This document shows, one piece after another, positions 1 to 64,000 of a stretch of 64,000 nucleotides of DNA. The stretch is taken from the NCBI RefSeq assembly GCF_019090095.1, contig NZ_JAGQFP010000001.1, forward strand, positions 1,364,001 to 1,428,000, written 5' to 3'. The notes under the pieces are model-generated. The model was not told where the DNA came from. It was given only the letters and a program-made list of their open reading frames with translations, and did not search any database. Position numbers and translations under genes: made by a program. The DNA is from Stutzerimonas stutzeri. Its GTDB lineage: Bacteria; Pseudomonadota; Gammaproteobacteria; Pseudomonadales; Pseudomonadaceae. The stretch's first letter is position 1, and each line of letters begins with the position of its first letter.

Positions 1-840
1 CTGGCGCGCATCCTGGACCTTTACCAAAACCTGCTGCGCACCGTGCCCTACTCGCCGCACACCACCCTGCCGGACGGCGACGGCGAGACGCTGATCAGCT
101 ACGTCAAAGCGCTCGGCCTGCTTGCCGAACAAAAGGATGCGCTGGGCAACATTCTCTATCTGGACGAGCAAAACGCCGTCCTGATGACCTACTACCGCAA
201 CAACGTGATGCACATCTTCGCGTTGCCGGCGCTGCTGGCGAGCTTCTTCCAGAGCAGCTCGCGGATCAGCCGTGAGCAGATCCTGCGCTTTACCGAGGCC
301 CTGTATCCGTACTTGCGCGCCGAGCTGTTCATTCGCTGGGAACCGGAGGAGCTGGAGGCAGTGATCGATCAGTGGCTGGCCGCCTTCGTCGAACAGGGGC
401 TGCTCAAGCTCGACGGTGAGACCTACGTACGGCCGGCGCCGAGCTCGCGCCAGTTCGTGCTGCTGACATTGCTGGCGCGGGTCATCGTGCAAACGCTGCA
501 ACGCTTCTACATGGCGATTTCGCTGCTGCTCAACAGCGGCCAGAACACGCTCGACGCCGAAGAGCTGGAGACGCTCTGCACGATCATGGCCCAGCGCCTG
601 TCGATCCTGCATGGCCTGAACGCGCCGGAGTTCTTCGACAAGAGCCTGTTCCGGCATTTCATCAAAAGCCTGCAGGACCAGGACGTGCTGCGTCAGGACG
701 ACACCGGCAAGCTCGGCTACCACGACAAGCTGGGCGAACTGGCCGAGGGCGTCGCCAAACGCGTGCTGCCCGCCGAGATTCGTCTATCGATTCGCCAGGT
801 GGCCCTGGAGCGGCACGATGAGGAACAACCAACCGACTAA
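1..840 (+). CDS. plsB: Glycerol-3-phosphate acyltransferase PlsB, C-terminal part (5' end outside window)
   Basis: PlsB transfers an acyl group to sn-glycerol-3-phosphate, the first step of membrane phospholipid synthesis, at the inner membrane. The frame is open from the first base, so only the C-terminal ~279 residues are present. The recognisable stretch is the PlsB C-terminal domain: TYYRNN followed by a hydrophobic [10 protein letters not shown] segment, [12 protein letters not shown], and [18 protein letters not shown] near the end, all closely resembling the E. coli enzyme. The acyltransferase HX4D motif lies upstream of the window. A 7-bp hairpin follows the stop. The family assignment is secure. 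Confidence 0.93.
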
Positions 841-849
841 TTTCAGTCG

Positions 850-873
850 CGGACGCTCAAGCATGGGCGTCCG
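850..873 (+). terminator. Hairpin downstream of plsB, possible terminator
   Basis: A 7-bp perfect stem (CGGACGC / GCGTCCG) with a 10-nt loop lies just past the plsB stop. No U-run follows it, so it is not a classical intrinsic terminator. The rest of the gap up to the next gene holds no recognised gene. Confidence 0.3.
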
Positions 874-1012
874 GCAGCGAGGCCATCATCGGAAACCACG
901 CTAACGGCCCTCGAGCTTAATGCCGAAACGTTCGTTCGCCGCCTAGCACGGCGCCCATAATCAGCAGGCAACCCGAGAAAAACGTTTCGGACTTCTACCG
1001 AAAGGGGCCTGT

Positions 1013-2650
1013 ATGGCACGCACCCGTGTGATCGCCTTGTCTCTGGTCGTGGGCTTGGGCGGTTGCGCAACGCCCAGCCTGACCAACCTCACGCCCTCCT
1101 CCGTTACCCGCTCGCCAGTGCCGCTCTACCCGTTACGGGCGCAGGTCGATGCTCGTGGCAACCGCATCGCGCACGTCAATGCGGTCATCCATGGCACGCC
1201 CTGGGCGATGATGCCGTTGCCGAGTGATCAGCACGCCGTGGGCTACTTTGCCGATACCTGCGAAACCAACATCCCCTATCACTTCAGTGTCGGTTATCAG
1301 CGCCGCAACTGGCTCGGCTCCGGCTATTCGAGCACCGTCCATGAAAAGCGCTTTCCGGAAGCCTCCGGCTACCTCATGAGCGTCACTGGCGACCCGCTGC
1401 CGGGCGATTGTGCGGCGTCCATCGGCTTGACCTTACGTGTGGACAGTACCGCCGACGAGGTGGATGCCGAGCCGGGCGATGGCAACTGCCGCTCCATCTC
1501 CAATCGCTGCACGCTCAGGGCCGCCGTGATGGAGAGCAACGCGTACCAGGGGCACGACCTGATCGAGGTGCCGTCAGGGCGGTACGTGCTGGCATTGACC
1601 GGCCCGGAGGCCGCGGACGTGCCGAACGATGCGATTGGCGACCTGGACATCACCGATGGGCTGACGCTGATGGGCTTGGGGCACGCGGCGAAGAACGACG
1701 ATTTGCAGGTCATCGTCGACGGCGGCGCCATCGACCGGATTTTCGATATCTACGCCGCCGCGCCACGGGCGGTGATGCTCAGCTATCTGCGCCTGGAAAA
1801 CGGCCGGCCCATGGGCAGCGGCGGCGGCGCGATCTGGAATCGAGGCAATCTGCGCATGGACCGGATGCTGCTGCGCGGCAACACCATCGATCATGAGCTG
1901 GAAACCTCCTGCGCGGCCTTTCCCAGCCGACGCCTGTGCAACCGTGGCGCGGGCCTGTTCAACGAGGGCCAAGCGCTGGTCGCCCGCACGACCATCGAAC
2001 AGAATTCGACCGGTTACGAATCCGGACACGCGGGCGGCCTCTCCAACATGGGCCCGACGGCACAGCTGTATCTACGCGACAGCCTGATCACCGGCAACGA
2101 CGCGCGCTTCTGGGGTGGGCTACTGAACTATCAGGGCACCGTCGACATCCTGAACAGCACCTTCGTCGACAATCGCAGCACCACCGGTGGCGTGCGCGCC
2201 GCGGAAATCGGCAACGTCGACGGCAAGGTATCGGTCCGCAACGCCACCTTCAGCAATCATTCGCAGTTGTTGAGCCATAGCGGTAGCGGCGAGTTCCGCC
2301 TGGCCAACAGCCTGGTCGAAATACGCGCCTTCAACGATATGCCGTTCTGCAGTGGCACCTTGATCAGTGGCAGCTTCAACGCCATCGGCGGCTCCGGAGG
2401 GGGACTGTACGATTTCCTGGGTGGCTGCGGCTTCAGCCCCACCACGGCGGACGAAGCCGGGGTGCGCCTGTATCTCGGCGCCCTGCAGGATAACGGCGGC
2501 CCGACGCGCACCGTCGCACTGCGCGAGCCGCTCGAAGACAGCCCCTACTTCGACCCCATCGACATGGGCGGCGTGCTCTGCCCGGACACCGATCAGCGAG
2601 GCCACCCGCGTGACGATCGGCAGTGCGACCCCGGCGCGTTCGAGTTCTGA
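1013..2650 (+). CDS. CSLREA-domain lipoprotein with predicted right-handed beta-helix
   Basis: Predicted exported protein of 545 residues. The N-terminus (MARTRVIALSLVVGLGGC) is a lipoprotein signal with lipobox LGGC, so it should be lipid-anchored. Residues ~140-185 resemble the CSLREA domain found before polymorphic-outer-membrane-type repeats: LRVDSTADE, then a C...C pair, then CTLRAAVMESNA. The rest has the N-G-G and S-x-I-x-x-N rhythm of a right-handed parallel beta-helix (GGGAIWNRGN, GGLSNMG, GGLLNYQGTVDILNS), with a C-terminal GALQDNGGPTRTVAL block typical of choice-of-anchor Q proteins. The start is preceded by GAAAGGGG. Target and function are unknown; cell-surface adhesion or polysaccharide binding is inference. 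It is transcribed alone. Confidence 0.8.
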   Translation: MARTRVIALSLVVGLGGCATPSLTNLTPSSVTRSPVPLYPLRAQVDARGNRIAHVNAVIHGTPWAMMPLPSDQHAVGYFADTCETNIPYHFSVGYQRRNWLGSGYSSTVHEKRFPEASGYLMSVTGDPLPGDCAASIGLTLRVDSTADEVDAEPGDGNCRSISNRCTLRAAVMESNAYQGHDLIEVPSGRYVLALTGPEAADVPNDAIGDLDITDGLTLMGLGHAAKNDDLQVIVDGGAIDRIFDIYAAAPRAVMLSYLRLENGRPMGSGGGAIWNRGNLRMDRMLLRGNTIDHELETSCAAFPSRRLCNRGAGLFNEGQALVARTTIEQNSTGYESGHAGGLSNMGPTAQLYLRDSLITGNDARFWGGLLNYQGTVDILNSTFVDNRSTTGGVRAAEIGNVDGKVSVRNATFSNHSQLLSHSGSGEFRLANSLVEIRAFNDMPFCSGTLISGSFNAIGGSGGGLYDFLGGCGFSPTTADEAGVRLYLGALQDNGGPTRTVALREPLEDSPYFDPIDMGGVLCPDTDQRGHPRDDRQCDPGAFEF

Positions 2651-2706
2651 GCCGCCTGGCAGGTCGTCCAAGGGTCGAGCCCCAGGCGCTGGCAGCTCTG
2701 GCGCAG

Positions 2707-3144
2707 TCAGGTACCCAGCACGTTCAGCTTGGCGCGGATGAAGTCCGAGTGCGGCACATACAGCAGATCGGCAATCCGGCGGATCAGGTGGTCTTCATAT
2801 CGGTGGATATCGCCATCGGCCGCGGCGACGCGCCATAGCGCCTCGATCAGAGCGAATTTTTCGTCCACCGAGTACTGCGCGTTGATCAGCGTGGTGAACT
2901 CGTACAGCGAGGTGGATCGTTCGGCGGATGCTTGCCCGGCATCGATCAGCGATGCAAGTTCGCCGTCTTGCAGCCCTGAGCCCTGGCGGATGGCTTCGAT
3001 GATGGCTTTCTGTTCATCTGCATCGCTTTCGTAATCGGCACGTCCGACTTCGATCAGCAGCGCCGCCGCGGCCACCTCTACGCTGTGTGGCGTGGCCTGA
3101 TCGTCCTCGTTGCGATCGAACAGCGCCTTGAGTGCCTTGAGCAT
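2707..3144 (-). CDS. TerB-family (tellurite-resistance-like) protein
   Basis: Protein of 145 residues, all-helical in appearance, with the TerB core: AAALLIEVGRADYESDADEQ, then VDEKFALIEALWRVAAADGDIHRYEDHLIRRIADLLYV in two halves. The acidic residues in the second repeat match the metal-binding helices known in TerB/DUF533-like proteins. The start at 3144 was chosen because GAGGA sits nine bases upstream; an ATG six codons earlier lacks such a site. No ter operon lies nearby, so a role in tellurite resistance itself is doubtful; many Pseudomonas carry this stand-alone homologue of unknown role. Confidence 0.8.
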   Translation of the reverse strand: MLKALKALFDRNEDDQATPHSVEVAAAALLIEVGRADYESDADEQKAIIEAIRQGSGLQDGELASLIDAGQASAERSTSLYEFTTLINAQYSVDEKFALIEALWRVAAADGDIHRYEDHLIRRIADLLYVPHSDFIRAKLNVLGT

Positions 3145-3417
3145 GGTTTCGTTCCTCTGCACGGGTGGGTATTGCGAGCGGGTTCGCCGCCAAGCCCAAT
3201 CGTAACGCCGTTCGGTTGGCGGGGCAGTGCATGTTGGCGGCCTAATGCGCGCCCGGATAGGTTCGGATGGAGCCGACGTTCGCGTGCATCGCCGGCTATC
3301 AGGTATCGCAGGCTTGCATCAACGAAACGCTCGGGACAAGCTGCTGCCATCGTTTGGCGCGCCGTGTCTGGCTCTTCAATCTGCGCCTGCCCTCCGTATC
3401 ACCTTAGAGGAATTACC

Positions 3418-4104
3418 ATGCTACGCACCTCCGTTTTGCTCACCGGTCTGATGCTCTGTGCCAGCGCCTGGGCGCTTTCGCTGTCCGATCTTAGCCAGGG
3501 CGATGCCAGCAAGGCGCTGAAAGACGCGTTGAACCAGGGGACGAAAGTCGCCGTGCAGCAGCTGGGCCGGCCCGGAGGGTTCAGCAACGATCCGGATGTG
3601 CGCATCGAACTGCCGGGCAATATCGGCAAAGCCTCGCGCATGTTGAAGATGATGGGGATGGGCGCCCAGGTCGAGGAACTGGAAAACGGCATGAACAAGG
3701 CTGCCGAAGCCGCTGTACCCCAGGCTCAGGCATTGCTGCTGGACGCGGTGAAGAAGATGACCGTGGCCGACGCCAAGGCGATCCTGGCCGGGGGCAACGA
3801 CTCGGCGACGCAGTACCTGAACAAGACCAGCCGCGAACAGATCCGCGCCAAGTTCCTGCCGATCATCAAGCAGGCCACCGACAAGGTCGGCGTGGCGCAG
3901 CAATACAATGCGCTGGCGGCCAAGGCCTCCGGCCTGGGTGCAGTCGATCCGCGATACGGCACGGTCGAGGGTTACGTGGCCGAGCAAGCGCTCGATGGGC
4001 TGTTCACGGTCATCGCCGAACAGGAAGCCAGCATCCGTCAGAACCCGGCACAAGCCGCCACCAGCATGGCGAAGAAAGTCTTTGGCGCACTGATGGGCGA
4101 TTGA
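3418..4104 (+). CDS. DUF4197 family exported protein
   Basis: Protein of 228 residues. Signal peptide MLRTSVLLTGLMLCASAWAL with a likely cleavage after AWA. The mature part carries the DUF4197 hallmarks: DASKALKDALNQGTKVAVQ, RIELPGNI, and a long C-terminal VAEQALDGLFTVIAEQE helix ending in a conserved VFG. The start codon follows TTAGAGGAATTACC, an excellent ribosome site; an upstream extension of the frame into 3085 is unsupported. Function unknown for the family; it is predicted periplasmic. The next gene follows after 29 bases in the same direction. Confidence 0.85.
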   Translation: MLRTSVLLTGLMLCASAWALSLSDLSQGDASKALKDALNQGTKVAVQQLGRPGGFSNDPDVRIELPGNIGKASRMLKMMGMGAQVEELENGMNKAAEAAVPQAQALLLDAVKKMTVADAKAILAGGNDSATQYLNKTSREQIRAKFLPIIKQATDKVGVAQQYNALAAKASGLGAVDPRYGTVEGYVAEQALDGLFTVIAEQEASIRQNPAQAATSMAKKVFGALMGD

Positions 4105-4133
4105 ACGGCGTACTGGTTCGGGGCTGAACGACG

Positions 4134-4751
4134 ATGTACCACGGGGAGAAATTCAACGCCTGGACGCACCTGTCCGGCGGCGTGCTGGCGCTGATCGGAA
4201 CAGTCTGGCTGCTGGTGCTGGCCGCCATGGGCGGCGACGTCGCCAAGATCGTCAGCGTGGCCATCTACGGGTTCACGCTGGTGCTCTTATACAGCGCCTC
4301 GACGCTCTACCACAGCGTCCGAGGCCGAGCGAAGGCGGTCATGCAAAAGCTCGATCATCTGTCGATCTACCTGCTGATCGCCGGCAGCTATACGCCCTTC
4401 TGCCTGGTGACCCTACGTGGCGCCTGGGGGTGGTGGCTGTTCGGCATCGTCTGGACGCTGGCAGTGATCGGCATGCTGCAGGAGATCAAGCCGCGCTCGG
4501 AGGCGCGCGTGCTCTCGATCGTGATTTACGCCGTGATGGGCTGGATCGTGCTGGTGGCCGTCAAGCCATTGCTCGCGGCGCTCGGCACCGCCGGCTTCAG
4601 CTGGCTGGTCGCAGGTGGCGTCGCCTACACCGCGGGAATCATCTTTTACGCCTACGATCAGCGCTTTCGCCACTGGCACGGTATCTGGCACCTGTTCGTC
4701 ATTGTCGGCAGCCTGCTGCATTTCGTGGCGATTCTGCGCTACGTGGTCTGA
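4134..4751 (+). CDS. Hemolysin III / TrhA-family membrane protein
   Basis: Protein of 205 residues with seven predicted membrane spans, as in the hemolysin III (YqfA/TrhA) branch of the PAQR superfamily. Conserved sites are visible: the N-terminal H in AWTHLSGG, S and H in YSASTLYHSV, D and H in LDHLSIYLLIAGSYTP, and the C-terminal H...H cluster in FRHWHGIWHLF and LLHFVAI. These His/Asp/Ser residues form the metal site in PAQR proteins. Despite the name, haemolysis is not established for most members; a role in membrane lipid or fluidity homeostasis has been proposed. Start ATG at 4134 gives the family's usual length. Confidence 0.88.
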   Translation: MYHGEKFNAWTHLSGGVLALIGTVWLLVLAAMGGDVAKIVSVAIYGFTLVLLYSASTLYHSVRGRAKAVMQKLDHLSIYLLIAGSYTPFCLVTLRGAWGWWLFGIVWTLAVIGMLQEIKPRSEARVLSIVIYAVMGWIVLVAVKPLLAALGTAGFSWLVAGGVAYTAGIIFYAYDQRFRHWHGIWHLFVIVGSLLHFVAILRYVV

Positions 4752-4781
4752 CGCCCGGGCGTCCGGTCCTAGCCAGTCTGC

Positions 4782-5237
4782 TCAGAGCTCGTGCATACGA
4801 TTGACCTGCTGCGCCAGGCGCATGGTTTCGTGCTCTTCCAGCTGCAGCATTTCAGCGAGCAATTCGCCGGCCCGGTCCAGGCCGGGGCGGTTTTCCAGCG
4901 AGCGGTACAGGTCGATGATCCGGTTGTGAATGGCGAAAATCTCGCGCGATAGCTCATCGACACTCATCTGCGCGTAGGCTTCGCTGTCGAGGTCCAGCAC
5001 CAGCATGTCGCCCGGCACGGCATCGTGCAGTCGAGCGTGCAGCGCACGAGAATCGGCGTGCTCCGTGATGCGCTCGATGGTGCTGGCCAGCGCCTGCTCG
5101 TGCTGCGCCAGATAGACCAGCAACATCGTGGCCAGCGAGTCACCGCGCTGTTCAGCGGCTTCGCTCATGCACTCCGACAGCCGCGTATGGGCCTGGCGGG
5201 TCCGTTCGACAAGGTCTTCGCATCGTTCGATGTTCAT
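4782..5237 (-). CDS. Conserved hypothetical four-helix-type protein
   Basis: Protein of 151 residues that is not confidently recognised. It is acidic and predicted almost wholly helical, with a spacing of Glu/His (YLAQHEQALASTIERI, LLAEMLQLEEHETMRLAQQ) reminiscent of ferritin-like or hemerythrin-like bundles, but no complete metal motif was identified. The start at 5237 is backed by AGGAGAAATGA. It is a single gene flanked by convergent and tandem neighbours. A soluble stress-related protein is a guess only. Confidence 0.6.
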   Translation of the reverse strand: MNIERCEDLVERTRQAHTRLSECMSEAAEQRGDSLATMLLVYLAQHEQALASTIERITEHADSRALHARLHDAVPGDMLVLDLDSEAYAQMSVDELSREIFAIHNRIIDLYRSLENRPGLDRAGELLAEMLQLEEHETMRLAQQVNRMHEL

Positions 5238-5383
5238 TCATTTCTCCTGGGCCGCGCTGAAGGGAGTCCCGCGGCATTGGCGGACACGCTGGCGAGCATG
5301 GCGGCCAACCGATGCAAGCATGCTCGGGCGCGGCTGACCAGTGCTGGGTGTCGGCCAAGGGCGATCAATCGGCCGGACGGCGA

Positions 5384-6745
5384 TCAGGCACGGCGGAACA
5401 CGATGTCAAACGCCGTCCAGCCGTCGCGACTGCTGCAGCGGATCTCGCCCTGGTGTGCCTCGACGATGGACCGGGTAATCGCCAGCCCCAGCCCGGCGTT
5501 GCTCGGATGGCCCTCGCGCCGTGCCGGGTCGACGCGGTAGAAGCGGTCGAACAACCGAGGCAGATGTTCCTCGGCGATGGTCGTGCCGGGATTGCCGATG
5601 CTGAGCGTCACCCCGTCACGGCCGGACGCGATCGTCAGATGAATGACCCCGCCGTCCGGGGTATAGCGCAGCGCATTGGACAGCAGATTCGACAAGGCAC
5701 GGCGCAGCATCAACGGGTCGCCCTTTATCTGCCCCTGGCCGGACAGCTCGAAGCGGATGCCGCGCTCGTCAGCCGTCAACTGATAGAAATCCAGCAGCTG
5801 GTGGCACAGCTCGTTCAGCACGATCGGTTGCGCGTCTGGAATGAGCAGGCCGTTATCCGCCTTGGCCAGAAACAGCATGTCGTCGATCATGCGTGCCATG
5901 TGCCGCAGCTCTTCCAGATTGGAATAGAGGTTTTCCTGATAGTCCTCGCTGCTACGCGCACGGGTCAGTACCACTTCGGTGTGCGTCATCAGGTTGGACA
6001 GCGGCGTGCGAAGCTCATGGGCGATGTCCGCGGAGAAGTTGGACAGGCGCACAAAGGCATCTTCCAGCCGCGCCAGCATGGCGTTGAATGCCAACACCAA
6101 TTGCCGCAGCTCAGCCGGTGTCGACTCGGTGGGGATTCGTTCGGTCAGCGACTTGGCGGACACCGAGGCCGCTACCTGCGTCACCTCGCGCAACGGGCGC
6201 AGGCCACTGCGGGCCAGTACCCAGCCGAGCACGCCGCTGATCAGCGCACAGAGCACCAATGCGCCCCAGAGCCAGCCGGTCAGTGTACGAAAGAACACCT
6301 TGTGGGCGGTCACGTCGAGCGCAAGGACGATCCTCAGCCGTTGCCCGCCGACGTCCACCTCACCGGTCTTGCGCTGCCAGACGCGGCCTTCGCGCTGAAG
6401 CTCGCCATCCACCATCGATAGCGGCAGGCTGCTTGCCAGCTGCGTCCCGCCCGTGTCGGCGAACAACAGGCGCCCCTCTGCATCGAATATCAGCGCGGTC
6501 AGCTCACTGTGGCCACCCAGCAAGGCTTGCAGCTGCGGGCGCATGGCGTCGAAGCCGGACAGGCCGTCGAGCCCGCTGAGCAGGTGTCGGCTGGCCTGCA
6601 GCTTTTCCTCCAGGGCATGACGGTCAAGCTGATCGAAGTGATGCTGGCTCAGCTGCTTGAAGAAGAAGCCCGCCGCGCCGAGCACACCGGTGACCGCCAG
6701 CATGAACATCAGACTGAGCCTGGCCGTGAGCGACAAGCGCGTCAT
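5384..6745 (-). CDS. copS: Heavy-metal sensor histidine kinase, CopS/CusS type
   Basis: Inner-membrane sensor kinase of 453 residues. Two membrane spans (about 8-29 and 157-177) enclose a ~125-residue periplasmic sensor region; then come a HAMP segment, the HisKA box [15 protein letters not shown] with phospho-acceptor H243, and a HATPase domain ending in DRFYRVDP and [16 protein letters not shown]. This matches the CusS/CopS family that senses periplasmic Cu(I)/Ag(I). Its ATG overlaps the stop of the regulator gene by four bases (ATGA), so the two are translationally coupled. Copper specificity is inferred from the adjacent copA/copB genes. Confidence 0.9.
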
Positions 6746-7425
6746 GGCGCGTCCGGCTCGTCCAGCATGTAGCCCATGCCGCGCGCGGTGTGGATCAGCT
6801 TGGTCTCGAAGCCATCATCGATCTTGGCGCGAAGCCTTCGTATCGCGACCTCGATGACATTGGTGTCGCTGTCGAAATTCATGTCCCAGACCTGTGAGGC
6901 GATTAGCGACTTGGGCAGCACTTCGCCACGCCGCCGCAGCAGCAGTTCCAGCAGGGCAAACTCCTTGGCAGTCAGGTCGATGCGCTGGCCGGCGCGCACG
7001 GCGCGACGCTTGAGCAGGTCGACCTCCAGATCGGCGATTTTCAGCTGTGTCTGCAAGGCTGCCGCGCTGCCTCGGCGCAGCAGTGTGCGCACCCGCGCCA
7101 GCAATTCGGAAAAGGCGAACGGCTTGACCAGGTAGTCGTCAGCACCCAGTTCCAGGCCCTTGACCCGGTCCTCGACACGATCGCGCGCGGTGAGGAACAG
7201 CACCGGTACGTCCTGCCCGGCCGCGCGTACCATGCGCAGCACTTCCCAACCGTCCAGCCCAGGCATCATCACGTCCAGGATCAGCAGGTCATAGGGCGTG
7301 CTCAAGACATGCTGCAACGCATCGGTGCCGCTGGTGACGCGGTCAACGGAAAACCCCGCCTCACTCAGGCCCTGCTGCAGGTAGGTGCCGGTTTTCGGTT
7401 CGTCTTCGGCGACCAGCAGTTTCAT
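6742..7425 (-). CDS. copR: Heavy-metal response regulator, CopR/CusR type
   Basis: OmpR-family regulator of 227 residues: receiver domain with acidic pocket EDE at 7-9 and phospho-acceptor D51 ([14 protein letters not shown]), then a winged-helix DNA-binding domain ([20 protein letters not shown]). The start at 7425 ([10 protein letters not shown]) is preferred over an ATG two codons upstream because GAGGA lies at the right distance only for 7425. It is the partner of the kinase gene and probably controls the divergent copper genes through the two matching 38-bp sites at 7489 and 8872. The first site lies in its own promoter region, consistent with autoregulation. Confidence 0.92.
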
Positions 7426-7488
7426 GTACATCTTCCTCGGCTGACGATACGGCGAGTGTGTCAGTGACGGGCCCGGATGCGCCACGAG

Positions 7489-7526
7489 CTGACAGAAAAG
7501 TAATCTTGCCATCAGCCAAATGTCAG
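7489..7526 (+). promoter_or_regulatory. Putative CopR operator, copy 1 (copR/copZ divergent promoter region)
   Basis: A 38-bp stretch beginning CTGACA, with GTAATCTT in the middle, then CATCAGC, and ending GTCAG. It matches the site upstream of copA at 28 of 38 positions with no gaps; all conserved blocks keep their spacing. It sits between the leftward regulator gene and the rightward metallochaperone gene. TGACA half-sites with a GTAAT core are the type of sequence bound by CusR/CopR regulators; binding here is inferred. Confidence 0.65.
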
Positions 7527-7712
7527 CCGCGGGCGGCTAGCCTTTGGGCAGAACCATCCTGAATGATCAGCGACCGGCGCCTTCGGCCGCGAGAAACCGC
7601 CAGGCAGCCAGTTGTCCTGTTCACCGACCCCGGGTCTTGACCTTGCCACGATGGCAAGGTTGAGGATGCGAGCCAGGCCGAAATGGCTTGGCTCAATGTG
7701 GAGAACGTACGC

Positions 7713-7976
7713 ATGAACATCCTTAAGGTTTCCGGCATGACTTGCGGCAACTGTGTCCGGCACGTCACCGAGGCGCTGAAGCCGCTGCCAGGGGTCGACT
7801 CGGTTGAGGTAGATTTGCCTGCCGGACGAGTCGTGGTCCAGGGCGCAGCCGACGGTCCGGCGCTGATCGCGGCGCTCGACGAGGCCGGTTATCCTGCCGA
7901 AACGCTCACCGATACCAGCCCTTCGACCGCACGCAAGGGCGGCTGCGGCAGCCGCGGTGGCTGCTGCTGCAACTGA
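7713..7976 (+). CDS. copZ: Small heavy-metal-binding protein (HMA domain, CopZ-like)
   Basis: Protein of 87 residues: an HMA/MerP-type ferredoxin-fold domain with the copper ligand loop GMTCGNC (C11, C14) and a C-terminal tail very rich in Cys and Gly (GGCGSRGGCCCN). It should bind Cu(I) in the cytoplasm and hand it to an export system. The tail, absent from standard CopZ, adds four more Cys and could act as a metallothionein-like store. The start ATG is preceded by GGAG at nine bases. It is followed after 22 bases by the DUF411 gene, so the two are probably co-transcribed. Confidence 0.85.
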   Translation: MNILKVSGMTCGNCVRHVTEALKPLPGVDSVEVDLPAGRVVVQGAADGPALIAALDEAGYPAETLTDTSPSTARKGGCGSRGGCCCN

Positions 7977-7998
7977 ACACAGATCCTGGAGAAGCCCC

Positions 7999-8448
7999 AT
8001 GAAGCTCTATCTCACTGCGTTGGCCGGCCTGCTAATGAGCGGTCTGGTGCATGCCGCTGACGTCATCGACGTTCACCGCGACCCCAACTGCGGTTGCTGC
8101 AAGGATTGGGTGAAGTACCTTGAGGCCAACGGATTCGAGGTCCGCGAGCACGTCGAAAGCAACATGTCGGCGGTCAAGCAGCGCCTCGGCGTCGCACCGC
8201 GCCTGGGCTCATGCCATACCGGCGTGATCGATGGCAAGTTCATCGAAGGCCACGTGCCCGTGGCCGCCATCCACGAACTGCAGAAGCGCGACGACCTCGC
8301 CGGTGTCGCCGTACCGGGCATGCCATCCGGCTCGCCGGGCATGGATTATGGCCAGCCGCACCAGCCCTATCAGGTGATCGGGCTGACCACCGAAGGCCGC
8401 GACGAGGTAATGGCCGACTATGTCGGCACCGAGGTGGTTGACAAGTAA
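7999..8448 (+). CDS. DUF411 family exported metal-binding protein
   Basis: Protein of 149 residues with a signal peptide (MKLYLTALAGLLMSGLVHAA) and the DUF411 signature: CGCCKDWV at 31-38, then SCHTGVIDGKFIEGHVP and GLAVPGMP-like segment GVAVPGMPSGSPGM. DUF411 proteins are frequent in copper and other metal-resistance loci, probably periplasmic metal binders or thiol proteins; the exact role is unknown. A GGAG site precedes the ATG. Transcribed with the CopZ-like gene and upstream of copA. Confidence 0.88.
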   Translation: MKLYLTALAGLLMSGLVHAADVIDVHRDPNCGCCKDWVKYLEANGFEVREHVESNMSAVKQRLGVAPRLGSCHTGVIDGKFIEGHVPVAAIHELQKRDDLAGVAVPGMPSGSPGMDYGQPHQPYQVIGLTTEGRDEVMADYVGTEVVDK

Positions 8449-8871
8449 TCGGCGGACGGCGGGCAGGAGGCGGACCTTTACGCGGACGCCTCGGAGCGGG
8501 ATCGTCACGAAATCTGTGCTCACTGCCGCCATCATGTTGCTGGTGTCGGAAGCCGCCAAGCGCAGCGTCAAGCTGGGCGGCTCCCGTGCGCATTGCCGCT
8601 GATAACGCTGCTCACCCTGATGGTTATAGATCGAGCGGCAGCCGACGGAAAAAATCGCCAGCCATGTTTGGCCACCTTCAGGTACGCGTTGCCGACGCGG
8701 CCCATGTTCGTCGCCTTTCCGGTCCTCTTGCCGCGCTTGGGCCTCTGCCAACGCTCATCGGAGCCGCGGTGCCGGCTGGCATCTGCTTCGGCCTGCTGAC
8801 CTTGCTAATGCGGCGTTTCGGCGATGATCGGTTGTAAGCCACGGATGCCGTGTGGCTACAGCGTTGGCGAC
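8449..8871. other. 423-bp stretch without a supported gene
   Basis: No convincing gene is present. A short frame on the + strand (8586-8837) ends in a hydrophobic segment (TLIGAAVPAGICFGLLTLL) followed by basic residues, which could be the remnant of a small membrane protein of the copper locus, but it lacks a ribosome site and a recognisable family. The stretch leads into the second CopR-like site. Confidence 0.4.
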
Positions 8872-8909
8872 CTGACAAAAGCGTAATCTTCACATCAGCT
8901 TGTCGTCAG
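8872..8909 (+). promoter_or_regulatory. Putative CopR operator, copy 2 (copA promoter)
   Basis: Second copy of the 38-bp site: CTGACA, GTAATCTT, CATCAGC and GTCAG occur in the same order and with the same spacing as at 7489. It ends 68 bases before the copA start, the expected place for an activator site of the copA-copB unit. Confidence 0.7.
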
Positions 8910-8977
8910 ATCCGCCGCGTTATGGTTGTCTTATCGCGGCGCGCAACACGGCGCATAGCTCGATCGACAGGACCCGT

Positions 8978-10825
8978 ATGCCATTGACCCCCTCTCGGCG
9001 AACCTTCGTCAAAAGCCTGGCCGCTGGCGGCACCTTCGCCGGCCTCGGGCTGTGGCGTCAGCCCGTCTGGGCGTTGACCAGCCCAGGCCAACCCACGGTA
9101 CTCAGTGGCCGTCACTTCGACCTCACCGTCGATGCCATGACGGTCGACTTCACCGGCAAACGTCGCACCGCCATGGCCATCAACGGCAGCATCCCCGGCC
9201 CATTGTTGCGCTGGCGCGAAGGCGACACCGTGACGCTGCGCGTACGCAATCGTCTGCCGCAGGACACCTCGATCCACTGGCACGGCATCCTGCTGCCGGC
9301 CAACATGGACGGCGTGCCCGGCTTCAGCTTCGCCGGCATCGCACCGGACGGCCAGTACGAATACCGCTTCGAGGTGAAGCAAAGCGGTACCTACTGGTAC
9401 CACAGCCATTCGGCCTTTCAGGAACAACTCGGCGTCTATGGCCCGCTGATCATCGACCCCAAGGAGCCGGAGCCCTTCACCTACGACCGCGACTATGTGG
9501 TGATGCTCAGCGACTGGACCGACGAAAGCCCAGCGCGGGTACTGGCCAAATTGAAGAAACAGGCCGACTACTACAATCGCGGCCGGCGCACGCTGGGCGA
9601 CTTCATCAATGACGTGGCCAAGCAGGGCTGGAGCGAAACCCTGAGCAACCGCTGGGCCTGGGCGAAGATGAACATGTCGCCGACCGATCTTGCCGATGTC
9701 AGCGGTGAAACCTACACCTACCTGCTCAACGGCCAGGCGCCGGACGGCAACTGGACTGGCCTGTTCGAAGCCGGCGAGCGCATTCGGCTGCGGCTGATCA
9801 ATGGCTCGGCGATGACCTACTTCGACTTCCGCATCCCCGGCCTCACGCTCACCGTGGTCGCAGTGGACGGTCAGCACGTCGAACCGGTGGAGGTCGACGA
9901 ACTGCGCCTGGCCGTGGCCGAAACGGTCGACGTCATCGTCGCCCCGGATGGCGGCCAGGACGCCTATACCCTGTTCGCCCAATCCATGGACCGCAGCGGC
10001 TATGCCCGCGGCACCCTGGCCGTGCGCCAAGGGCTGAGCGCGCCGGTGCCGCAACCCGATCCTCGGCCCGAACTGAGCATGGACGACATGGGCCATGGCG
10101 ATCACGGCGCGCATGGTGCCGGCAGCGCGCAGCCCGCGACGGCCCCTGGCGCCACGGGGCACGAAGGGATGAATCATGGCGAGATGAACCATGCGCCGAT
10201 GGATCACGAGCAAATGAATCATGCACCGATGAATCATGCCGGCATGGCCGGCATGGACCATTCGGCCATGAATCATGGCCCTGCGATGAGCAGCAACCAG
10301 ATGCAGACCCACCCGGCCAGCGAAGCCGGCAATCCACTGGTGGACATGCAGACCATGATGCCGGTCGCCAAACTGGCCGATCCCGGCATCGGCCTGCGCG
10401 GCAACGGCCGTCGCGTATTGACCTACGCCGACCTGCGCAGCGCCTTCGCCGACCCGGACGGCCGCGAGCCGACTCGTACCATCGAACTGCACCTGACCGG
10501 TCACATGGAGCGTTTCGCCTGGTCGTTCGACGGCATTCCTTTTGCCGACGCCGAGCCGATTCGGCTGGCATACGGCGAGCGCGTGCGCTTCGTGCTGGTC
10601 AACGACACCATGATGCACCACCCCATCCATCTGCACGGGATGTGGAGCGATCTTGAGGACGAACAAGGCAACTTCAAGCTGCGCAAGCACACCATCGACA
10701 TGCCCCCCGGCTCCAGACGCAGCTATCGGGTGACTGCCGATGCCCTCGGCCGCTGGGCCTACCACTGCCACATGCTGATGCACATGGATGTCGGAATGTT
10801 CCGTGAAGTCCGCGTAGAAGAATGA
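8978..10825 (+). CDS. copA: Copper-resistance multicopper oxidase CopA
   Basis: Periplasmic multicopper oxidase of 615 residues. The Tat signal SRRTFVKSLAAGG at 6-18 implies export in folded, copper-loaded form. All copper-ligand blocks are present: SIHWHG (H100, H102), YWYHSHS (H142, H144), HPIHLHG near 545 and the type-1 block YHCHMLMHMDVGMF near 595. Between domains, residues ~368-438 form a Met/His-rich insert of MNH/MDH repeats typical of CopA/PcoA, which binds additional Cu(I). It probably oxidises Cu(I) and sequesters copper. Start chosen at 8978 with the Tat motif; CAGGA precedes it. First gene of a tight unit with the next three. Confidence 0.96.
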   Translation: MPLTPSRRTFVKSLAAGGTFAGLGLWRQPVWALTSPGQPTVLSGRHFDLTVDAMTVDFTGKRRTAMAINGSIPGPLLRWREGDTVTLRVRNRLPQDTSIHWHGILLPANMDGVPGFSFAGIAPDGQYEYRFEVKQSGTYWYHSHSAFQEQLGVYGPLIIDPKEPEPFTYDRDYVVMLSDWTDESPARVLAKLKKQADYYNRGRRTLGDFINDVAKQGWSETLSNRWAWAKMNMSPTDLADVSGETYTYLLNGQAPDGNWTGLFEAGERIRLRLINGSAMTYFDFRIPGLTLTVVAVDGQHVEPVEVDELRLAVAETVDVIVAPDGGQDAYTLFAQSMDRSGYARGTLAVRQGLSAPVPQPDPRPELSMDDMGHGDHGAHGAGSAQPATAPGATGHEGMNHGEMNHAPMDHEQMNHAPMNHAGMAGMDHSAMNHGPAMSSNQMQTHPASEAGNPLVDMQTMMPVAKLADPGIGLRGNGRRVLTYADLRSAFADPDGREPTRTIELHLTGHMERFAWSFDGIPFADAEPIRLAYGERVRFVLVNDTMMHHPIHLHGMWSDLEDEQGNFKLRKHTIDMPPGSRRSYRVTADALGRWAYHCHMLMHMDVGMFREVRVEE

Positions 10826-10836
10826 AGGAGACCCCC

Positions 10837-11166
10837 ATGACCACATTCAAGCAAAGCGCCCTGCTCGCCTTCGGGCTGTTCGCCGCCCTGCAACTGGGCC
10901 TCGCCCATGCGCAGAGCGAGCACGACGGGCATCACCCGCAAAATGTACCGAACGCCAAGGCCGACCCGCATGCGACGCAACCCAAGCCGCAGCAAGGCGG
11001 CATGATGCAGGGCATGGATCACGACAAGATGATGCAGATGCATGACGAACACATGGGCGACGGTCACATGGATCACGGCATGATGGATCACGGCAACATG
11101 GGCCACGGTCAGATGAACCGGGACATGCCCAAGGGAGCCGAGCAGGGCCAGCCGCATGATCACTGA
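10837..11166 (+). CDS. Small exported Met/His-rich copper-binding protein
   Basis: Protein of 109 residues with a signal peptide (TFKQSALLAFGLFAALQLGLAHA) and a mature part made largely of His, Met and Asp (GMDHDKMMQMHDEHMGDGHM, DHGMMDHGNMGHGQM). It has no fold-family match that I recognise; composition argues for periplasmic copper binding similar to the insert of CopA and the head of CopB. AAGGAG lies just upstream. Its 3' end overlaps copB by 11 bases, so translation is coupled. Confidence 0.8.
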   Translation: MTTFKQSALLAFGLFAALQLGLAHAQSEHDGHHPQNVPNAKADPHATQPKPQQGGMMQGMDHDKMMQMHDEHMGDGHMDHGMMDHGNMGHGQMNRDMPKGAEQGQPHDH

Positions 11167-12172
11167 CAGGCCGTCCGAGAACGCCCTCTGCGGAGCGTCC
11201 GGCCGGCTGTCCCTTGCCATCGCCCTGAGTCTGGCCGCGGCGACAAGCCAGGCGCAGGACGCCATGGACCATGCCGGTCATGGTGCGCCAATGGACCACA
11301 GCCAGATGAACCATGGCCAGATGGACCACGGGGCGATGGATCACGGCGCTATGAATCACGGAGCCATGACTCACGGAGCCATGGACCACGGCGATATGAG
11401 TCACGGTTCCCAGGGCCGCGACACGTACCCGCCGTCGACGGGTGTTCCGCCCGGCGAGGAAACCCGCTCGCCCGTTCCGACGATTCGCGACGAGGACCGT
11501 GCGGCGGCGTTCCCTGAGCTGCCGCCGCACCAGATGCATCGGGGCGGGACCCACTTCATGGCCCTCGCCGATCGATTGGAATGGCAGGACGCCGACGAAG
11601 GCAGCGCCCTGGCCTGGGACCTGTCCGGCTGGCTTGGCGGAGACATCGACCGCCTGGCCTGGCGCTCCGAAGGCGAACGCACTAATGGCCACACCGAAGC
11701 GGCCGAGCTGCAACTGCTCTGGAGCCATGCGGTCAGCCCCTGGTGGGAGACCGTCGTCGGTTTACGTCAGGATTTCGAACCCGGTCCGGCGCAGACCTGG
11801 GCGGCTGTCGGTGTGCAGGGAATGCCACTGTATGGGGTGGAAACGGAGGTAACGGCATTCATCGGCGAGCGCGGTCAGACCGCGCTACGTCTGGAGGCCG
11901 AGTACGACATGCTGCTGACTCAACGCTGGGTCCTGCAGCCCACTGCCGAGATCAACCTGCATGGGCGCAATGACGAATCCCGGGGCGTCGGCTCGGGCCT
12001 CAGCGAGGTCGGTGCGGGACTGCGCCTGCGCTACGAATTCAGCCGACAATTCGCGCCCTACGTGGGCATAAGCTGGAACCGCGCCTACGGCAACAGCGCC
12101 GATCTGCGCCATGCCGACGGTGAAGATGCAAACGAGGCCCGCCTGGTGGCGGGAGTCCGATTCTGGTTCTGA
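11156..12172 (+). CDS. copB: Copper-resistance outer-membrane protein CopB
   Basis: Protein of 338 residues. A signal peptide ends near SQAQD; residues ~37-85 are MDH/MNH repeats (DHSQMNHGQMDHGAMDHGAM), a copper-binding head; the remaining ~230 residues are the CopB/PcoB beta-barrel domain, with alternating amphipathic strands (WWETVVGLRQDF, LRLEAEYDMLLTQRWVLQP, VGAGLRLRYEFSRQFAPYVG) and the terminal aromatic residue (VRFWF) typical of outer-membrane barrels. It works with CopA in copper sequestration or efflux across the outer membrane. Confidence 0.95.
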   Translation: MITDRPSENALCGASGRLSLAIALSLAAATSQAQDAMDHAGHGAPMDHSQMNHGQMDHGAMDHGAMNHGAMTHGAMDHGDMSHGSQGRDTYPPSTGVPPGEETRSPVPTIRDEDRAAAFPELPPHQMHRGGTHFMALADRLEWQDADEGSALAWDLSGWLGGDIDRLAWRSEGERTNGHTEAAELQLLWSHAVSPWWETVVGLRQDFEPGPAQTWAAVGVQGMPLYGVETEVTAFIGERGQTALRLEAEYDMLLTQRWVLQPTAEINLHGRNDESRGVGSGLSEVGAGLRLRYEFSRQFAPYVGISWNRAYGNSADLRHADGEDANEARLVAGVRFWF

Positions 12173-12186
12173 GAACAGACCGACCC

Positions 12187-12879
12187 ATGCTAAAAGCCCT
12201 GATGACCTTGTTGCTGGCCGCCTTCACGATCATCCTGATCGGCGCGGGCGTGGTGTATTCCGGCGTGATCGACATTGCCGCCGACCGACCGCATCTCCCA
12301 GCGGTTCACGTCTTGCTGGAGACCGTCCGCGAACGCTCCATCGCGACCCGCGCCGACGGCATCGAAACGCCGGACTTGCGCGATCCACAATTGATCCGAA
12401 CCGGTGCAGGCAACTACGACGCCATGTGCGCCGGATGTCATCTTACGCCCGGCATCGAGGGCACGGAACTGAGCCAGAACCTCAACCCATCGCCGCCCAA
12501 CCTCACCAACCCCAACCGGGCGCACGACCCGGCCAGCGACTTCTGGGTCATCAAGCACGGCATCCGATCCACCGGCATGCCCGCCTGGGGCAAAAGCATG
12601 CCCGATCCCTACATATGGGGATTGGTCGCCCTACTGGAACAACTACCGTCGCTGACCGCGGTGGAATACCAGACCCTGGTAGCCACCAGCGGCGGCCACC
12701 AGCACGGGGGCGGCGAATCGATGCCGCACTCGGATGCTCATCCGCACCCGGGCGAAGACGCGGGCGCCAAGGGCCAGGAGCCCACCGGCGGGCAACAGCT
12801 GGCCAAACCGCAAAACAGCCCCCACGTACATCATCATGCAGACGGCAGCGAACACTCCCACGAGGCCGCCCAGGACTAG
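12187..12879 (+). CDS. Membrane-anchored c-type cytochrome of the copper operon
   Basis: Protein of 230 residues: one N-terminal membrane anchor (MLKALMTLLLAAFTIILIGA), a single haem-c site CAGCH at 81-85 with likely axial Met in GIRSTGMPAWGK (M131), and a His-rich tail (GGHQHGGGESMPHSDAHPHP, HVHHHADGSEHSHE). Such cytochromes often follow copAB in Pseudomonas. An electron-accepting role for the CopA oxidase is plausible but not shown. It follows copB after 14 bases; the ribosome site is weak. The His-rich tail suggests direct metal binding. Confidence 0.87.
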   Translation: MLKALMTLLLAAFTIILIGAGVVYSGVIDIAADRPHLPAVHVLLETVRERSIATRADGIETPDLRDPQLIRTGAGNYDAMCAGCHLTPGIEGTELSQNLNPSPPNLTNPNRAHDPASDFWVIKHGIRSTGMPAWGKSMPDPYIWGLVALLEQLPSLTAVEYQTLVATSGGHQHGGGESMPHSDAHPHPGEDAGAKGQEPTGGQQLAKPQNSPHVHHHADGSEHSHEAAQD

Positions 12880-12949
12880 GCCACCCGTTGGCGCTCCCCT
12901 ATCAAGGCCGCTGCCACAGGGCCTGCGTGATCCAGCCAATTGTAGGAGC

Positions 12950-13430
12950 TTGCATGTCCAGGCCGCTCCCACGGGCACTCCACGTTCAAGCCAACCGTAG
13001 GAGCGGTCTCGACCGTGAGTTTTTCCAGCGTTTAGTGCCCTAACGGGCCGGCAAGTCGCCGGGCCAGCCATGATCCCAGCCCTCCATTGGTCAGGTACCG
13101 CAGCGCCTGCCGATGGGTTTTTCGCGGTCAAGACCGCTCCCACACACAGCGCCCCCTCATCAAGGCCGGTGCCAACGGGCTCTACGTGATCAAGTCAATC
13201 GTGGGTGCGGTCTCGACCGCGAGCTTTCCAGCCTTTAGTGCCCGGACGGGGCAACGCTGGGCCAGTCATCAACCCAGTCGCTCCCTTAGTCAGCTGCGCA
13301 CAGCGCCTGCAGATGGGTTTTCGCGGTCAAGACCGCTCCCACGGCGACCCGCACATCGAGGCCGCTCCCAATTGACCTCATGATCAAGCCAATCGTGGGA
13401 GCGGTCTCGACCGCGAGCTTTTCCTGCCTT
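12950..13430. repeat. Cluster of REP-like palindromes between the copper operon and opgH
   Basis: At least five copies of a REP-like unit in alternating orientation: GTAGGAGCGGTCTCGACCGT near 12996, inverted copies TCGCGGTCAAGACCGCTCCC near 13121 and 13320, and direct copies near 13198 and 13391. Flanking spacers (for example the TGATCAAG...AATCGTGG context) are also partly repeated. It lies between convergent 3' ends. The whole 588-bp gap (12880-13467) contains no credible gene. Confidence 0.85.
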
Positions 13431-13467
13431 TAGCGCACGCGCGCCCTGCTGGCGGAGGCCGTGGGTA

Positions 13468-16023
13468 TCAGCGAACGTCCTGCTGCGGGGGCTTGTGGTA
13501 GGCGTCACGCCACGCCTGGTAGCGAGCGTCCTGCCAGACTCGCTGGTGCAGGCGCGCCATGCCGTCCGGATCGTTCAGCAAGCGCCAGCGCGCCGCTTCG
13601 GCGGCACCGTTGGGGCCGGCGTCGAGGATCTGCTGCATTCGCTGCTCGCGCAGTTGCTCCGCGCCAGCGACGATCTTGGCGTGACGGGCCCGGGCCATGC
13701 CACAGACCAGTGCGTTGTAGATCGGGTCCACCGTCGCCGCGAGGAAGCCGTCATGCAAGGCGTTGTCCTGATTCTCGCGGGTGTAGCGATCGGTCGAGGC
13801 CAGCTCCTGGGGCGGCTTGAACTCTTCAGGGATCAAGAACAGCTTGCGGCGAAACGCCGCCAGACCCGGACCGGTACGGCTGGTGAGTACCGACACCGGA
13901 GCCGAAAGCACCAGCGATACCACGATCGGCGCCAGCCACCAGAGGAAGGCCGGATCGAGCCAGCCCACCAACGCTGTCCAGAGCACGCCCAGCAGCATCT
14001 GCGGGCCGTGGCGCCGCAATGCTTCGCCCCAGGGCGTGGCGTTGTCGGCACGCTGAGGCGAATTCCACTGCACCGACCAGCCGAGAAACGCGGCGGTCAC
14101 GAATATCGTGTGAAACAGCATGCGCACCGGTGCCGCCAGCATGGAAAACAGGCTTTCCAACAGCATCGACAGCAATACGCGAATGCGTCCGCCGTATTCC
14201 TGTGCGCCCTGAATCCAGATCAGCAGCACGCTGAGCAGTTTGGGCAGGAACAACAGGGTCAGCGTTGCCGAGAACAGCGCGATGGCTTCGCGCGGATGCC
14301 ACTGCGGCCACAGCGGGTACAGCTGGTTCGGCTGCAGGAAGTACTCCGGCACCATCAGGGTATGGATCGCCAGCAGACCGGTGGACAGCACCAGGAAGGT
14401 GAACCACAGCGGCGCCGACAGGTAGGACATGACGCCCGTCAGGAAGACGAAGCGGTGCACCGTATGCATCCCCTTGACCAGGAACAACCGGAAGTTCATC
14501 AGGTTGCCATGGCACCAGCGACGGTCCCGCTTGAGCTCATCGAGCAGGTTGGGCGGCAGCTCCTCATAACTGCCCGGCAGATCGTAGGCGATCCACACGC
14601 CCCAACCGGCCCGGCGCATCAGCGCCGCCTCGACGAAATCGTGGGACAGGATGTCGCCGGCGAAGGCGCCCTTGCCCGGCAGCGGCGCCAGTGCGCAATG
14701 CTCGATGAAGGGTTTGACCCGGATGATCGCGTTATGGCCCCAGTAATGCGACTCGCCCAACTGCCAGAAATTGAGCCCAGCGGTGAACAATGGACCATAG
14801 ACGCGCGTCGCGAACTGCTGCATGCGCGCATAGAGCGTATCCATGCCTGAGGCTTTTGGCGCGGTCTGGATGATGCCGGCACCAGGATTGGCTTCCATCA
14901 GCCGCACCAGGCTGGTCAGGCAATCGCCGCTCATCACGCTGTCGGCATCGAGCACCACCATGTAGCGATAGCTGCTGCCCCAGCGACGACAGAAGTCGTC
15001 GATGTTGCCGCTCTTGCGCTTCACACGACGGCGACGACGCCGGTAGAAGATATGGGCGAAGCCGTCGACCTCTCGGCACAGCTCCAGCCAGGCCTTCTGT
15101 TCGGCGACGCAGGTGTCGGGGTTGTTGCTGTCGCTGAGCACGAAGATATCGAAATGCTCGAGCTGCCCGGTCGCCTTGAGCGACTCGTAGGTCGCGCGCA
15201 GCCCGGCGAATACCCGCGGCACGTCTTCGTTGGCAATCGGCATCACCAACGCCGTGCGCGCCTCGCGCGGGATCGGCTCGTCACCCAGGGTGGTGGCGGA
15301 AATGTTGTAGCGGTCATGGCCCTTGAGTAGCTGGAAGAAGCCCATCAGCGCAGTCCAGAAACCTACCGAGACCCAGCAGAACAACAACGCGAACAGCAGG
15401 AGGATGCTGGTCTGCACCACGTAAGGGAGGATCTGCCGCGCCGATTCCTGCAGCGGCTGGTCGAACACTTCCTGCAGATCCACCAGTGCCCACCCCTGGT
15501 AGGGCAGCACCGATTTCATGTGCCAGGTCGCGATGACCGTCTGCACCAGCATCAGGACCAGCAACGTCGTGCGCCGGAACGCCGCGACCTTGCGCCAGCC
15601 GGAGCGATCGACCAGCTGGGGCGGTGGCATCTCGACGGTGCGGTTCTTCTTGCGTAGAAAACGCCACCAACTGAGCCGCAGGATGTTGGTGTGCCATGGC
15701 TCCGGGACCATCCGGGTGCGCACAATCGGCGGCGTCGAGCGAATGCAGGTGCGTCCCTGGTGGTCACTCGCCAGCGCCTCAGCACGTTCGAGCGTGTCGC
15801 CCCAGCCGAGCTTCAACCGCGCGGGGACCGAAGCCAGGAACGCATCGTCCTGGACCTCGGCTTCGCCGCTTGTCTGGTCCTCGCGGGCCAGCAATCGATG
15901 CACCTCCGGCAAGTCGCCCCCCGCCTGCTCGACCTCGCGGGCCAGCGCCTGGCGCTGTTCGGCATCGATCGGCAGCTGCTCGACATAGCCGTCGGTAAGC
16001 GAAGACTCCACTGGATTATTCAT
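13468..16023 (-). CDS. opgH: Glucans biosynthesis glucosyltransferase OpgH (MdoH)
   Basis: Inner-membrane glycosyltransferase of 851 residues that makes the beta-1,2 backbone of osmoregulated periplasmic glucans from UDP-glucose. A GT2 catalytic domain lies between membrane segments: [24 protein letters not shown] (DAD near residue 355), [16 protein letters not shown], and the product-binding RDRRWCHGN near 500. Several spans precede and follow it ([30 protein letters not shown]). The start ATG at 16023 (MNNPVESSL) overlaps the opgG stop by eight bases, giving coupled translation; upstream in-frame extensions are not credible. Confidence 0.95.
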
Positions 16024-17587
16024 GGGTCGGAATCTGATAGCTCCAGGTTTCGGAGAGCGTTTTTTCGCCATCCACCAGCGCGGCGCGCAGCTCGACAGGA
16101 CGTTTCGGGTCACGCACTTTCAAACGCAAGGTCAGACGCCAGCCCTTGGTCACCGGGTTATAGCGCAGGCTGTTTTCCACCAGTTCGGCATTCTCGTCGA
16201 CACTGACACGGGTGCTCACCGGCGCGTTATCCGGCAGCGCCGCGAGATTCGGCCCGACGAAATCGACGATCAGCGCAGTGCTGCCGTCCGGCTCGCGAAT
16301 CAGGTTCGAGTGCTTGACGTCGCCGGTGGACAGACGTGTCTGCTGGACCCAGGCCAGCGCCGGATCGTGCAGCGCCGGCTCGTCCATGGTGAAGTGCAGG
16401 CGATATTCGAGGTCCAACGACTGACCGGGCTCAGGGCGCTGGTCCGGCACCCAGAAGGCGACGATGTTGTCGTTGGTTTCGTCCGGTGTGGGGATCTCGA
16501 TCAGCTCGACCCGTCCCTTGCCCCATTCGCCCTTGGGCTCAACCCAGCCACTGGGACGCAGGTCGTAGCGATCATCGAGGTCTTCGTAGCGGCCGAAGTC
16601 CCGGGTGCGCTGGAGCAGGCCGAAACCACGCGGATTTTCCACGCTGTAACTGCTGATCGACAGTCGCTTGGGGTTGTTCAGCGGCCGCCAGATCCACTCA
16701 TCCGCGCCGGTATGGATCGCCAGCCCTTCGGAGTCATGCAGCTGCGGGCGGTAGTTGAGCAGGTCGCTGGGCTGGTTGGCGCCGAACAGGTACATGCTGG
16801 TGAGCGCAGCGATACCAAGCTTCTCGACCGGCTCACGCAGGTAGACACGCGCCTTCACGTCCACGGTGCTGTCCTTGCCCGGCGTGACCACCAGTCGGTA
16901 GGCGCCGGTGGCCCGTGGCGAATCGAGCAGCGCATAGATCACCAGATTGCGCCGGTCGGCCGCTGGCCGTTCGACCCAGAACTCGCGGAAACGCGGAAAC
17001 TCTTCACCCGAAGGCAACGCGGTATCGATTGCCAGGCCTCGTGCCGACAGGCCATACACCTGGCCCTTGCCGATAACTCGGAAATAGCTGGCACCTAACA
17101 GGGTCATGAGTTCGTCGGCCTTGTCCGCCTTGTTCAGCGGATGCAGCACCTTGAAACCCGCGAAACCCAGGTTTTCCAGTGCCGCAGGATCGACCTCTAC
17201 GTTGCCGAACTCGAACATGTCGGGCTGGTAGCGGATTTCCTCGACGCCCTTGCTGGTGATCTCGTTGATCGTCACCGGTACGTCGAAATGCATGCCCTGG
17301 TGGTAGAACTGCAGCTCGAACGGCGTCGGCGCGTCGTGCCACAGCGCCTTGTCGCCGCGAAAACGCAGCTGCTGATAGTCACCGAACGCCATGTTGCGAA
17401 ACACCGGCGGCAGGTTGCTCTTGGGCGCTTCGTAGCTTTGCGCCGCCAGTTTTTCCGCCTTGGCGGCCACATCATCGAGGCTGAATGCCCAGCTGGAGCC
17501 GGCGAACAGCCCCAGGCATACACTCAGCGTCATTCGCAGCGCTCGACCACTGCGAGCGCCTGTTTCGAATTGAAAGGTACGTGACAC
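16016..17587 (-). CDS. opgG: Glucans biosynthesis protein OpgG (MdoG)
   Basis: Periplasmic protein of 523 residues needed with OpgH for glucan synthesis; OpgG family members have recently been linked to glucan backbone processing. The family is clear from [48 protein letters not shown]-like [11 protein letters not shown] and [13 protein letters not shown]. The start is taken as GTG at 17587 because AGGAGG lies five bases upstream; this yields a long signal peptide whose hydrophobic core is [16 protein letters not shown]. First gene of the opgGH operon. Confidence 0.94.
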
Positions 17588-17787
17588 ATCGCCTCCTGAG
17601 CTATCACGATTACCGCTGGCCACTTCGCGGCCAGGTTTGCCCTCGTTGGTCTACCGCAACGGGAAATGATTCCCTGCGTGATCAAGCGAAGCGGCGAATC
17701 ATCCCATGCCGCACAAGCGCCGGATAGCTACTCGTAGAGGGCTTTTTGGGGCTTTGGCACGGCTTGAGCGACAACCTGCGAAAGCGC

Positions 17788-20079
17788 TCACTGCAATGTG
17801 AAGCGAGCGCGTTCCACCTCCTCCGAATCCAGCCCGACCTGCACCTCGAATTCGCCCGGTTCGGCCACCCGTTGCAACTGTGCGTTGACGAACGCGAGGT
17901 CATCCTCCTTGAGCGTGAAACGGATCTCGCGCGCCTCGCCCGCTTTCAGGGCGACCTTGCGAAACGCCTTGAGTTCCTTGACCGGGCGGATAACCGAGGC
18001 CACCTCGTCACGCAGGTAGAGCTGCACGGCGGTGGCACCGTCGCGCGGGCCGGCGTTCTTCAGCGTGACGCTGACGCCCAGCTCAGCGTTGCGGGCCATG
18101 GTCGGGCTCGACACCCGCAGCCCGGACAACTCGAACTGGCTATAGCTCAAGCCATAGCCGAAGGGGTACAGCGGCCCGGTTTGTTCCTCGAAATACTGCG
18201 AGGTGTAGTTGCCCGGCTTGCCCTCGACATAGGGCCGCCCGACGCGCAGGTGGTTGTAATAGGTGGGTATCTGCCCCACCGAGCGCGGGAAGGATATCGG
18301 CAGTTTGCCGGAGGGGTTGTAGTCGCCGAACAGCACATCGGCAATGGCATGGCCGCCTTCGGTGCCGCTGAACCAGGTTTCCAGGATCGCATCGGCGTTG
18401 GCCTTGGCCCAGTTCAGGTCCAGCGGGCGGCCGTTCATCAGCACCACCACCAGCGGTTTGCCGGTCTTCTTCAGCGCCCTCAGCAGCGCCTGCTGGCTTT
18501 CGGGAATCTGCAGGCTGGTGCGGCTGGAGGCCTCGTGCGACATGCCGCGCGACTCGCCCACCGCGGCGACGATGACATCGGCCTGCTCCGCCACCTTCAC
18601 GGCTTCGGCAATCATCTCCTCTGGCGAACGCGGGTCCTGCACCACTTCCGGGTTATCCCAGTTGAGGAAGTTCAGGTAATCGACCATGTGTTTGTCATCG
18701 GTGATATTGGCGCCCCGGGCATAGCGCAGCTCCGCGTTCGAGCCCAGCGCATCGCGCATGCCCTGACGCAGCGTCACGGACTGCTTGGCCACGCCGGCAG
18801 CGGACCAGCTACCCATCATGTCGATCGGCGAATCGGCCAGCGGACCGACCAGCGCAATGGTGCCGCGCTTGGCCAGAGGCAAGGTGCGGTCGCGGTTTTC
18901 CAGCAGCACCAGCGACTGGCGCGCCACTTCCCGGGCAGCGGTGCGGTGCAGGCGGCTCTCGGCATTGACGTCGGCGGGGTCGTCCTTCGCCGAACCGATG
19001 CGGCGGAACGGGTCATGGAACAGCCCCATGTCGTATTTCACGCCGAGGACCTCGCGCACGGCGGCGTCGATCTCCCCTTCATCCACCTCGCCCGATTTCA
19101 CCAGGCCCGGCAGCTCCTGCAGGTACAGCGAGTCGGCCATGCTCATGTCGATGCCGGCCTTGATCGCCAACCGCGCCGCCTCGCGCCCATCCTTGGCTAC
19201 GCCGTGGCGAATCAGCTCGCTGATCGCGCCGTGGTCGCTGAGCGCAACGCCTTTGAAATTCCAGTCACGGCGCAGCAGATCCTGCAGCAGCCAGGTATTG
19301 GCGCTGGCCGGCACGCCGTTGATCGAGTTCAGCGCCACCATCACGCCACCGGCGCCCGCCTCGATGGCGGCGTGATAAGGCGGCAGGTAATCCTGGTACA
19401 TGCGCATCGGGCTCATGTCCACCACGTTGTAGTCGCGCCCGCCCTCCACGGCGCCATACAGGGCGAAGTGCTTGACGCTGGCGGTCACGCTGTCGGCCGC
19501 GGACGGCGACTTGCCCTGGTAGGCATGGACCATGGTGCGGGCGATCTGCGAGACCAGGTAAGGGTCCTCACCGAAGCCTTCGGACGTGCGCCCCCAGCGG
19601 GGATCACGGGAGATGTCGACCATCGGCGCGAAGGTCATGTCCAGCCCGTCGGCGCTGGCCTCGATGCCTTGTACGCGACCGCTGGTGGCGATGGTCTCCA
19701 GGTTCCATGTCGACGCCAGGCCCAGGCCGATGGGGAAAATCGTCCGGTGCCCATGCACCACGTCGTAGGCGAAGAAGATCGGAATCTGCAGTCGGCTGCG
19801 CAGCGCCGCTTCCTGCATTGGCCGGTTGTCCTGTCGGGTGACGGTATTGAAGGTGCCGCCGATGCGACCGGCAGCCAACTCGTCGAGGATGCGCTCGCGC
19901 GGCATGTCGCCGCCGATGCTGATCAGGCGCAACTGGCCGATCTTCTCGTCCAGGGTCATTTTGTCGATGAGGTTGGCGATAAACGCCGGTTTGTCGTCCA
20001 GCAAAGGGGATGTCGGCTCGGCGGCAACCGATTGCAGGGACAGGCCGGCCATCAGGCCAAGCAGATACAGCGGTTTCAT
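17788..20079 (-). CDS. bglX: Periplasmic beta-glucosidase BglX (GH3)
   Basis: Exported GH3 glycosidase of 763 residues with signal peptide MKPLYLLGLMAGLSLQSVAA. It shows the GH3 TIM barrel (KMTLDEKIGQL, FAYDVVHGHRTIFPIGLGLA, APMVDISRDPRWGRTSEGFG), the nucleophile region GVALSDHGAISEL where D is the catalytic residue, the second alpha/beta domain, and the C-terminal fibronectin-III-like domain (LYLRDEVASVIRPVKELKAF). It hydrolyses terminal beta-glucosyl residues. It ends shortly downstream of the opgG promoter region on the same strand, so a role in turnover of periplasmic glucans is a reasonable but untested inference. Confidence 0.94.
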   Translation of the reverse strand: MKPLYLLGLMAGLSLQSVAAEPTSPLLDDKPAFIANLIDKMTLDEKIGQLRLISIGGDMPRERILDELAAGRIGGTFNTVTRQDNRPMQEAALRSRLQIPIFFAYDVVHGHRTIFPIGLGLASTWNLETIATSGRVQGIEASADGLDMTFAPMVDISRDPRWGRTSEGFGEDPYLVSQIARTMVHAYQGKSPSAADSVTASVKHFALYGAVEGGRDYNVVDMSPMRMYQDYLPPYHAAIEAGAGGVMVALNSINGVPASANTWLLQDLLRRDWNFKGVALSDHGAISELIRHGVAKDGREAARLAIKAGIDMSMADSLYLQELPGLVKSGEVDEGEIDAAVREVLGVKYDMGLFHDPFRRIGSAKDDPADVNAESRLHRTAAREVARQSLVLLENRDRTLPLAKRGTIALVGPLADSPIDMMGSWSAAGVAKQSVTLRQGMRDALGSNAELRYARGANITDDKHMVDYLNFLNWDNPEVVQDPRSPEEMIAEAVKVAEQADVIVAAVGESRGMSHEASSRTSLQIPESQQALLRALKKTGKPLVVVLMNGRPLDLNWAKANADAILETWFSGTEGGHAIADVLFGDYNPSGKLPISFPRSVGQIPTYYNHLRVGRPYVEGKPGNYTSQYFEEQTGPLYPFGYGLSYSQFELSGLRVSSPTMARNAELGVSVTLKNAGPRDGATAVQLYLRDEVASVIRPVKELKAFRKVALKAGEAREIRFTLKEDDLAFVNAQLQRVAEPGEFEVQVGLDSEEVERARFTLQ

Positions 20080-20250
20080 CGTTTGGATATTCCTTGGCCT
20101 GAGGCTGGGCGAACCACCGATGCCGGTATAGCCGGCTTCGCAGCTGCTGAGTATGGATATTCCGCGCGCCGGCAACCAGTCATATGCGAGCGCTCCGCGC
20201 GGCTGTCGGTGCATGCGGGGGCACCGCCGCCGCGCGGGACCCGCGGCGGC

Positions 20251-20790
20251 CTATTTCAGCGCGGCGAAACGCTTCACGGAGGCGAGCCAGGCGTCATCCA
20301 GCGCGGTCTGATCCGGGTCCAGCCCGTGTGCATCCATCAGCTCGCGGTGCCGGTCGATGTCACCTCTCGCTTCGCCAAGCGATGCGCTGTTGCCATCGAG
20401 CTGATGCATCTGCGTCAGACCGAGGTGGTAGAAGCGCAGCAGCCTGATTGCATCGAGATCGCCCGCCGCCACCCCTGCCGTCACGTGGTGCATGAGGTTG
20501 GTCACGCTCATCAGGCTGCGTTTGAGGCGCCAACCGTAGGCGGCGCAGGCCATCCAGGGCTGTTTCCAGTAGACGAAGCGCACCAGCGCGGCGGTCAGCA
20601 GCAACCCGAGCACGACACCGGCAATGTTCCAGCGCAGGTTATCCGCGCCCGGTTCGCCGAACAGCGCGACCGCCAGCGTGGCCAACCCCATTGCCAGCAC
20701 GGCGAACGTCGCCACCACCACCAGCGTGCTGCGCCGCGTCTGGCGTCGATAATCCTCAGGGTCGAGGGGCTTGATTTCGAATACCACCAT
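20251..20790 (-). CDS. DUF3087 family membrane protein
   Basis: Protein of 179 residues with two N-terminal membrane segments (TLVVVATFAVLAMGLATLAV and WNIAGVVLGLLLTAALVRFVY) and a helical cytoplasmic C-terminal part. The opening FEIKPLDPEDYRRQTRRST is characteristic of DUF3087. Start ATG at 20788-20790, with AGGACCTCGAAC upstream. Function unknown. Same strand as bglX but separated from it by 171 bases without a gene. Confidence 0.75.
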   Translation of the reverse strand: MVVFEIKPLDPEDYRRQTRRSTLVVVATFAVLAMGLATLAVALFGEPGADNLRWNIAGVVLGLLLTAALVRFVYWKQPWMACAAYGWRLKRSLMSVTNLMHHVTAGVAAGDLDAIRLLRFYHLGLTQMHQLDGNSASLGEARGDIDRHRELMDAHGLDPDQTALDDAWLASVKRFAALK

Positions 20791-21014
20791 GTTCGAGGTC
20801 CTTGGATAGCGGGTTGGGCTGGCAAGCGCCGGGCGCGCATTATCGCCCAGTCCAGCGTCGCGCAGCTGACGCCGGACAGCAACTGCCTCGGTCGCCGGCA
20901 TTTGTGTGGACGGGTTGTCGAAGGCGTGACGCCGCGATCGACGCAGACTTTCAAGCGCCCACCGCAGCCACTATGATCCGCGAATCGCCGCTGCCCAGAT
21001 AAAGGACCCAGACC

Positions 21015-21569
21015 ATGAGCCGCTACGAGATCTCTTTTTCCGGTGAGCTCGCCCCGGGCGCCACGCTCGAGCAGGTCGAGGCCAACCTGGCTCGTCTGTT
21101 CCAGGCCGATGCCCAGCGAATCGCGGTGCTTTTCTCCGGCCGGCGCATCGTGATCAAGCAGGACCTCGATCATGCCAGCGTCGAGAAGTACCGCCAGGCC
21201 ATGGCGCGCGCCGGTGCCGTCGCCGAGGTCAGGCCGATGCCGGTGGAAGTCGAGGAAATCGAACTCGCCCCGCCGCCTGCCCAGGAGCCAGCCGCAGAAT
21301 CGGCAGCCTCGCCAGCCGGTGCGCCGCTCAAGCCACTGCGCGTCGCCCCGCGCGATGAATACATGGCCGCCTTTGTCGATGTCGAGGCACCGGATTTCGG
21401 TATCGCCCCGGTGGGCGCGGATTTGCAGGATGCCCACCCCGAACCCGAAGCACTGCCTGTGGACCTGTCCCAGTTCAGCCTGGCCCCGGTAGGCAGCGAC
21501 ATGAGCGAGCGGCGCCGCGCCAGCGACGTGCCCCCGCCGGATACCTCGCACCTGAAACTGGTGGATTGA
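21015..21569 (+). CDS. Conserved hypothetical protein with APVG(A/S)D repeats
   Basis: Protein of 184 residues not assigned to a known function. The N-terminal ~75 residues (YEISFSGELAPGATLEQVEA, LFSGRRIVIKQDLDHASVEK) look like a small alpha/beta domain with the pattern of a ribosomal-L7/L12-like or SPOR-like fold. A proline/glutamate-rich linker follows, then two copies of a short motif: DFGIAPVGADL and QFSLAPVGSDM. The same arrangement of an N-terminal domain and short APVG motifs occurs in hypothetical proteins of other pseudomonads. It has its own upstream region (AAAGGACCCAGACC before the ATG). Confidence 0.65.
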   Translation: MSRYEISFSGELAPGATLEQVEANLARLFQADAQRIAVLFSGRRIVIKQDLDHASVEKYRQAMARAGAVAEVRPMPVEVEEIELAPPPAQEPAAESAASPAGAPLKPLRVAPRDEYMAAFVDVEAPDFGIAPVGADLQDAHPEPEALPVDLSQFSLAPVGSDMSERRRASDVPPPDTSHLKLVD

Positions 21570-21692
21570 CCCGCATCCAGACGGCGGTGGGCTGAAGCGC
21601 AAGCCGCCTAGGCCCACCCTACCGCTCCACCAAGCGAACTCGCAGCGCCGCGCCGTGCTCCAACCCTACAAGCCCGCAAAGTGCCTGTATCC

Positions 21693-22739
21693 ATGGACCT
21701 CGTCGTTGCCCGCCCCGAAGGCCTCTACTGCCCGCCCGGTGATTTCTATATCGATCCCTGGCGGCCGGTCGACCGCGCCGTCATCACCCACGCTCACGGC
21801 GACCATGCGCGCTGGGGCATGGGCCACTATCTGGCCTCGCGCGACAGCGAAGGCATCCTGCGCTCGCGCATCGCAGCCGACATGCCCTTGCAGACGCTGG
21901 CCTATGGCGAATCCATCGAGCATCACGGCGTCAGGCTCAGCTTCCACCCGGCCGGTCATGTGCTCGGCTCGGCCCAGGTGCGATTGGAATACAAGGGCGA
22001 AGTCTGGGTTGCATCGGGCGACTACAAGGTCGAGCCAGACGGCACTTGCGCGCCGTTCGAGCCGGTGCGCTGCCACACCTTCATCACTGAATCGACGTTC
22101 GGCCTGCCGATCTACAAGTGGCCGTCGCAGGCCGAGGTGTTCCGCGAGATCAACGACTGGTGGCGCGCCAACGCCGCAGCCGGTCGCGCCAGCGTCTTGT
22201 TCTGCTATGCCTTCGGCAAGGCGCAGCGCATCCTCCACGGGCTCGATGAGAGCATCGGCACCATCGTCGTCCACGGGGCGGTGGAGCCGCTGAACAAGGT
22301 CTACCGCGAGGGCGGCATCTACCTGCCGCCGACCGTCTACGCCGGTGACCTGAAAAAAGGCGATCCGCGTTTGAAGCAAGCGATCATCCTCGCGCCGCCC
22401 TCGGCTGGCGGCAGCACCTGGATGCGCCGCTTCGGCGACTATGCCGACGCCTTCGCCAGCGGCTGGATGATGCTGCGCGGCACACGACGCAGGCGCGGCG
22501 TTGATCGCGGCTTCGTGCTCTCGGATCACGCCGACTGGCCCGGCCTGCTCTGGGCCATCGAACAGACCGGCGCCGAGCGGGTGATGGTCACCCACGGTTC
22601 GGTGCCGGTACTGGTGCGCTACCTGCGCGAAATGCGCGGCCTCGATGCCCAGGCCTTCGAGACCGAATACGGTGAGGAGGACGATGCCCTGCCAGCGGAG
22701 AATGCCAGCGAAGGCGCTTTAACGGGTGAAGCTCGCTAG
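21693..22739 (+). CDS. Ligase-associated DNA exonuclease (metallo-beta-lactamase fold)
   Basis: Protein of 348 residues with metallo-beta-lactamase/beta-CASP architecture: metal motif ITHAHGDHARWG (H33-H38), HPAGHVLGSAQVRL, ASGDYKVEPDGTC, LCYAFGKAQRILHGL-like FCYAFGKAQRILHG, and SDHADWPGLL near the C-terminus. This is the Exo member of the Lhr-Core / Lig / MPE / Exo cluster described in Pseudomonas putida. The ATG at 21693 is preferred over a GTG four codons upstream by comparison with family N-termini; neither has a strong ribosome site. Unlike in other species, it is about 2.8 kb from the ligase gene. Its TAG stop coincides with the edge of a 155-bp inverted-repeat element. Confidence 0.88.
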   Translation: MDLVVARPEGLYCPPGDFYIDPWRPVDRAVITHAHGDHARWGMGHYLASRDSEGILRSRIAADMPLQTLAYGESIEHHGVRLSFHPAGHVLGSAQVRLEYKGEVWVASGDYKVEPDGTCAPFEPVRCHTFITESTFGLPIYKWPSQAEVFREINDWWRANAAAGRASVLFCYAFGKAQRILHGLDESIGTIVVHGAVEPLNKVYREGGIYLPPTVYAGDLKKGDPRLKQAIILAPPSAGGSTWMRRFGDYADAFASGWMMLRGTRRRRGVDRGFVLSDHADWPGLLWAIEQTGAERVMVTHGSVPVLVRYLREMRGLDAQAFETEYGEEDDALPAENASEGALTGEAR

Positions 22740-22894
22740 GCTTTGTACGAAAAGTGCCTGCGCTCGGTGATGCTGCGTTGAAATCGCTCTGGTACGCCAG
22801 CCCGGTCAGAATGCTCATTTACACTGCGCAAACTGCGCGTCTTCGAGCGTTTTCGCCTTGCCTGACCTTCGCTCGACAACTTTTCGTACAGAGC
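22740..22894 (-). mobile_element. 155-bp MITE-like hairpin element (copy C of a three-copy family)
   Basis: Terminal inverted repeats GCTTTGTACGAAAAGT (left) and GCTCTGTACGAAAAGT (right, reverse complement) differ at one position. CTAG flanks both ends directly, as a 4-bp target duplication of the YTAR kind used by IS5-type elements would do. The interior, read on the minus strand, shares ordered blocks with the two elements at 37172 and 37306: GAGCGAAGGTCAGGCAAGGC, AAATGAGCATT, TTTCAACGC and CCGAGCGCAG. No transposase is encoded. Confidence 0.7.
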
Positions 22895-22943
22895 CTAGGC
22901 CCCTGGGCCACAATGGCCGCTCGCGCCAAGAGATGCCCGTCCC

Positions 22944-23732
22944 ATGCTCCACGATCCGTTCGACGATCCTTTTACCGGCCCGGTTTGCGCCATTGCCCAG
23001 GACTACGTCCATGGCGAGCGCGTGCCGGCACACCGGCACTCTCGTGCCCAGCTGATTCATGCATTGAGCGGCGTGGTCACGGTGAACACCGCACTGGGCA
23101 GCTGGGTGGTGCCCCCAGGCCGCGGTGTCTGGCTGCCAGCGCACGTGGAACACGACCTGAAGCTCGCGGGGCAGGTACGCATGCGAACCCTGTTCGTCGA
23201 CAGCCTGGCGCGAGCCGACCTGCCGGCCGCCTGCCGCGTGGTGGACATTACGCCGTTGCTGCGCCAGTTGATCATCGCCGCCATGCAGATCGCGCCCGAT
23301 TACCCACCGGGGGGTCGAGAGGAGCGGATCATGGAGCTGATTCTGGATGAGCTGCGCGTACTGCCCATCCTCGCGCTCCACGTTCCGTTGCCCATCGATC
23401 CGGTTCTGGCCGGGCTGTGCCGGGCCATCCGCGGCCGGCCGGCAGATGACTGGAGCCTGCAGCGCAGCGCCGAGCAGCTGTCCATCAGCGGACGCACGCT
23501 GACACGGCAGTTCCAGCGCGAAACCGGGCTGAGCTTCAGCCAATGGTTGCAGCGAGCCCGGCTGCTTGCCGGCCTTGATGCGCTGGCGGCCGGGCATCCG
23601 ATCATCGAGGTGGCGCTGGATCTCGGCTATGACAGCCCCAGCGCGTTCAGCGCCATGTTTCGACGGACCCTGGGTGTGCCGCCAAGCCAGTATTTCGGCG
23701 CCACACCGGCGCACGGCACGGAGCCTGACTAG
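22944..23732 (+). CDS. AraC-family transcriptional regulator with cupin sensor domain
   Basis: Protein of 262 residues: N-terminal cupin-like domain ([38 protein letters not shown]) and a C-terminal AraC DNA-binding domain with two helix-turn-helix motifs ([20 protein letters not shown] and [19 protein letters not shown], then [13 protein letters not shown]). It belongs to the cupin_6/AraC group that often controls adjacent exporters, but no such target lies beside it; it converges with leuA and overlaps its end by four bases. Target and inducer unknown. Confidence 0.88.
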
Positions 23733-25402
23733 GCCAGCAACCGCGCGGTGGCGCTGATCAGCGCTCGTATCGCGCATGCCGTGGCATCGCTATCGATGCC
23801 CACGCCGAACAAGTGCCGTTTCCCGGAACCCCGGCACTCGACATAGCTCACCGCACGGCTGGCCGTGTCGCGGCCGAGGCTGTGCTCCTGATAGTCGAGG
23901 ATCTCCAGATGCAGGTCGAAGGCGCCTCGCAGCGCATCGACCGCAGCGGACAGCGCACCGTTGCCCTGACCATGCAGTGAAATGACCTCGTCGCGGTGGC
24001 GCACCTGCCCGGAAAACACGTGCAACCGATCGGCATCGCCAGATCCGCTGATTCGATAATCGAGCAGGTTCAGCTCAGCCTGCCCGTGCAAGCCATAGGT
24101 CTGCCGGAAGAGCTGCCAAAGTTGCGCCGAGGATTGTTCCCGTCCCGTTTCGTCAGCCTGCAGCTGGACGATACGACTGAACTCCATCTGCAACCGACGC
24201 GGCAGCCGCAGGCCGTGATCTTGCTCCAGCAACCAGGCGACCCCGCCCTTGCCAGACTGACTGTTGACCCGTATCACCGCCTCATAGCTGCAACCGACGT
24301 CGGCAGGGTCCAGCGGCAGATAGGGCACGCACCAGCGCCCGTCGCGGCGCTCGGCCTGGGCCGCGAAGCCCTTCTTGATGGCGTCCTGGTGCGAGCCGGA
24401 AAAGGCCGTGAACACCAGCTCACCCGCGTAGGGATGGCGCGGATGCACCGGCAGCTGGTTGCAGGCCTCCACCTGGCGTACCACCTCCTTCATGTCGGAG
24501 AAGTCCAGCCCCGGATCGATACCCTGGGTGTAGAGATTCATCGCCAGCGTCACCAGATCAACGTTGCCGGTGCGTTCGCCATTGCCGAACAGGCAGCCTT
24601 CTACCCGCTGCGCCCCAGCCAGCTGGGCCTGTTCGGCACAGGCCACCCCGGTACCCCGGTCGTTGTGCGGATGCACGCTGATGGTCACCGCCTCGCGCGT
24701 GCCGAATCGCCGGCAGAACCACTCGATCTGATCGGCGTAGACGTTGGGCATCGACACCTCCACGGTTGCCGGGAGGTTGAGGATCAGCGGGCGACTCGGG
24801 TCAGGTTGCCAGACATCGGCCACCGCTTCGCAGATCTCCAGGGCAAACTCCAGCTCGGTGAAGCAGAAGGTTTCCGGCGAGTACTCGTAGGTCCAGCGCG
24901 TCTGCGGTTGCTCCTCGCAGAGTTGACGGATCAGCCGTGTGCCGCTGACCGCCAGCTCAATGGTCGCGGCCTTGTCCTGGCGGAAGACCACCTCGCGGAA
25001 CAGCGGCGCCGTGGCGTTGTAGAGGTGAACGATGGCTTGCGGCGCCCCGCGCAAGGCATCGAAGGTCCGCCCGATCAGGTCTTCCCGTGCCTGGGTGATG
25101 ACCTGAATGCAGACGTCGGCGGGAATCCGGCGCTGCTCGATCAGCTGGCGGACGAAGTCGAAGTCGGTTTGCGAGGCCGAGGGGAAGGCCACTTCGATTT
25201 CCTTGAAACCCAGCGCGACCAGCAGCTCGAAGAACTCCGCCTTGCGCGCGGGGCTCATCGGTTCGATCAGCGCCTGGTTGCCGTCACGCAGGTCAGTGGA
25301 GCACCAGCGTGGAGCGCGCGTCAGCGTGCGCGCCGGCCACTGGCGGTCAGGCAGCTCAACAGCGGGAAATGGACGGTATTTGCTTTGCGGATGTTTTAAC
25401 AT
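23729..25402 (-). CDS. leuA: 2-isopropylmalate synthase
   Basis: LeuA of 557 residues; condenses acetyl-CoA with 2-oxoisovalerate, committing carbon to leucine. Seen are the DRE-TIM metallolyase signature [12 protein letters not shown], the metal site [11 protein letters not shown], the loop [13 protein letters not shown], and a C-terminal allosteric domain ([34 protein letters not shown]) that mediates leucine inhibition. The start at 25402 ([13 protein letters not shown]) is the family N-terminus; a GGAGC site precedes it. It converges with the AraC gene and diverges from the DNA ligase gene, so it is a monocistronic insert in the repair gene set. Confidence 0.95.
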
Positions 25403-25552
25403 GACAGTGCTCCAGGTGGCTGTCGGCACAGCATCGCCGCGAGCAGCACCCCGCTGCGCAGGCGCAACGGACGGTCGTCGTCGCGAAACGGACACGAACC
25501 CCTCATGGTCCCGAGCGTCTGAATAGCAACGCTATGTCGCCAGAGACTCTCG

Positions 25553-27262
25553 ATGAAGGCTTTCGCCACCCTCTACAGCCGCCTCGACGCGACAACCTCA
25601 AGCAACGCCAAACTCGCGGCGATGCGCGACTACTTCCGCGACGCCGATCCGGCCGACGCAGCCTGGGCTGTGTATTTCCTGGCCGGAGGTCGACCGCGCC
25701 AGCTGGTGCCGACCCGCGTACTGCGGGAAACCGCCATGCAGGCCTCTGAACTGCCGGAATGGTTGTTCGAGGAAAGCTACCAGGCGGTCGGCGACATGGC
25801 CGAAACCATCTCGCTGCTGATGCCGGAAGCCGAGCACAGCTCCGACGACGGGCTGGCCGTGTGGATGCAGGACAAGTTGCTGCCGTTGCGCGGCTTGCCA
25901 CCGGAAGAGCTGGCCGAGCGATTGCCCGCGCTTTGGAAACAGCTGGACCGCCTGAGCCTGATGGTCTGCATCAAACTGATCACCGGCGCCTTTCGCGTCG
26001 GCGTGTCGAAGCTGCTGGTCACCCGCGCGCTGGCTTCGCTGGTCGACCTCGACCCCAAGCGCGTGGCGCAGCGGCTGGTGGGCTATACCGATCTGTCGCA
26101 CCGCCCCAGCGCCGAGGGCTACCGCGCGCTGATCGCCGACGAGTCCGAACACGAGCACGCCCAGCGCGGCGGCCAGCCCTACCCGTTCTTTCTCGCCCAT
26201 CCGTTGCAGACGCCTGTTGAAGAATTCGACACCCTGCTCGGCGCACCGGAAAACTGGTTCATCGAATGGAAGTGGGACGGCATCCGCGCCCAGTTGGTCA
26301 AGCGTGACGGGCAGATCTGGGTCTGGTCGCGCGGCGAAGAACTGGTCAGCGAGCGCTTTCCGGAACTCTGCGAGCTGGCCGGCTGCTTGCCGGACGGCAC
26401 CGTGATCGATGGCGAAATCCTGGTCTGGAAGCACGCGCCCGGCGAGTCGACGGAAGCGCTCTTCGAACAGCCGGAAGGCGAAGACGCCGAAGCTACCGAG
26501 CGCGTCGGCGTGCAGCCCTTCGCCTTGCTGCAGCAGCGTATCGGCCGCAAGAACCTGACCGCCAAGGTGCTGCAGGACGCCCCCGTCGCGGTGCTCGCTT
26601 ATGACCTGCTGGAATGGCAGGGCGACGACTGGCGGCAACGTGAACATCGCGAGCGCCGGCAACAGCTCGAAACGGTGGTCGGGCAATGCCCCAACCCGCG
26701 ACTGATGCTTTCACCGCTGGTCACCGGCAACGACTGGAACGATCTCGCGCAACAACGCGAGGCGTCACGCGCGCGTGGCGTCGAGGGCATGATGATCAAG
26801 GCCCGCGCTGCCCAGTACGGCGTCGGCCGGACCAAGGACGTAGGCGTCTGGTGGAAGTGGAAGATCGATCCGTATTCGGTCGATGCCGTGCTGATCTACG
26901 CGCAACGCGGCCACGGGCGTCGCGCCAGCCTCTATACCGACTACACCTTCGCCGTCTGGGACGGAGAACCGGGCGATCCGGAGCGCAAGCTGGTGCCCTT
27001 CGCCAAGGCCTATTCCGGCCTCACCGACGAGGAAATGCGCAAGGTCGACGCCATCGTGCGCAAGACCACCGTGGAAAAATTTGGCCCCGTGCGCAGCGTG
27101 ACCCCGACCCTGGTGTTCGAACTCGGTTTCGAAGGCATCGCCGCCAGCAGCCGCCACAAGAGCGGCATCGCCGTGCGCTTCCCGCGCATGCTGCGCTGGC
27201 GTCTGGACAAGCCGGTGGACGAAGCCGATACGTTGGAAACGCTGAAGGAATTGCTGGGATGA
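25553..27262 (+). CDS. ATP-dependent DNA ligase (repair-cluster type)
   Basis: Protein of 569 residues that joins nicked DNA with ATP. Order: N-terminal helical DNA-binding domain (1-220), nucleotidyltransferase core with motif I EWKWDGIRAQ (adenylated K240), motif III TVIDGEILVW, motif IV GVEGMMIKAR, motif V WWKWKIDP, and a C-terminal OB-fold with the FELGFEGIAASSRHKSGIAV block. It is the Lig component of the Lhr-Core/Lig/MPE/Exo set, not the essential NAD-dependent LigA. Divergent from leuA; the helicase gene follows on the same strand beyond an 842-bp repeat array. Confidence 0.93.
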   Translation: MKAFATLYSRLDATTSSNAKLAAMRDYFRDADPADAAWAVYFLAGGRPRQLVPTRVLRETAMQASELPEWLFEESYQAVGDMAETISLLMPEAEHSSDDGLAVWMQDKLLPLRGLPPEELAERLPALWKQLDRLSLMVCIKLITGAFRVGVSKLLVTRALASLVDLDPKRVAQRLVGYTDLSHRPSAEGYRALIADESEHEHAQRGGQPYPFFLAHPLQTPVEEFDTLLGAPENWFIEWKWDGIRAQLVKRDGQIWVWSRGEELVSERFPELCELAGCLPDGTVIDGEILVWKHAPGESTEALFEQPEGEDAEATERVGVQPFALLQQRIGRKNLTAKVLQDAPVAVLAYDLLEWQGDDWRQREHRERRQQLETVVGQCPNPRLMLSPLVTGNDWNDLAQQREASRARGVEGMMIKARAAQYGVGRTKDVGVWWKWKIDPYSVDAVLIYAQRGHGRRASLYTDYTFAVWDGEPGDPERKLVPFAKAYSGLTDEEMRKVDAIVRKTTVEKFGPVRSVTPTLVFELGFEGIAASSRHKSGIAVRFPRMLRWRLDKPVDEADTLETLKELLG

Positions 27263-27290
27263 GGTTGAGCCACCTGGCGACCACCGTGCC

Positions 27291-28132
27291 CAAACCGCCC
27301 TCACCCCAACCCTCTCCTGGAGGGAGAGGGAGCAGAAGCGGAGCAGTCGCGCAGGCAGTAGCAGACCGGGCATGTAACCGCTCCCCTCTCCCTGAGGGAG
27401 AGGGGCTGGGGGTGAGGGGGAAGGCAGGCCGCTGGGAGTCAGTTAGTTCGAGTGAGCGCACTGATCTGGCCAAGACAGCAGTCTCGGCGGTCACCAAAAC
27501 GCCCCGGGGCTCCGTACACAAACCGCCCTCCCCCCAACCCTCTCCCGGAGGGAGAGGGAGCGAAAGCAGAGCAATCGCGCACGCAGTGACAGACCGGGCA
27601 CGTAACCGCTCCCCTCTCCCTGAGGGAGAGGGGCTGGGGGTGAGGAGGAAGGCGGGCCGCTGGGAGTCAGTTAGTTCGAGTGAGCGCACTGATCTGGCCA
27701 AGGCAGCAGTCTCGGCGGCCACCAAAACGACCCGGGGCTCTGTGCCCAAACCGCCCTCACCCCAGCCCTCTCCCGGAGGGAGAGGGAGCAAAAGCAGAGC
27801 AGTCGCGCACGCAGTAACGGACCGGGCACGTAACCGCTCCCCTCTCCCTGAGGGAGAGGGGCTGGGGGTGAGGGGGAAGGCGGGCCGCTGGGAGTCAGCT
27901 AGTTCGAGTGAGCGCACTGATCTGGCCAAGACAGCAGTCTCGGCGGTCACCAAAACGCCCCGGGGCTCCGTACGCAAACCGCCCTCACCCCAACCCTCTC
28001 CCGAGGGGAGAGGGAGCGAAAGCAGAGCAATCGCTCACGCAGTGACAGACCGGGCACGTAACCGCTCCCCTCTCCCTGAGGGAGAGGGGCTGGGGGTGAG
28101 GGGGAAGGCGGGCCGCTGGGAGTCAGTTAGTT
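27291..28132. repeat. Tandem array, 228-bp unit, 3.7 copies
   Basis: The phrase CAAACCGCCC recurs at 27291, 27519, 27747 and 27975, an exact 228-bp period. Each unit holds two G/C palindromes, one around CCCTCTCC(C)GGAGGGAGAGGG and one around CCCTCTCCCTGAGGGAGAGG, then a unique-looking segment ending in TTAGTTCGAGTGAGCGCACT. The fourth copy stops at AGTTAGTTC. Because 228 is divisible by three, long frames run through on both strands; these are not genes. It fills almost all of the gap between the ligase and helicase genes. Confidence 0.95.
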
Positions 28133-28207
28133 CACACGGCACTGTGTGGCCTCGCCGCATCGGGCGCTCCCTGGTGACATCGACCTATCCACCCGGCCGT
28201 ACTGCCC

Positions 28208-30805
28208 ATGAGTAATACCCACGATCTCTTGGCTGAACGCTGGTTCGCCACCCGCGGTTGGCAACCCTTCCCTTTTCAGCGCGACGTCTGGCAAGCGATC
28301 AACCAGGGTGAATCCGGCCTGCTCCACGCCACTACCGGCTCGGGCAAAACCTACGCCGTCTGGATGGGCGCTCTCAATCGCTTTGCCTCTGTGGGAGCGG
28401 GCTCGCCCGCGAAGGCGGTCCCGCCTTCGGAAAAACCCGCCCCACTCACCGTCCTCTGGATCACCCCCATGCGCGCCCTGGCTGCCGACACGGCCCGCGC
28501 CCTGCAGGCCCCACTGGATGAGCTGGAGATCAACTGGAGCATCGGCCTGCGCACCGGCGACACCAGCAGCGCCGAGCGGGCGCGCCAGGGTCGGCGATTG
28601 CCCAGTGCGCTGGTCACCACGCCGGAAAGCCTCACTCTGCTGCTGACCCGCGCCGACGCGCGCCAGGCGTTCGCCGGCTTGCGCATGCTGGTCGTGGATG
28701 AGTGGCACGAGTTGCTGGGCAACAAGCGTGGGGTGCAACTGCAACTGGCGCTGGCCCGGCTGCGTCAGTGGATGCCGGAGCTGATCGTCTGGGGGCTTTC
28801 GGCCACCTTGGGCAACCAACCGCACGCGCTCGACGTGCTGCTGCATCCGGGCACCGGCAAGCTGGTGCAAGGCAAGGTCGACAAGGATCTGCGCGTCGAC
28901 ACCCTGCTGCCGCCGAGCATCGAGCGCTTCCCCTGGGCCGGCCACCTGGGGCTGCGCATGCTGCCGCAGGTCGTCCAGGAGATCGATTCGGCCGCCACCA
29001 CGCTGGTCTTCACCAACACCCGTTCGCAGTCCGAGATCTGGTATCAGGCGCTTCTCGACGCCCGCCCGGACTGGGCCGGACTCATCGCCCTGCACCATGG
29101 CTCGCTGGCGCGCGAGGTGCGCGACTGGGTGGAACTGGGCCTCAAGCAAGGCGCCTTGAAGGCAGTGGTCTGCACCTCGAGCCTCGACCTCGGCGTCGAC
29201 TTCCTGCCGGTCGAGCGGGTCCTGCAGATTGGCTCGCCGAAGGGCGTGGCGCGCCTGATGCAGCGCGCCGGTCGCTCCGGTCACGCACCCGGACGGACAT
29301 CACGGGTCACGCTGGTACCGACGCACAGTTTCGAAGTAGTGGAAGCCGCAGCAGCGCAGGTGGCCATCGCCGAACGCCGCATCGAAGCCCGCAGCGCCCC
29401 GCATCGTCCCCTCGACGTGCTGGTGCAGCACCTGGTCAGCATGGCGCTGGGCGGCGGCTTCCGGCCGGACGAATTGTTCGCCGAAGTGCGCCAGGCCTGG
29501 TCGTACCGCGAACTCACCGCTGACCACTGGGAGTGGGCGCTGGCGTTCGTCCGACATGGCGGGCATTCGTTGACGGCCTACCCGGACTACCAGCGCGTCG
29601 AGCCGGACGAGACCGGGCTGTGGAAGGTGCCGAGCCGCCGCGTAGCGCTGCGCCATCGGATGAGCATCGGCACCATCGTCAGCGACGCCAGTCTGACGGT
29701 GAAATTCTGGGCCAAGGGAGGTAGCGGCCGCTCGCTGGGCAGCATCGAGGAAGGCTTCATTGCTCGCTTGCGCCCCGGCGACAACTTTCTCTTCGGCGGA
29801 CGCCTGCTGGAGCTGGTGCGGGTCGAGAACATGACCGCTTACGTCAGCCGCGCCACCGGCAAGAAAGCCGCCGTGCCGCGCTGGAATGGCGGTCGCATGC
29901 CGCTGTCCAGCGAACTGGCCGATGCGGTGGTCGAGCAGCTCGGTGCCGCTTCACGCGGCCAGTTCGAGAGCGCGGAGATGCAACTGGTCGAGCCCCTGTT
30001 ACGGGTGCAGCTGGACTGGTCGACGTTGCCCACGGAAAGCACGTTGCTGGCCGAGGTGATGAAGTCGCGCGAGGGCTGGCACCTGTTTCTCTACCCCTTC
30101 GCAGGTCGACACGTGCATCTGGGGCTGGCCAGCCTGCTGGCCTGGCGCATGGGCCAGCGCCAGCCGCTGACCTTTTCCATCGCCGTGAACGACTACGGCT
30201 TCGAGCTGCTCTCGGCGACCGAAGTGGACTGGCTGCAGTGGCTCACACCGGCGCTGTTCAGCCAGGACAACCTGCTGCACGACGTGCTGGCCAGCCTCAA
30301 CGCCGGAGAGCTGGCCCGCCGGCGTTTTCGCGAGATTGCGCGCATCGCCGGGCTGGTGTTTTCCGGCTACCCCGGCGCACAGAAAAGTGCACGGCAGCTG
30401 CAAGCCTCCAGCGGACTGTTCTTCGACGTCTTCCGCCAGTACGATCCGGCCAACCTGCTGCTGACCCAGGCCGAAGAAGAGGTACTGCGCCAGGAGCTGG
30501 AAGTCGAGCGGCTGGAGCAGACGTTGAGCCGCTTGCAGCAGCGAGAATTGGACGTGCACGTCGTCAAACGCACCACGCCGCTGGCCTTCCCGCTGATGGT
30601 CGAGCGCTTCCGCGAAAGCATGACCTCGGAAAAACTGGCCGACCGCATCCGCCGGATGGTCGCCGAACTGGACAAGGCCGCCGGGCCCGGTGGCTACCAG
30701 CCGGAAGCGGACGCCAGGATAGCGGTCGAGCGAGAAACCAGCCCGAAACGCAAACCCCGCGTGACCAAGGACGGCACGCCCCGCCAGAAGAAAGCCGCTC
30801 GCTGA
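28208..30805 (+). CDS. Lhr-Core family DEXH-box DNA helicase (ligase-associated)
   Basis: Superfamily-2 helicase of 865 residues. Motif I is ATTGSGKT (41-48), motif Ia ITPMRALA, motif [16 protein letters not shown] (DEWH box), motif [11 protein letters not shown], motif IV region [15 protein letters not shown], motif [12 protein letters not shown], motif [13 protein letters not shown], followed by the winged-helix and Lhr-specific domains. Family members in Pseudomonas and mycobacteria are 3'-5' translocases that unwind RNA:DNA duplexes. Residues ~61-75 ([15 protein letters not shown]) are encoded by a REP-like sequence inserted between motifs I and Ia. The C-terminus is basic ([19 protein letters not shown]). 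Part of the four-gene repair set. Confidence 0.94.
28390..28428 (+). repeat. REP-like palindrome inside the helicase coding region
   Basis: TGTGGGAGCGGGCTCGCCCG is followed by CGAAGGCGG and an adjoining short hairpin GAAGGCGG/CCGCCTTC. This is the form of a Pseudomonas REP unit normally found between genes. It is in frame and adds about 15 residues to the protein. Confidence 0.75.
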
Positions 30806-30813
30806 CGCGGCAG

Positions 30814-31440
30814 CTTGATCGCAGGCAGAGCCTGCTCCTATACAAACGCTTCATGGCCCATGAAAAGCCCCGGCGCCCGCTCCATGTAGGAGCAGGTTCT
30901 ACCTGCGACCGAGGGTGGCGGTTGAGCGGCCAGGGTCGCAGGCAGAGCCTGCTCCTATACAAAAGCTTCATGGCCCAAGCAAAAACACCGGCGCCCGCTC
31001 CATGTAGGAGCAGGTTCTACCTGCGACCGAAGGTGACGGTTGAGCGGCCGGGGTCGCAGGCAGAGCCCGCTCCTGCACAAAGCGTCGTGGCCCGAGCAAA
31101 AACACCGGCGCCCGCTCATGTAGGAGCAGGTTCTACCTGCGACCGAGGGTGGCGGTTGAGCGGCCAGGGTCGCAGGCAGAGCCTGCTCCTACACAAAAGC
31201 GTCGTGGCCCAAGCAAAAACACCGGCGCCCGCTCCATGTAGGAGCAGGTTCTACCTGCGACCGAGGGTGATGGTCGAGCCGCCAGGGTCGCAGGCAGAGC
31301 CTGCTCCTACACAAAAGCGTCGTGGCCCAAGCAAAAACACCGGCGCCCGCTCATGTAGGAGCAGGTTCTACCTGCGACCGAAGGTGACGATTGAGCGGCC
31401 GGGGTCGCAGGCAGAGCCTGCTCGTACATAAAGCTTCGTG
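30814..31440. repeat. Tandem array, ~117-bp unit, six copies
   Basis: CGCAGGCAGAGC recurs at 30820, 30937, 31055, 31171, 31289 and 31406, spacing 116-118. Each unit pairs CGCAGGCAGAGCCTGCTCCT with the inverted form TAGGAGCAGGTTCTACCTGC, separated by a conserved AAAAACACCGGCGCCCGCTC segment. The array lies between the helicase and PdeM genes and contains no credible gene. Confidence 0.95.
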
Positions 31441-31513
31441 GGCATGCAAAAGGCTGCTCCAGGGCGTGTTGGAGAGGATTGGGCTCGTAGCCCAACGCGG
31501 ATACACTGCCGCC

Positions 31514-32170
31514 ATGACTTCGCACCTGGCCATCGAACTGGAACAGACCGAGCTGTGGCTGCTCGGCGACAAAGCCATCTACTGGCCGGAACAACAGGCG
31601 CTGCTGGTGGCCGATATCCATTTCGGCAAAGCGGCCGCCTATCGTCGCCTTGGCCAACCGGTGCCGCACGGCACGACCCAAAGCAATCTGCTACGGCTGG
31701 ATCGGATGCTGGCGCGCTACAGCTGTCGCCAGCTGATTTTTCTCGGCGACTTCCTGCACGCCCCCGAATCCCAGACACCGGCTGTTCTCGCTCGGCTGCA
31801 CGATTGGCGCGCCGACCACCCCGCGCTGGCTGTCACGCTTATCCGTGGCAACCATGATCGCCGGGCCGGTGATCCGCCCGAAACGCTCGGCATGACGGTC
31901 GTCCCCGAACCGCTGCTGCTCGGCCCATTCGCCCTGCAGCACGAACCCGAGCCACACCCCACCCACCACGTCCTGGCAGGCCACCTCCATCCGGCCTTCC
32001 GCCTGAACGGACGCGGGCGTCAGTCGTTGCGCCTGCCCTGCTTCTGCATCGGCGAACGCCTGAGCCTGTTGCCAGCCTTCGGCGGCTTCACCGGCATGCT
32101 GGAAGTCGACGCCGACCCGGGTCGGCGTCTGTTCGTGGTTGGGGAGGGAGAAGTGTGGCAGGTGGCCTGA
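31514..32170 (+). CDS. pdeM: Ligase-associated metallophosphoesterase/endonuclease PdeM
   Basis: Calcineurin-like phosphoesterase of 218 residues with the full metal set: DIHFGKAAAY (D34, H36), FLGDFLHAPES, LIRGNHDRR and VLAGHLHPAFRL. Members associated with Lhr-Core and Lig are manganese-dependent DNA endonucleases (MPE). The ATG at 31514 gives the family length; the upstream frame into the repeat array is unsupported. It closes the Lig-Lhr-MPE series on this strand. Confidence 0.93.
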   Translation: MTSHLAIELEQTELWLLGDKAIYWPEQQALLVADIHFGKAAAYRRLGQPVPHGTTQSNLLRLDRMLARYSCRQLIFLGDFLHAPESQTPAVLARLHDWRADHPALAVTLIRGNHDRRAGDPPETLGMTVVPEPLLLGPFALQHEPEPHPTHHVLAGHLHPAFRLNGRGRQSLRLPCFCIGERLSLLPAFGGFTGMLEVDADPGRRLFVVGEGEVWQVA

Positions 32171-32177
32171 TCGGCGA

Positions 32178-32411
32178 TCAGGCCTGGGAAATTCCGGTGA
32201 CGGTGATACCGAAGCGCTCCGCTAGGCGGGTTGCCGGCGTTTCCTCGATGTCCGGATCATGCTCGTAGGCATCCTCCTCTCCGGCATAGTCCTGCTCGGC
32301 CTTCTGTGTCACCAGCGCTACTGCCTCGTCTATGTCCGGCTGATGCTCGGATTCGGTCCTGATGATGGATGTGTTGCCGTCTTTACTGTACGCGATGATC
32401 CAAGTCGTCAT
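32178..32411 (-). CDS. Small conserved hypothetical protein
   Basis: Protein of 77 residues, unrecognised function but gene-like: a clear start preceded by a GGGGGG purine run, acidic composition, and an ordered sequence beginning MTTWIIAYSKDGNTSIIR and ending RLAERFGITVTGIS. Convergent with pdeM, eight bases apart. Probably a soluble cytoplasmic protein; I cannot say more. Confidence 0.6.
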   Translation of the reverse strand: MTTWIIAYSKDGNTSIIRTESEHQPDIDEAVALVTQKAEQDYAGEEDAYEHDPDIEETPATRLAERFGITVTGISQA

Positions 32412-32594
32412 GGCTACCCCCCTTGTTCTAGCGCCTCCGGCAAATTCGTTTACCGATATTGACGTCGCCTTGCTTAGAGACTAGTCCGTCGGGATCAGTT
32501 CTGCCGCTTACGCTTGTTCGGACGACCTGCCGAACGGTCTGAACAGGGCCATCCAGCGTCGGTCATCGGTAAGAGGAGACCAGGAGACGCGGCC

Positions 32595-33926
32595 ATGATT
32601 CGATCACGCCAACGCCCTACCGAGAGCACCGATGAACAGCTGATCGAGCGCCTACGCCACCATGCCACGCCGTTGCCGGCCTTGGACGACCCGCTGTTCG
32701 CCGAACACTTCGACCAGTTCGCCGACGCGCGGGTAGTGCTGATCGGCGAGGCCAGCCACGGCACGTCCGAGTTCTACCGCGCCCGGGCGCAGATCACCCG
32801 ACGACTGGTCGAGCACCACGGGTTCAACATCATTGCCGCCGAGGCCGATTGGCCGGATGCCGCGAAGATCGATCGTTATGTGCGGCATCATCAGCCGCCA
32901 AGCTGGGTGGAAGAAGGTTTCAAACGTTTTCCGACCTGGATGTGGCGCAACCAGGAAGTCGCCGACTTCGCCGGCTGGCTGCGCAGTCACAACGAGGGCC
33001 TGCCGCCCGAGCAGCGCGTCGAGTTTCGCGGCCTGGACGTCTACAGCCTCGGTTCCTCGATTCGTGAGGTGCTGGATTACCTGGACCGGGTCGATCCGCA
33101 GGCCGCCAGCGCCGCGCGGCGCCGCTACGGTTGCCTCAGCCCCTGGCACGAGGAGCCGGCCGTCTATGGCCACAAGGTGATGCTCGGCGAGCCCTCCTGC
33201 GAAGACGAAGTGGTCGAACAGTTACGCGCATTGCTCGATCAGCGGCTGCGCTACCTGGAACGCGACGGCGGCAGCTTTTTCAACGCCGAGCGCAACGCCC
33301 GGGTCGTGCTGGCCGCCGAGCAGTATTACCGGGCCATGTACCAGGGCTCGGCCGAATCGTGGAATCTGCGCGACCGGCATATGTTCGACACCCTGCGCGC
33401 GCTGCTGGAGCATCGAGGCGACGAGTCCAAGGCCATCGTGTGGGCGCACAACTCGCACATCGGCAATGCGGCCTCGACATCCATGGGCTGGGGCGGCGAA
33501 TTCAATATCGGCGAACTGTGCCGGACCGCCTTCGGCAGCGACGCGGTGCTCATCGGCATGGCCACCGATCGCGGCGAAGTGGCCGCGGCGGACAACTGGG
33601 ACGAGCCCATGCAGATCAAGCAGGTCCGCCCTTCCCGTCCGGACAGCTGGGAGAATCTGTTCCTGCGTACCGGCATCGCGGCGTCGCTGACCAGCTGGCG
33701 CAACGCGGCCTCGTTGCGCCAGGCCCTGGCCAGACCGCGTCTGGAGCGCGCCATCGGCGTCATCTATAGGCCAGCCACCGAGCGCCAGAGCCACTATTTC
33801 CAGGCCATTTTGTCCGAACAATTCGACGCCCTGATCTGGCTGGAGCAGACCACCGCGGTGACGCCGATCGGCCCTCAGAAGATCGACGACGAGATCGTTC
33901 CGGATACCTACCCATTCGGAGAGTGA
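32595..33926 (+). CDS. Erythromycin-esterase family protein
   Basis: Protein of 443 residues of the erythromycin esterase (EreA/EreB-like, succinoglycan-biosynthesis-related) superfamily. Visible motifs are RVVLIGEASHGTSEFYR (catalytic E and H), FNIIAAEADWPDA, FPTWMWRNQEV, VEFRGLDVYSL and KAIVWAHNSHIGNA. Chromosomal members are mostly of unknown substrate and macrolide hydrolysis should not be assumed. The ATG at 32595 matches family N-termini. It is followed after three bases by a phosphoribosyltransferase gene; the two domains are found fused in some bacteria, so they likely act together. Confidence 0.9.
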   Translation: MIRSRQRPTESTDEQLIERLRHHATPLPALDDPLFAEHFDQFADARVVLIGEASHGTSEFYRARAQITRRLVEHHGFNIIAAEADWPDAAKIDRYVRHHQPPSWVEEGFKRFPTWMWRNQEVADFAGWLRSHNEGLPPEQRVEFRGLDVYSLGSSIREVLDYLDRVDPQAASAARRRYGCLSPWHEEPAVYGHKVMLGEPSCEDEVVEQLRALLDQRLRYLERDGGSFFNAERNARVVLAAEQYYRAMYQGSAESWNLRDRHMFDTLRALLEHRGDESKAIVWAHNSHIGNAASTSMGWGGEFNIGELCRTAFGSDAVLIGMATDRGEVAAADNWDEPMQIKQVRPSRPDSWENLFLRTGIAASLTSWRNAASLRQALARPRLERAIGVIYRPATERQSHYFQAILSEQFDALIWLEQTTAVTPIGPQKIDDEIVPDTYPFGE

Positions 33927-33929
33927 GTC

Positions 33930-34607
33930 ATGCGCGCGTTCATGCCTGAATCCCATTTGTTTCGCGACCGCAGCCATGCCGGCCTGGAGCTGGCCGAAGC
34001 GCTGAATCATCTGGCCGACCAGGACCCGCTGGTGCTCGCGTTGCCGCGCGGCGGCGTGCCGGTGGCCTTCGAAGTGGCACAGCGGCTCGGCGCGCCCCTG
34101 GACCTGGTGCTGGTACGCAAGATAGGCGCACCGGGCAACGAGGAGTTGGCGCTGGGCGCGGTGATTGACGGTGCCGAGCCCAAATGGGTCATCAACCAGG
34201 AGCTGTTCAACCAGATCGCACCGCCGCCCAACTGGTTCGAAGAAGAAATGCAGCGTCAGCTGACCGAGCTGGAGCGTCGTCGGCATCGTTACTGCGGCGA
34301 GCGACCGGCGCCGGTGATCACCGGGCGCTGCGTCATCGTGATCGACGATGGCATCGCCACCGGTGCCACGGTGCGGGCGGCGCTCAAGGGACTCAGGCAG
34401 TCGAAGCCGAGCCGCGTCGTGCTGGCGGTGCCGGTCGGCCCACGGGACGTGATCGAGATGCTGAAAGCGGAAGTCGACGAGTTGGTGTGCCTGGCGATGC
34501 CGGAGCCATTCATTGGCGTGGGCTGCCATTACGGCAATTTCGAGCAGACCCCGGATGAGCAGGTGGTCGACCTGCTCGCTCGGGCATCCGAGGTATCGCC
34601 GCGCTAG
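33930..34607 (+). CDS. Phosphoribosyltransferase-domain protein
   Basis: Protein of 225 residues with a type-I phosphoribosyltransferase fold: VLALPRGGVPVAFEVAQRLG, DLVLVRKIGAPGNEELALGA and the PRPP loop VIVIDDGIATGATVRAAL. The substrate base is unknown. Stop-to-start distance to the erythromycin-esterase gene is three bases, a clear operon. Confidence 0.9.
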   Translation: MRAFMPESHLFRDRSHAGLELAEALNHLADQDPLVLALPRGGVPVAFEVAQRLGAPLDLVLVRKIGAPGNEELALGAVIDGAEPKWVINQELFNQIAPPPNWFEEEMQRQLTELERRRHRYCGERPAPVITGRCVIVIDDGIATGATVRAALKGLRQSKPSRVVLAVPVGPRDVIEMLKAEVDELVCLAMPEPFIGVGCHYGNFEQTPDEQVVDLLARASEVSPR

Positions 34608-34611
34608 CCGG

Positions 34612-34767
34612 TCAGGCCACCGGTGCCGGCGGTGGCTGGTCCGGAATGGTAGGCTCGCCGGGTTCGCTGGGCAGGTCCGGCACGCCGGGTTCTTCCGGGT
34701 CGCCCGGTACGCCGTTGGCCTGCACCCCGAACGTGTCGAGTTCGTCCGCGTAAGGATAGGTTTCCAT
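34612..34767 (-). CDS. Small acidic proline-rich protein
   Basis: Predicted peptide of 51 residues (METYPYADELDTFGVQANGV then a run of P-E-P type repeats: GDPEEPGVPDLPSEPGEP, ending PPPAPVA). The start has a strong GGAGGA site. No domain is recognised and the composition predicts disorder. It is convergent with the phosphoribosyltransferase gene. Real gene status rests on ribosome site and codon regularity only. Confidence 0.5.
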   Translation of the reverse strand: METYPYADELDTFGVQANGVPGDPEEPGVPDLPSEPGEPTIPDQPPPAPVA

Positions 34768-34949
34768 GTCGCTGTCCTCCTGCTGGTCCACAAGCCCGGA
34801 TGGGCTATAGCAGTAGAGCGCCGGCAGACGGCAGAAATCCATCCTTCCGTCGGGCATGGCAACACACCCGCGAGTTGCGCGGCGCTACCGGTGCGCGAGC
34901 GCACTCATGACCGGTAGCACGTAGCTGCCACCAAGCTGGCGGCAAGGGC

Positions 34950-35489
34950 TTACCACATCAGATCGTCAGGAATCTGGTAGGCGGCGTACGGATCGTCGGC
35001 ATCCGGGGCTTCGGTCTGGGTATTGAGCTGAACGATGCGGCGCGGGTCCCGTTCCTGGATCTTCAGCGCTGCCTCGCGCGGGATGACCTCGTAACCGCCA
35101 CCGTGGCGGACGATGGCCAGCGAGCCGCTGGACAGCTTGTCGCGCATCAGTTTGTTCACCGACAGACGCTTGACCTTCTTGTCGTCGACGAAGTTGTAGT
35201 AGTCCTCGGTGGTCAGCTTGGGCAGGCGGCTGGTTTCGATCAGTTGCTTGATCTGTGCGGTGCGGGCCTTCTGCGCGGCCTTCTCCTGCTGCTGCCGGTT
35301 CAGCTCCTGGTCACGTGCCAGCTTCTCGGCCTGGGCCTTGAGCGCCGCTTCGCGCTGAGAGTCGTCCTTTTCGATCTGGCCTTTCTTGACCAGACGCTGC
35401 TGTTTCTGCTGCTGCTTGCCGGCCTGCTTGGCCTGCTTCTCATTGACCAGCCCGGCTTTGAGCAGCTGATCGCGAAGGGAAAGACTCAT
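34950..35489 (-). CDS. DUF2058 (YaiL-like) protein
   Basis: Protein of 179 residues: N-terminal MSLSLRDQLLKAGLVNEKQA, a highly charged Lys/Gln-rich helix (likely coiled coil, ~20-80), and a C-terminal folded part (LTTEDYYNFVDDKKVKRLSV, LAIVRHGGGYEVIPREAALK). This is DUF2058, a putative nucleoprotein of unknown role. The start at 35489 is the family N-terminus. It follows mazG on the same strand after a ~100-base gap, the order also seen in other pseudomonads. Confidence 0.88.
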   Translation of the reverse strand: MSLSLRDQLLKAGLVNEKQAKQAGKQQQKQQRLVKKGQIEKDDSQREAALKAQAEKLARDQELNRQQQEKAAQKARTAQIKQLIETSRLPKLTTEDYYNFVDDKKVKRLSVNKLMRDKLSSGSLAIVRHGGGYEVIPREAALKIQERDPRRIVQLNTQTEAPDADDPYAAYQIPDDLMW

Positions 35490-35591
35490 GTTCGGCTCGT
35501 CTCGTGATGAATTCAAAATGCGCAGGTAAACATGCGTAACGGCGCTGAGGCGCATTGTGGTGGATGTGAAAAGCGACATCCACCCTCGTGG

Positions 35592-36422
35592 CTAGCCGCA
35601 GGACGTTGAACGCTCGCTTTTCTTGGCCTCGCCCCACAGCGCGTCGAGTGTTTCAAGGTCGCAATTTTCGATGGCCCGTCCGCTGTCTCGCAAGGCTTGC
35701 TCGATGAAACGGAAGCGACGTTCGAACTTGCCGTTGGCCGCGCGCAGGGCGTTTTCCGGATCGACCTTCAGGTGCCGCGCCAGATTCACCACGACGAACA
35801 GCAGGTCGCCAATCTCCTCGGCGATCGCCTCGGGATCGTTCTCGCTCATGGCCTCGAGCACTTCGTCCAGCTCCTCGCGCACCTTGTCCACCACCGGCAG
35901 TGCATCCGGCCAGTCGAAGCCGACCTGGGCCGTGCGCTTCTGCAGCTTGGCGGCGCGGCTCAAGGCGGGCAGCGCGCTGGGTACATCGTCGAGCAGCGAC
36001 AACTGCTCCGGCGCGGCGGCTTTTTCGGCGCGCTCTTCAGCCTTGATCTCCTCCCAGCGCTGCTTGATCTGCGCCTCGTCGAGCCGGGGCAGCTCGGGCG
36101 AGCCATAGAGGTCGCCATCCGGAAAGACATGCGGATGCCGACGCAACAGCTTGCGGGTAATCCCGTCGACCACCGCGTCGAACTCGAAACGCCCCTCCTC
36201 CTTCGCCAGCTGGCTGTAGTAGACGACCTGAAACAGCAGATCGCCCAACTCGCCGGGCAGGTGATCGAAGTCACCGCTCTCGATGGCATCTGCCACTTCG
36301 TAGGCTTCCTCGAGGGTATGCGGCACAATGCTGGCGTAGTCCTGTTGCAAGTCCCACGGGCAGCCATGCTGCGGATCACGCAGCCGGGCCATCAGGTGCA
36401 GCAAGTCGTTGAGTTGATACAT
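35592..36422 (-). CDS. mazG: Nucleoside triphosphate pyrophosphohydrolase MazG
   Basis: All-alpha NTP pyrophosphatase of 276 residues with two tandem MazG domains, each with the EExxE...ExxD metal pattern: LEEAYEVADAIES with ELGDLLFQVVYYSQ, and VREELDEVLEAMSEN with EEIGDLLFVVVNLARHL. It hydrolyses non-canonical NTPs and in E. coli lowers (p)ppGpp. The start MYQLNDLLHLMARLRDP is the family N-terminus. In other Pseudomonas mazG directly follows relA; here about 1 kb of repeats separates them. Confidence 0.95.
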   Translation of the reverse strand: MYQLNDLLHLMARLRDPQHGCPWDLQQDYASIVPHTLEEAYEVADAIESGDFDHLPGELGDLLFQVVYYSQLAKEEGRFEFDAVVDGITRKLLRRHPHVFPDGDLYGSPELPRLDEAQIKQRWEEIKAEERAEKAAAPEQLSLLDDVPSALPALSRAAKLQKRTAQVGFDWPDALPVVDKVREELDEVLEAMSENDPEAIAEEIGDLLFVVVNLARHLKVDPENALRAANGKFERRFRFIEQALRDSGRAIENCDLETLDALWGEAKKSERSTSCG

Positions 36423-36462
36423 GGGAATCCTCGGTGAAAGCCTGAGATTGAAGCAGCGCCCA

Positions 36463-37137
36463 TTGTAGGGTGGATGACGCTCCACCCATCCACCTGGCGC
36501 CGCCCATCACGACGTCAGTCCCGCCTCGATAGGGGCATGGTGGATGTCGAACGCGGCACCTCTACGACCTCCTCGATCAAAACCGAAGAGCGAAGCCGAG
36601 CCATTGTAGGGTGGATGACGCTCCATCCATCCACCGCGAACGCCCGTCACGATGTCAGTCCCGCCTCGATGGGGTCATGGTGGATGTCGAACGCGGCACC
36701 GCCCACGACCTCCTCGATCCAAAACCATAGAGCGAAGCCGAGCGATTGTAGGGTGGATGACGCTTCACCTATCCACCGCGAACAGCCCATCACGATGTCG
36801 GTCCCGCCTCGACAGGGTCATGGTAGATGTCGAACGCGGCACCGCCCACGACCTCCTCGATCAAGACCATAGAGCGAAGCCGAGCGATTGTAGGGTGGAT
36901 GACGCTCCACCCATCCACCGCGAACAGCCCATCACGATGTCGGTCCCGCCTCGACAGGGTCATGGTAGATGTCGAACGCGGCACCGCCCCCCGACCTCCA
37001 CGATCAAGACCATAGAGCGAAGCCGAGCCATTGTAGGGTGGATGACGCTCCACCCATCCACCGCGAGCAGCCCATCACGACGTCAGTCCCGCCTCGACAG
37101 GGTCATGGTGGATGTAAAAAGCGACATCCACCCTACG
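36463..37137. repeat. Tandem array, ~142-bp unit, five copies
   Basis: TTGTAGGGTGGATGACGC recurs at 36463, 36604, 36746, 36888 and 37031 (141-143 bp). Each unit contains TAGGGTGGATGACGCTCCAC with the near-palindromic CCCATCCACCGCG, a conserved CGATGTCGGTCCCGCCTCGA block and GTCATGGTGGATGTCGAACG. It lies between relA and mazG, both transcribed leftward, so any relA-mazG read-through passes the array. Confidence 0.95.
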
Positions 37138-37171
37138 ATCGGCCCATCAGCGTCGTGCGACGGGCCGCGAG

Positions 37172-37292
37172 CCGAGCGTCGCGAGCGAAGAGCTGGCTAG
37201 GCGAAGCCCAACCGAAAAAGCGGAGTTGGCTGTTGCCAATGAGCATTTTTCGGTTGGGCTTCAACAACGCCAGATCGAGCGCAGCAGCTCGG
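37172..37292 (+). repeat. Structured hairpin element, copy A
   Basis: Outer arms CCGAGC/GCTCGG enclose a perfect 15-bp stem (AGCCCAACCGAAAAA at 37205-37219 with its complement at 37246-37260) and a 26-nt loop that itself contains TTGGC-TGTT-GCCAA. The loop differs from that of copy B at one base while the stem sequence differs; see findings. Confidence 0.85.
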
Positions 37293-37305
37293 AATTCATT
37301 GCAGG

Positions 37306-37428
37306 CCTGACCGTCACGAGCAAAGGCCAGACAAGGCGCAAGCCTGCTGAAAAAGCGGAGTTGGCTATTGCCAATGAGCATTTTTCAGCAGGCTTGCAAC
37401 GCCGTATGGCCGAGCGCAGTAGGTCAGG
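37306..37428 (+). repeat. Structured hairpin element, copy B
   Basis: Outer arms CCTGACC/GGTCAGG enclose a perfect 14-bp stem (AGCCTGCTGAAAAA at 37341-37354 with its complement at 37381-37394) and a 26-nt loop with TTGGC-TATT-GCCAA. The right arm overlaps the relA stop codon (37424-37426). Confidence 0.85.
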
Positions 37429-39670
37429 TGGTGCGCTGGCGTTTGGCTTCGATGATATTGGGCAACTGAGAGATGCGGCTCAGCAGCCGTCCCAGGGCGT
37501 CCAGCCCGGGTATCTCGATGGTCAGCGTCATCTGGGCGGTGCTGTCTTCCTTGTTCGAGCGGGTGTTGACGGCCAGCACGTTGATCCGCTCGTTAAGCAG
37601 GATCTGCGAGACATCGCGCAGCAGGCCGGAACGGTCGTAGGCACGGATGGTGATGTCAACCGGGTAGGTTTTTTCCGGAATGGGCCCCCAGCTGACCTGG
37701 ATGATGCGTTCCGGCTCGCGCCCGGCCAGTTGCAGCACCGAGGCGCAATCCTGGCGATGGATGCTGACGCCACGACCCAGCGTGATGTAGCCAACGATGG
37801 GGTCGCCCGGCAGCGGCTGGCAGCAGCCGGCCATCTGCGTCAGCAGGTTGCCGACGCCCTGGATCTGCACATCGCCCCGCTTGCCCGGCTTGGTGCTGGT
37901 GGGTCGACGCGGGATCAGCTCGAGCTGATCGGCCGCATGACCATCCGGCTCCACCAGCTGCTGGGCATGGTTGACCAGCTGGGCCAGGCGCAGGTCTCCG
38001 GCACCGAGCGCGGCGAACATGTCTTCGGCGGTCTTCAGGTTGGCCTTTTCGGCCAGCTTGTCGAAGTCCACCGGTGGCAGGTCGAGACGCCCCAGCTCAC
38101 GCTCGAGCAGCGCCTTGCCGGCCGCGACGTTCTGGTCGCGGGCCTGCAGTTTGAACCAGTGGACGATCTTCGCCCGCGAGCGCGAGGTAGTGATGTAGCC
38201 GAGGTTCGGGTTCAGCCAGTCGCGACTGGGCGAGCCGTGCTTGCTGGTGATGATCTCGACCTGCTCGCCGGTCTGCAGGCTGTAGTTGAGCGGCACGATG
38301 CGCCCGTTGATCTTGGCGCCGCGGCAGTTGTGGCCGATTTCGGTGTGCACGCGGTACGCGAAATCCAGCGGCGTGGCGCCTTTGGGCAGGTCGATGGCGT
38401 GCCCGTCCGGGGTGAACACGTAGACGCGGTCCGGCTCGATGTCGACGCGCAGCTGGTCGGCCAGCCCGCCGATGTCACCCAGCTCTTCGTGCCATTCGAG
38501 CACCTGACGCAGCCAGGCGATCTTCTCTTCATAGTGGTTGGAGCTGGAGTTGACGTCGGTGCCCTTGTAGCGCCAATGCGCGCAAACACCCAGTTCGGCT
38601 TCCTCGTGCATGGCGTGGGTGCGGATCTGCACTTCCAGCACCTTGCCTTCCGGCCCCAACACGGCGGTGTGCAGCGAGCGGTAGCCGTTTTCCTTGGGGT
38701 TGGCGATGTAGTCGTCGAATTCCTTGGGAATGTGCCTCCACAGGGTGTGCACGATACCCAGCGCCGTGTAGCAGTCGCGGATTTCCGGCACCAGCACGCG
38801 CACGGCGCGAACGTCGTAGATCTGGCTGAACTGCAGACCTTTCTTCTGCATTTTCCGCCAGATCGAATAGATGTGCTTGGCACGGCCGTCGATTTCCGGA
38901 TGGATGCCGGTGGCGGTCAGTTCGTCCTTGAGCTGTTGCACGACGTTCTGGATGTACTGCTCGCGGTCCAGCCGCCGCTCGTGCAGCAACTGGGCGATCT
39001 GCTTGTACTGCTCGGGCTCGAGGTAGCGGAAGGACAAATCCTCCAGCTCCCATTTGATGTGACCGATGCCCAGGCGATGGGCCAGCGGCGCATAGATGTC
39101 GAAGACTTCGCGGGCCACGCGATGGCGCTTGTCGTCGTCGGCGTTCTTCACCGCACGGATGGCACAGGTGCGCTCGGCCAGCTTGATCAGCGCGACGCGC
39201 ACGTCATCGACCATCGCCACCAGCATCTTGCGCAGGTTTTCCACCTGGGTCTGGGTGCCCAGCACCAGCGACTCGCGTGGGTTGAGGCTGGCGCTGATGG
39301 CGGCCATGCGCAGCACCCCTTCGATCAGCTTGGCGACCACCGGGCCAAACAGCTGATGCACCTCGGCCAGCTGGATCTTGCCCTCGCGCACGCCTCGGTA
39401 GATCACCGCGGCCACCAGGCTGTCCTGATCGAGTTTGAGATCGGCCAGAATCTCGGCGATTTCCAGGCCTGTCTGGTAGCTGGACGTGCCTTCGCTCCAC
39501 AGATTCTGCGCCGCGTTAGCCTGCTGCTCCGCCGCTCGGGCGAACTCGCAGGCCTGTTTGAGTGCGTCGCGGTCGAGTGCCGGGTCCATCCCCAGCACAT
39601 GATCGAGCCAGCCTTCGAGATTGATACTGCCGTCGGTATTGATCGGCTGAAGCGCTCTGACCTGGACCAT
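37424..39670 (-). CDS. relA: GTP pyrophosphokinase RelA (ppGpp synthetase I)
   Basis: Ribosome-associated (p)ppGpp synthetase of 748 residues. The pseudo-hydrolase region lacks the HD pair; the synthetase domain carries YDVRAVRVLVPEIRDCY, EFDD at 317-320 (the acidic motif of RelA-type rather than bifunctional SpoT-type enzymes) and NPKENGYRSLHTAV. Then TGS (DRVYVFTPDGHAIDLPKGAT), helical, zinc-finger (GCCQPLPGDPIVGYIT, H and C in HRQDC) and ACT (RAYDRSGLLRDVSQIL) domains. It makes the stringent alarmone on amino-acid starvation. Next gene in the same direction is mazG, beyond two hairpin elements and a five-copy array. Confidence 0.97.
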   Translation of the reverse strand: MVQVRALQPINTDGSINLEGWLDHVLGMDPALDRDALKQACEFARAAEQQANAAQNLWSEGTSSYQTGLEIAEILADLKLDQDSLVAAVIYRGVREGKIQLAEVHQLFGPVVAKLIEGVLRMAAISASLNPRESLVLGTQTQVENLRKMLVAMVDDVRVALIKLAERTCAIRAVKNADDDKRHRVAREVFDIYAPLAHRLGIGHIKWELEDLSFRYLEPEQYKQIAQLLHERRLDREQYIQNVVQQLKDELTATGIHPEIDGRAKHIYSIWRKMQKKGLQFSQIYDVRAVRVLVPEIRDCYTALGIVHTLWRHIPKEFDDYIANPKENGYRSLHTAVLGPEGKVLEVQIRTHAMHEEAELGVCAHWRYKGTDVNSSSNHYEEKIAWLRQVLEWHEELGDIGGLADQLRVDIEPDRVYVFTPDGHAIDLPKGATPLDFAYRVHTEIGHNCRGAKINGRIVPLNYSLQTGEQVEIITSKHGSPSRDWLNPNLGYITTSRSRAKIVHWFKLQARDQNVAAGKALLERELGRLDLPPVDFDKLAEKANLKTAEDMFAALGAGDLRLAQLVNHAQQLVEPDGHAADQLELIPRRPTSTKPGKRGDVQIQGVGNLLTQMAGCCQPLPGDPIVGYITLGRGVSIHRQDCASVLQLAGREPERIIQVSWGPIPEKTYPVDITIRAYDRSGLLRDVSQILLNERINVLAVNTRSNKEDSTAQMTLTIEIPGLDALGRLLSRISQLPNIIEAKRQRTT

Positions 39671-39768
39671 CTATCTACCTTCCTTCTACGCATCGTCTGC
39701 GTCATACGCCGGCTTTCTCGGAGCCGGTCGGTTGAACCGCAGGCCTATCGCCTGCCAAGAATTCCGTA

Positions 39769-41124
39769 CTACGCCGGCCGCTCGAACAGCGCCATCGCCT
39801 CGACGTGTGCGGTCTGCGGAAACATATCCAGCACGCCGGCCCGCTCGAGTCGATACCCCTGACGGACAAGCTCGGCCGCATCACGTGCCAGCGTCGCAGG
39901 GTTGCATGAAACATAGACCACGCGCCTTGCGCCTAAAGTCGTCATCTGCCGCACTATTTCCAGCGCCCCATCCCGCGGCGGATCGAGCAGAACCGCGGCG
40001 AAGCCACCCTGGGCCCACTGCGCCTCGACCAGCGGCTTCGACAGGTCCGCCTGATAAAAGTGCGCCCCTACCAGACCGTTATGCGCCGCATTGGTGCGGG
40101 CACGCTCGACCATCTGCTCGCTGCCCTCCACCGCCACCACCTGTGCACCAAGACGCGCCAGGGGCAAGCTGAAATTCCCCAACCCGCAAAACAGGTCCAG
40201 CACTCGCTCGCCCGCCTGCGGTGCCAGCCACGCCAGCGCCTGGGCCACCATTGCCTCGTTTACCGGCGCGTTGACCTGAACGAAGTCGCCGGGGCGCCAG
40301 GCCAACTCCAGATCCCATGCCGGCAACCGGTAGCCCAGCGAATAAGCGGGCTCCAGCGGCTGCGGTGCACCCTCGCCCTGCAGCCACAGCTGCACGCCCT
40401 GCTCCTGGGCGAAGGCTGCGAGGCGCTGCAGATCCGTTGCAGCCAATGCCGCCGTGTGGCGCACCAGCAGCGCTTCGGCGGTGCCGCTGAACAGTTCCAG
40501 GTGACCGATCGCCTGGGGCTTGTCCAGGGCATGCAGCACGTCCAGCAATGCCGGCAACAGCGCTTGCAAGGGCTGTACCAGCACAGGGCACTCACGAATG
40601 GCGACGATGTCCTGGCTGGCACTGGCCCGGAAACCGACGTCCAGACGGCGAGCCTTGTGGTCCCAACGCACCGCCAGCCGGGCGCGCCGACGATAGCCGA
40701 ACTCGGGACCGCTGAGCGGAGCCGCCCAACTCGCCGGCTCGACGTTGGCCAGGCGCGACAGCTGCTCGGACAGGCTGCGCTGTTTCAGGGCGAGCTGATC
40801 GACCGCGGGCAGATGCTGCAGATTGCAGCCCCCGCACACCCGCGCATGCGGACAGGGCTCGACGCGGCGCTGCGGGCTGGCGGTCAACACCCGCTCGCTA
40901 CGCGCTTCGACGACCTGGCTGCGTGCGCCCAGCACCCGCGCCTCGACCGTTTCGCCCGGCAAAGCGCCCTCGACGAACCAGGTGCGCCCCTCGACGAAGC
41001 CGATGCCACGTCCATCATTGGCCAGGCGCTCGACCTCCAGCCGCTGTTTCTTGCCGGTCGGGATCTGTGGCTTCTTCTCGCCACCACTGGGCTGGAAGCG
41101 CAAGCCACCGCTGCGTTTGGCCAT
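39769..41124 (-). CDS. rlmD: 23S rRNA (uracil-1939-C5)-methyltransferase RlmD
   Basis: Protein of 451 residues: N-terminal basic tail, TRAM domain ([20 protein letters not shown]), [4Fe-4S] cysteines in [17 protein letters not shown], the SAM-binding [27 protein letters not shown], and the catalytic nucleophile [13 protein letters not shown]. It methylates U1939 of 23S rRNA. Located just upstream of relA, with about 100 bases between, in the standard Pseudomonas order. Confidence 0.95.
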
Positions 41125-41157
41125 TAGCGGCTACCGCCTTGAACAGGCATGAATTGG

Positions 41158-42060
41158 TCAGTTGGGTTCGTCATACACGCCCGTCGACAGATAGCGATCG
41201 CCACGGTCGCAGATGATCGCAACGATGACGGCGTTTTCGACTTCCTGCGACAGCCGCAGCGCAGCGGCCACCGCACCGCCGGAGGACACGCCGCAGAAAA
41301 TGCCTTCCTCGCGGGCCAGGCGGCGCATCACGCGCTCGGCCTCGTCCTGCGACATGTCGACGATGCGGTCGACGCGCTCGGACTGGTAGATCTTCGGCAG
41401 ATATTCCTGCGGCCAGCGGCGGATGCCGGGAATCGAGGCGCCCTCCATGGGCTGCAGGCCGATGATCTGGATGTCCGGGTTCTGCTCCTTGAGGTAGCGC
41501 GACACACCCATGATGGTGCCGGTGGTGCCCATGGAGCTGACAAAATGGGTGATGCTGCCCGCGGTCTGCTGCCAGAGCTCAGGGCCGGTGCTGCTGTAAT
41601 GCGCCTCGGGATTGTCGCCGTTGGCGAACTGGTCGAGCACCTTGCCGCGCCCTTCCGCCGCCATTTTCACCGCCAGGTCGCGAGCCCCCTCCATGCCCTC
41701 TTCCTTGCTCACCAGAATCAGCTCGGCGCCGTAGGCGGTCATCGCGGCCTTGCGCTCGGCGCTGGAGTTGTCCGGCATGATCAACACGAACTTGTAGCCC
41801 TTGATCGCCGCGGCCATGGCCAATGCGATGCCGGTGTTGCCGGAGGTGGCCTCGATCAGGGTATCGCCGGGCTTGATGTCGCCGCGCGCTTCGGCCCGGG
41901 CGATCATCGACAGTGCGGGGCGATCCTTCACCGAGCCGGCGGGGTTGTTGCCCTCGAGCTTGACCAGGATGGTATTGCTGGTTTCGCCCGGCAGACGCTG
42001 CAAGCGAACCAGGGGCGTGTTGCCGACGCAATCGGCAATGGTCGGGTACTGAATTGTCAT
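41158..42060 (-). CDS. cysM: Cysteine synthase B (O-acetylserine sulfhydrylase)
   Basis: PLP enzyme of 300 residues forming cysteine (or S-sulfocysteine from thiosulfate) from O-acetylserine. Seen are the PLP lysine in NPAGSVKDRPALSM, substrate loop EATSGNTGIALA, phosphate loop SSMGTTGTIMG, and GIFCGVSSGGAVAA. The N-terminus MTIQYPTIADCVGNTPLVRL is that of CysM. Same strand as rlmD, 33 bases upstream of it, so probably one transcript cysM-rlmD-relA. Confidence 0.96.
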   Translation of the reverse strand: MTIQYPTIADCVGNTPLVRLQRLPGETSNTILVKLEGNNPAGSVKDRPALSMIARAEARGDIKPGDTLIEATSGNTGIALAMAAAIKGYKFVLIMPDNSSAERKAAMTAYGAELILVSKEEGMEGARDLAVKMAAEGRGKVLDQFANGDNPEAHYSSTGPELWQQTAGSITHFVSSMGTTGTIMGVSRYLKEQNPDIQIIGLQPMEGASIPGIRRWPQEYLPKIYQSERVDRIVDMSQDEAERVMRRLAREEGIFCGVSSGGAVAAALRLSQEVENAVIVAIICDRGDRYLSTGVYDEPN

Positions 42061-42263
42061 GGCGTCGATGAACCGAGCGGCATTTGGAAGGCGCACATGA
42101 TACCGGCAACGACAAGGCACGGGCAGACCACTCGACCTGCATCGAAGCCCAGGCGCTGAAACGCGACAATGAATCAAGCGTAGCGATCGAGCTTGGCAGA
42201 TGGTGATCAGTAGTCTAGGTCTATAAGCAAGACGTCTATTTCGCGCCCACAAGGAACCCGCCC

Positions 42264-44054
42264 ATGCCGCTCGGCCCGCTCGCACTGGTCTTCACCTTTC
42301 TGCTCACCGGCTTGACCGCCTGCTCCACACCCGACACCGCCAGCCATATTCCGCCCGCGCCCGAAGCCTCCAGTGGCTACACCGCCAAACCCGGTTGGGC
42401 GACCGAGCACTTCGCCGTGGCGGCGGCCAATCCGCTGGCCACCGAAGCGGGCTACCGGATTCTCAAGGCCGGGGGCAGTGCGCTGGACGCGGCTGTCGCC
42501 GTGCAGATGGTCCTGAGTCTGGTCGAGCCGCAGTCCAGCGGGCTGGGTGGCGGCGCCTTCCTGCTGTACTGGGATGGTGAGCACGTGACGGCACTCGACG
42601 GTCGCGAAACCGCCCCGGCCGCCGTGGACGAGAACCTGTTCATGAAGGCCGACGGCACGCCGATGGACTTTCAGCAGGCCGTTGTCGGCGGGCGCTCGGT
42701 AGGCGTGCCGGGCACCGTCAAGATGCTCGAACAGGCGCACCGGCAGTTCGGCAAACTGCCATGGCGGGACCTGCTGCAGCCGGCTATTCAACTGGCCGAA
42801 GAGGGTTTCGAAATCAGCCCGCGGCTGCATGGCCTGCTGGCGAGCGATCCGGCCCTGCGTGACAACCCGCCCGCCGCGGCCTTCTATTACCAGCCCGACG
42901 GATCGCCGTGGCCGGTGGGCCATCGCCTGCGCAACCCCGCCCTGGCCCAGTTGCTGCGCAACATTGCCGACGGCGGCAGTGACGCCTTTTACCGCGGCGC
43001 CAACGCCCAGGCACTGGTGCGCCAGGTCAACGAACAGGACAACGCGGGCACCATGACCCTGAGCGATCTCGAGGTCTATCAGCCGCGCCAGCGCGATGCG
43101 CTGTGCAACCTGTGGCAGCAGCGCTATCAGGTCTGCGGATTTCCGCCACCCTCCTCCGGGCACCTCACGCAGATGCAGATCCTCGGGATACTCGAACGCT
43201 TGTCGCCGCTGCCCGCGCTGGACCAGGGCGTGCCCTCGGCGGAGTTCCTGCATCGCTATACCGAGGCCTCGCGTCTGGCCTACGCGGACCGCGCCAAGTA
43301 CATCGCCGATCCCGATTTCGTCCCGGTACCGGGGCGCACCTGGAACAGCATGCTGGCGCCCAAGTACCTCAAGCAGCGCGCCGAGCTGATCGGCCCGCGC
43401 AGCATGGGTACGGCCGAAGCGGGCGAGCCAGGCGAGATGCCAGTCGCCTTCGCCCCGCAGCGCGAACAGCCGGAATACGGCACCAGCCATATCAGCATCG
43501 TCGACGCGCAAGGCAACGCCCTGGCGATGACCACCACCATCGAACAGGCCTTCGGCTCGCGCCTGCTCAATGACGGTGGCACCGGCTTGCCTGGCGGCTA
43601 TCTGCTGAACAACGAGCTCACCGACTTCGCCTTCGAACCGCGCGACGCCCAGGGCATGCCGGTGGCCAACCGGGTCGAGCCGAACAAGCGGCCCCGTTCC
43701 AGCATGAGCCCGACCCTGGTCTTCAATGCGGCGGGCGATCAGTTGATGGCCAGCGTCGGCTCGCCCGGCGGCGCGGCGATCATTCATTTCACCGCCAAGA
43801 CCCTGCTGGGCATGTATGGCTGGGGCCTGGATGCACAGCGCGCCATCGATCTGCCGAATTTCGGCAGCTTCAACGGACCGACGGTGCTTGAAGCCGGCCG
43901 CTTCCCTGAAGCCACTGTGGAGTCGCTTGAGGCGCGCGGGCATCAGGTCAACGAAGTCGAGATGACCAGTGGATTGCAGGCGATACAGCGCACCAGCAGC
44001 GGTTGGTTCGGCGGCGCCGACCCAAGACGCGAAGGCGTGGTGATGGGCGAATAG
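42264..44054 (+). CDS. ggt: Gamma-glutamyltranspeptidase, predicted lipoprotein
   Basis: N-terminal-nucleophile hydrolase of 596 residues that cleaves gamma-glutamyl bonds of glutathione in the periplasm after autoprocessing. Motifs: AAANPLATEAGYRILKAGGS, SSGLGGGAFLLYWDG, and the autocleavage site PEYGTSHISIVDAQGNALAM, with the nucleophile T407. KRPRSSMSPTLVF and GSPGGAAIIHFT follow. The leader (LTFLLTGLTAC-like: FTFLLTGLTAC) has a lipobox LTAC, so this copy may be lipid-anchored, unlike classical soluble periplasmic GGT. AAGGAACC precedes the ATG. Divergent from cysM; convergent with gacS across a repeat array. Confidence 0.94.
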   Translation: MPLGPLALVFTFLLTGLTACSTPDTASHIPPAPEASSGYTAKPGWATEHFAVAAANPLATEAGYRILKAGGSALDAAVAVQMVLSLVEPQSSGLGGGAFLLYWDGEHVTALDGRETAPAAVDENLFMKADGTPMDFQQAVVGGRSVGVPGTVKMLEQAHRQFGKLPWRDLLQPAIQLAEEGFEISPRLHGLLASDPALRDNPPAAAFYYQPDGSPWPVGHRLRNPALAQLLRNIADGGSDAFYRGANAQALVRQVNEQDNAGTMTLSDLEVYQPRQRDALCNLWQQRYQVCGFPPPSSGHLTQMQILGILERLSPLPALDQGVPSAEFLHRYTEASRLAYADRAKYIADPDFVPVPGRTWNSMLAPKYLKQRAELIGPRSMGTAEAGEPGEMPVAFAPQREQPEYGTSHISIVDAQGNALAMTTTIEQAFGSRLLNDGGTGLPGGYLLNNELTDFAFEPRDAQGMPVANRVEPNKRPRSSMSPTLVFNAAGDQLMASVGSPGGAAIIHFTAKTLLGMYGWGLDAQRAIDLPNFGSFNGPTVLEAGRFPEATVESLEARGHQVNEVEMTSGLQAIQRTSSGWFGGADPRREGVVMGE

Positions 44055-44059
44055 CCCCA

Positions 44060-45175
44060 GCCAAAAGCGGCTTCCTGCGTCACCTCATGCAGGAGGCCCG
44101 ACCCCGGACCGAATGATGTTGAGCACGCCTGACCGGATCGCCCCAGGCCTCGTCTTCGCGGCAACTGAATTCGCCGCGGGGGGCGCGGCTCCCACAACAG
44201 CGACGACCTGCGTCACCTCATGTAGGAGGCCCGACCTCGGGCCGAATGAGGCCGAGCAGCCCTGACCGGATCACACCAGACCCCGTGTTCGCGCCAACCC
44301 ATTCGCCGCGGGGGCGCGGCTCCCACAAAAGCGGCTTCCTGCGTCACCTCATGTAGGAGGCCCGACCCCGGGCCGAATGAGGTCGAGCAGCCCTGACCGG
44401 ATCACACCAGACCCCGTGTTCGCGCCAACCCATTCGCCGCGGAGGCGCGGCTCCCACAAAAGCGGCTTCCTGCGTCACCTCATGTAGGAGGCCCGACCCC
44501 GGGCCGAATGAGGTCGAGCAGCCCTGACCGGATCACACCAGACCCCGTGTTCGCGCCAACCCATTCGCCGCGGGGGCGCGGCTCCCACAAAAGCGGCTTC
44601 CTGCGTCACCTCATGTAGGAGGCCCGACCTCGGGCCGAATGAGGTCGAGCAGCCCTGACCGGATCACACCAGACCCCGTGTTCGCGCCAACCCATTCGCC
44701 GCGGGGGCGCGGCTCCCACAAAAGCGGCTTCCTGCGTCACCTCATGTAGGAGGCCCGACCTCGGGCCGAATGATGTTGAGCACGCCTGACCGGATCGCCC
44801 CAGGCCTCGTCTTCGCGGCAACTGAATTCGCCGCGGGGGCGCGGCTCCCACAAAAGCGACGACCTGCGTCACCTCATGTAGGAGGCCCGACCCCGGGCCG
44901 AATGATGTTGAGCAGCCCTGACCGGATCACGCCAGACCCCGTGTTCGCGCCGAACCCATTCGCCGCGGGGCGCGGCTCCCACAAGAGCGACGTTCAGCCC
45001 TCGCCCTGTGGGAGACCCGACCTCGGCCGAATGAGGTCGAGCAGCCCTGACCGGATTGCCCCAGGCCTCGTCTTCGCGGCAACTGAATTCGCCGCGGGGG
45101 CGCGGCTCCCACAAAAGCGACGACCTGCGTCACCTCTGTAGGAGGCCCGACCCCGGGCCGAATGAGGGGTCGACG
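44060..45175. repeat. Tandem array, ~131-bp unit, nine copies
   Basis: CCTGCGTCACCTCATG begins units at 44074, 44207, 44338, 44469, 44600, 44731 and 44863, with a degenerate unit near 44993 and a last one at 45124. Each unit contains ATGTAGGAGGCCCGACC(C/T)CGG followed by TTCGCCGCGGGGGCGCGGCT and CCCACAA. Two sub-types alternate (GATGTTGAGCACGCC versus GAGGTCGAGCAGCCC). It fills the space between the convergent ends of ggt and gacS; no gene is credible here. Confidence 0.95.
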
Positions 45176-45183
45176 ACGTCGCG

Positions 45184-47937
45184 CTAGACGACGCGGGCCT
45201 CGACTTCCAGACGTTCGATAGCGCTATCGAGCTCGTCCATCGCCTGGGCGGCGCTCGGGTGGTTCTGTTTGAGCAATGTTTCGCTACGCTCGCAGGCCGC
45301 CCGCAGCTGGGGAACACCGCAGTAACGCGTGGCGCCATGCAAACGGTGCACGCGATCGATCATCGCCTGACGGTCATTGGCCAGGCGCGCCTCGCGAATG
45401 ATCTGCCGGTCATCTTCCAGCGACGCCAGCAGCATACTCAGCATGTCCGCCGCCAGATCGGCCTTGCCCGCGGCCAGACGCAGCCCCTCTTCGGCGTCCA
45501 GCACCTTGAGGTCGTTCTCCGGCAACAGCACTTCGGCCGGTGCGGCGAGGAAACTTCGCGCCAGTGGCAGCCCGGTCCATTTCAAGATGACCTGGGCCAG
45601 TTGCCGCTCGCTGATCGGCTTGGTCAGGTAATCGTCGAGCCCGCTCTGCAGCAGCGAACGCTTTTCGTTGGACAGCGCATGGGCGGTGAGCGCGATCACC
45701 GGCATCGGCGGCTGGCCATTCTCGATTTCCCATTGGCGGATCGCCTCGGTGGTCTGGCGCCCGTCCATGCCCGGCATCTGCACATCCATGAACACCAGGT
45801 CGAAGGACTTATGCTTGACCGCCTCCAGGGCCTCGGCGCCGCTGCTCACCGCGTCGACGTCACCGCCCATGTCGGTGAGCAGGGTTTCGAGCAGGAGCAG
45901 GTTTGCCGGATTGTCATCGACACACAGCACCCGCGGCGGCCGCGTTTCGGGTAGCGCAAGGCTCTCGCCCAGCGCCTGCGGCGGTCGCAGCAGGTCCAGC
46001 AGCACGCGCTGCAACTTGCGGGTGCAAGCCGGCTTGCTTTGCAGCTGGGCATGGGTATGGGATTCCGGCAGCGCTTCGTGGTATTGCGACTGCTCACTGG
46101 TCGGGCAAAGCACGATGCACTTGCAGCCCAGCGCCTCGAAGTCCCACAGCCGCTGGCACAACTGCTGTGGCGCGATTTCACGCTGGCTCACGCCGAGCAC
46201 CGCGATCTCGATGGGCCCCTCGCTCGCCTGCGCGCCGGCGACAGCGCCTTGCAGCAGGTCCAGCGAATCGAACGGCAACACCTCCAGCCCGCAGCTTTCC
46301 AGCTGATGCTGCAAGGCTTGGCGCGCCAACGGGTGCTGCTCGAGCAAGCCGACCCGACGCCCCAGCAGGGCCGCGCGAGGCAGATCCTCGATGTCGTCAC
46401 GGGCTTTGGGCAGGCTCAGGCTGATCCAGAACTCGGAGCCTTCCTCCGGAATGCTGTCGACGCCGATTTCGCCGCCCATCTGCTCGATCAAACGCTTGGA
46501 GATCACCAGCCCGAGCCCGGTCCCGCCCGGTTGGCGTGACAGCGAGTTATCCGCCTGGCTGAAGGCCTGGAACAAGGCGCGCAGGTCCTGATCCGTCAGG
46601 CCGATGCCGGTGTCTTGCACGCTGATGCGCAGCTGCGCGCGGTCGGCGCGCTCGTCCTCGACCATGGCCCGGACGACGACGGTGCCTTCGTTGGTGAACT
46701 TGATGGCATTGCTCACCAGGTTGGTCAGCACCTGCTTGATGCGCAGCGGATCGCCGATCAGCGACAGCGGCGTGTCGCGATAGATCAGGCTGACCAGTTC
46801 CAGGTGCTTGGCATGCGCCGCTGGGCCGAGGATGGTCAGGGTGTCCTCGATCAGATCGCGCAGGTTGAACGGGATGCTGTCGAGTACCAGCTTGCCGGCC
46901 TCGATCTTGGAGAAGTCGAGGATCTCGTTGATGATCCCGAGCAGGCTGTCGGCAGACTTCTCGATGGTCGACAGGTAATCCTGCTGACGCGGTGTCAGAT
47001 CGCTCTTCTGCAGCAGATGGGTGAAGCCGAGGATGCCGTTGAGCGGCGTGCGGATTTCGTGGCTCATGTTGGCCAGGAACTCGGACTTGATGCGGCTGGC
47101 CTCCAGGGCTTCCTTACGCGCCAGGTCCAGCTCGATGTTCTGGATTTCGATGGTTTCGAGGTTCTGCTGCACGTCCTCGGTGGCCTGGTCGATGCTCTGC
47201 TGCAACTCCTCGCGGGCACTGAGCAGCGCCTCGGCCATGCGGTTGATGCCCGCCGCGACTTCGTCCATTTCATGGCTGCCGAGCGGGGGCAAACGTGTTT
47301 CGAGGTAGCCGTCCTTGAGCTGCGCCACCGCCACCTTGACCTTGTGCAACGGCTTGCTGATCGCCGTACTCATACGCAGCGCCAGCAGCGCGGTGATGAT
47401 GAGGCCCGCCCCGATCAGCAGCAGGCTGGTGAACAGGCTGCGGTAACCACGCAGCAAGGTGCCCTGGTGCGACAACTCCAGCTCCAGCCAGCCGATCTGG
47501 CGGAGCTCGTCGTTCGGGTTGTCCACCGCCAGGTTCAGGTGCTTGCCCAGCACCGGCAGGAGGATGCGCGTGGTGTCGACGCTGCTGACCTGGGTAAGCG
47601 CCTCGGGATCGCTGGGCGGCGAAGGGGTGATCATGTTCGGCCCGGCATGGGCCTGCTGATTGCGCTCGGTGTCGAGCACCGAGACCGCGCGCACATCCGG
47701 CTGGTCCAGCACCTGGTTGAGGATTCGCTGCAGGCGCTTGCCGTAGCCCTGCGCCATGGCCGGCGCCGCCAGGGGGGCCAGCTGTTCGGCGATGAGCTTG
47801 CCGCGCTCGTCGAGCTGATGGCGCATCTCCGACAACTGCATCCACGTGAAGTAGATACCCAGCGCCACGGCCAGCACCGTGCTGGGCAGCAGTATCAGCA
47901 CCAGCAAGCGACTCTTGATTCCCAGGTCTTTGAGCAC
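45184..47937 (-). CDS. gacS: Hybrid sensor histidine kinase GacS (BarA family)
   Basis: Inner-membrane hybrid kinase of 917 residues. Two spans (about 11-31 and 168-187) flank a periplasmic sensor loop; then HAMP, HisKA with [15 protein letters not shown] (H293), HATPase ([23 protein letters not shown]), receiver with [13 protein letters not shown] near 715, and a C-terminal HPt domain with [13 protein letters not shown]. It phosphorylates GacA (not in this window), which drives rsm small RNAs and thereby secondary metabolism and lifestyle switches. The start is GTG at 47937 after AGGGGAATGGATCC. Confidence 0.97.
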
Positions 47938-48060
47938 GGATCCATTCCCCTGATTGCCAGGCCGCTAGTGTAGCGGCTAGCCGGGCTGGAATCTGCCTAC
48001 CAGAGCCGGCGGCTGCCGGAAGGGAACAATCGCCTCGTGAGAACGGCCAGCTGTGGCCGA

Positions 48061-48687
48061 TCAGTCCAGGCCGCGGATGTCGCGCCCTTCGAAGTGGGGA
48101 AGCTGCCAGTGAAAGGTCATCGCCAGCACCCGGAACAGGAACCCGGCACAGAGCGTGGCGAGCGATGCGATGGAGTTGCCGACACCCAGCCACAGCAGGC
48201 TGACGTAGAGCACCCCGGTGAACAGCGCCACCGTGGCATACAGCTCGCGCCGCAGCACCATCGGCACCCGGTTGCAGAGGATGTCGCGCAGCAGCCCGCC
48301 GAACACCCCGGTGATCACGCCGGCCAACACGACGATCGACAGGTGCGCGCCCATGTCTATCGCCACGCCGCAGCCAATGACGGTGAAGGCCACCAGGCCC
48401 AGGCCGTCGACCAGCAGGAACACCTGCCGCAGGTGATGCATGTGCCGCGCGATCAGGGCGGTGACGATGGCCGCGCCGACGGTGAAACCCAGGTACTCGG
48501 GATGAGCGATCCAGCTGATCGGGTAATGCCCCAGCAACACATCACGCGCCGTGCCGCCGCCCAGCGCAGTGACGGTGCCCAGCATGCAGATGCCGAACAG
48601 GTCCATGCCCCGGCGCATGCCCATGATGGCGCCGGACATGGCTTCGGCCGTGATGGCGATCAGGTAGATAATGTGCAGCAGTGTCAC
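48061..48687 (-). CDS. UPF0126 / trimeric-intracellular-cation-channel-like membrane protein
   Basis: Protein of 208 residues with about seven membrane spans and a duplicated GG-D motif (TALGGGTARDVLLG and GVFGGLLRDILCNRVP), the hallmark of PF03458. Family members have been annotated as glycine transporters or TRIC-like cation channels; substrate is not settled. The start is taken as GTG at 48687 with GGAG eight bases upstream; the ATG thirteen codons earlier has no site and adds a non-hydrophobic leader. Divergent from the LysR gene. Confidence 0.85.
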   Translation of the reverse strand: MTLLHIIYLIAITAEAMSGAIMGMRRGMDLFGICMLGTVTALGGGTARDVLLGHYPISWIAHPEYLGFTVGAAIVTALIARHMHHLRQVFLLVDGLGLVAFTVIGCGVAIDMGAHLSIVVLAGVITGVFGGLLRDILCNRVPMVLRRELYATVALFTGVLYVSLLWLGVGNSIASLATLCAGFLFRVLAMTFHWQLPHFEGRDIRGLD

Positions 48688-48809
48688 GGGAGGACTCCAA
48701 CGGGTAGGCAAGTGAAAGGCGCGCAATTATGGGGCACACTCCGGTTAAATCGATGTGATTTAAGAAATTTAGGCTATGCAAATATTTATTTAATCTGAGG
48801 ACCGAGGAC

Positions 48810-49712
48810 TTGAATCTCGACCCCAAACAGACTGAAGCCTTTCGCGCAGTCATCAAAACCGGCAGCTTCGAGCAGGCGGCGCTGCGTCTGCACCTGACGC
48901 CGCCAGCGATCTCGCAGCGCGTGCGGGCCCTGGAAAGCGCCCTGGGGAATGCCCTGGTGGTCCGCAGCCGCCCCTGCCGCCCGACTGAAACCGGGCAGCG
49001 CTTGCTGCAATACCTCAAGCGCGCCGCCTTGCTCGAAGCCGACCTGATGGCGGATCTGGCCGAACGCAGCGACGCGGAGCTGGTGGTGGTCGCCGCCCTC
49101 AACGTCGACAGCCTCGGCACCTGGTTTTTTCCGGCCCTGGCCGAAGTGTTGATTCGCGAACGGGTGCTGCTGGACCTGACGGTCGAGGACCAGGACCACA
49201 CCTACAGCCTGCTGGAGACGGGCCTGGCGATCGGCTGCATCAGCACCGAACCCAAGCCCATGCGCGGCTGCACGGCAAGCCCGCTGGGCAGCATGCGCTA
49301 CCGGCTGGTGGCGTCTGCGGCGTTTCGCCAGCAGCACTTCCCCAACGGCCTGAACCGCAATGCCGCACGCCAGGCGCCCGTGGTCGCTTATACCCGCAAG
49401 GACCGTCTCACCTCGTCTTTTCTGCTGCACGAGCTGGGCCTGCCCGAGGGTGCCTACCCCTGCCACTACGTCCCCGGCGCCGAACCGCGCTTTCAGGCGA
49501 TCCGCTACGGACTGGGCTATGGCATGGTGCCGGAAGCCTTGCTGCACGAGGCGCTGGCGCAAGGCACGGTGGTCGACCTGGCGGACAAAGCGCCCCTGGA
49601 TATCGCGCTGTACTGGCACACCTGGAAGGTCCAGTCGCCGCGCATGGAGAACCTGTCGCGACAGATCATCGAAGCCGCGCCCAGAATCCTTGCACGGCCG
49701 GAAGGCAACTGA
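48810..49712 (+). CDS. argP: LysR-family regulator, ArgP (IciA/LysG) type
   Basis: Protein of 300 residues: N-terminal winged HTH (LDPKQTEAFRAVIKTGSFEQ, LTPPAISQRVRALE) and a LysR effector domain with ArgP-type features (FFPALAEVL, YHSLLETG-like TYSLLETGLAIGCIS, FLLHELGLPEGAYPCHYVPG). ArgP controls lysine/arginine export genes (argO/lysE) in relatives; here the divergent neighbour is the UPF0126 channel gene, a possible target. Start TTG at 48810 preceded by GAGGACCGAGGAC. Symbol by homology only. Confidence 0.82.
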   Translation: MNLDPKQTEAFRAVIKTGSFEQAALRLHLTPPAISQRVRALESALGNALVVRSRPCRPTETGQRLLQYLKRAALLEADLMADLAERSDAELVVVAALNVDSLGTWFFPALAEVLIRERVLLDLTVEDQDHTYSLLETGLAIGCISTEPKPMRGCTASPLGSMRYRLVASAAFRQQHFPNGLNRNAARQAPVVAYTRKDRLTSSFLLHELGLPEGAYPCHYVPGAEPRFQAIRYGLGYGMVPEALLHEALAQGTVVDLADKAPLDIALYWHTWKVQSPRMENLSRQIIEAAPRILARPEGN

Positions 49713-49732
49713 TCCGCCCGCCGCCACGTTCA

Positions 49733-51480
49733 CTGTAGGAGCAGGCTCTGCCTGCGACCCAAGACCTCGGCGCACACCGACCCAGCGGTCGCGGGCAGAG
49801 CCCGCTCCTACAGAAGCCGTAGCCGTACAGGCGTGCTGGCTCGCAAAACAGGGCTATTGAGGCATGGCCGATTGCCGGCCGAACTATCGTGGTTCGGTTA
49901 TTCCGACGGTTGCTGTAGGAGCAGGCTCTGCCTGCGACCCGTGGCCTCGGCGCACGCCGGACCTCCGTTCGCGGGCAGAGCCCGCTCCTACAAAAGGCAC
50001 AGCCGTACAGGCGAGCTGGCTCGCTAAACAGGGCTATTGACGCATGGCCGATTGCCGGCCGAACTATCGTGGTTCGGTTATTCCAACGTTTACTGTAGGA
50101 GCAGGCTCTGCCTGCGACCCGAGACCTCGGCACACACCGGACCTCCTGTCGTGGGCAGAGCCCGCTCCTACAGAAGGCACAGCCGTACAGGCGAGCCGGC
50201 TCGCAAAACAGGGCTATTGAGGCGTGGCCGATTGCCGGACGAACTACCGTGGTTCGGTTATTCCGACGGTTACTGTAGGAGCAGGCTCTGCCTGCGACCC
50301 GAGGCCTCGGCACACACCGGACCTCCTGTCGCGGGCAGAGCCCGCTCCTACAGAAGCCGTAGCCGTACAGGCGAGCTGGCTCGCAAAACAGGGCTATTGA
50401 GGAGGCATGGCCGGTTGCCGGCCGAACTATCGTGGTTCGGTTATTCCGACGTTTACTGTAGGAGCAGGCTCTGCCTGCGACCCGTGGCCTCGGCACTCAC
50501 CGGACCTCCGGTCGCGGGCAGAGCCCGCTCCTACAGAAGCCGTAGCCGTACAGGCGTGCTGGCTCGCTAAACAGGGCTATTGAGGCATGGCCGATTGCCG
50601 GCCGAACTATCGTGGTTCGGTTATTCCGACGGTTGCTGTAGGAGCAGGCTCTGCCTGCGACCCAAGACCTCGGCACACACCGGACCTCCGGTCGCGGGCA
50701 GAGCCCGCTCCTACAGAAGCCGTAGCCGTACAGGCGTGCTGGCTAGCAAAACAGGGCTATTGAGGCATGGCCGATTGCCGGCCGAACTATCGTGGCTCGG
50801 TTATTCCGACGTTCACTGTAGGAGCAGGCTCTGCCTGCGACCCGCGGCCTCGGCGCACACCGGACCTCCGGTCGCGGGCAGAGCCCGCTCCTACAGAAGC
50901 CGTAGCCGTACAGGCGTGCTGGCTCGCTAAACAGGGCTATTGAGGCATGGCCGATTGCCGGCCGAACTATCGTGGTTCGGTTATTCCGACGGTTGCTGTA
51001 GGAGCAGGCTCTGCCTGCGACCCAAGACCTCGGCACACACCGGACCTCCGTTCGCGGGCAGAGCCCGCTCCTACAAAAGGCACAGCCGTACAGGCGAGCT
51101 GGCTCGCTAAACAGGGCTATTGACGCATGGCCGATTGCCGGCCGAACTATCGTGGTTCGGTTATCCCGACGTTTACTGTAGGAGCAGGCTCTGCCTGCGA
51201 CCCGTGGCCTCGGCGCACACCGGACCTCCTGTCGCGGGCAGAGCCCGCTCCTACAGAAGCCGTAGCCGTACAGGCGTGCTGGCTCGCAAAACAGGGCTAT
51301 TGAGGCATGGCCGATTGCCGGCCGAACTATCGTGGCTCGGTTATTCCGACATTTACTGTAGGAGCAGGCTCTGCCTGCGACCCGCGGCCTCGGCGCACAC
51401 CGGACCTCCGGTCGCGGGCAGAGCCCGCTCCTACAGAAGCCATAGCCGTACAAGCGAGCTGGCTCGCGGACAGATGGAAG
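49733..51480. repeat. Tandem array, 180-bp unit, ten copies
   Basis: CTGTAGGAGCAGGCTCTGCC recurs at 49733, 49913, 50093, 50273, 50456, 50636, 50816, 50996, 51176 and 51356: exactly 180 bp apart except one 183-bp step caused by an extra GGA. Each unit carries this arm, an inverted arm GCGGGCAGAGCCCGCTCCTA, and an AT-richer segment with CAGGGCTATTGAGGCATGGC and GCCGAACTATCGTGGTTCGG. Copies are nearly identical. As 180 is divisible by three, frames stay open across many units on both strands; these are not genes. Located between argP and the phosphopantetheinyl transferase gene. Confidence 0.97.
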
Positions 51481-51533
51481 CAAAGATGCACACCCCCTGC
51501 ACGTTGCCACCTCGCTGAGGCACACTGACCGGC

Positions 51534-52247
51534 ATGAATAGCTCTCCCCGACATCCCGCCTGTTGCGCACCGCTGCAAGACCACTGGCCGCTACCGGTCG
51601 CCCTTCCCGGCGTACGGTTGCTGAGCACCCGCTTCGACCCCGACCGGTTCGATCCCGAGGACTTCGTCCGCTGGGGCCTTGCACCGATGAAGGCGGTGAA
51701 CAAACGCCAGGCCGAATTCCTCGCCGGGCGCATCTGCGCGTATGAAGCCCTGCGCAAGACCACGGGCGTACCCGCCCTGCCCGCCGTCGGCGAAGACCGC
51801 TCGCCTTGCTGGCCCGGCGGTGTGGTCGGCTCGATCACCCATGGCGCGGGTTGGGCCGCCGTGGTCGCGGCGCGTAGCGAGCAATGGCGCGGGCTGGGGC
51901 TCGATGTGGAGCGCCTGCTACCCGCCGCGCGGGCCGAGCGGCTGGCGGAAGAAATCCTTACGCCGTGGGAGCTGCAACGCTATGCCGAGCTTGACGCGGC
52001 GCAGCGGGCCTTGCGCGTGACGCTGACCTTCTCGATCAAGGAGAGCCTGTTCAAGGCGCTCTATCCGCTGGTCAAGACGCGCTTCTATTTCCAGGAAGCG
52101 GAGCTGATCCACCAGGGTGCCGACGGCCGCGCACGCCTGCGTCTGCTCAACGACCTCTCGGATGAATGGAAAACCGGCACCGAGCTGGAAGGTCAGTTCA
52201 CCCAGTTCGAGGACTACGTGCTGAGCCTGGTCAGCGTTCCGGTCTAA
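51534..52247 (+). CDS. 4'-phosphopantetheinyl transferase (EntD/Sfp superfamily)
   Basis: Protein of 237 residues that moves phosphopantetheine from CoA to carrier proteins. Motifs: KRQAEFLAGRICAYEAL, GSITHGAGWAAVVAA (substrate H), GLGLDVERLLP (Mg-binding D and E) and FSIKESLFKALYPLV. Resembles the single Pseudomonas enzyme (PcpS type) that serves fatty-acid and siderophore carriers. The ATG at 51534 follows the 180-bp array after about 50 bases, so its promoter must lie in or very near the last repeat unit. Confidence 0.93.
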   Translation: MNSSPRHPACCAPLQDHWPLPVALPGVRLLSTRFDPDRFDPEDFVRWGLAPMKAVNKRQAEFLAGRICAYEALRKTTGVPALPAVGEDRSPCWPGGVVGSITHGAGWAAVVAARSEQWRGLGLDVERLLPAARAERLAEEILTPWELQRYAELDAAQRALRVTLTFSIKESLFKALYPLVKTRFYFQEAELIHQGADGRARLRLLNDLSDEWKTGTELEGQFTQFEDYVLSLVSVPV

Positions 52248-52287
52248 CTGCGTTTGAGCCCGACGGACGCTTTAGTCGGGGCTTGAT

Positions 52288-52342
52288 GGGTTTCACCCAT
52301 CCTACGTGCATGGCGCGGTCGTCCGTAGGATGGGTGCAACCC
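52288..52342. terminator. Long hairpin (19-bp imperfect inverted repeat) between convergent genes
   Basis: GGGTTTCACCCATCCTACG pairs with its inverted copy at 52324-52342 at 18 of 19 positions across a 17-nt loop. The sequence type (CACCCATCCTACG) is a common pseudomonad intergenic repeat. It lies between convergent genes and could end transcription from both sides, though no U-tract is present. Confidence 0.55.
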
Positions 52343-52376
52343 CTCGCTGCATACGCCAGTACCGCGCATAGGCCGA

Positions 52377-53996
52377 TCACTGCGCCGGAAGCCGCGCCCC
52401 CGTCTGCTTGCGCGGCCAGACCAGGCTGAAGCGGGCACCGCCCAGCTCGCTGTGGCCGATCTGCGAGCGGCCGCCGTGCCAGTAGGAAATCCGCCGCACG
52501 ATGGACAGCCCCAGCCCATGGCCGCCAGAGGCGCGCGTGCGGCTGTCGTCCAGCCGCAGAAAGGGCGTGAAGACCTTTTCCCACGCCTCCTCCGGCACAC
52601 CGGGGCCGTCATCGTCGACACTCAGGCTGGCGCGTTCGGCATCCACGGCAAAACTCACCTGCACCCGCTTGTCGGCATGACGCATGGCGTTGGTGACCAG
52701 ATTGCTCAGCGCCCGGCGCAAGTAGCGCGGCTCGGCCTCGACCAAGCTATCGCCCTCGACTGCGACCGTGCAGGCACCCCGCTCGACATGCACGTCGGCA
52801 CGCAGCGGCGCCAGTTCGCTGATCACCTGATCCACCAGTGCGCCGAGGTCCACGCGTTGAAAGGTCAGCTCCGGCGAGCCGCGCTCCAGTCGCGTATAGA
52901 CGAGCATTTCGTCGACCAGCCGATCGAGGTCGTCGATGTCGCTATCCATCCCCTCGAGGTAGCGACTGCGCGCCTCGGGCGTCTGCGCTTCGGCGGCCAT
53001 TTCCAGGCCGAAGCGCAGGCGCGCCACCGGGGTGCGCAGCTCGTGTGCGACCGCACTGACCATCTCCCGCTGTACCGCCAGCAGGCGCTGCAGGTGCATG
53101 GCCATGCCGTTGAAAGCCTTGGCCAGACGCCCGACCGAATCGGTGCCGGCATCCGGCACGCGCGTTTCGAGGTTGCCGCCGGCAATCCGCGTGGCGGCAC
53201 GTTCGACGCCGCGCACGCGCTGCTCCAGTTGCCGCACCAGCAGGTAGACGGTCAGCCCGATCAATGACAGGCCGAGCACGCCGATCACCACCAGCAACTG
53301 GGGCGGATAGGGATTGAGCTGATACAGCGGCCCCAGCGACATGATCCAGCCGGTGCCGGACACCGCCGCATAGACCTGCACCGCTTCGCCGCCGCCCACC
53401 AGCGCCATCACCGTGTCGCCTTCGTCCAGGCGGCGGCGCTGGTCGTCATCGAGGCTGGCGCTGTCACGCGTCAGCAGCTCCAGCTCATAACCGAAGCCGC
53501 GGGCCGCCTTGAGCTCGGCCAGGCGTTGGGGTTGTTCGGCTTCGGGGTAGCGGATCAGTTCGTCGATCAGCAGATAGATGGTGGCGCGCGCAAGCTGCTC
53601 GCTGAGCTGTTCCACCTCCCCGGTCAGCACCAGGCGGTCCTTGGCGCTGACCAGGGAAAAGATCGTCACGCTGCCCGGTCGCAACGGCTCGACCAGCACC
53701 TGCCCGCGCAGCAATCGGGTCTCCAGGCGGCTTTCCAGACTGACGTCATCCAGCGTGCGCACCCGCAGCGGGATGCCCAGCAGGCGGCCCCAGAGATTCG
53801 CCGCCTGGCGCCGCTCGATGGGCGTCATGCTGCTCATGTTGTGCGCCATCAGGCGAAAGGTGCCGGCGGCGAGCGCCTCGCGATGGTGATCGGCACGCAC
53901 CTCGTTGAGCAGGTGCAGCCCTCCGGCTCCCAGCAACCCGACCAGCACCAGCACGGCGAGCACCCCGCCGTAGATGCGCAGGAAGATCGAATTCAC
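52377..53996 (-). CDS. Sensor histidine kinase, RstB-like
   Basis: Inner-membrane kinase of 539 residues: two spans (about 3-27 and near 230-250, LLVVIGVLGLSLIGLTVYLL) around a large ~200-residue periplasmic sensor, HAMP, HisKA with SAVAHELRTPVARLRFG, HATPase (LVTNAMRHADKRV; GGHGLGLSIVRRI). Most similar in layout to RstB/CpxA kinases; the signal is unknown. GTG start at 53996 lies inside the stop of the regulator gene, giving tight coupling. Confidence 0.85.
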   Translation of the reverse strand: MNSIFLRIYGGVLAVLVLVGLLGAGGLHLLNEVRADHHREALAAGTFRLMAHNMSSMTPIERRQAANLWGRLLGIPLRVRTLDDVSLESRLETRLLRGQVLVEPLRPGSVTIFSLVSAKDRLVLTGEVEQLSEQLARATIYLLIDELIRYPEAEQPQRLAELKAARGFGYELELLTRDSASLDDDQRRRLDEGDTVMALVGGGEAVQVYAAVSGTGWIMSLGPLYQLNPYPPQLLVVIGVLGLSLIGLTVYLLVRQLEQRVRGVERAATRIAGGNLETRVPDAGTDSVGRLAKAFNGMAMHLQRLLAVQREMVSAVAHELRTPVARLRFGLEMAAEAQTPEARSRYLEGMDSDIDDLDRLVDEMLVYTRLERGSPELTFQRVDLGALVDQVISELAPLRADVHVERGACTVAVEGDSLVEAEPRYLRRALSNLVTNAMRHADKRVQVSFAVDAERASLSVDDDGPGVPEEAWEKVFTPFLRLDDSRTRASGGHGLGLSIVRRISYWHGGRSQIGHSELGGARFSLVWPRKQTGARLPAQ

Positions 53997-54715
53997 TGCA
54001 GCGCTTCGGCCGCTTCGGACACGAACAGGTAACCCTTGCCGCGCACCGTCTTGATCAGCCGGGGATGTTCCGGGTCGTCGCCGATCTTCGGCCGGATGCG
54101 CGAGATGCGCACATCGATGGAGCGATCCTGGCCGTCGTATTCGATGCCGCGCAGTTCGGCGAAGATCTGCTCGCGCGACAGCGTCCGCCCCGGGTTGGAC
54201 GCCAGCAGCCAAAGCAGATCGAATTCCGCCCCGGTCAGCTCGATGCCCTCCCCGCGCAACCAGGCCTCGCGCAGCGCGTTGTCGACCACCAGCGGGCCGT
54301 ACTGGATGCGCTTGGTCGTGCCGGCGGGCGCGGCTTCGGCACCCTCGCGACGGCGCAGCAGGGCACGGATGCGCGCCAGCAACAGCCGCGGACGGACCGG
54401 CTTGCAGACATAGTCGTCAGCGCCGATCTCCAGGCCGAGCACCTGATCGAGGTCATCGGCGCGGGCGGTGAGCATCAGGATCGGTCCATCGTAGCGGTCC
54501 CGCACCTTGCGACAGATCGACAGCCCGTCTTCGCCGGGCAGCATCAGGTCCAGCACGACCAGATCCGGCCGCTCGGCGATGATGCGCTCGGCCGCCAAGG
54601 CACCGTTCGCCTCGATCGAGACCTGCATGCCATTACTTTCCAGATACTCGCGGGTCAGCTCAGCCAACCGCTGGTCATCTTCGACAATGAGGATGTTCCA
54701 AGACTCTTGATCCAC
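53993..54715 (-). CDS. Response regulator, RstA-like (OmpR family)
   Basis: Protein of 240 residues: receiver domain (NILIVEDDQRLAELTREYLE, phospho-acceptor in VVLDLMLPGEDGLSICRKV, K in DYVCKPVRP) and winged-helix domain (ELTGAEFDLLWLLASNPGRT, DVRISRIRPKIGDDPEHPRL, TVRGKGYLFV). The start is taken as GTG at 54715, seven bases after GGGAGG; a more upstream ATG at 54745 is possible. Paired with the kinase gene that overlaps its stop. Confidence 0.88.
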   Translation of the reverse strand: MDQESWNILIVEDDQRLAELTREYLESNGMQVSIEANGALAAERIIAERPDLVVLDLMLPGEDGLSICRKVRDRYDGPILMLTARADDLDQVLGLEIGADDYVCKPVRPRLLLARIRALLRRREGAEAAPAGTTKRIQYGPLVVDNALREAWLRGEGIELTGAEFDLLWLLASNPGRTLSREQIFAELRGIEYDGQDRSIDVRISRIRPKIGDDPEHPRLIKTVRGKGYLFVSEAAEALQ

Positions 54716-54999
54716 CACGTGCCCTCCCGATACACCGGCCGGCATTGTAGCGTCAGGGCGCGGGCAGATGGCAGCGCCAGACGTGCTCCGCCTGCCCCGC
54801 TCGAGTGCGATGCTGCCGGGCAAGGGCGTTTGCGCTGCTGTCGCGGGTCGAGCCAGGACGTCACGGCTCGGCCGCCTCCGCCATATCGTCCTCGCCACAC
54901 CGATCCGACTCCCGCACACCCGCTGGCCCGGCAAAAGGCCACTATTCAGGCGTTACCGTCCGTCCACTGCAAAAACGTCAGGAATCCGCCTTTGACAAA
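54716..54999. other. Leading part of the 913-bp gap between the rstA-like gene and nrdA
   Basis: No gene is seen. Short frames on the + strand in 54768-55083 have no ribosome site or family match. The promoter of the leftward two-component genes must lie here. Confidence 0.4.
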
Positions 55000-55015
55000 A
55001 CACCACATATAGTGT
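55000..55015. promoter_or_regulatory. Putative NrdR box 1 (distal)
   Basis: ACACCACATATAGTGT, an imperfect 16-bp palindrome of the form bound by the NrdR repressor (ACAC...GTGT with an AT-rich centre). It lies about 610 bases from the nrdA start, so it is unusually far upstream; see the closer copy at 55402. Confidence 0.6.
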
Positions 55016-55133
55016 TTTGCCTCGCCCGCCGCCAGGCATCCGAAAGTGCCGGTGGACGCGCATTTCATCCGAACCTTGCGTAGCCCCGAAGCGGCGCGGC
55101 CTGCGTCCTTATCACGCACAGCTCACCCACATC

Positions 55134-55142
55134 TTATCCACA
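55134..55142 (+). promoter_or_regulatory. Perfect DnaA box upstream of nrdA
   Basis: TTATCCACA matches the high-affinity DnaA box exactly. DnaA is known to control nrdAB in E. coli, which makes a site in this control region meaningful, though one 9-mer can also occur by chance. Confidence 0.6.
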
Positions 55143-55210
55143 GGTTGTTCATTTTGAGCGCCTTGCGCTGTGCCCGAACCGCCACTATCGTGTCGCTCCA
55201 GCGGCCTTTT

Positions 55211-55228
55211 ACCCCATATGTTGGGGGT
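55211..55228. promoter_or_regulatory. 18-bp palindrome in the nrdA control region
   Basis: ACCCCATATGTTGGGGGT is nearly self-complementary and resembles the NrdR-type sites in its ATATGTTG centre but has C/G rather than CAC/GTG arms. Identity of the binding protein is unknown. Confidence 0.35.
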
Positions 55229-55356
55229 CAAAAGCCAAACAGACACAAACGCCGAAAAAAGCAAGCAAAATAATTCGCTCTGATTTTTACCCGGCTCGCG
55301 CCCGCACCTGGCGCGATAGATCGCCGCCGCAGACCGCGACACTGCGCAGCTCAACG

Positions 55357-55370
55357 TTGATTTTGCTCAA
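55357..55370. promoter_or_regulatory. Anr/Fnr-like site upstream of nrdA
   Basis: TTGATTTTGCTCAA fits the TTGAT-N4-ATCAA consensus with one mismatch. It would link class Ia reductase expression to oxygen. Low information content, so tentative. Confidence 0.4.
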
Positions 55371-55401
55371 GACCAGCAGTAGCGCATGCGCCAAGTGCAT
55401 C

Positions 55402-55417
55402 ACACTACATGTTGTGT
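55402..55417. promoter_or_regulatory. Putative NrdR box 2 (proximal)
   Basis: ACACTACATGTTGTGT, a 16-bp imperfect palindrome with the same arms as box 1. It lies about 210 bases before nrdA and is the more likely functional operator of the nrdAB promoter. Confidence 0.68.
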
Positions 55418-55628
55418 TTTGAGGTTGTGATCTTCACAACGCCTGACTATGCTTCGGCACATTCGATTCGCCGCCCCCGGGTGCCGGATCGTTTCCAGTT
55501 TTGAGTCACCCATGAGTCGGTTCGCCGGGGCATGGTTCATGCAACACGAAACAGGCAATTCCGAAAAGGCCGCCCACAAAGCCGGCCCGACACCTAACGC
55601 GTAGCGACAGAGAGAATCCGGAGACCCC

Positions 55629-58520
55629 ATGCAAAACGAGTCCATTCGCGAGAACCCACACGCCGACAGCACGCTGGACCTGGCCGCCACGGCGCCGGGC
55701 CAGCTGCGCGTGATCAAGCGCAACGGTACCGTCGTCCCCTACACCGATGACAAGATCACCGTCGCCATCACCAAGGCGTTTCTCGCAGTGGAAGGCAACA
55801 ACGCCTCCGCCTCGTCGCGCATCCACGACACGGTTCAGCGCCTGACCGAGCAGGTCACCGCCACCTTCAAGCGCCGCATGCCCTCCGGCGGCACCATCCA
55901 CATCGAAGAAATCCAGGACCAGGTCGAACTGGCCCTGATGCGTTCCGGCGAGCAGAAGGTTGCCCGCGACTACGTGATCTACCGCGAATCGCGCAGCCAG
56001 GAGCGCAAGCGTGGCGCCATCGAGACACCGGTCGACGCCCACCCGAGCATCCGCATCAAGCGTGCCGACGGCAGCCTGTCGCCGCTGGACCTGGGCCGCC
56101 TGAACACCATCATCACCGAAGCCTGCGAAGGCCTCGAAGAAGTCGATGGCGCGCTGATCCAGAAAGAAACCCTGAAGAACCTCTACGACGGCGTCGAGCA
56201 GACCGACGTCAACACCGCCCTGGTGATGACCGCCCGTACCCTGGTCGAGCGTGAGCCGAACTACTCCTACGTCACTGCCCGCCTGCTGATGGACACCCTG
56301 CGCGCCGAAGCCCTGAGCTTCCTGGAAGTCGCCGAGTCGGCCACCCATCACGAAATGGCCGACCTCTACGCCAAGGCCCTGCCCGCCTACGTGGAAAAGG
56401 GCGTCGAGTTCGAACTGCTCGACCCGCGCCTGAAGGAATTCGACCTGGCCAAGCTGGGCGCCGCGATCAACCACGAGCAGGACCAGCAGTTCACCTACCT
56501 CGGCCTGCAGACCCTCTACGACCGCTACTTCCTGCACAAGGACGGCGTGCGCTTCGAGCTGCCGCAGATCTTCTTCATGCGCGTCGCCATGGGCCTGGCC
56601 ATCGAGGAAGAACAGCGTGAAGCCCGCGCCATCGAGTTCTACAACCTGCTGTCGTCCTTCGACTACATGGCCTCCACGCCGACCCTGTTCAACGCCGGCA
56701 CCCTGCGTCCGCAGCTGTCCTCCTGCTACCTGACCACCGTGCCGGACGACCTGGGCGGCATCTACGACGCCATCCGCGATAACGCCCTGCTCTCCAAGTT
56801 CGCCGGCGGCCTGGGCAACGACTGGACCCCGGTGCGTGCACTGGGCGCCTACATCAAGGGCACCAACGGCAAATCCCAGGGCGTCGTGCCCTTCCTCAAA
56901 GTGGTCAACGACACCGCGGTGGCGGTCAACCAGGGCGGCAAGCGCAAGGGCGCCGTCTGCGCCTACCTGGAAACCTGGCACCTGGACATCGAGGAATTCC
57001 TCGAGCTGCGCAAAAACACCGGTGACGACCGTCGCCGTACCCACGACATGAACACCGCCAACTGGATTCCGGACCTGTTCATGAAGCGCGTCTTCGACGA
57101 CGGCAAGTGGACCCTGTTCTCGCCGAGCGAAGTACCCGACCTGCACGACCTCACCGGCAAGGCCTTCGAGGAACGCTACGAGTACTACGAAGCCCTGATC
57201 GAATACGGCAAGATCAAGAACTACAAGACCCTGCAGGCCAAAGACCTGTGGCGCAAGATGCTGTCCATGCTGTTCGAAACCGGCCACCCATGGCTGACCT
57301 TCAAGGACCCGTGCAACCTGCGCAGCCCGCAGCAGCACGTCGGCGTGGTGCACAGCTCCAACCTCTGCACCGAGATCACGCTGAACACCAACAAGGACGA
57401 GATCGCCGTCTGCAACCTGGGCTCGATCAACCTGCCGCGCCACATCGTCGACGGCAAGCTCGACACCGCCAAGCTGGAGCGCACCGTGCGCACCGCCGTG
57501 CGGATGCTCGATAACGTCATCGACATCAACTATTACTCCGTGCCGCAGGCGCAGAACTCCAACTTCAAGCACCGCCCGGTGGGCCTGGGCATCATGGGCT
57601 TCCAGGACGCGCTGTACCTGCAGCACATCCCCTACGGCTCCGATGCCGCCATCGACTTCGCCGACAAGTCCATGGAAGCGGTCAGCTACTACGCCATCCA
57701 GGCCTCCTGCGACCTGGCCGACGAGCGCGGTGCCTACGAGAGCTTCCAGGGTTCGCTGTGGAGCCAGGGCATCCTGCCGCTGGACTCGCAGCAGATCCTC
57801 ATCGAAGCGCGTGGCCAGAAGTACATCGACGTCGACCTGTCCGAGTCCCTGGACTGGGCGCCGGTCCGTGCCCGCGTCAAGAACGGCATCCGTAACTCGA
57901 ACATCATGGCCATCGCGCCGACCGCGACCATCGCCAACATCACCGGCGTATCGCAGTCCATCGAGCCGACCTACCAGAACCTGTACGTGAAATCGAACCT
58001 CTCGGGCGAATTCACCGTGATCAACCCCTACCTGGTTCGCGACCTCAAGGCGCGCGGCCTGTGGGACGCGGTCATGATCAACGACCTCAAGTACTACGAC
58101 GGTTCGGTACAGCAGATCGAGCGCATCCCGCAGGAGTTGAAAGACCTCTACGCGACCGCCTTCGAAGTGGAAACCAAGTGGATCGTCGACGCCGCCAGCC
58201 GCCGCCAGAAGTGGATCGACCAGGCCCAGTCGCTGAACCTCTACATCGCCGGCGCCAGCGGCAAGAAGCTGGACGTGACCTACCGCATGGCCTGGTACCG
58301 TGGCCTGAAAACCACCTACTACCTCCGTGCCCTGGCCGCGACCAGCACCGAGAAGTCCACCGTCAACACCGGCAAGCTCAACGCCGTGTCCAGCGGTGGC
58401 AACAGCGGCCCGAGCGCCGCCCCGGCCAAGGCGGCGCCCGCACCAGAAATGGCAGCCGGCCCGGCACCAGTGCCAAAAGCGTGCGCAATCGATGAGCCAG
58501 ACTGCGAAGCCTGCCAATAA
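55629..58520 (+). CDS. nrdA: Ribonucleoside-diphosphate reductase alpha subunit (class Ia)
   Basis: Catalytic subunit of 963 residues reducing NDPs to dNDPs. Two N-terminal ATP-cone modules are visible: LRVIKRNGTVVPYTDDKITV with GGTIHIEEIQDQVELALMRS, and IRIKRADGSLSPLDLGRLNT with YVTARLLMDT; a double cone is known for P. aeruginosa NrdA, where the first gives dATP inhibition. Catalytic elements: LRPQLSSCYLTT, SNLCTEI, CNLGSINLP, and the C-terminal shuttle pair in DEPDCEACQ. The ribosome site is modest (GGAGACCCC). First gene of nrdAB; regulation by NrdR and DnaA is suggested by upstream sites. Confidence 0.97.
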   Translation: MQNESIRENPHADSTLDLAATAPGQLRVIKRNGTVVPYTDDKITVAITKAFLAVEGNNASASSRIHDTVQRLTEQVTATFKRRMPSGGTIHIEEIQDQVELALMRSGEQKVARDYVIYRESRSQERKRGAIETPVDAHPSIRIKRADGSLSPLDLGRLNTIITEACEGLEEVDGALIQKETLKNLYDGVEQTDVNTALVMTARTLVEREPNYSYVTARLLMDTLRAEALSFLEVAESATHHEMADLYAKALPAYVEKGVEFELLDPRLKEFDLAKLGAAINHEQDQQFTYLGLQTLYDRYFLHKDGVRFELPQIFFMRVAMGLAIEEEQREARAIEFYNLLSSFDYMASTPTLFNAGTLRPQLSSCYLTTVPDDLGGIYDAIRDNALLSKFAGGLGNDWTPVRALGAYIKGTNGKSQGVVPFLKVVNDTAVAVNQGGKRKGAVCAYLETWHLDIEEFLELRKNTGDDRRRTHDMNTANWIPDLFMKRVFDDGKWTLFSPSEVPDLHDLTGKAFEERYEYYEALIEYGKIKNYKTLQAKDLWRKMLSMLFETGHPWLTFKDPCNLRSPQQHVGVVHSSNLCTEITLNTNKDEIAVCNLGSINLPRHIVDGKLDTAKLERTVRTAVRMLDNVIDINYYSVPQAQNSNFKHRPVGLGIMGFQDALYLQHIPYGSDAAIDFADKSMEAVSYYAIQASCDLADERGAYESFQGSLWSQGILPLDSQQILIEARGQKYIDVDLSESLDWAPVRARVKNGIRNSNIMAIAPTATIANITGVSQSIEPTYQNLYVKSNLSGEFTVINPYLVRDLKARGLWDAVMINDLKYYDGSVQQIERIPQELKDLYATAFEVETKWIVDAASRRQKWIDQAQSLNLYIAGASGKKLDVTYRMAWYRGLKTTYYLRALAATSTEKSTVNTGKLNAVSSGGNSGPSAAPAKAAPAPEMAAGPAPVPKACAIDEPDCEACQ

Positions 58521-58922
58521 GTAAGTAGTTGAAAGTCGCGGTCCCCAGGGCGGACCGCGCGTTGTTGCCGGGCAGGCCGGCCCCCAGTAGCGACGAGCGC
58601 TTGCTTGCAAGTAGGCCTAGCCGGCACAGCTGGCAACTTGAGCAACGGACCGGATGCCAACACTTATCCAGTCCCCTCGCCCCTATGGGGAGAGGGTTAG
58701 GGTGAGGGGGCGACCTACCAAACAACACAAAGGCCGGGACCCAACCCCCGACCATCCCCTCGCCCCACCCGGGAGAGGGCCAGGGTGAGGGGCAACCCCG
58801 CCAGACAACATAAAGGCCGGGCCCAACCCCCGACCCAACCAAACACCCGCTTTTGCGTGCACACACAAAAGCCCAGAACATTTCCGACCGGCCGCGCCGG
58901 TCCCCAATCAGGAGAAACCGCC
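58521..58922. other. 402-bp nrdA-nrdB spacer with two G/C hairpin repeats
   Basis: Contains two copies of a CCCCTC...GAGGGG palindrome: 58673-58710 (CCCCTCGCCCC then GGGGAGAGGG and AGGGTGAGGGG) and 58756-58792 (CCCCTCGCCCC, GGGAGAGGG, AGGGTGAGGGG). They are of the same type as the palindromes in the 228-bp array at 27291. No gene. The second hairpin lies about 130 bases upstream of nrdB and could lower or modulate read-through from nrdA. Confidence 0.7.
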
Positions 58923-60173
58923 ATGCTGAGCTGGGACGAATTCGACGAAGAAGAAACCATCACCGCCGCTCCGGCCGCCCCCCAGGCCGCTGCCGCCAGC
59001 AACGAAGCCCCCGCCAAACTCGACCAGGACGCCGCCGGCTCCGTCGAAGAAGCCCGCGCCGTTGCCTCTGACGACTCCGCTGCCGTCGCCCGTGCCAAGA
59101 AGGCCCTGAACGACCTCGACATCCAGGAAGGCCTGGACGAACTCGAAGGCGAATCCGCCCGCGTTCACGTCGGCGACAAGCAGATGATCAACGCCCGCGC
59201 CGACCTCAACCAGCTCGTACCCTTCAAGTACGACTGGGCCTGGCAGAAGTATCTGGATGGTTGCGCCAACCACTGGATGCCGCAGGAAGTGAACATGAAC
59301 GCCGACATCGCCCTGTGGAAGAGCCCGGACGGCCTCTCCGAGGACGAGCGCCGCATCGTCAAGCGCAACCTCGGCTTCTTCTCCACCGCCGACAGCCTGG
59401 TCGCCAACAACCTCGTGCTGGCCGTGTACCGCCTGATCACCAACCCCGAGTGCCGCCAGTACATCCTGCGCCAGGCCTTCGAAGAGGCGATCCACACCCA
59501 CGCCTACCAGTACTGCATCGAATCGCTGGGCATGGATGAAGGCGAGATCTTCAACATGTACCACGAGATCCCGAGCGTCGCGAAGAAAGCCTCCTGGGGC
59601 CTCAAGTACACCCGCTCCATCTCCGACCCGACCTTCCAGACCGGCACCGTCGAGACGGATAAGGAATTCCTGCGCAACCTCATCGCCTACTACTGCGTAC
59701 TGGAAGGCATATTCTTCTACTGCGGCTTCACCCAGATTCTCTCCATGGGCCGCCGCAACAAGATGACCGGCACCGCCGAGCAGTTCCAATACATCCTGCG
59801 CGACGAGTCCATGCACCTGAACTTCGGCATCGACGTGATCAACCAGATCAAGATCGAAAACCCCCACCTGTGGGACGCCGCCATGAAGGACGAAGCGACC
59901 CAGATGATCCTTCAGGGTACCCAACTGGAAATCGAATACGCCCGCGACACCATGCCCCGCGGCGTCCTCGGCATGAACGCCTCGATGATGGAGGACTACC
60001 TCAAGTTCATCGCCAACCGTCGCCTGACGCAGATTGGTTTGAAGGAAGAGTACCCAGGCACCACCAACCCGTTCCCGTGGATGAGCGAGATCATGGACCT
60101 CAAGAAGGAGAAGAACTTCTTTGAGACGCGGGTGATTGAGTATCAGACGGGTGGGGCGTTGAGCTGGGATTGA
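58923..60173 (+). CDS. nrdB: Ribonucleoside-diphosphate reductase beta subunit (class Ia)
   Basis: Radical-generating diiron subunit of 416 residues. An Ala/Glu-rich extension of ~75 residues precedes the ferritin-like core. Iron ligands and radical-site helices are seen in [31 protein letters not shown] and [13 protein letters not shown]; the C-terminus [18 protein letters not shown] provides the NrdA-docking tail. CAGGAG lies upstream of ATG 58923; an upstream extension of the frame is not supported. Only 15 bases separate it from the next gene. Confidence 0.97.
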
Positions 60174-60188
60174 TTTGGAGGGAGTCTT

Positions 60189-60476
60189 ATGTTCGAGATC
60201 CAGGGACTGAATAAGCTACAAAGAGAGTTGGACCAAGCCCAGCGTGCGTTAGACGAATTGGATGGTGAGTTAGGAACCGTCCAGTTCGATCCGCACGACC
60301 CTGCAAGCATCGAGACCGCAATTCAGTCTGCTTGCCAAATGGTCGATAGTCGGGTTGGTCAATACTCATCCAATCCGATCATAGGCCCGCTAATCGACCA
60401 AATAAAAGAATCATATCGAGGGAATATTGTTCAGAAAGCGGCCGAGGCTAGGCTTCAAGTCGAAGAGGATGAATAA
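60189..60476 (+). CDS. Small helical protein, partner of the TIR-like gene
   Basis: Protein of 95 residues of unrecognised function. The N-terminal third (LNKLQRELDQAQRALDELDG) predicts a coiled coil; then come FDPHDPASIETAIQSACQMV and NPIIGPLIDQIKESYRGNI, mostly helical. A strong GGAGGGAG site precedes the ATG. It begins 15 bases after the nrdB stop, with no terminator visible between, and its TAA overlaps the next ATG (TAATG), so it is translationally coupled to the TIR-like gene. Base composition is close to 50% GC, well below nrdB, which suggests acquisition. A toxin-neutralising or adaptor role is speculation. Confidence 0.7.
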   Translation: MFEIQGLNKLQRELDQAQRALDELDGELGTVQFDPHDPASIETAIQSACQMVDSRVGQYSSNPIIGPLIDQIKESYRGNIVQKAAEARLQVEEDE

Positions 60477-61372
60477 TGACTCAAGACCTCTTTGCTGAAA
60501 TCAACAACGCAGTTCTTGATCTGCAGGCTTCTCAACTTCAAACATATGAACGCCCGCTGAAAAAGCTCGCTCAATTGTTGAGACACCCTGAGCTCGAGCC
60601 CTACACCAGTGAGCTTACAGAGGGGCTAGATCTGGACCTCTTCCTCAAGGAAAGCGAAAAATCCGGCGGAAGCTTTGTGGGAAGCGCCCAATTGGCCTTT
60701 CCAGATGATTCTAAGGAAGAGCTCGGATTGACTTTACTTCTCATCCAGAAGCTGGGTGATAACCCGCGCTATGCAATCAATTTCAGCCATCACTTTTTCT
60801 ATTCTGGAAAAAAGGTTATCGCCGGCATCCACTCTTTAACTGGGCAACTCATCATTCCTTTTGTTCGTGACTTCAAAAATTACGTCCAAGCCAAAGGAAA
60901 CACCCAACCCGTGTTAAAGCCTCCTCTTTCCAGCAAAGTCTTCATTGTGCATGGCCACGATGATGGGGCGCGCGAAACAGTGGCGCGCTTCTTGGAGCGT
61001 ATCGGGCTAGAAGCCATCATCCTGCACGAGCAGGCTAATCAAGGACGTACCGTTATCGAAAAAGTGATTGCGCACGGTGATGTCGGCTTTGCCGTGGTCC
61101 TGCTCACCCCCGATGACGAAGGCTGTGCGAAGGGTGGAAATCTTGAACCGCGGGCCAGACAAAACGTTCTGCTGGAACTGGGCTACTTTATTGGCCGCCT
61201 GGGTCGCGATAAGGTCTGCGCCCTCAAGCGGGGCACGCTAGAGATTCCTAGTGACTTTGCAGGCGTCGTTTGGGAACAGATGGACAGTGGCAGCGGTTGG
61301 AAGCAAGCCCTTGCTCGCGAACTGGCGGCAGCAGGCCACGACATCGACTGGAACAAGGTGATGCGCAGTTGA
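60476..61372 (+). CDS. TIR-like nucleotide-binding domain protein (PF10137-type)
   Basis: Protein of 298 residues. Residues 1-150 form an N-terminal domain I do not recognise. Residues ~153-290 match the TIR-like domain of predicted nucleotide-binding proteins and of some CBASS/Pycsar effectors: KVFIVHGHDDGARETVARFL, HEQANQGRTVIEKV, GFAVVLLTPDD and RARQNVLLELGYFIGRLG, in which E234 is the likely catalytic glutamate of an NAD-cleaving TIR. GVVWEQMDSGSGWKQALARE closes the domain. No cyclase or other defence sensor is adjacent. Composition is lower in GC than nrdAB. NADase activity is inferred from the family, not shown. Confidence 0.85.
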   Translation: MTQDLFAEINNAVLDLQASQLQTYERPLKKLAQLLRHPELEPYTSELTEGLDLDLFLKESEKSGGSFVGSAQLAFPDDSKEELGLTLLLIQKLGDNPRYAINFSHHFFYSGKKVIAGIHSLTGQLIIPFVRDFKNYVQAKGNTQPVLKPPLSSKVFIVHGHDDGARETVARFLERIGLEAIILHEQANQGRTVIEKVIAHGDVGFAVVLLTPDDEGCAKGGNLEPRARQNVLLELGYFIGRLGRDKVCALKRGTLEIPSDFAGVVWEQMDSGSGWKQALARELAAAGHDIDWNKVMRS

Positions 61373-62263
61373 CGATGCCGTTGTCGAGAGCGAGGTAGCC
61401 TGGAAATGGCGCGTGGGAAAGGCTCCGCCGTTCCACCCTACGCTCGATAATAAAAAAGGAACATATTTATTTTAGGAAGCAGAAAGAAATTACCTTGACG
61501 CCCTGCTCTACCTAAAGCCGTACAGATAGATTCAACCTTTTCTGGAGTTTTCAAAAAGGGCTAATAAGCCTTGAACTCGTTCGACAATGCCTTAAAAAAG
61601 GGGACAGATTTATTTTCTGCGGCCGGCTCGCCGTTCCGCGTCCCCCGCCACTCTTTCCTTGGTCCCACCGACAGGTTTCGCCTTGCACGGCGAGTCACTT
61701 TTTCTCTTCCGGCCAAGAGAAAGCCTCCCCGACATCCGGGTCTGGCCTCCGGCCAGACTTCCCTCGCTCCGGCACTGCTCCGGGGGCCGACTTACAATGG
61801 CCATCCTTGGCCCTTTAAGCCTCTCGCCGCACCCATGCGGCTCGTCCCCCTACGCAACACCTCCACTCGGCCTCCTGACGGGGATCGGAGTCCGAGTCGC
61901 CCGCGAGTTCTTTGGATTATTTATTTCTTCTGCGCGTATCGGCAGGCGACACCCACCGCCCCTTTCAGGAGGGTGAACGGAATCATCCTGGAAGGGGTTG
62001 AGCGGCACGGATGCCGCGAGAGCCGTGATGGGCCATGGATGGCCCTTCGCGGCGTGCCCCTGCAACGGCGATGGAGTGAAACGGAGCGTAGCGAAGTAAC
62101 AGCCGAAGGCTGGCCCGAAGGGCGAGCGAAGCGAGTAACGAACCCGTAGCGAAGCGTCGGCCGGATTTAGGCGTAAGACCTTTTGATTTGTTTAGCGGGG
62201 CCGACTGTTCGGACGGGCGCGCCTCTTTCACTAATGCTTAAAAGGCTTATATCAAGCTCTAAC
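61373..62263. other. 891-bp intergenic stretch with dispersed-repeat sequence
   Basis: No gene is supported. The first part is AT-rich and includes GGAACATATTTATTTTAGG near 61459 and the conserved GGGGACAGATTTATTTTCT at 61600-61618. The following ~600 bases are C/T-rich on this strand, with short inverted segments (for example CGGGTCTGGCCTCCGGCCAG) and a run of GAGCGAAGCGAGTAACGAAC type near 62130. Similar sequence is familiar as repetitive intergenic filler in pseudomonads. Short frames on both strands here look spurious. Confidence 0.5.
61597..61618 (+). repeat. Direct repeat, left copy (AAAGGGGACAGATTTATTTT motif)
   Basis: A 22-bp sequence, AAAGGGGACAGATTTATTTT plus CT, identical to the copy ending at 63748 and in the same orientation. 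The pair bounds about 2.1 kb that includes the AT-rich membrane-protein gene. Confidence 0.75.
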
Positions 62264-63352
62264 TCACTCTTCTTCTAGCGTAGCTATAGCAGCAACCGAA
62301 CCGCTTGGAATACTTATAACTTTACGCGGCGCTACAACAGGCAGCTCCAGCCGATACATCTCACCTAACGACCAAATTATTTTTGCATTCCTTATTACGC
62401 ACTCATCACCAACCACTCCTTCAAATGTAACTTTGAAATCCGAGCACGCATCTTTATCTAATACCACCTCCTCGGCAACATAATTTCCAACCCCCAGAAT
62501 TCTTATAATATTTTTCGGAAGAACAGCCCAGGCTCCCGCTATCAAGCTAAACAAGATAGCAAAGAGGGCACCAAAGAAAACCGTGTATTTATGACTTGTT
62601 AAACCAGAAATAGCACTTACAAAGAAAACAAGCGACAACGCAATCGTTACACCAACAGCTAAAAGCATTTGAATAGAATCATCAGCCGACTCAGCGTGAG
62701 CCTTGACAATTATAAGTACCACTAGAAAGTTAATGAAGCAAGAGATAAAAATCGAAAATAATGTAACCACTACATACTTAACTAAACTACCAAAACTCAG
62801 CTCATATACAACTCTAATCTCTACAGCGCAAATTATCGTCAAGAAAAAAAGAACTGCAATTGACACAACCCCCTTTAACCCGCTGCCGATATAGTCTGCC
62901 GTAAGCACCCAGATAAAAAATAAATTAAAGAATAACAGCGGCAGAAGAAAGTATGCACGACCTAGCATTCTAAAGTTTTGGTGACTTTTGCAAGCGGAAC
63001 GCCAAAGGTTGCTGTACCCAAGCTCATCACTCACTTGCCGATCTTTCACAAAAGTATCAAACCAAAAGAAACCCGGGGCCGCAATACCAAAAACAAGAAC
63101 CAAATAAGCTGCCAATCCAATTACAAAAGCAGCAAGCAGCAGTGAAGTAAGAGAAAAAAAATCAAAACTAGGAAAAAAATTATTTTGGCAGAAATATATA
63201 AGAAATATGAGAAACCCGATCGCCAGGGGGCCAAACTTTATCAAATAAGAAGATTTATCGAAAAAGAACTCTGTGACACCATTAATCCGATCGACTTCCG
63301 ATGATCCGTCAACTTTTACTTTTTTCAAAAACGCCTCACAGATGAATATCAT
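62264..63352 (-). CDS. AT-rich multi-spanning membrane protein of unknown function
   Basis: Protein of 362 residues with no family I recognise. About eight hydrophobic spans are visible (for example FGPLAIGFLIFLIYF, LLLAAFVIGLAAYLVLVFGI, GVVSIAVLFFLTIICAVEI, FINFLVVLIIVKAH), followed by an ~85-residue non-hydrophobic C-terminal domain with Cys in DKDACSDF and GDECVIRN. Base composition is near 40% GC with codon use quite unlike the chromosome, a clear sign of transfer. The ATG at 63352 was chosen; a TTG immediately precedes it and no strong ribosome site is seen. It is flanked by 22-bp direct repeats. Confidence 0.7.
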   Translation of the reverse strand: MIFICEAFLKKVKVDGSSEVDRINGVTEFFFDKSSYLIKFGPLAIGFLIFLIYFCQNNFFPSFDFFSLTSLLLAAFVIGLAAYLVLVFGIAAPGFFWFDTFVKDRQVSDELGYSNLWRSACKSHQNFRMLGRAYFLLPLLFFNLFFIWVLTADYIGSGLKGVVSIAVLFFLTIICAVEIRVVYELSFGSLVKYVVVTLFSIFISCFINFLVVLIIVKAHAESADDSIQMLLAVGVTIALSLVFFVSAISGLTSHKYTVFFGALFAILFSLIAGAWAVLPKNIIRILGVGNYVAEEVVLDKDACSDFKVTFEGVVGDECVIRNAKIIWSLGEMYRLELPVVAPRKVISIPSGSVAAIATLEEE

Positions 63353-63457
63353 CAATCATTGATGCTATGCCCCAGGTGACTGTTACGTGGACTACGGTCA
63401 CGTGGGCGCGGGGGATAAGACAGAAATACCTTAACTTGAATAAAAAATCAGCAAGGA

Positions 63458-63724
63458 TTAATGGGATACCCACAACTCACATACCTTACCCGCCACCTTC
63501 ATCACCCACACCGTCGGATCATCCCGACGACTCTCCGGATACACGAGGTGAAACGGCTTCCCCTCCATCTCCGGCCCAAACGGCTGCATCAGCCGCCCTG
63601 CCCTCACCTCGCCCTCGAACAACTGACGGCTCATCAAGGCCACGCCCTGCGCGCCGATGGCGGCTGAGATGGCGTGGGTCTCGTCGGAGAAGACCGGTCC
63701 GGCACTGACGTCCAGCCCCGAAAG
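63458..63724 (-). pseudogene. Fragment of a LysR-type regulator C-terminus
   Basis: Translation on the minus strand gives GLDVSAGPVFSDETHAISAA, then IGAQGVALMSRQLFEGEVRA and GRLMQPFGPEMEGKPFHLVY, the end of a GcvA-like LysR effector domain. The reading is cut at 63724 by the GGGGACAGATTTATTTTC repeat and loses similarity after ESRRDDP, so both ends are truncated. GC content here returns to the chromosomal level. Confidence 0.65.
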
Positions 63725-63726
63725 AC

Positions 63727-63748
63727 AAAGGGGACAGATTTATTTTCT
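63727..63748 (+). repeat. Direct repeat, right copy (AAAGGGGACAGATTTATTTT motif)
   Basis: Second copy of the 22-bp sequence. It abuts the broken end of the LysR fragment, so insertion or recombination at this motif probably caused the truncation. Confidence 0.75.
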
Positions 63749-64000
63749 ACACCCCGCCCGCTCGTTTTTCCGTTGGACGTTTATCCGCACCGTGCTATTA
63801 GCGCCGTGCCGGAAGAAACGCCAGTGGTGCAGGCGGGCCGCGATTTGAAATCTAGCAGCCCCCCGACAGTGCCCAAGCCCAATTTCGTGATTAAGGGCCG
63901 GTTAGCCAGTGCCATCAAACAGATAGACTGCGGCCCGGTTCAACAGCACAGGGAAGATTTTCATGGGGACGGACACCCTTAAAGACGCGACCTACCCGTT
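63749..64000. other. Right edge of the window, no gene identified
   Basis: A + strand frame runs through to about 63982 but has no recognisable family or ribosome site. The sequence ATGGGGACGGACACCC near 63962 looks like another dispersed-repeat motif. What follows lies outside the window. Confidence 0.3.

What the first reader, a model, noticed from the sequence alone, without database searches (positions are those of the whole stretch)
60189..61372. TIR-like protein and small coupled partner placed directly behind nrdAB
A 95-residue helical protein and a TIR-like nucleotide-binding protein start 15 bases after nrdB with no visible terminator; their coding regions overlap (TAATG). TIR domains of this kind serve as NAD-depleting effectors in anti-phage systems. 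Sharing a transcript with ribonucleotide reductase would tie the effector to the NrdR/dATP- and DnaA-responsive promoter, that is to nucleotide-pool disturbance typical of phage infection. No cyclase or known sensor is nearby, so the N-terminal 150 residues or the small protein would have to do the sensing. The lower GC suggests acquisition into this slot.
Basis: partly seen in the sequence, partly recalled or inferred. Interest (0 to 1): 0.72.

Follow-up and report, generated by a model that had tools for sequence, protein, structure and literature searches.

The report
Two-gene TIR defence module behind nrdB
Two overlapping genes behind a ribonucleotide reductase operon form a widespread mobile pair, found even on the classical F plasmid, that probably protects against phages by destroying the cell's NAD; its place behind nrdB is a landing site for many different defence genes and need not be part of how it works.

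Summary
[quoted passage not shown] The pair is a real module: full-length TIR follows the small gene in 45 of 58 genome loci, is fused to it in 2, and follows it in 4 of 4 viral contigs. The small protein matches 993 plasmid records; the pair is on the F plasmid beside pifA. E234 is invariant in 42 aligned proteins. The small protein co-diverges with the TIR protein's N-terminal domain, not with the TIR domain. That domain also occurs with other partners. I read small protein plus N-terminal domain as a regulatory unit that drives exchangeable effectors.

The tie to nrdAB control is mostly not supported. In the genus (Stutzerimonas) the DNA behind nrdB is hypervariable: 25 of 30 cargo proteins match defence models (1 of 34 controls), and 26 of 40 genomes have a terminator after nrdB. 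So the nrdB 3' slot is a defence hotspot, not found in print by my searches. Against me: a third genome (Pseudomonas sp.) has a diverged pair directly behind nrdB, again without a clear terminator. No function was tested; NAD depletion and phage sensing are inferred.

The parts
58923..60173 (+). nrdB (ribonucleotide reductase small subunit); left border of the variable slot
   Evidence: ORF; matched in 54 of 56 genus genomes
60174..60188 (+). 15-nt spacer with a GGAGG ribosome-site-like stretch and no terminator
   Evidence: 26 of 40 sister genomes have a terminator-like hairpin after nrdB
60189..60476 (+). 95-aa partner protein; F-plasmid homologue; NCBI names some E. coli relatives 'YuaX family protein'
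60476..60910 (+). N-terminal all-helical domain of the TIR protein (residues 1-145)
   Evidence: model; alignment; only scattered weak Pfam hits among 34 members, best 6e-4 in one
60935..61285 (+). TIR domain, PF10137 CAP12-PCTIR_TIR (residues 154-270); conserved E234 at 61175-61177
60476..61372 (+). whole TIR effector gene, 298 aa
60174..64000 (.). window's part of the hypervariable slot between nrdB and a lysR/azoR anchor about 11.4 kb downstream of nrdB in this genome

Best explanation
The two genes are one mobile anti-phage module of the abortive-infection kind. The C-terminal TIR domain is the effector and most likely consumes NAD. The 95-aa protein is a standing partner that binds the N-terminal helical domain of the TIR protein; together they form the part that holds the enzyme off and responds to infection. 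The N-terminal domain can be joined to other parts, so it works as a general regulatory unit. The pair arrived as cargo at a defence hotspot behind nrdB; nrdAB read-through may help express it here but is not the sensor. Shown by computation: the pair, the domains, conservation, co-divergence, fusions, exchange of C-termini, and the hotspot. Inferred: NAD consumption, binding of the two proteins, phage sensing, and whether the small protein restrains or activates.
Against: No activity was tested. Six of 58 genome loci carry the small gene with no TIR gene in the fetched flank (L046, L069, L070, L082, L084, L085), and 62 more plasmid records match the small protein than the N-terminal domain, so the small protein is not strictly tied to the TIR. 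The domain also occurs without the small gene (L093-L095). The fusion model has confident domains but pTM 0.53 and no interface score was given, so contact is not shown. PDC-S35 is itself only a candidate, and its models match only from residue 118 on. The cargo control is made of conserved proteins and the cargo was chosen by eye.
Confidence: 0.65

Rival explanations
1. One reading: the pair is an nrdAB-coupled effector whose expression follows nucleotide-pool control (NrdR, dATP, DnaA), and that coupling matters for its action.
For: 15-nt spacer, no terminator, no sigma-70-type site in 58500-62300. L031's TIR protein is no closer to the window's than pairs elsewhere are, so the pair may have come behind nrdB more than once. 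I raised this rival's odds from 0.12 to 0.2 for that reason.
Against: nrdB is directly upstream in only 2 of 58 genome loci and in none of 13 plasmid loci, the F plasmid, 4 viral contigs, G044 or G052, in the flanks held. The slot holds many unrelated systems in sister genomes. In G040 the spacer is 34 nt and holds a weak hairpin with a T run. The promoter scan misses other promoter types.
Confidence: 0.2
2. The pair is a plasmid-stabilising toxin-antitoxin system: the small protein is the antitoxin and the TIR protein the toxin, with phage defence secondary or absent.
For: Small gene first and translationally coupled; many plasmid copies; small gene found without TIR, while the TIR proteins found through the N-terminal domain (G000, G612) both have it; VapC-type toxin-antitoxin genes nearby in four loci.
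Against: Natural fusions of the two argue against a labile free antitoxin; slot neighbours in sister genomes are defence genes; on F it lies beside the KAP NTPase next to pifC, and PifA is a phage-defence protein (passages of PMC10884400 and PMC10286901).
Confidence: 0.16
3. It belongs to a nucleotide-signalling system (CBASS or Pycsar): the TIR domain is switched on by a cyclic nucleotide made elsewhere in the genome.
For: The TIR domain is of the CAP12/PCTIR Pfam family; TIR-STING is among the closest solved structures.
Against: Cap12 models score 38 bits against a cut-off of 450; no STING or cyclic-nucleotide-binding domain was recognised; no cyclase is annotated beside it in 11 annotated plasmid loci and the F plasmid.
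Confidence: 0.06

Closest known systems
PDC-S35 (PADLOC phage-defence candidate)
   Same: TIR region matches at E 2e-70
   Different: A candidate only; its models do not match the N-terminal domain here, and no PADLOC model matched the small partner
F-plasmid gene pair beside the KAP NTPase and pifC (WP_000538310 and WP_000963206)
   Same: Same two genes, same order and overlap; 42% and 48% identical to the window's proteins
   Different: Convergent to the NTPase gene rather than behind nrdB; my searches of the held library showed no functional report
TIR-STING / Cap12 (CBASS effector)
   Different: Cap12 has TIR first and STING after it (recalled); here a helical domain precedes the TIR and no STING domain was recognised
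SPARTA TIR-APAZ / short Argonaute
   Different: No Argonaute or APAZ match in the two proteins; the partner has 95 residues; neighbours were not scanned for Argonaute
P. aeruginosa core defence hotspots cDHS1 and cDHS2 (PMC10250203; passages seen)
   Same: A slot between conserved core genes filled with exchangeable defence cargo
   Different: Other flanking genes; 'nrdB' and 'ribonucleotide reductase' occur 0 times in its main text

Membership tests
TIR domain, CAP12/PCTIR type (PF10137) | Match above Pfam's gathering score over the whole domain | tested here: met
   129.9 bits against 24.7, profile 1-118 of 119
TIR domain, CAP12/PCTIR type (PF10137) | Conserved catalytic-type glutamate | tested here: met
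   E234 invariant in 42 of 42
TIR domain, CAP12/PCTIR type (PF10137) | NAD hydrolysis | not testable with these tools
PDC-S35 | Strong match to a PADLOC PDC-S35 model | tested here: met
   E 2.4e-70, residues 143-295 against profile 124-277 of 278
PDC-S35 | Match along the model's N-terminal part too | tested here: not met
   all five PDC-S35 matches begin at residue 118 or later of the protein and position 67 or later of the model
CBASS Cap12 (TIR-STING) | Whole-protein match above the curated cut-off (TIR plus STING) | tested here: not met
   38.4 bits against 450; only residues 204-271 match
CBASS Cap12 (TIR-STING) | CD-NTase next to the effector | tested here: inconclusive
   none annotated in 11 annotated plasmid loci and the F plasmid; the plasmid gene table is incomplete and the window was not scanned for cyclases
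Pycsar PycTIR | Pycsar cyclase partner and cyclic-nucleotide-binding N-terminus | tested here: inconclusive
   PADLOC PycTIR matches only the TIR part, E 5e-9; no cyclic-nucleotide-binding family among the Pfam hits of 34 N-termini; fold of the N-terminus not compared alone
Defence hotspot (conserved flanks, exchangeable defence cargo) | Conserved flanking genes | tested here: met
   nrdB on the left; lysR or azoR homologue on the right within 20 kb in 32 of 40 genomes
Defence hotspot (conserved flanks, exchangeable defence cargo) | Cargo enriched in defence genes over neighbours | tested here: met
   25 of 30 cargo proteins against 1 of 34 conserved proteins right of the anchor; cargo chosen by eye, control not matched for length or conservation

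The most novel reading that the evidence does not exclude
The 95-aa protein and the 145-residue N-terminal domain are a previously unrecognised two-part infection-sensing unit that can drive different killing domains (a TIR NADase, or another C-terminus in L066/L067; the domain alone also sits on a Schlafen/AlbA_2 protein). It travels on F-like plasmids as a second anti-phage device beside pifA, and in Stutzerimonas and relatives it lands in a defence hotspot at the 3' end of nrdB.
Probability: 0.45. Interest if true: 0.78.

Novelty: new variant of a known kind. Interest (0 to 1): 0.62.

Why it matters
A pair with the marks of an NAD-depleting phage defence sits on the F plasmid of laboratory E. 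coli strains (EMG2, XL1-Blue and NEB Turbo records), so its function can be tested at once, and it may matter for reading old F-exclusion results. The partner protein and N-terminal domain offer a way to find further effectors of the same unit. The nrdB 3' slot gives a place to look for new defence genes in Stutzerimonas and perhaps the wider Pseudomonadaceae.

Tried and rejected
nrdAB-driven sensing as the general mechanism: rejected because the pair is rarely behind nrd genes and the slot holds many other systems, but kept as a rival at raised odds after L031 turned up. CBASS membership: rejected for Cap12 on the curated score; PycTIR left inconclusive. Phage origin of the small protein: no tblastn match in 50,697 phage records, while 4 IMG/VR viral contigs carry the pair. 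The TIR part alone has 5 matches among phage records. Known family for the small protein: none for the window's protein in Pfam, PADLOC or NCBIfam. Weak hits among 14 relatives were taken as chance: DUF3801 at best 0.006 in 3 members, phrog_8823 at best 3e-4 and phrog_14708 at best 7e-4 in 3 members each. Solved relatives of the small protein: best E 0.27. The rows of the fold comparison span residues 151-297, so the N-terminal domain's fold was barely tested. Repeats of nrdB's end inside the 40 Stutzerimonas slots: nothing significant. The recombinase module beside nrdB-end copies in G852 and G879 is not in the 40 fetched slots; a 69% relative in G014 has no nrdB end in the stretch held.

Limits of the counts. 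The genome scan uses short patterns (120 stretches, 58 confirmed), so it is not exhaustive. Fusions are few: L081 equals the protein of L024, L021 is 95% alike, and L078 is the other kind. 40 of the 54 nrdB-bearing genus genomes were fetched. The 30 cargo proteins come from 29 of them, chosen by eye as the first sizeable cargo and sometimes a second ORF (G007, G018, G028, G038, G044), which can inflate the rate. G000 and G040 carry the pair. G034, G017, G009, G012 and G053 had no clear cargo; G035, G051, G022 and G052 were not scanned. Eight of 40 show no right anchor (G024, G017, G013, G006, G009, G040, G020, G035); four of these are among the 29. Two of the 25 hits are weak (E about 1e-7: G045, G025). 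In the terminator count a few genomes, whose nrdB stop the script did not find, were scanned from a fixed offset.

Full report
The observation. ORFs at 60189-60476 and 60476-61372 follow nrdB (ends 60173) on the same strand, with a 15-nt spacer and a TAATG overlap. In 58500-62300 the only + strand terminator-like site is at 61677, and no sigma-70-type site was found. The second protein carries a PF10137 TIR domain at residues 154-270. The first has no match in Pfam, PADLOC or NCBIfam.

The pair is real. A pattern scan of the species-genome collection with an alignment of 14 small proteins gave 58 loci. In 45 a full-length TIR protein follows, with a gap of -47 to +12 nt measured from the aligned part, and in 2 the two are fused. 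The other 11 are 6 with the small gene alone, 2 with another C-terminus, 1 broken, 1 with a short TIR match and 1 at a contig end. The small protein matches 993 and the N-terminal domain 931 of 72,556 plasmid records. Of 13 plasmid loci fetched, 12 have an intact TIR protein directly downstream or fused, and one has it in pieces. Four of four viral contigs have the pair, two identical in the TIR protein and a third 98% alike. Two plasmid loci, from Agrobacterium and Neorhizobium, carry annotated single genes of 405 residues that fuse the two. In a tree of 55 TIR proteins, near-identical copies occur in different bacterial families, as expected of a mobile module.

The F plasmid. The Enterobacteriaceae version lies on the F plasmid of E. 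coli EMG2, convergent to a KAP NTPase gene next to pifC. By position and family that NTPase is PifA; this identification is mine. PifA is described as a defence linked to the phage capsid protein (passages). The proteins are 42% and 48% identical to the window's. At 80% coverage the small gene is in 279 and the TIR gene in 258 of 5,426 E. coli genomes, and the block of pair plus NTPase in 245. The searches (listings) showed no paper on the pair. One paper names yuaX once in a list of plasmid genes (PMC8703133, passage). PDC-S35 occurs in no held paper.

How the parts relate. E234 is invariant in 42 of 42 proteins. In the model, residues 2-141 are helical with loops and 154 onward a TIR fold, closest to TIR-STING and SPARTA TIR domains, which are tied. 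Over 55 pairs the small protein's divergence follows the N-terminal domain (r 0.84; partial 0.65 given TIR) and not the TIR domain (partial 0.03 given the N-terminal domain); 0 of 500 permutations reached the observed partial. In L066 and L067 the small gene is followed by the same N-terminal domain with another C-terminus that ends in a moderately hydrophobic stretch. Among 369 class and 398 phylum genomes (the window's genome in both) the domain also appeared with a Schlafen/AlbA_2 domain (L093) and in two other proteins (L094, L095), all without the small gene in the 9-10 kb fetched. Conversely, in G009 a TIR domain 76% identical to the window's has an N-terminus that does not match and no small gene in the flank. 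TIR and N-terminal domain thus come apart, and the small protein goes with the N-terminal domain.

The place. The genus is Stutzerimonas: named loci coincide with G040, G052 and G044. DNA after nrdB differs in nearly every one of 30 genus genomes compared. A lysR or azoR homologue bounds the slot on the right within 20 kb in 32 of 40 genomes, at 2.4 to 15.9 kb. Of 30 cargo proteins from 29 genomes, 25 match PADLOC at 1e-5 or better, including Pycsar genes, a type XII retron, two DRT reverse transcriptases, AbiU, dGTPases and a SIR2 protein. Of 34 conserved proteins right of the anchor, 1 does. A terminator-like hairpin follows nrdB in 26 of 40 genomes against 0.2 expected from shuffles. The window has none; G040 has a 34-nt spacer with a weak candidate. 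Window and G040 share the pair at 97-98% DNA identity, nrdA at 89% and nrdB at 92%, but nrdB's own 3' part is also 92-100% alike in 150-nt steps, so any exchange by recombination would have included that part. In two family genomes a four-gene module, one gene of it XerC/D-like, sits beside a copy of nrdB's last 38-39 codons, a possible attachment site; this was not seen in the Stutzerimonas slots. I found no paper on the slot (listings). The P. aeruginosa hotspot paper PMC10250203 (passages) does not mention nrdB.

Against my reading of the place. Its TIR protein (82% identical) is no closer to the window's than many pairs elsewhere, and the tree does not join them. So the pair may have settled behind nrdB more than once. 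A hotspot explains this, but so would a benefit from nrd expression; I raised that rival to 0.2 and lowered my own explanation from 0.68 to 0.65.

Conclusion. The module is best read as a two-gene TIR abortive-infection system whose small subunit and N-terminal domain form an exchangeable regulatory unit. The nrdB position is best read as a defence hotspot. NAD consumption, binding and phage protection remain to be tested.

Noticed in passing
L150:18512-19894 (G010) and L155:17525-19114 (G044, opposite strand to nrdB); G051 by eye: dGTPase-type defence genes lie in the same slot beside nrdAB: a dNTP-destroying gene beside the dNTP-making operon. G010 and G044 match PADLOC dGTPase; G051 looks the same at its start but was not scanned.
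   Followed up: partly
L192:8907-9020 and L194:9048-9158: Copies of nrdB's last 38-39 codons sit beside a conserved four-gene module with a XerC/D-like recombinase, which suggests mobile elements that use nrdB's 3' end as an attachment site. Shorter copies also occur in G908 (L193, L197).
   Followed up: partly
window 61600 and 63730 (GGGGACAGATTTATTT), 61458 (a similar motif): Short repeats of this kind lie in the slot, and REP-transposase-like genes are in 13 of the 40 slot listings.
   Followed up: no
L069, L070, L082, L084, L085 near 5500-6280: The small protein occurs without a TIR gene in some Alphaproteobacteria; in two cases checked it follows a small DUF3892 or DUF2188 gene.
   Followed up: partly
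L093:3559-4989: A Schlafen/AlbA_2 protein carries the same domain at its C-terminus.
   Followed up: partly
L211:2222-2983 (Escherichia phage vB_EcoM-689R2): A phage-encoded TIR-like protein, 42% identical to the TIR domain, lies next to a phage DNA polymerase gene.
   Followed up: no
window 62264-63355, - strand: A 363-aa protein with many hydrophobic stretches lies next in the slot, on the opposite strand.
   Followed up: no
L065:1000-1938: In a Saccharibacteria MAG contig the pair lies about 4 kb from an nrdB-like gene, 51% identical.
   Followed up: no
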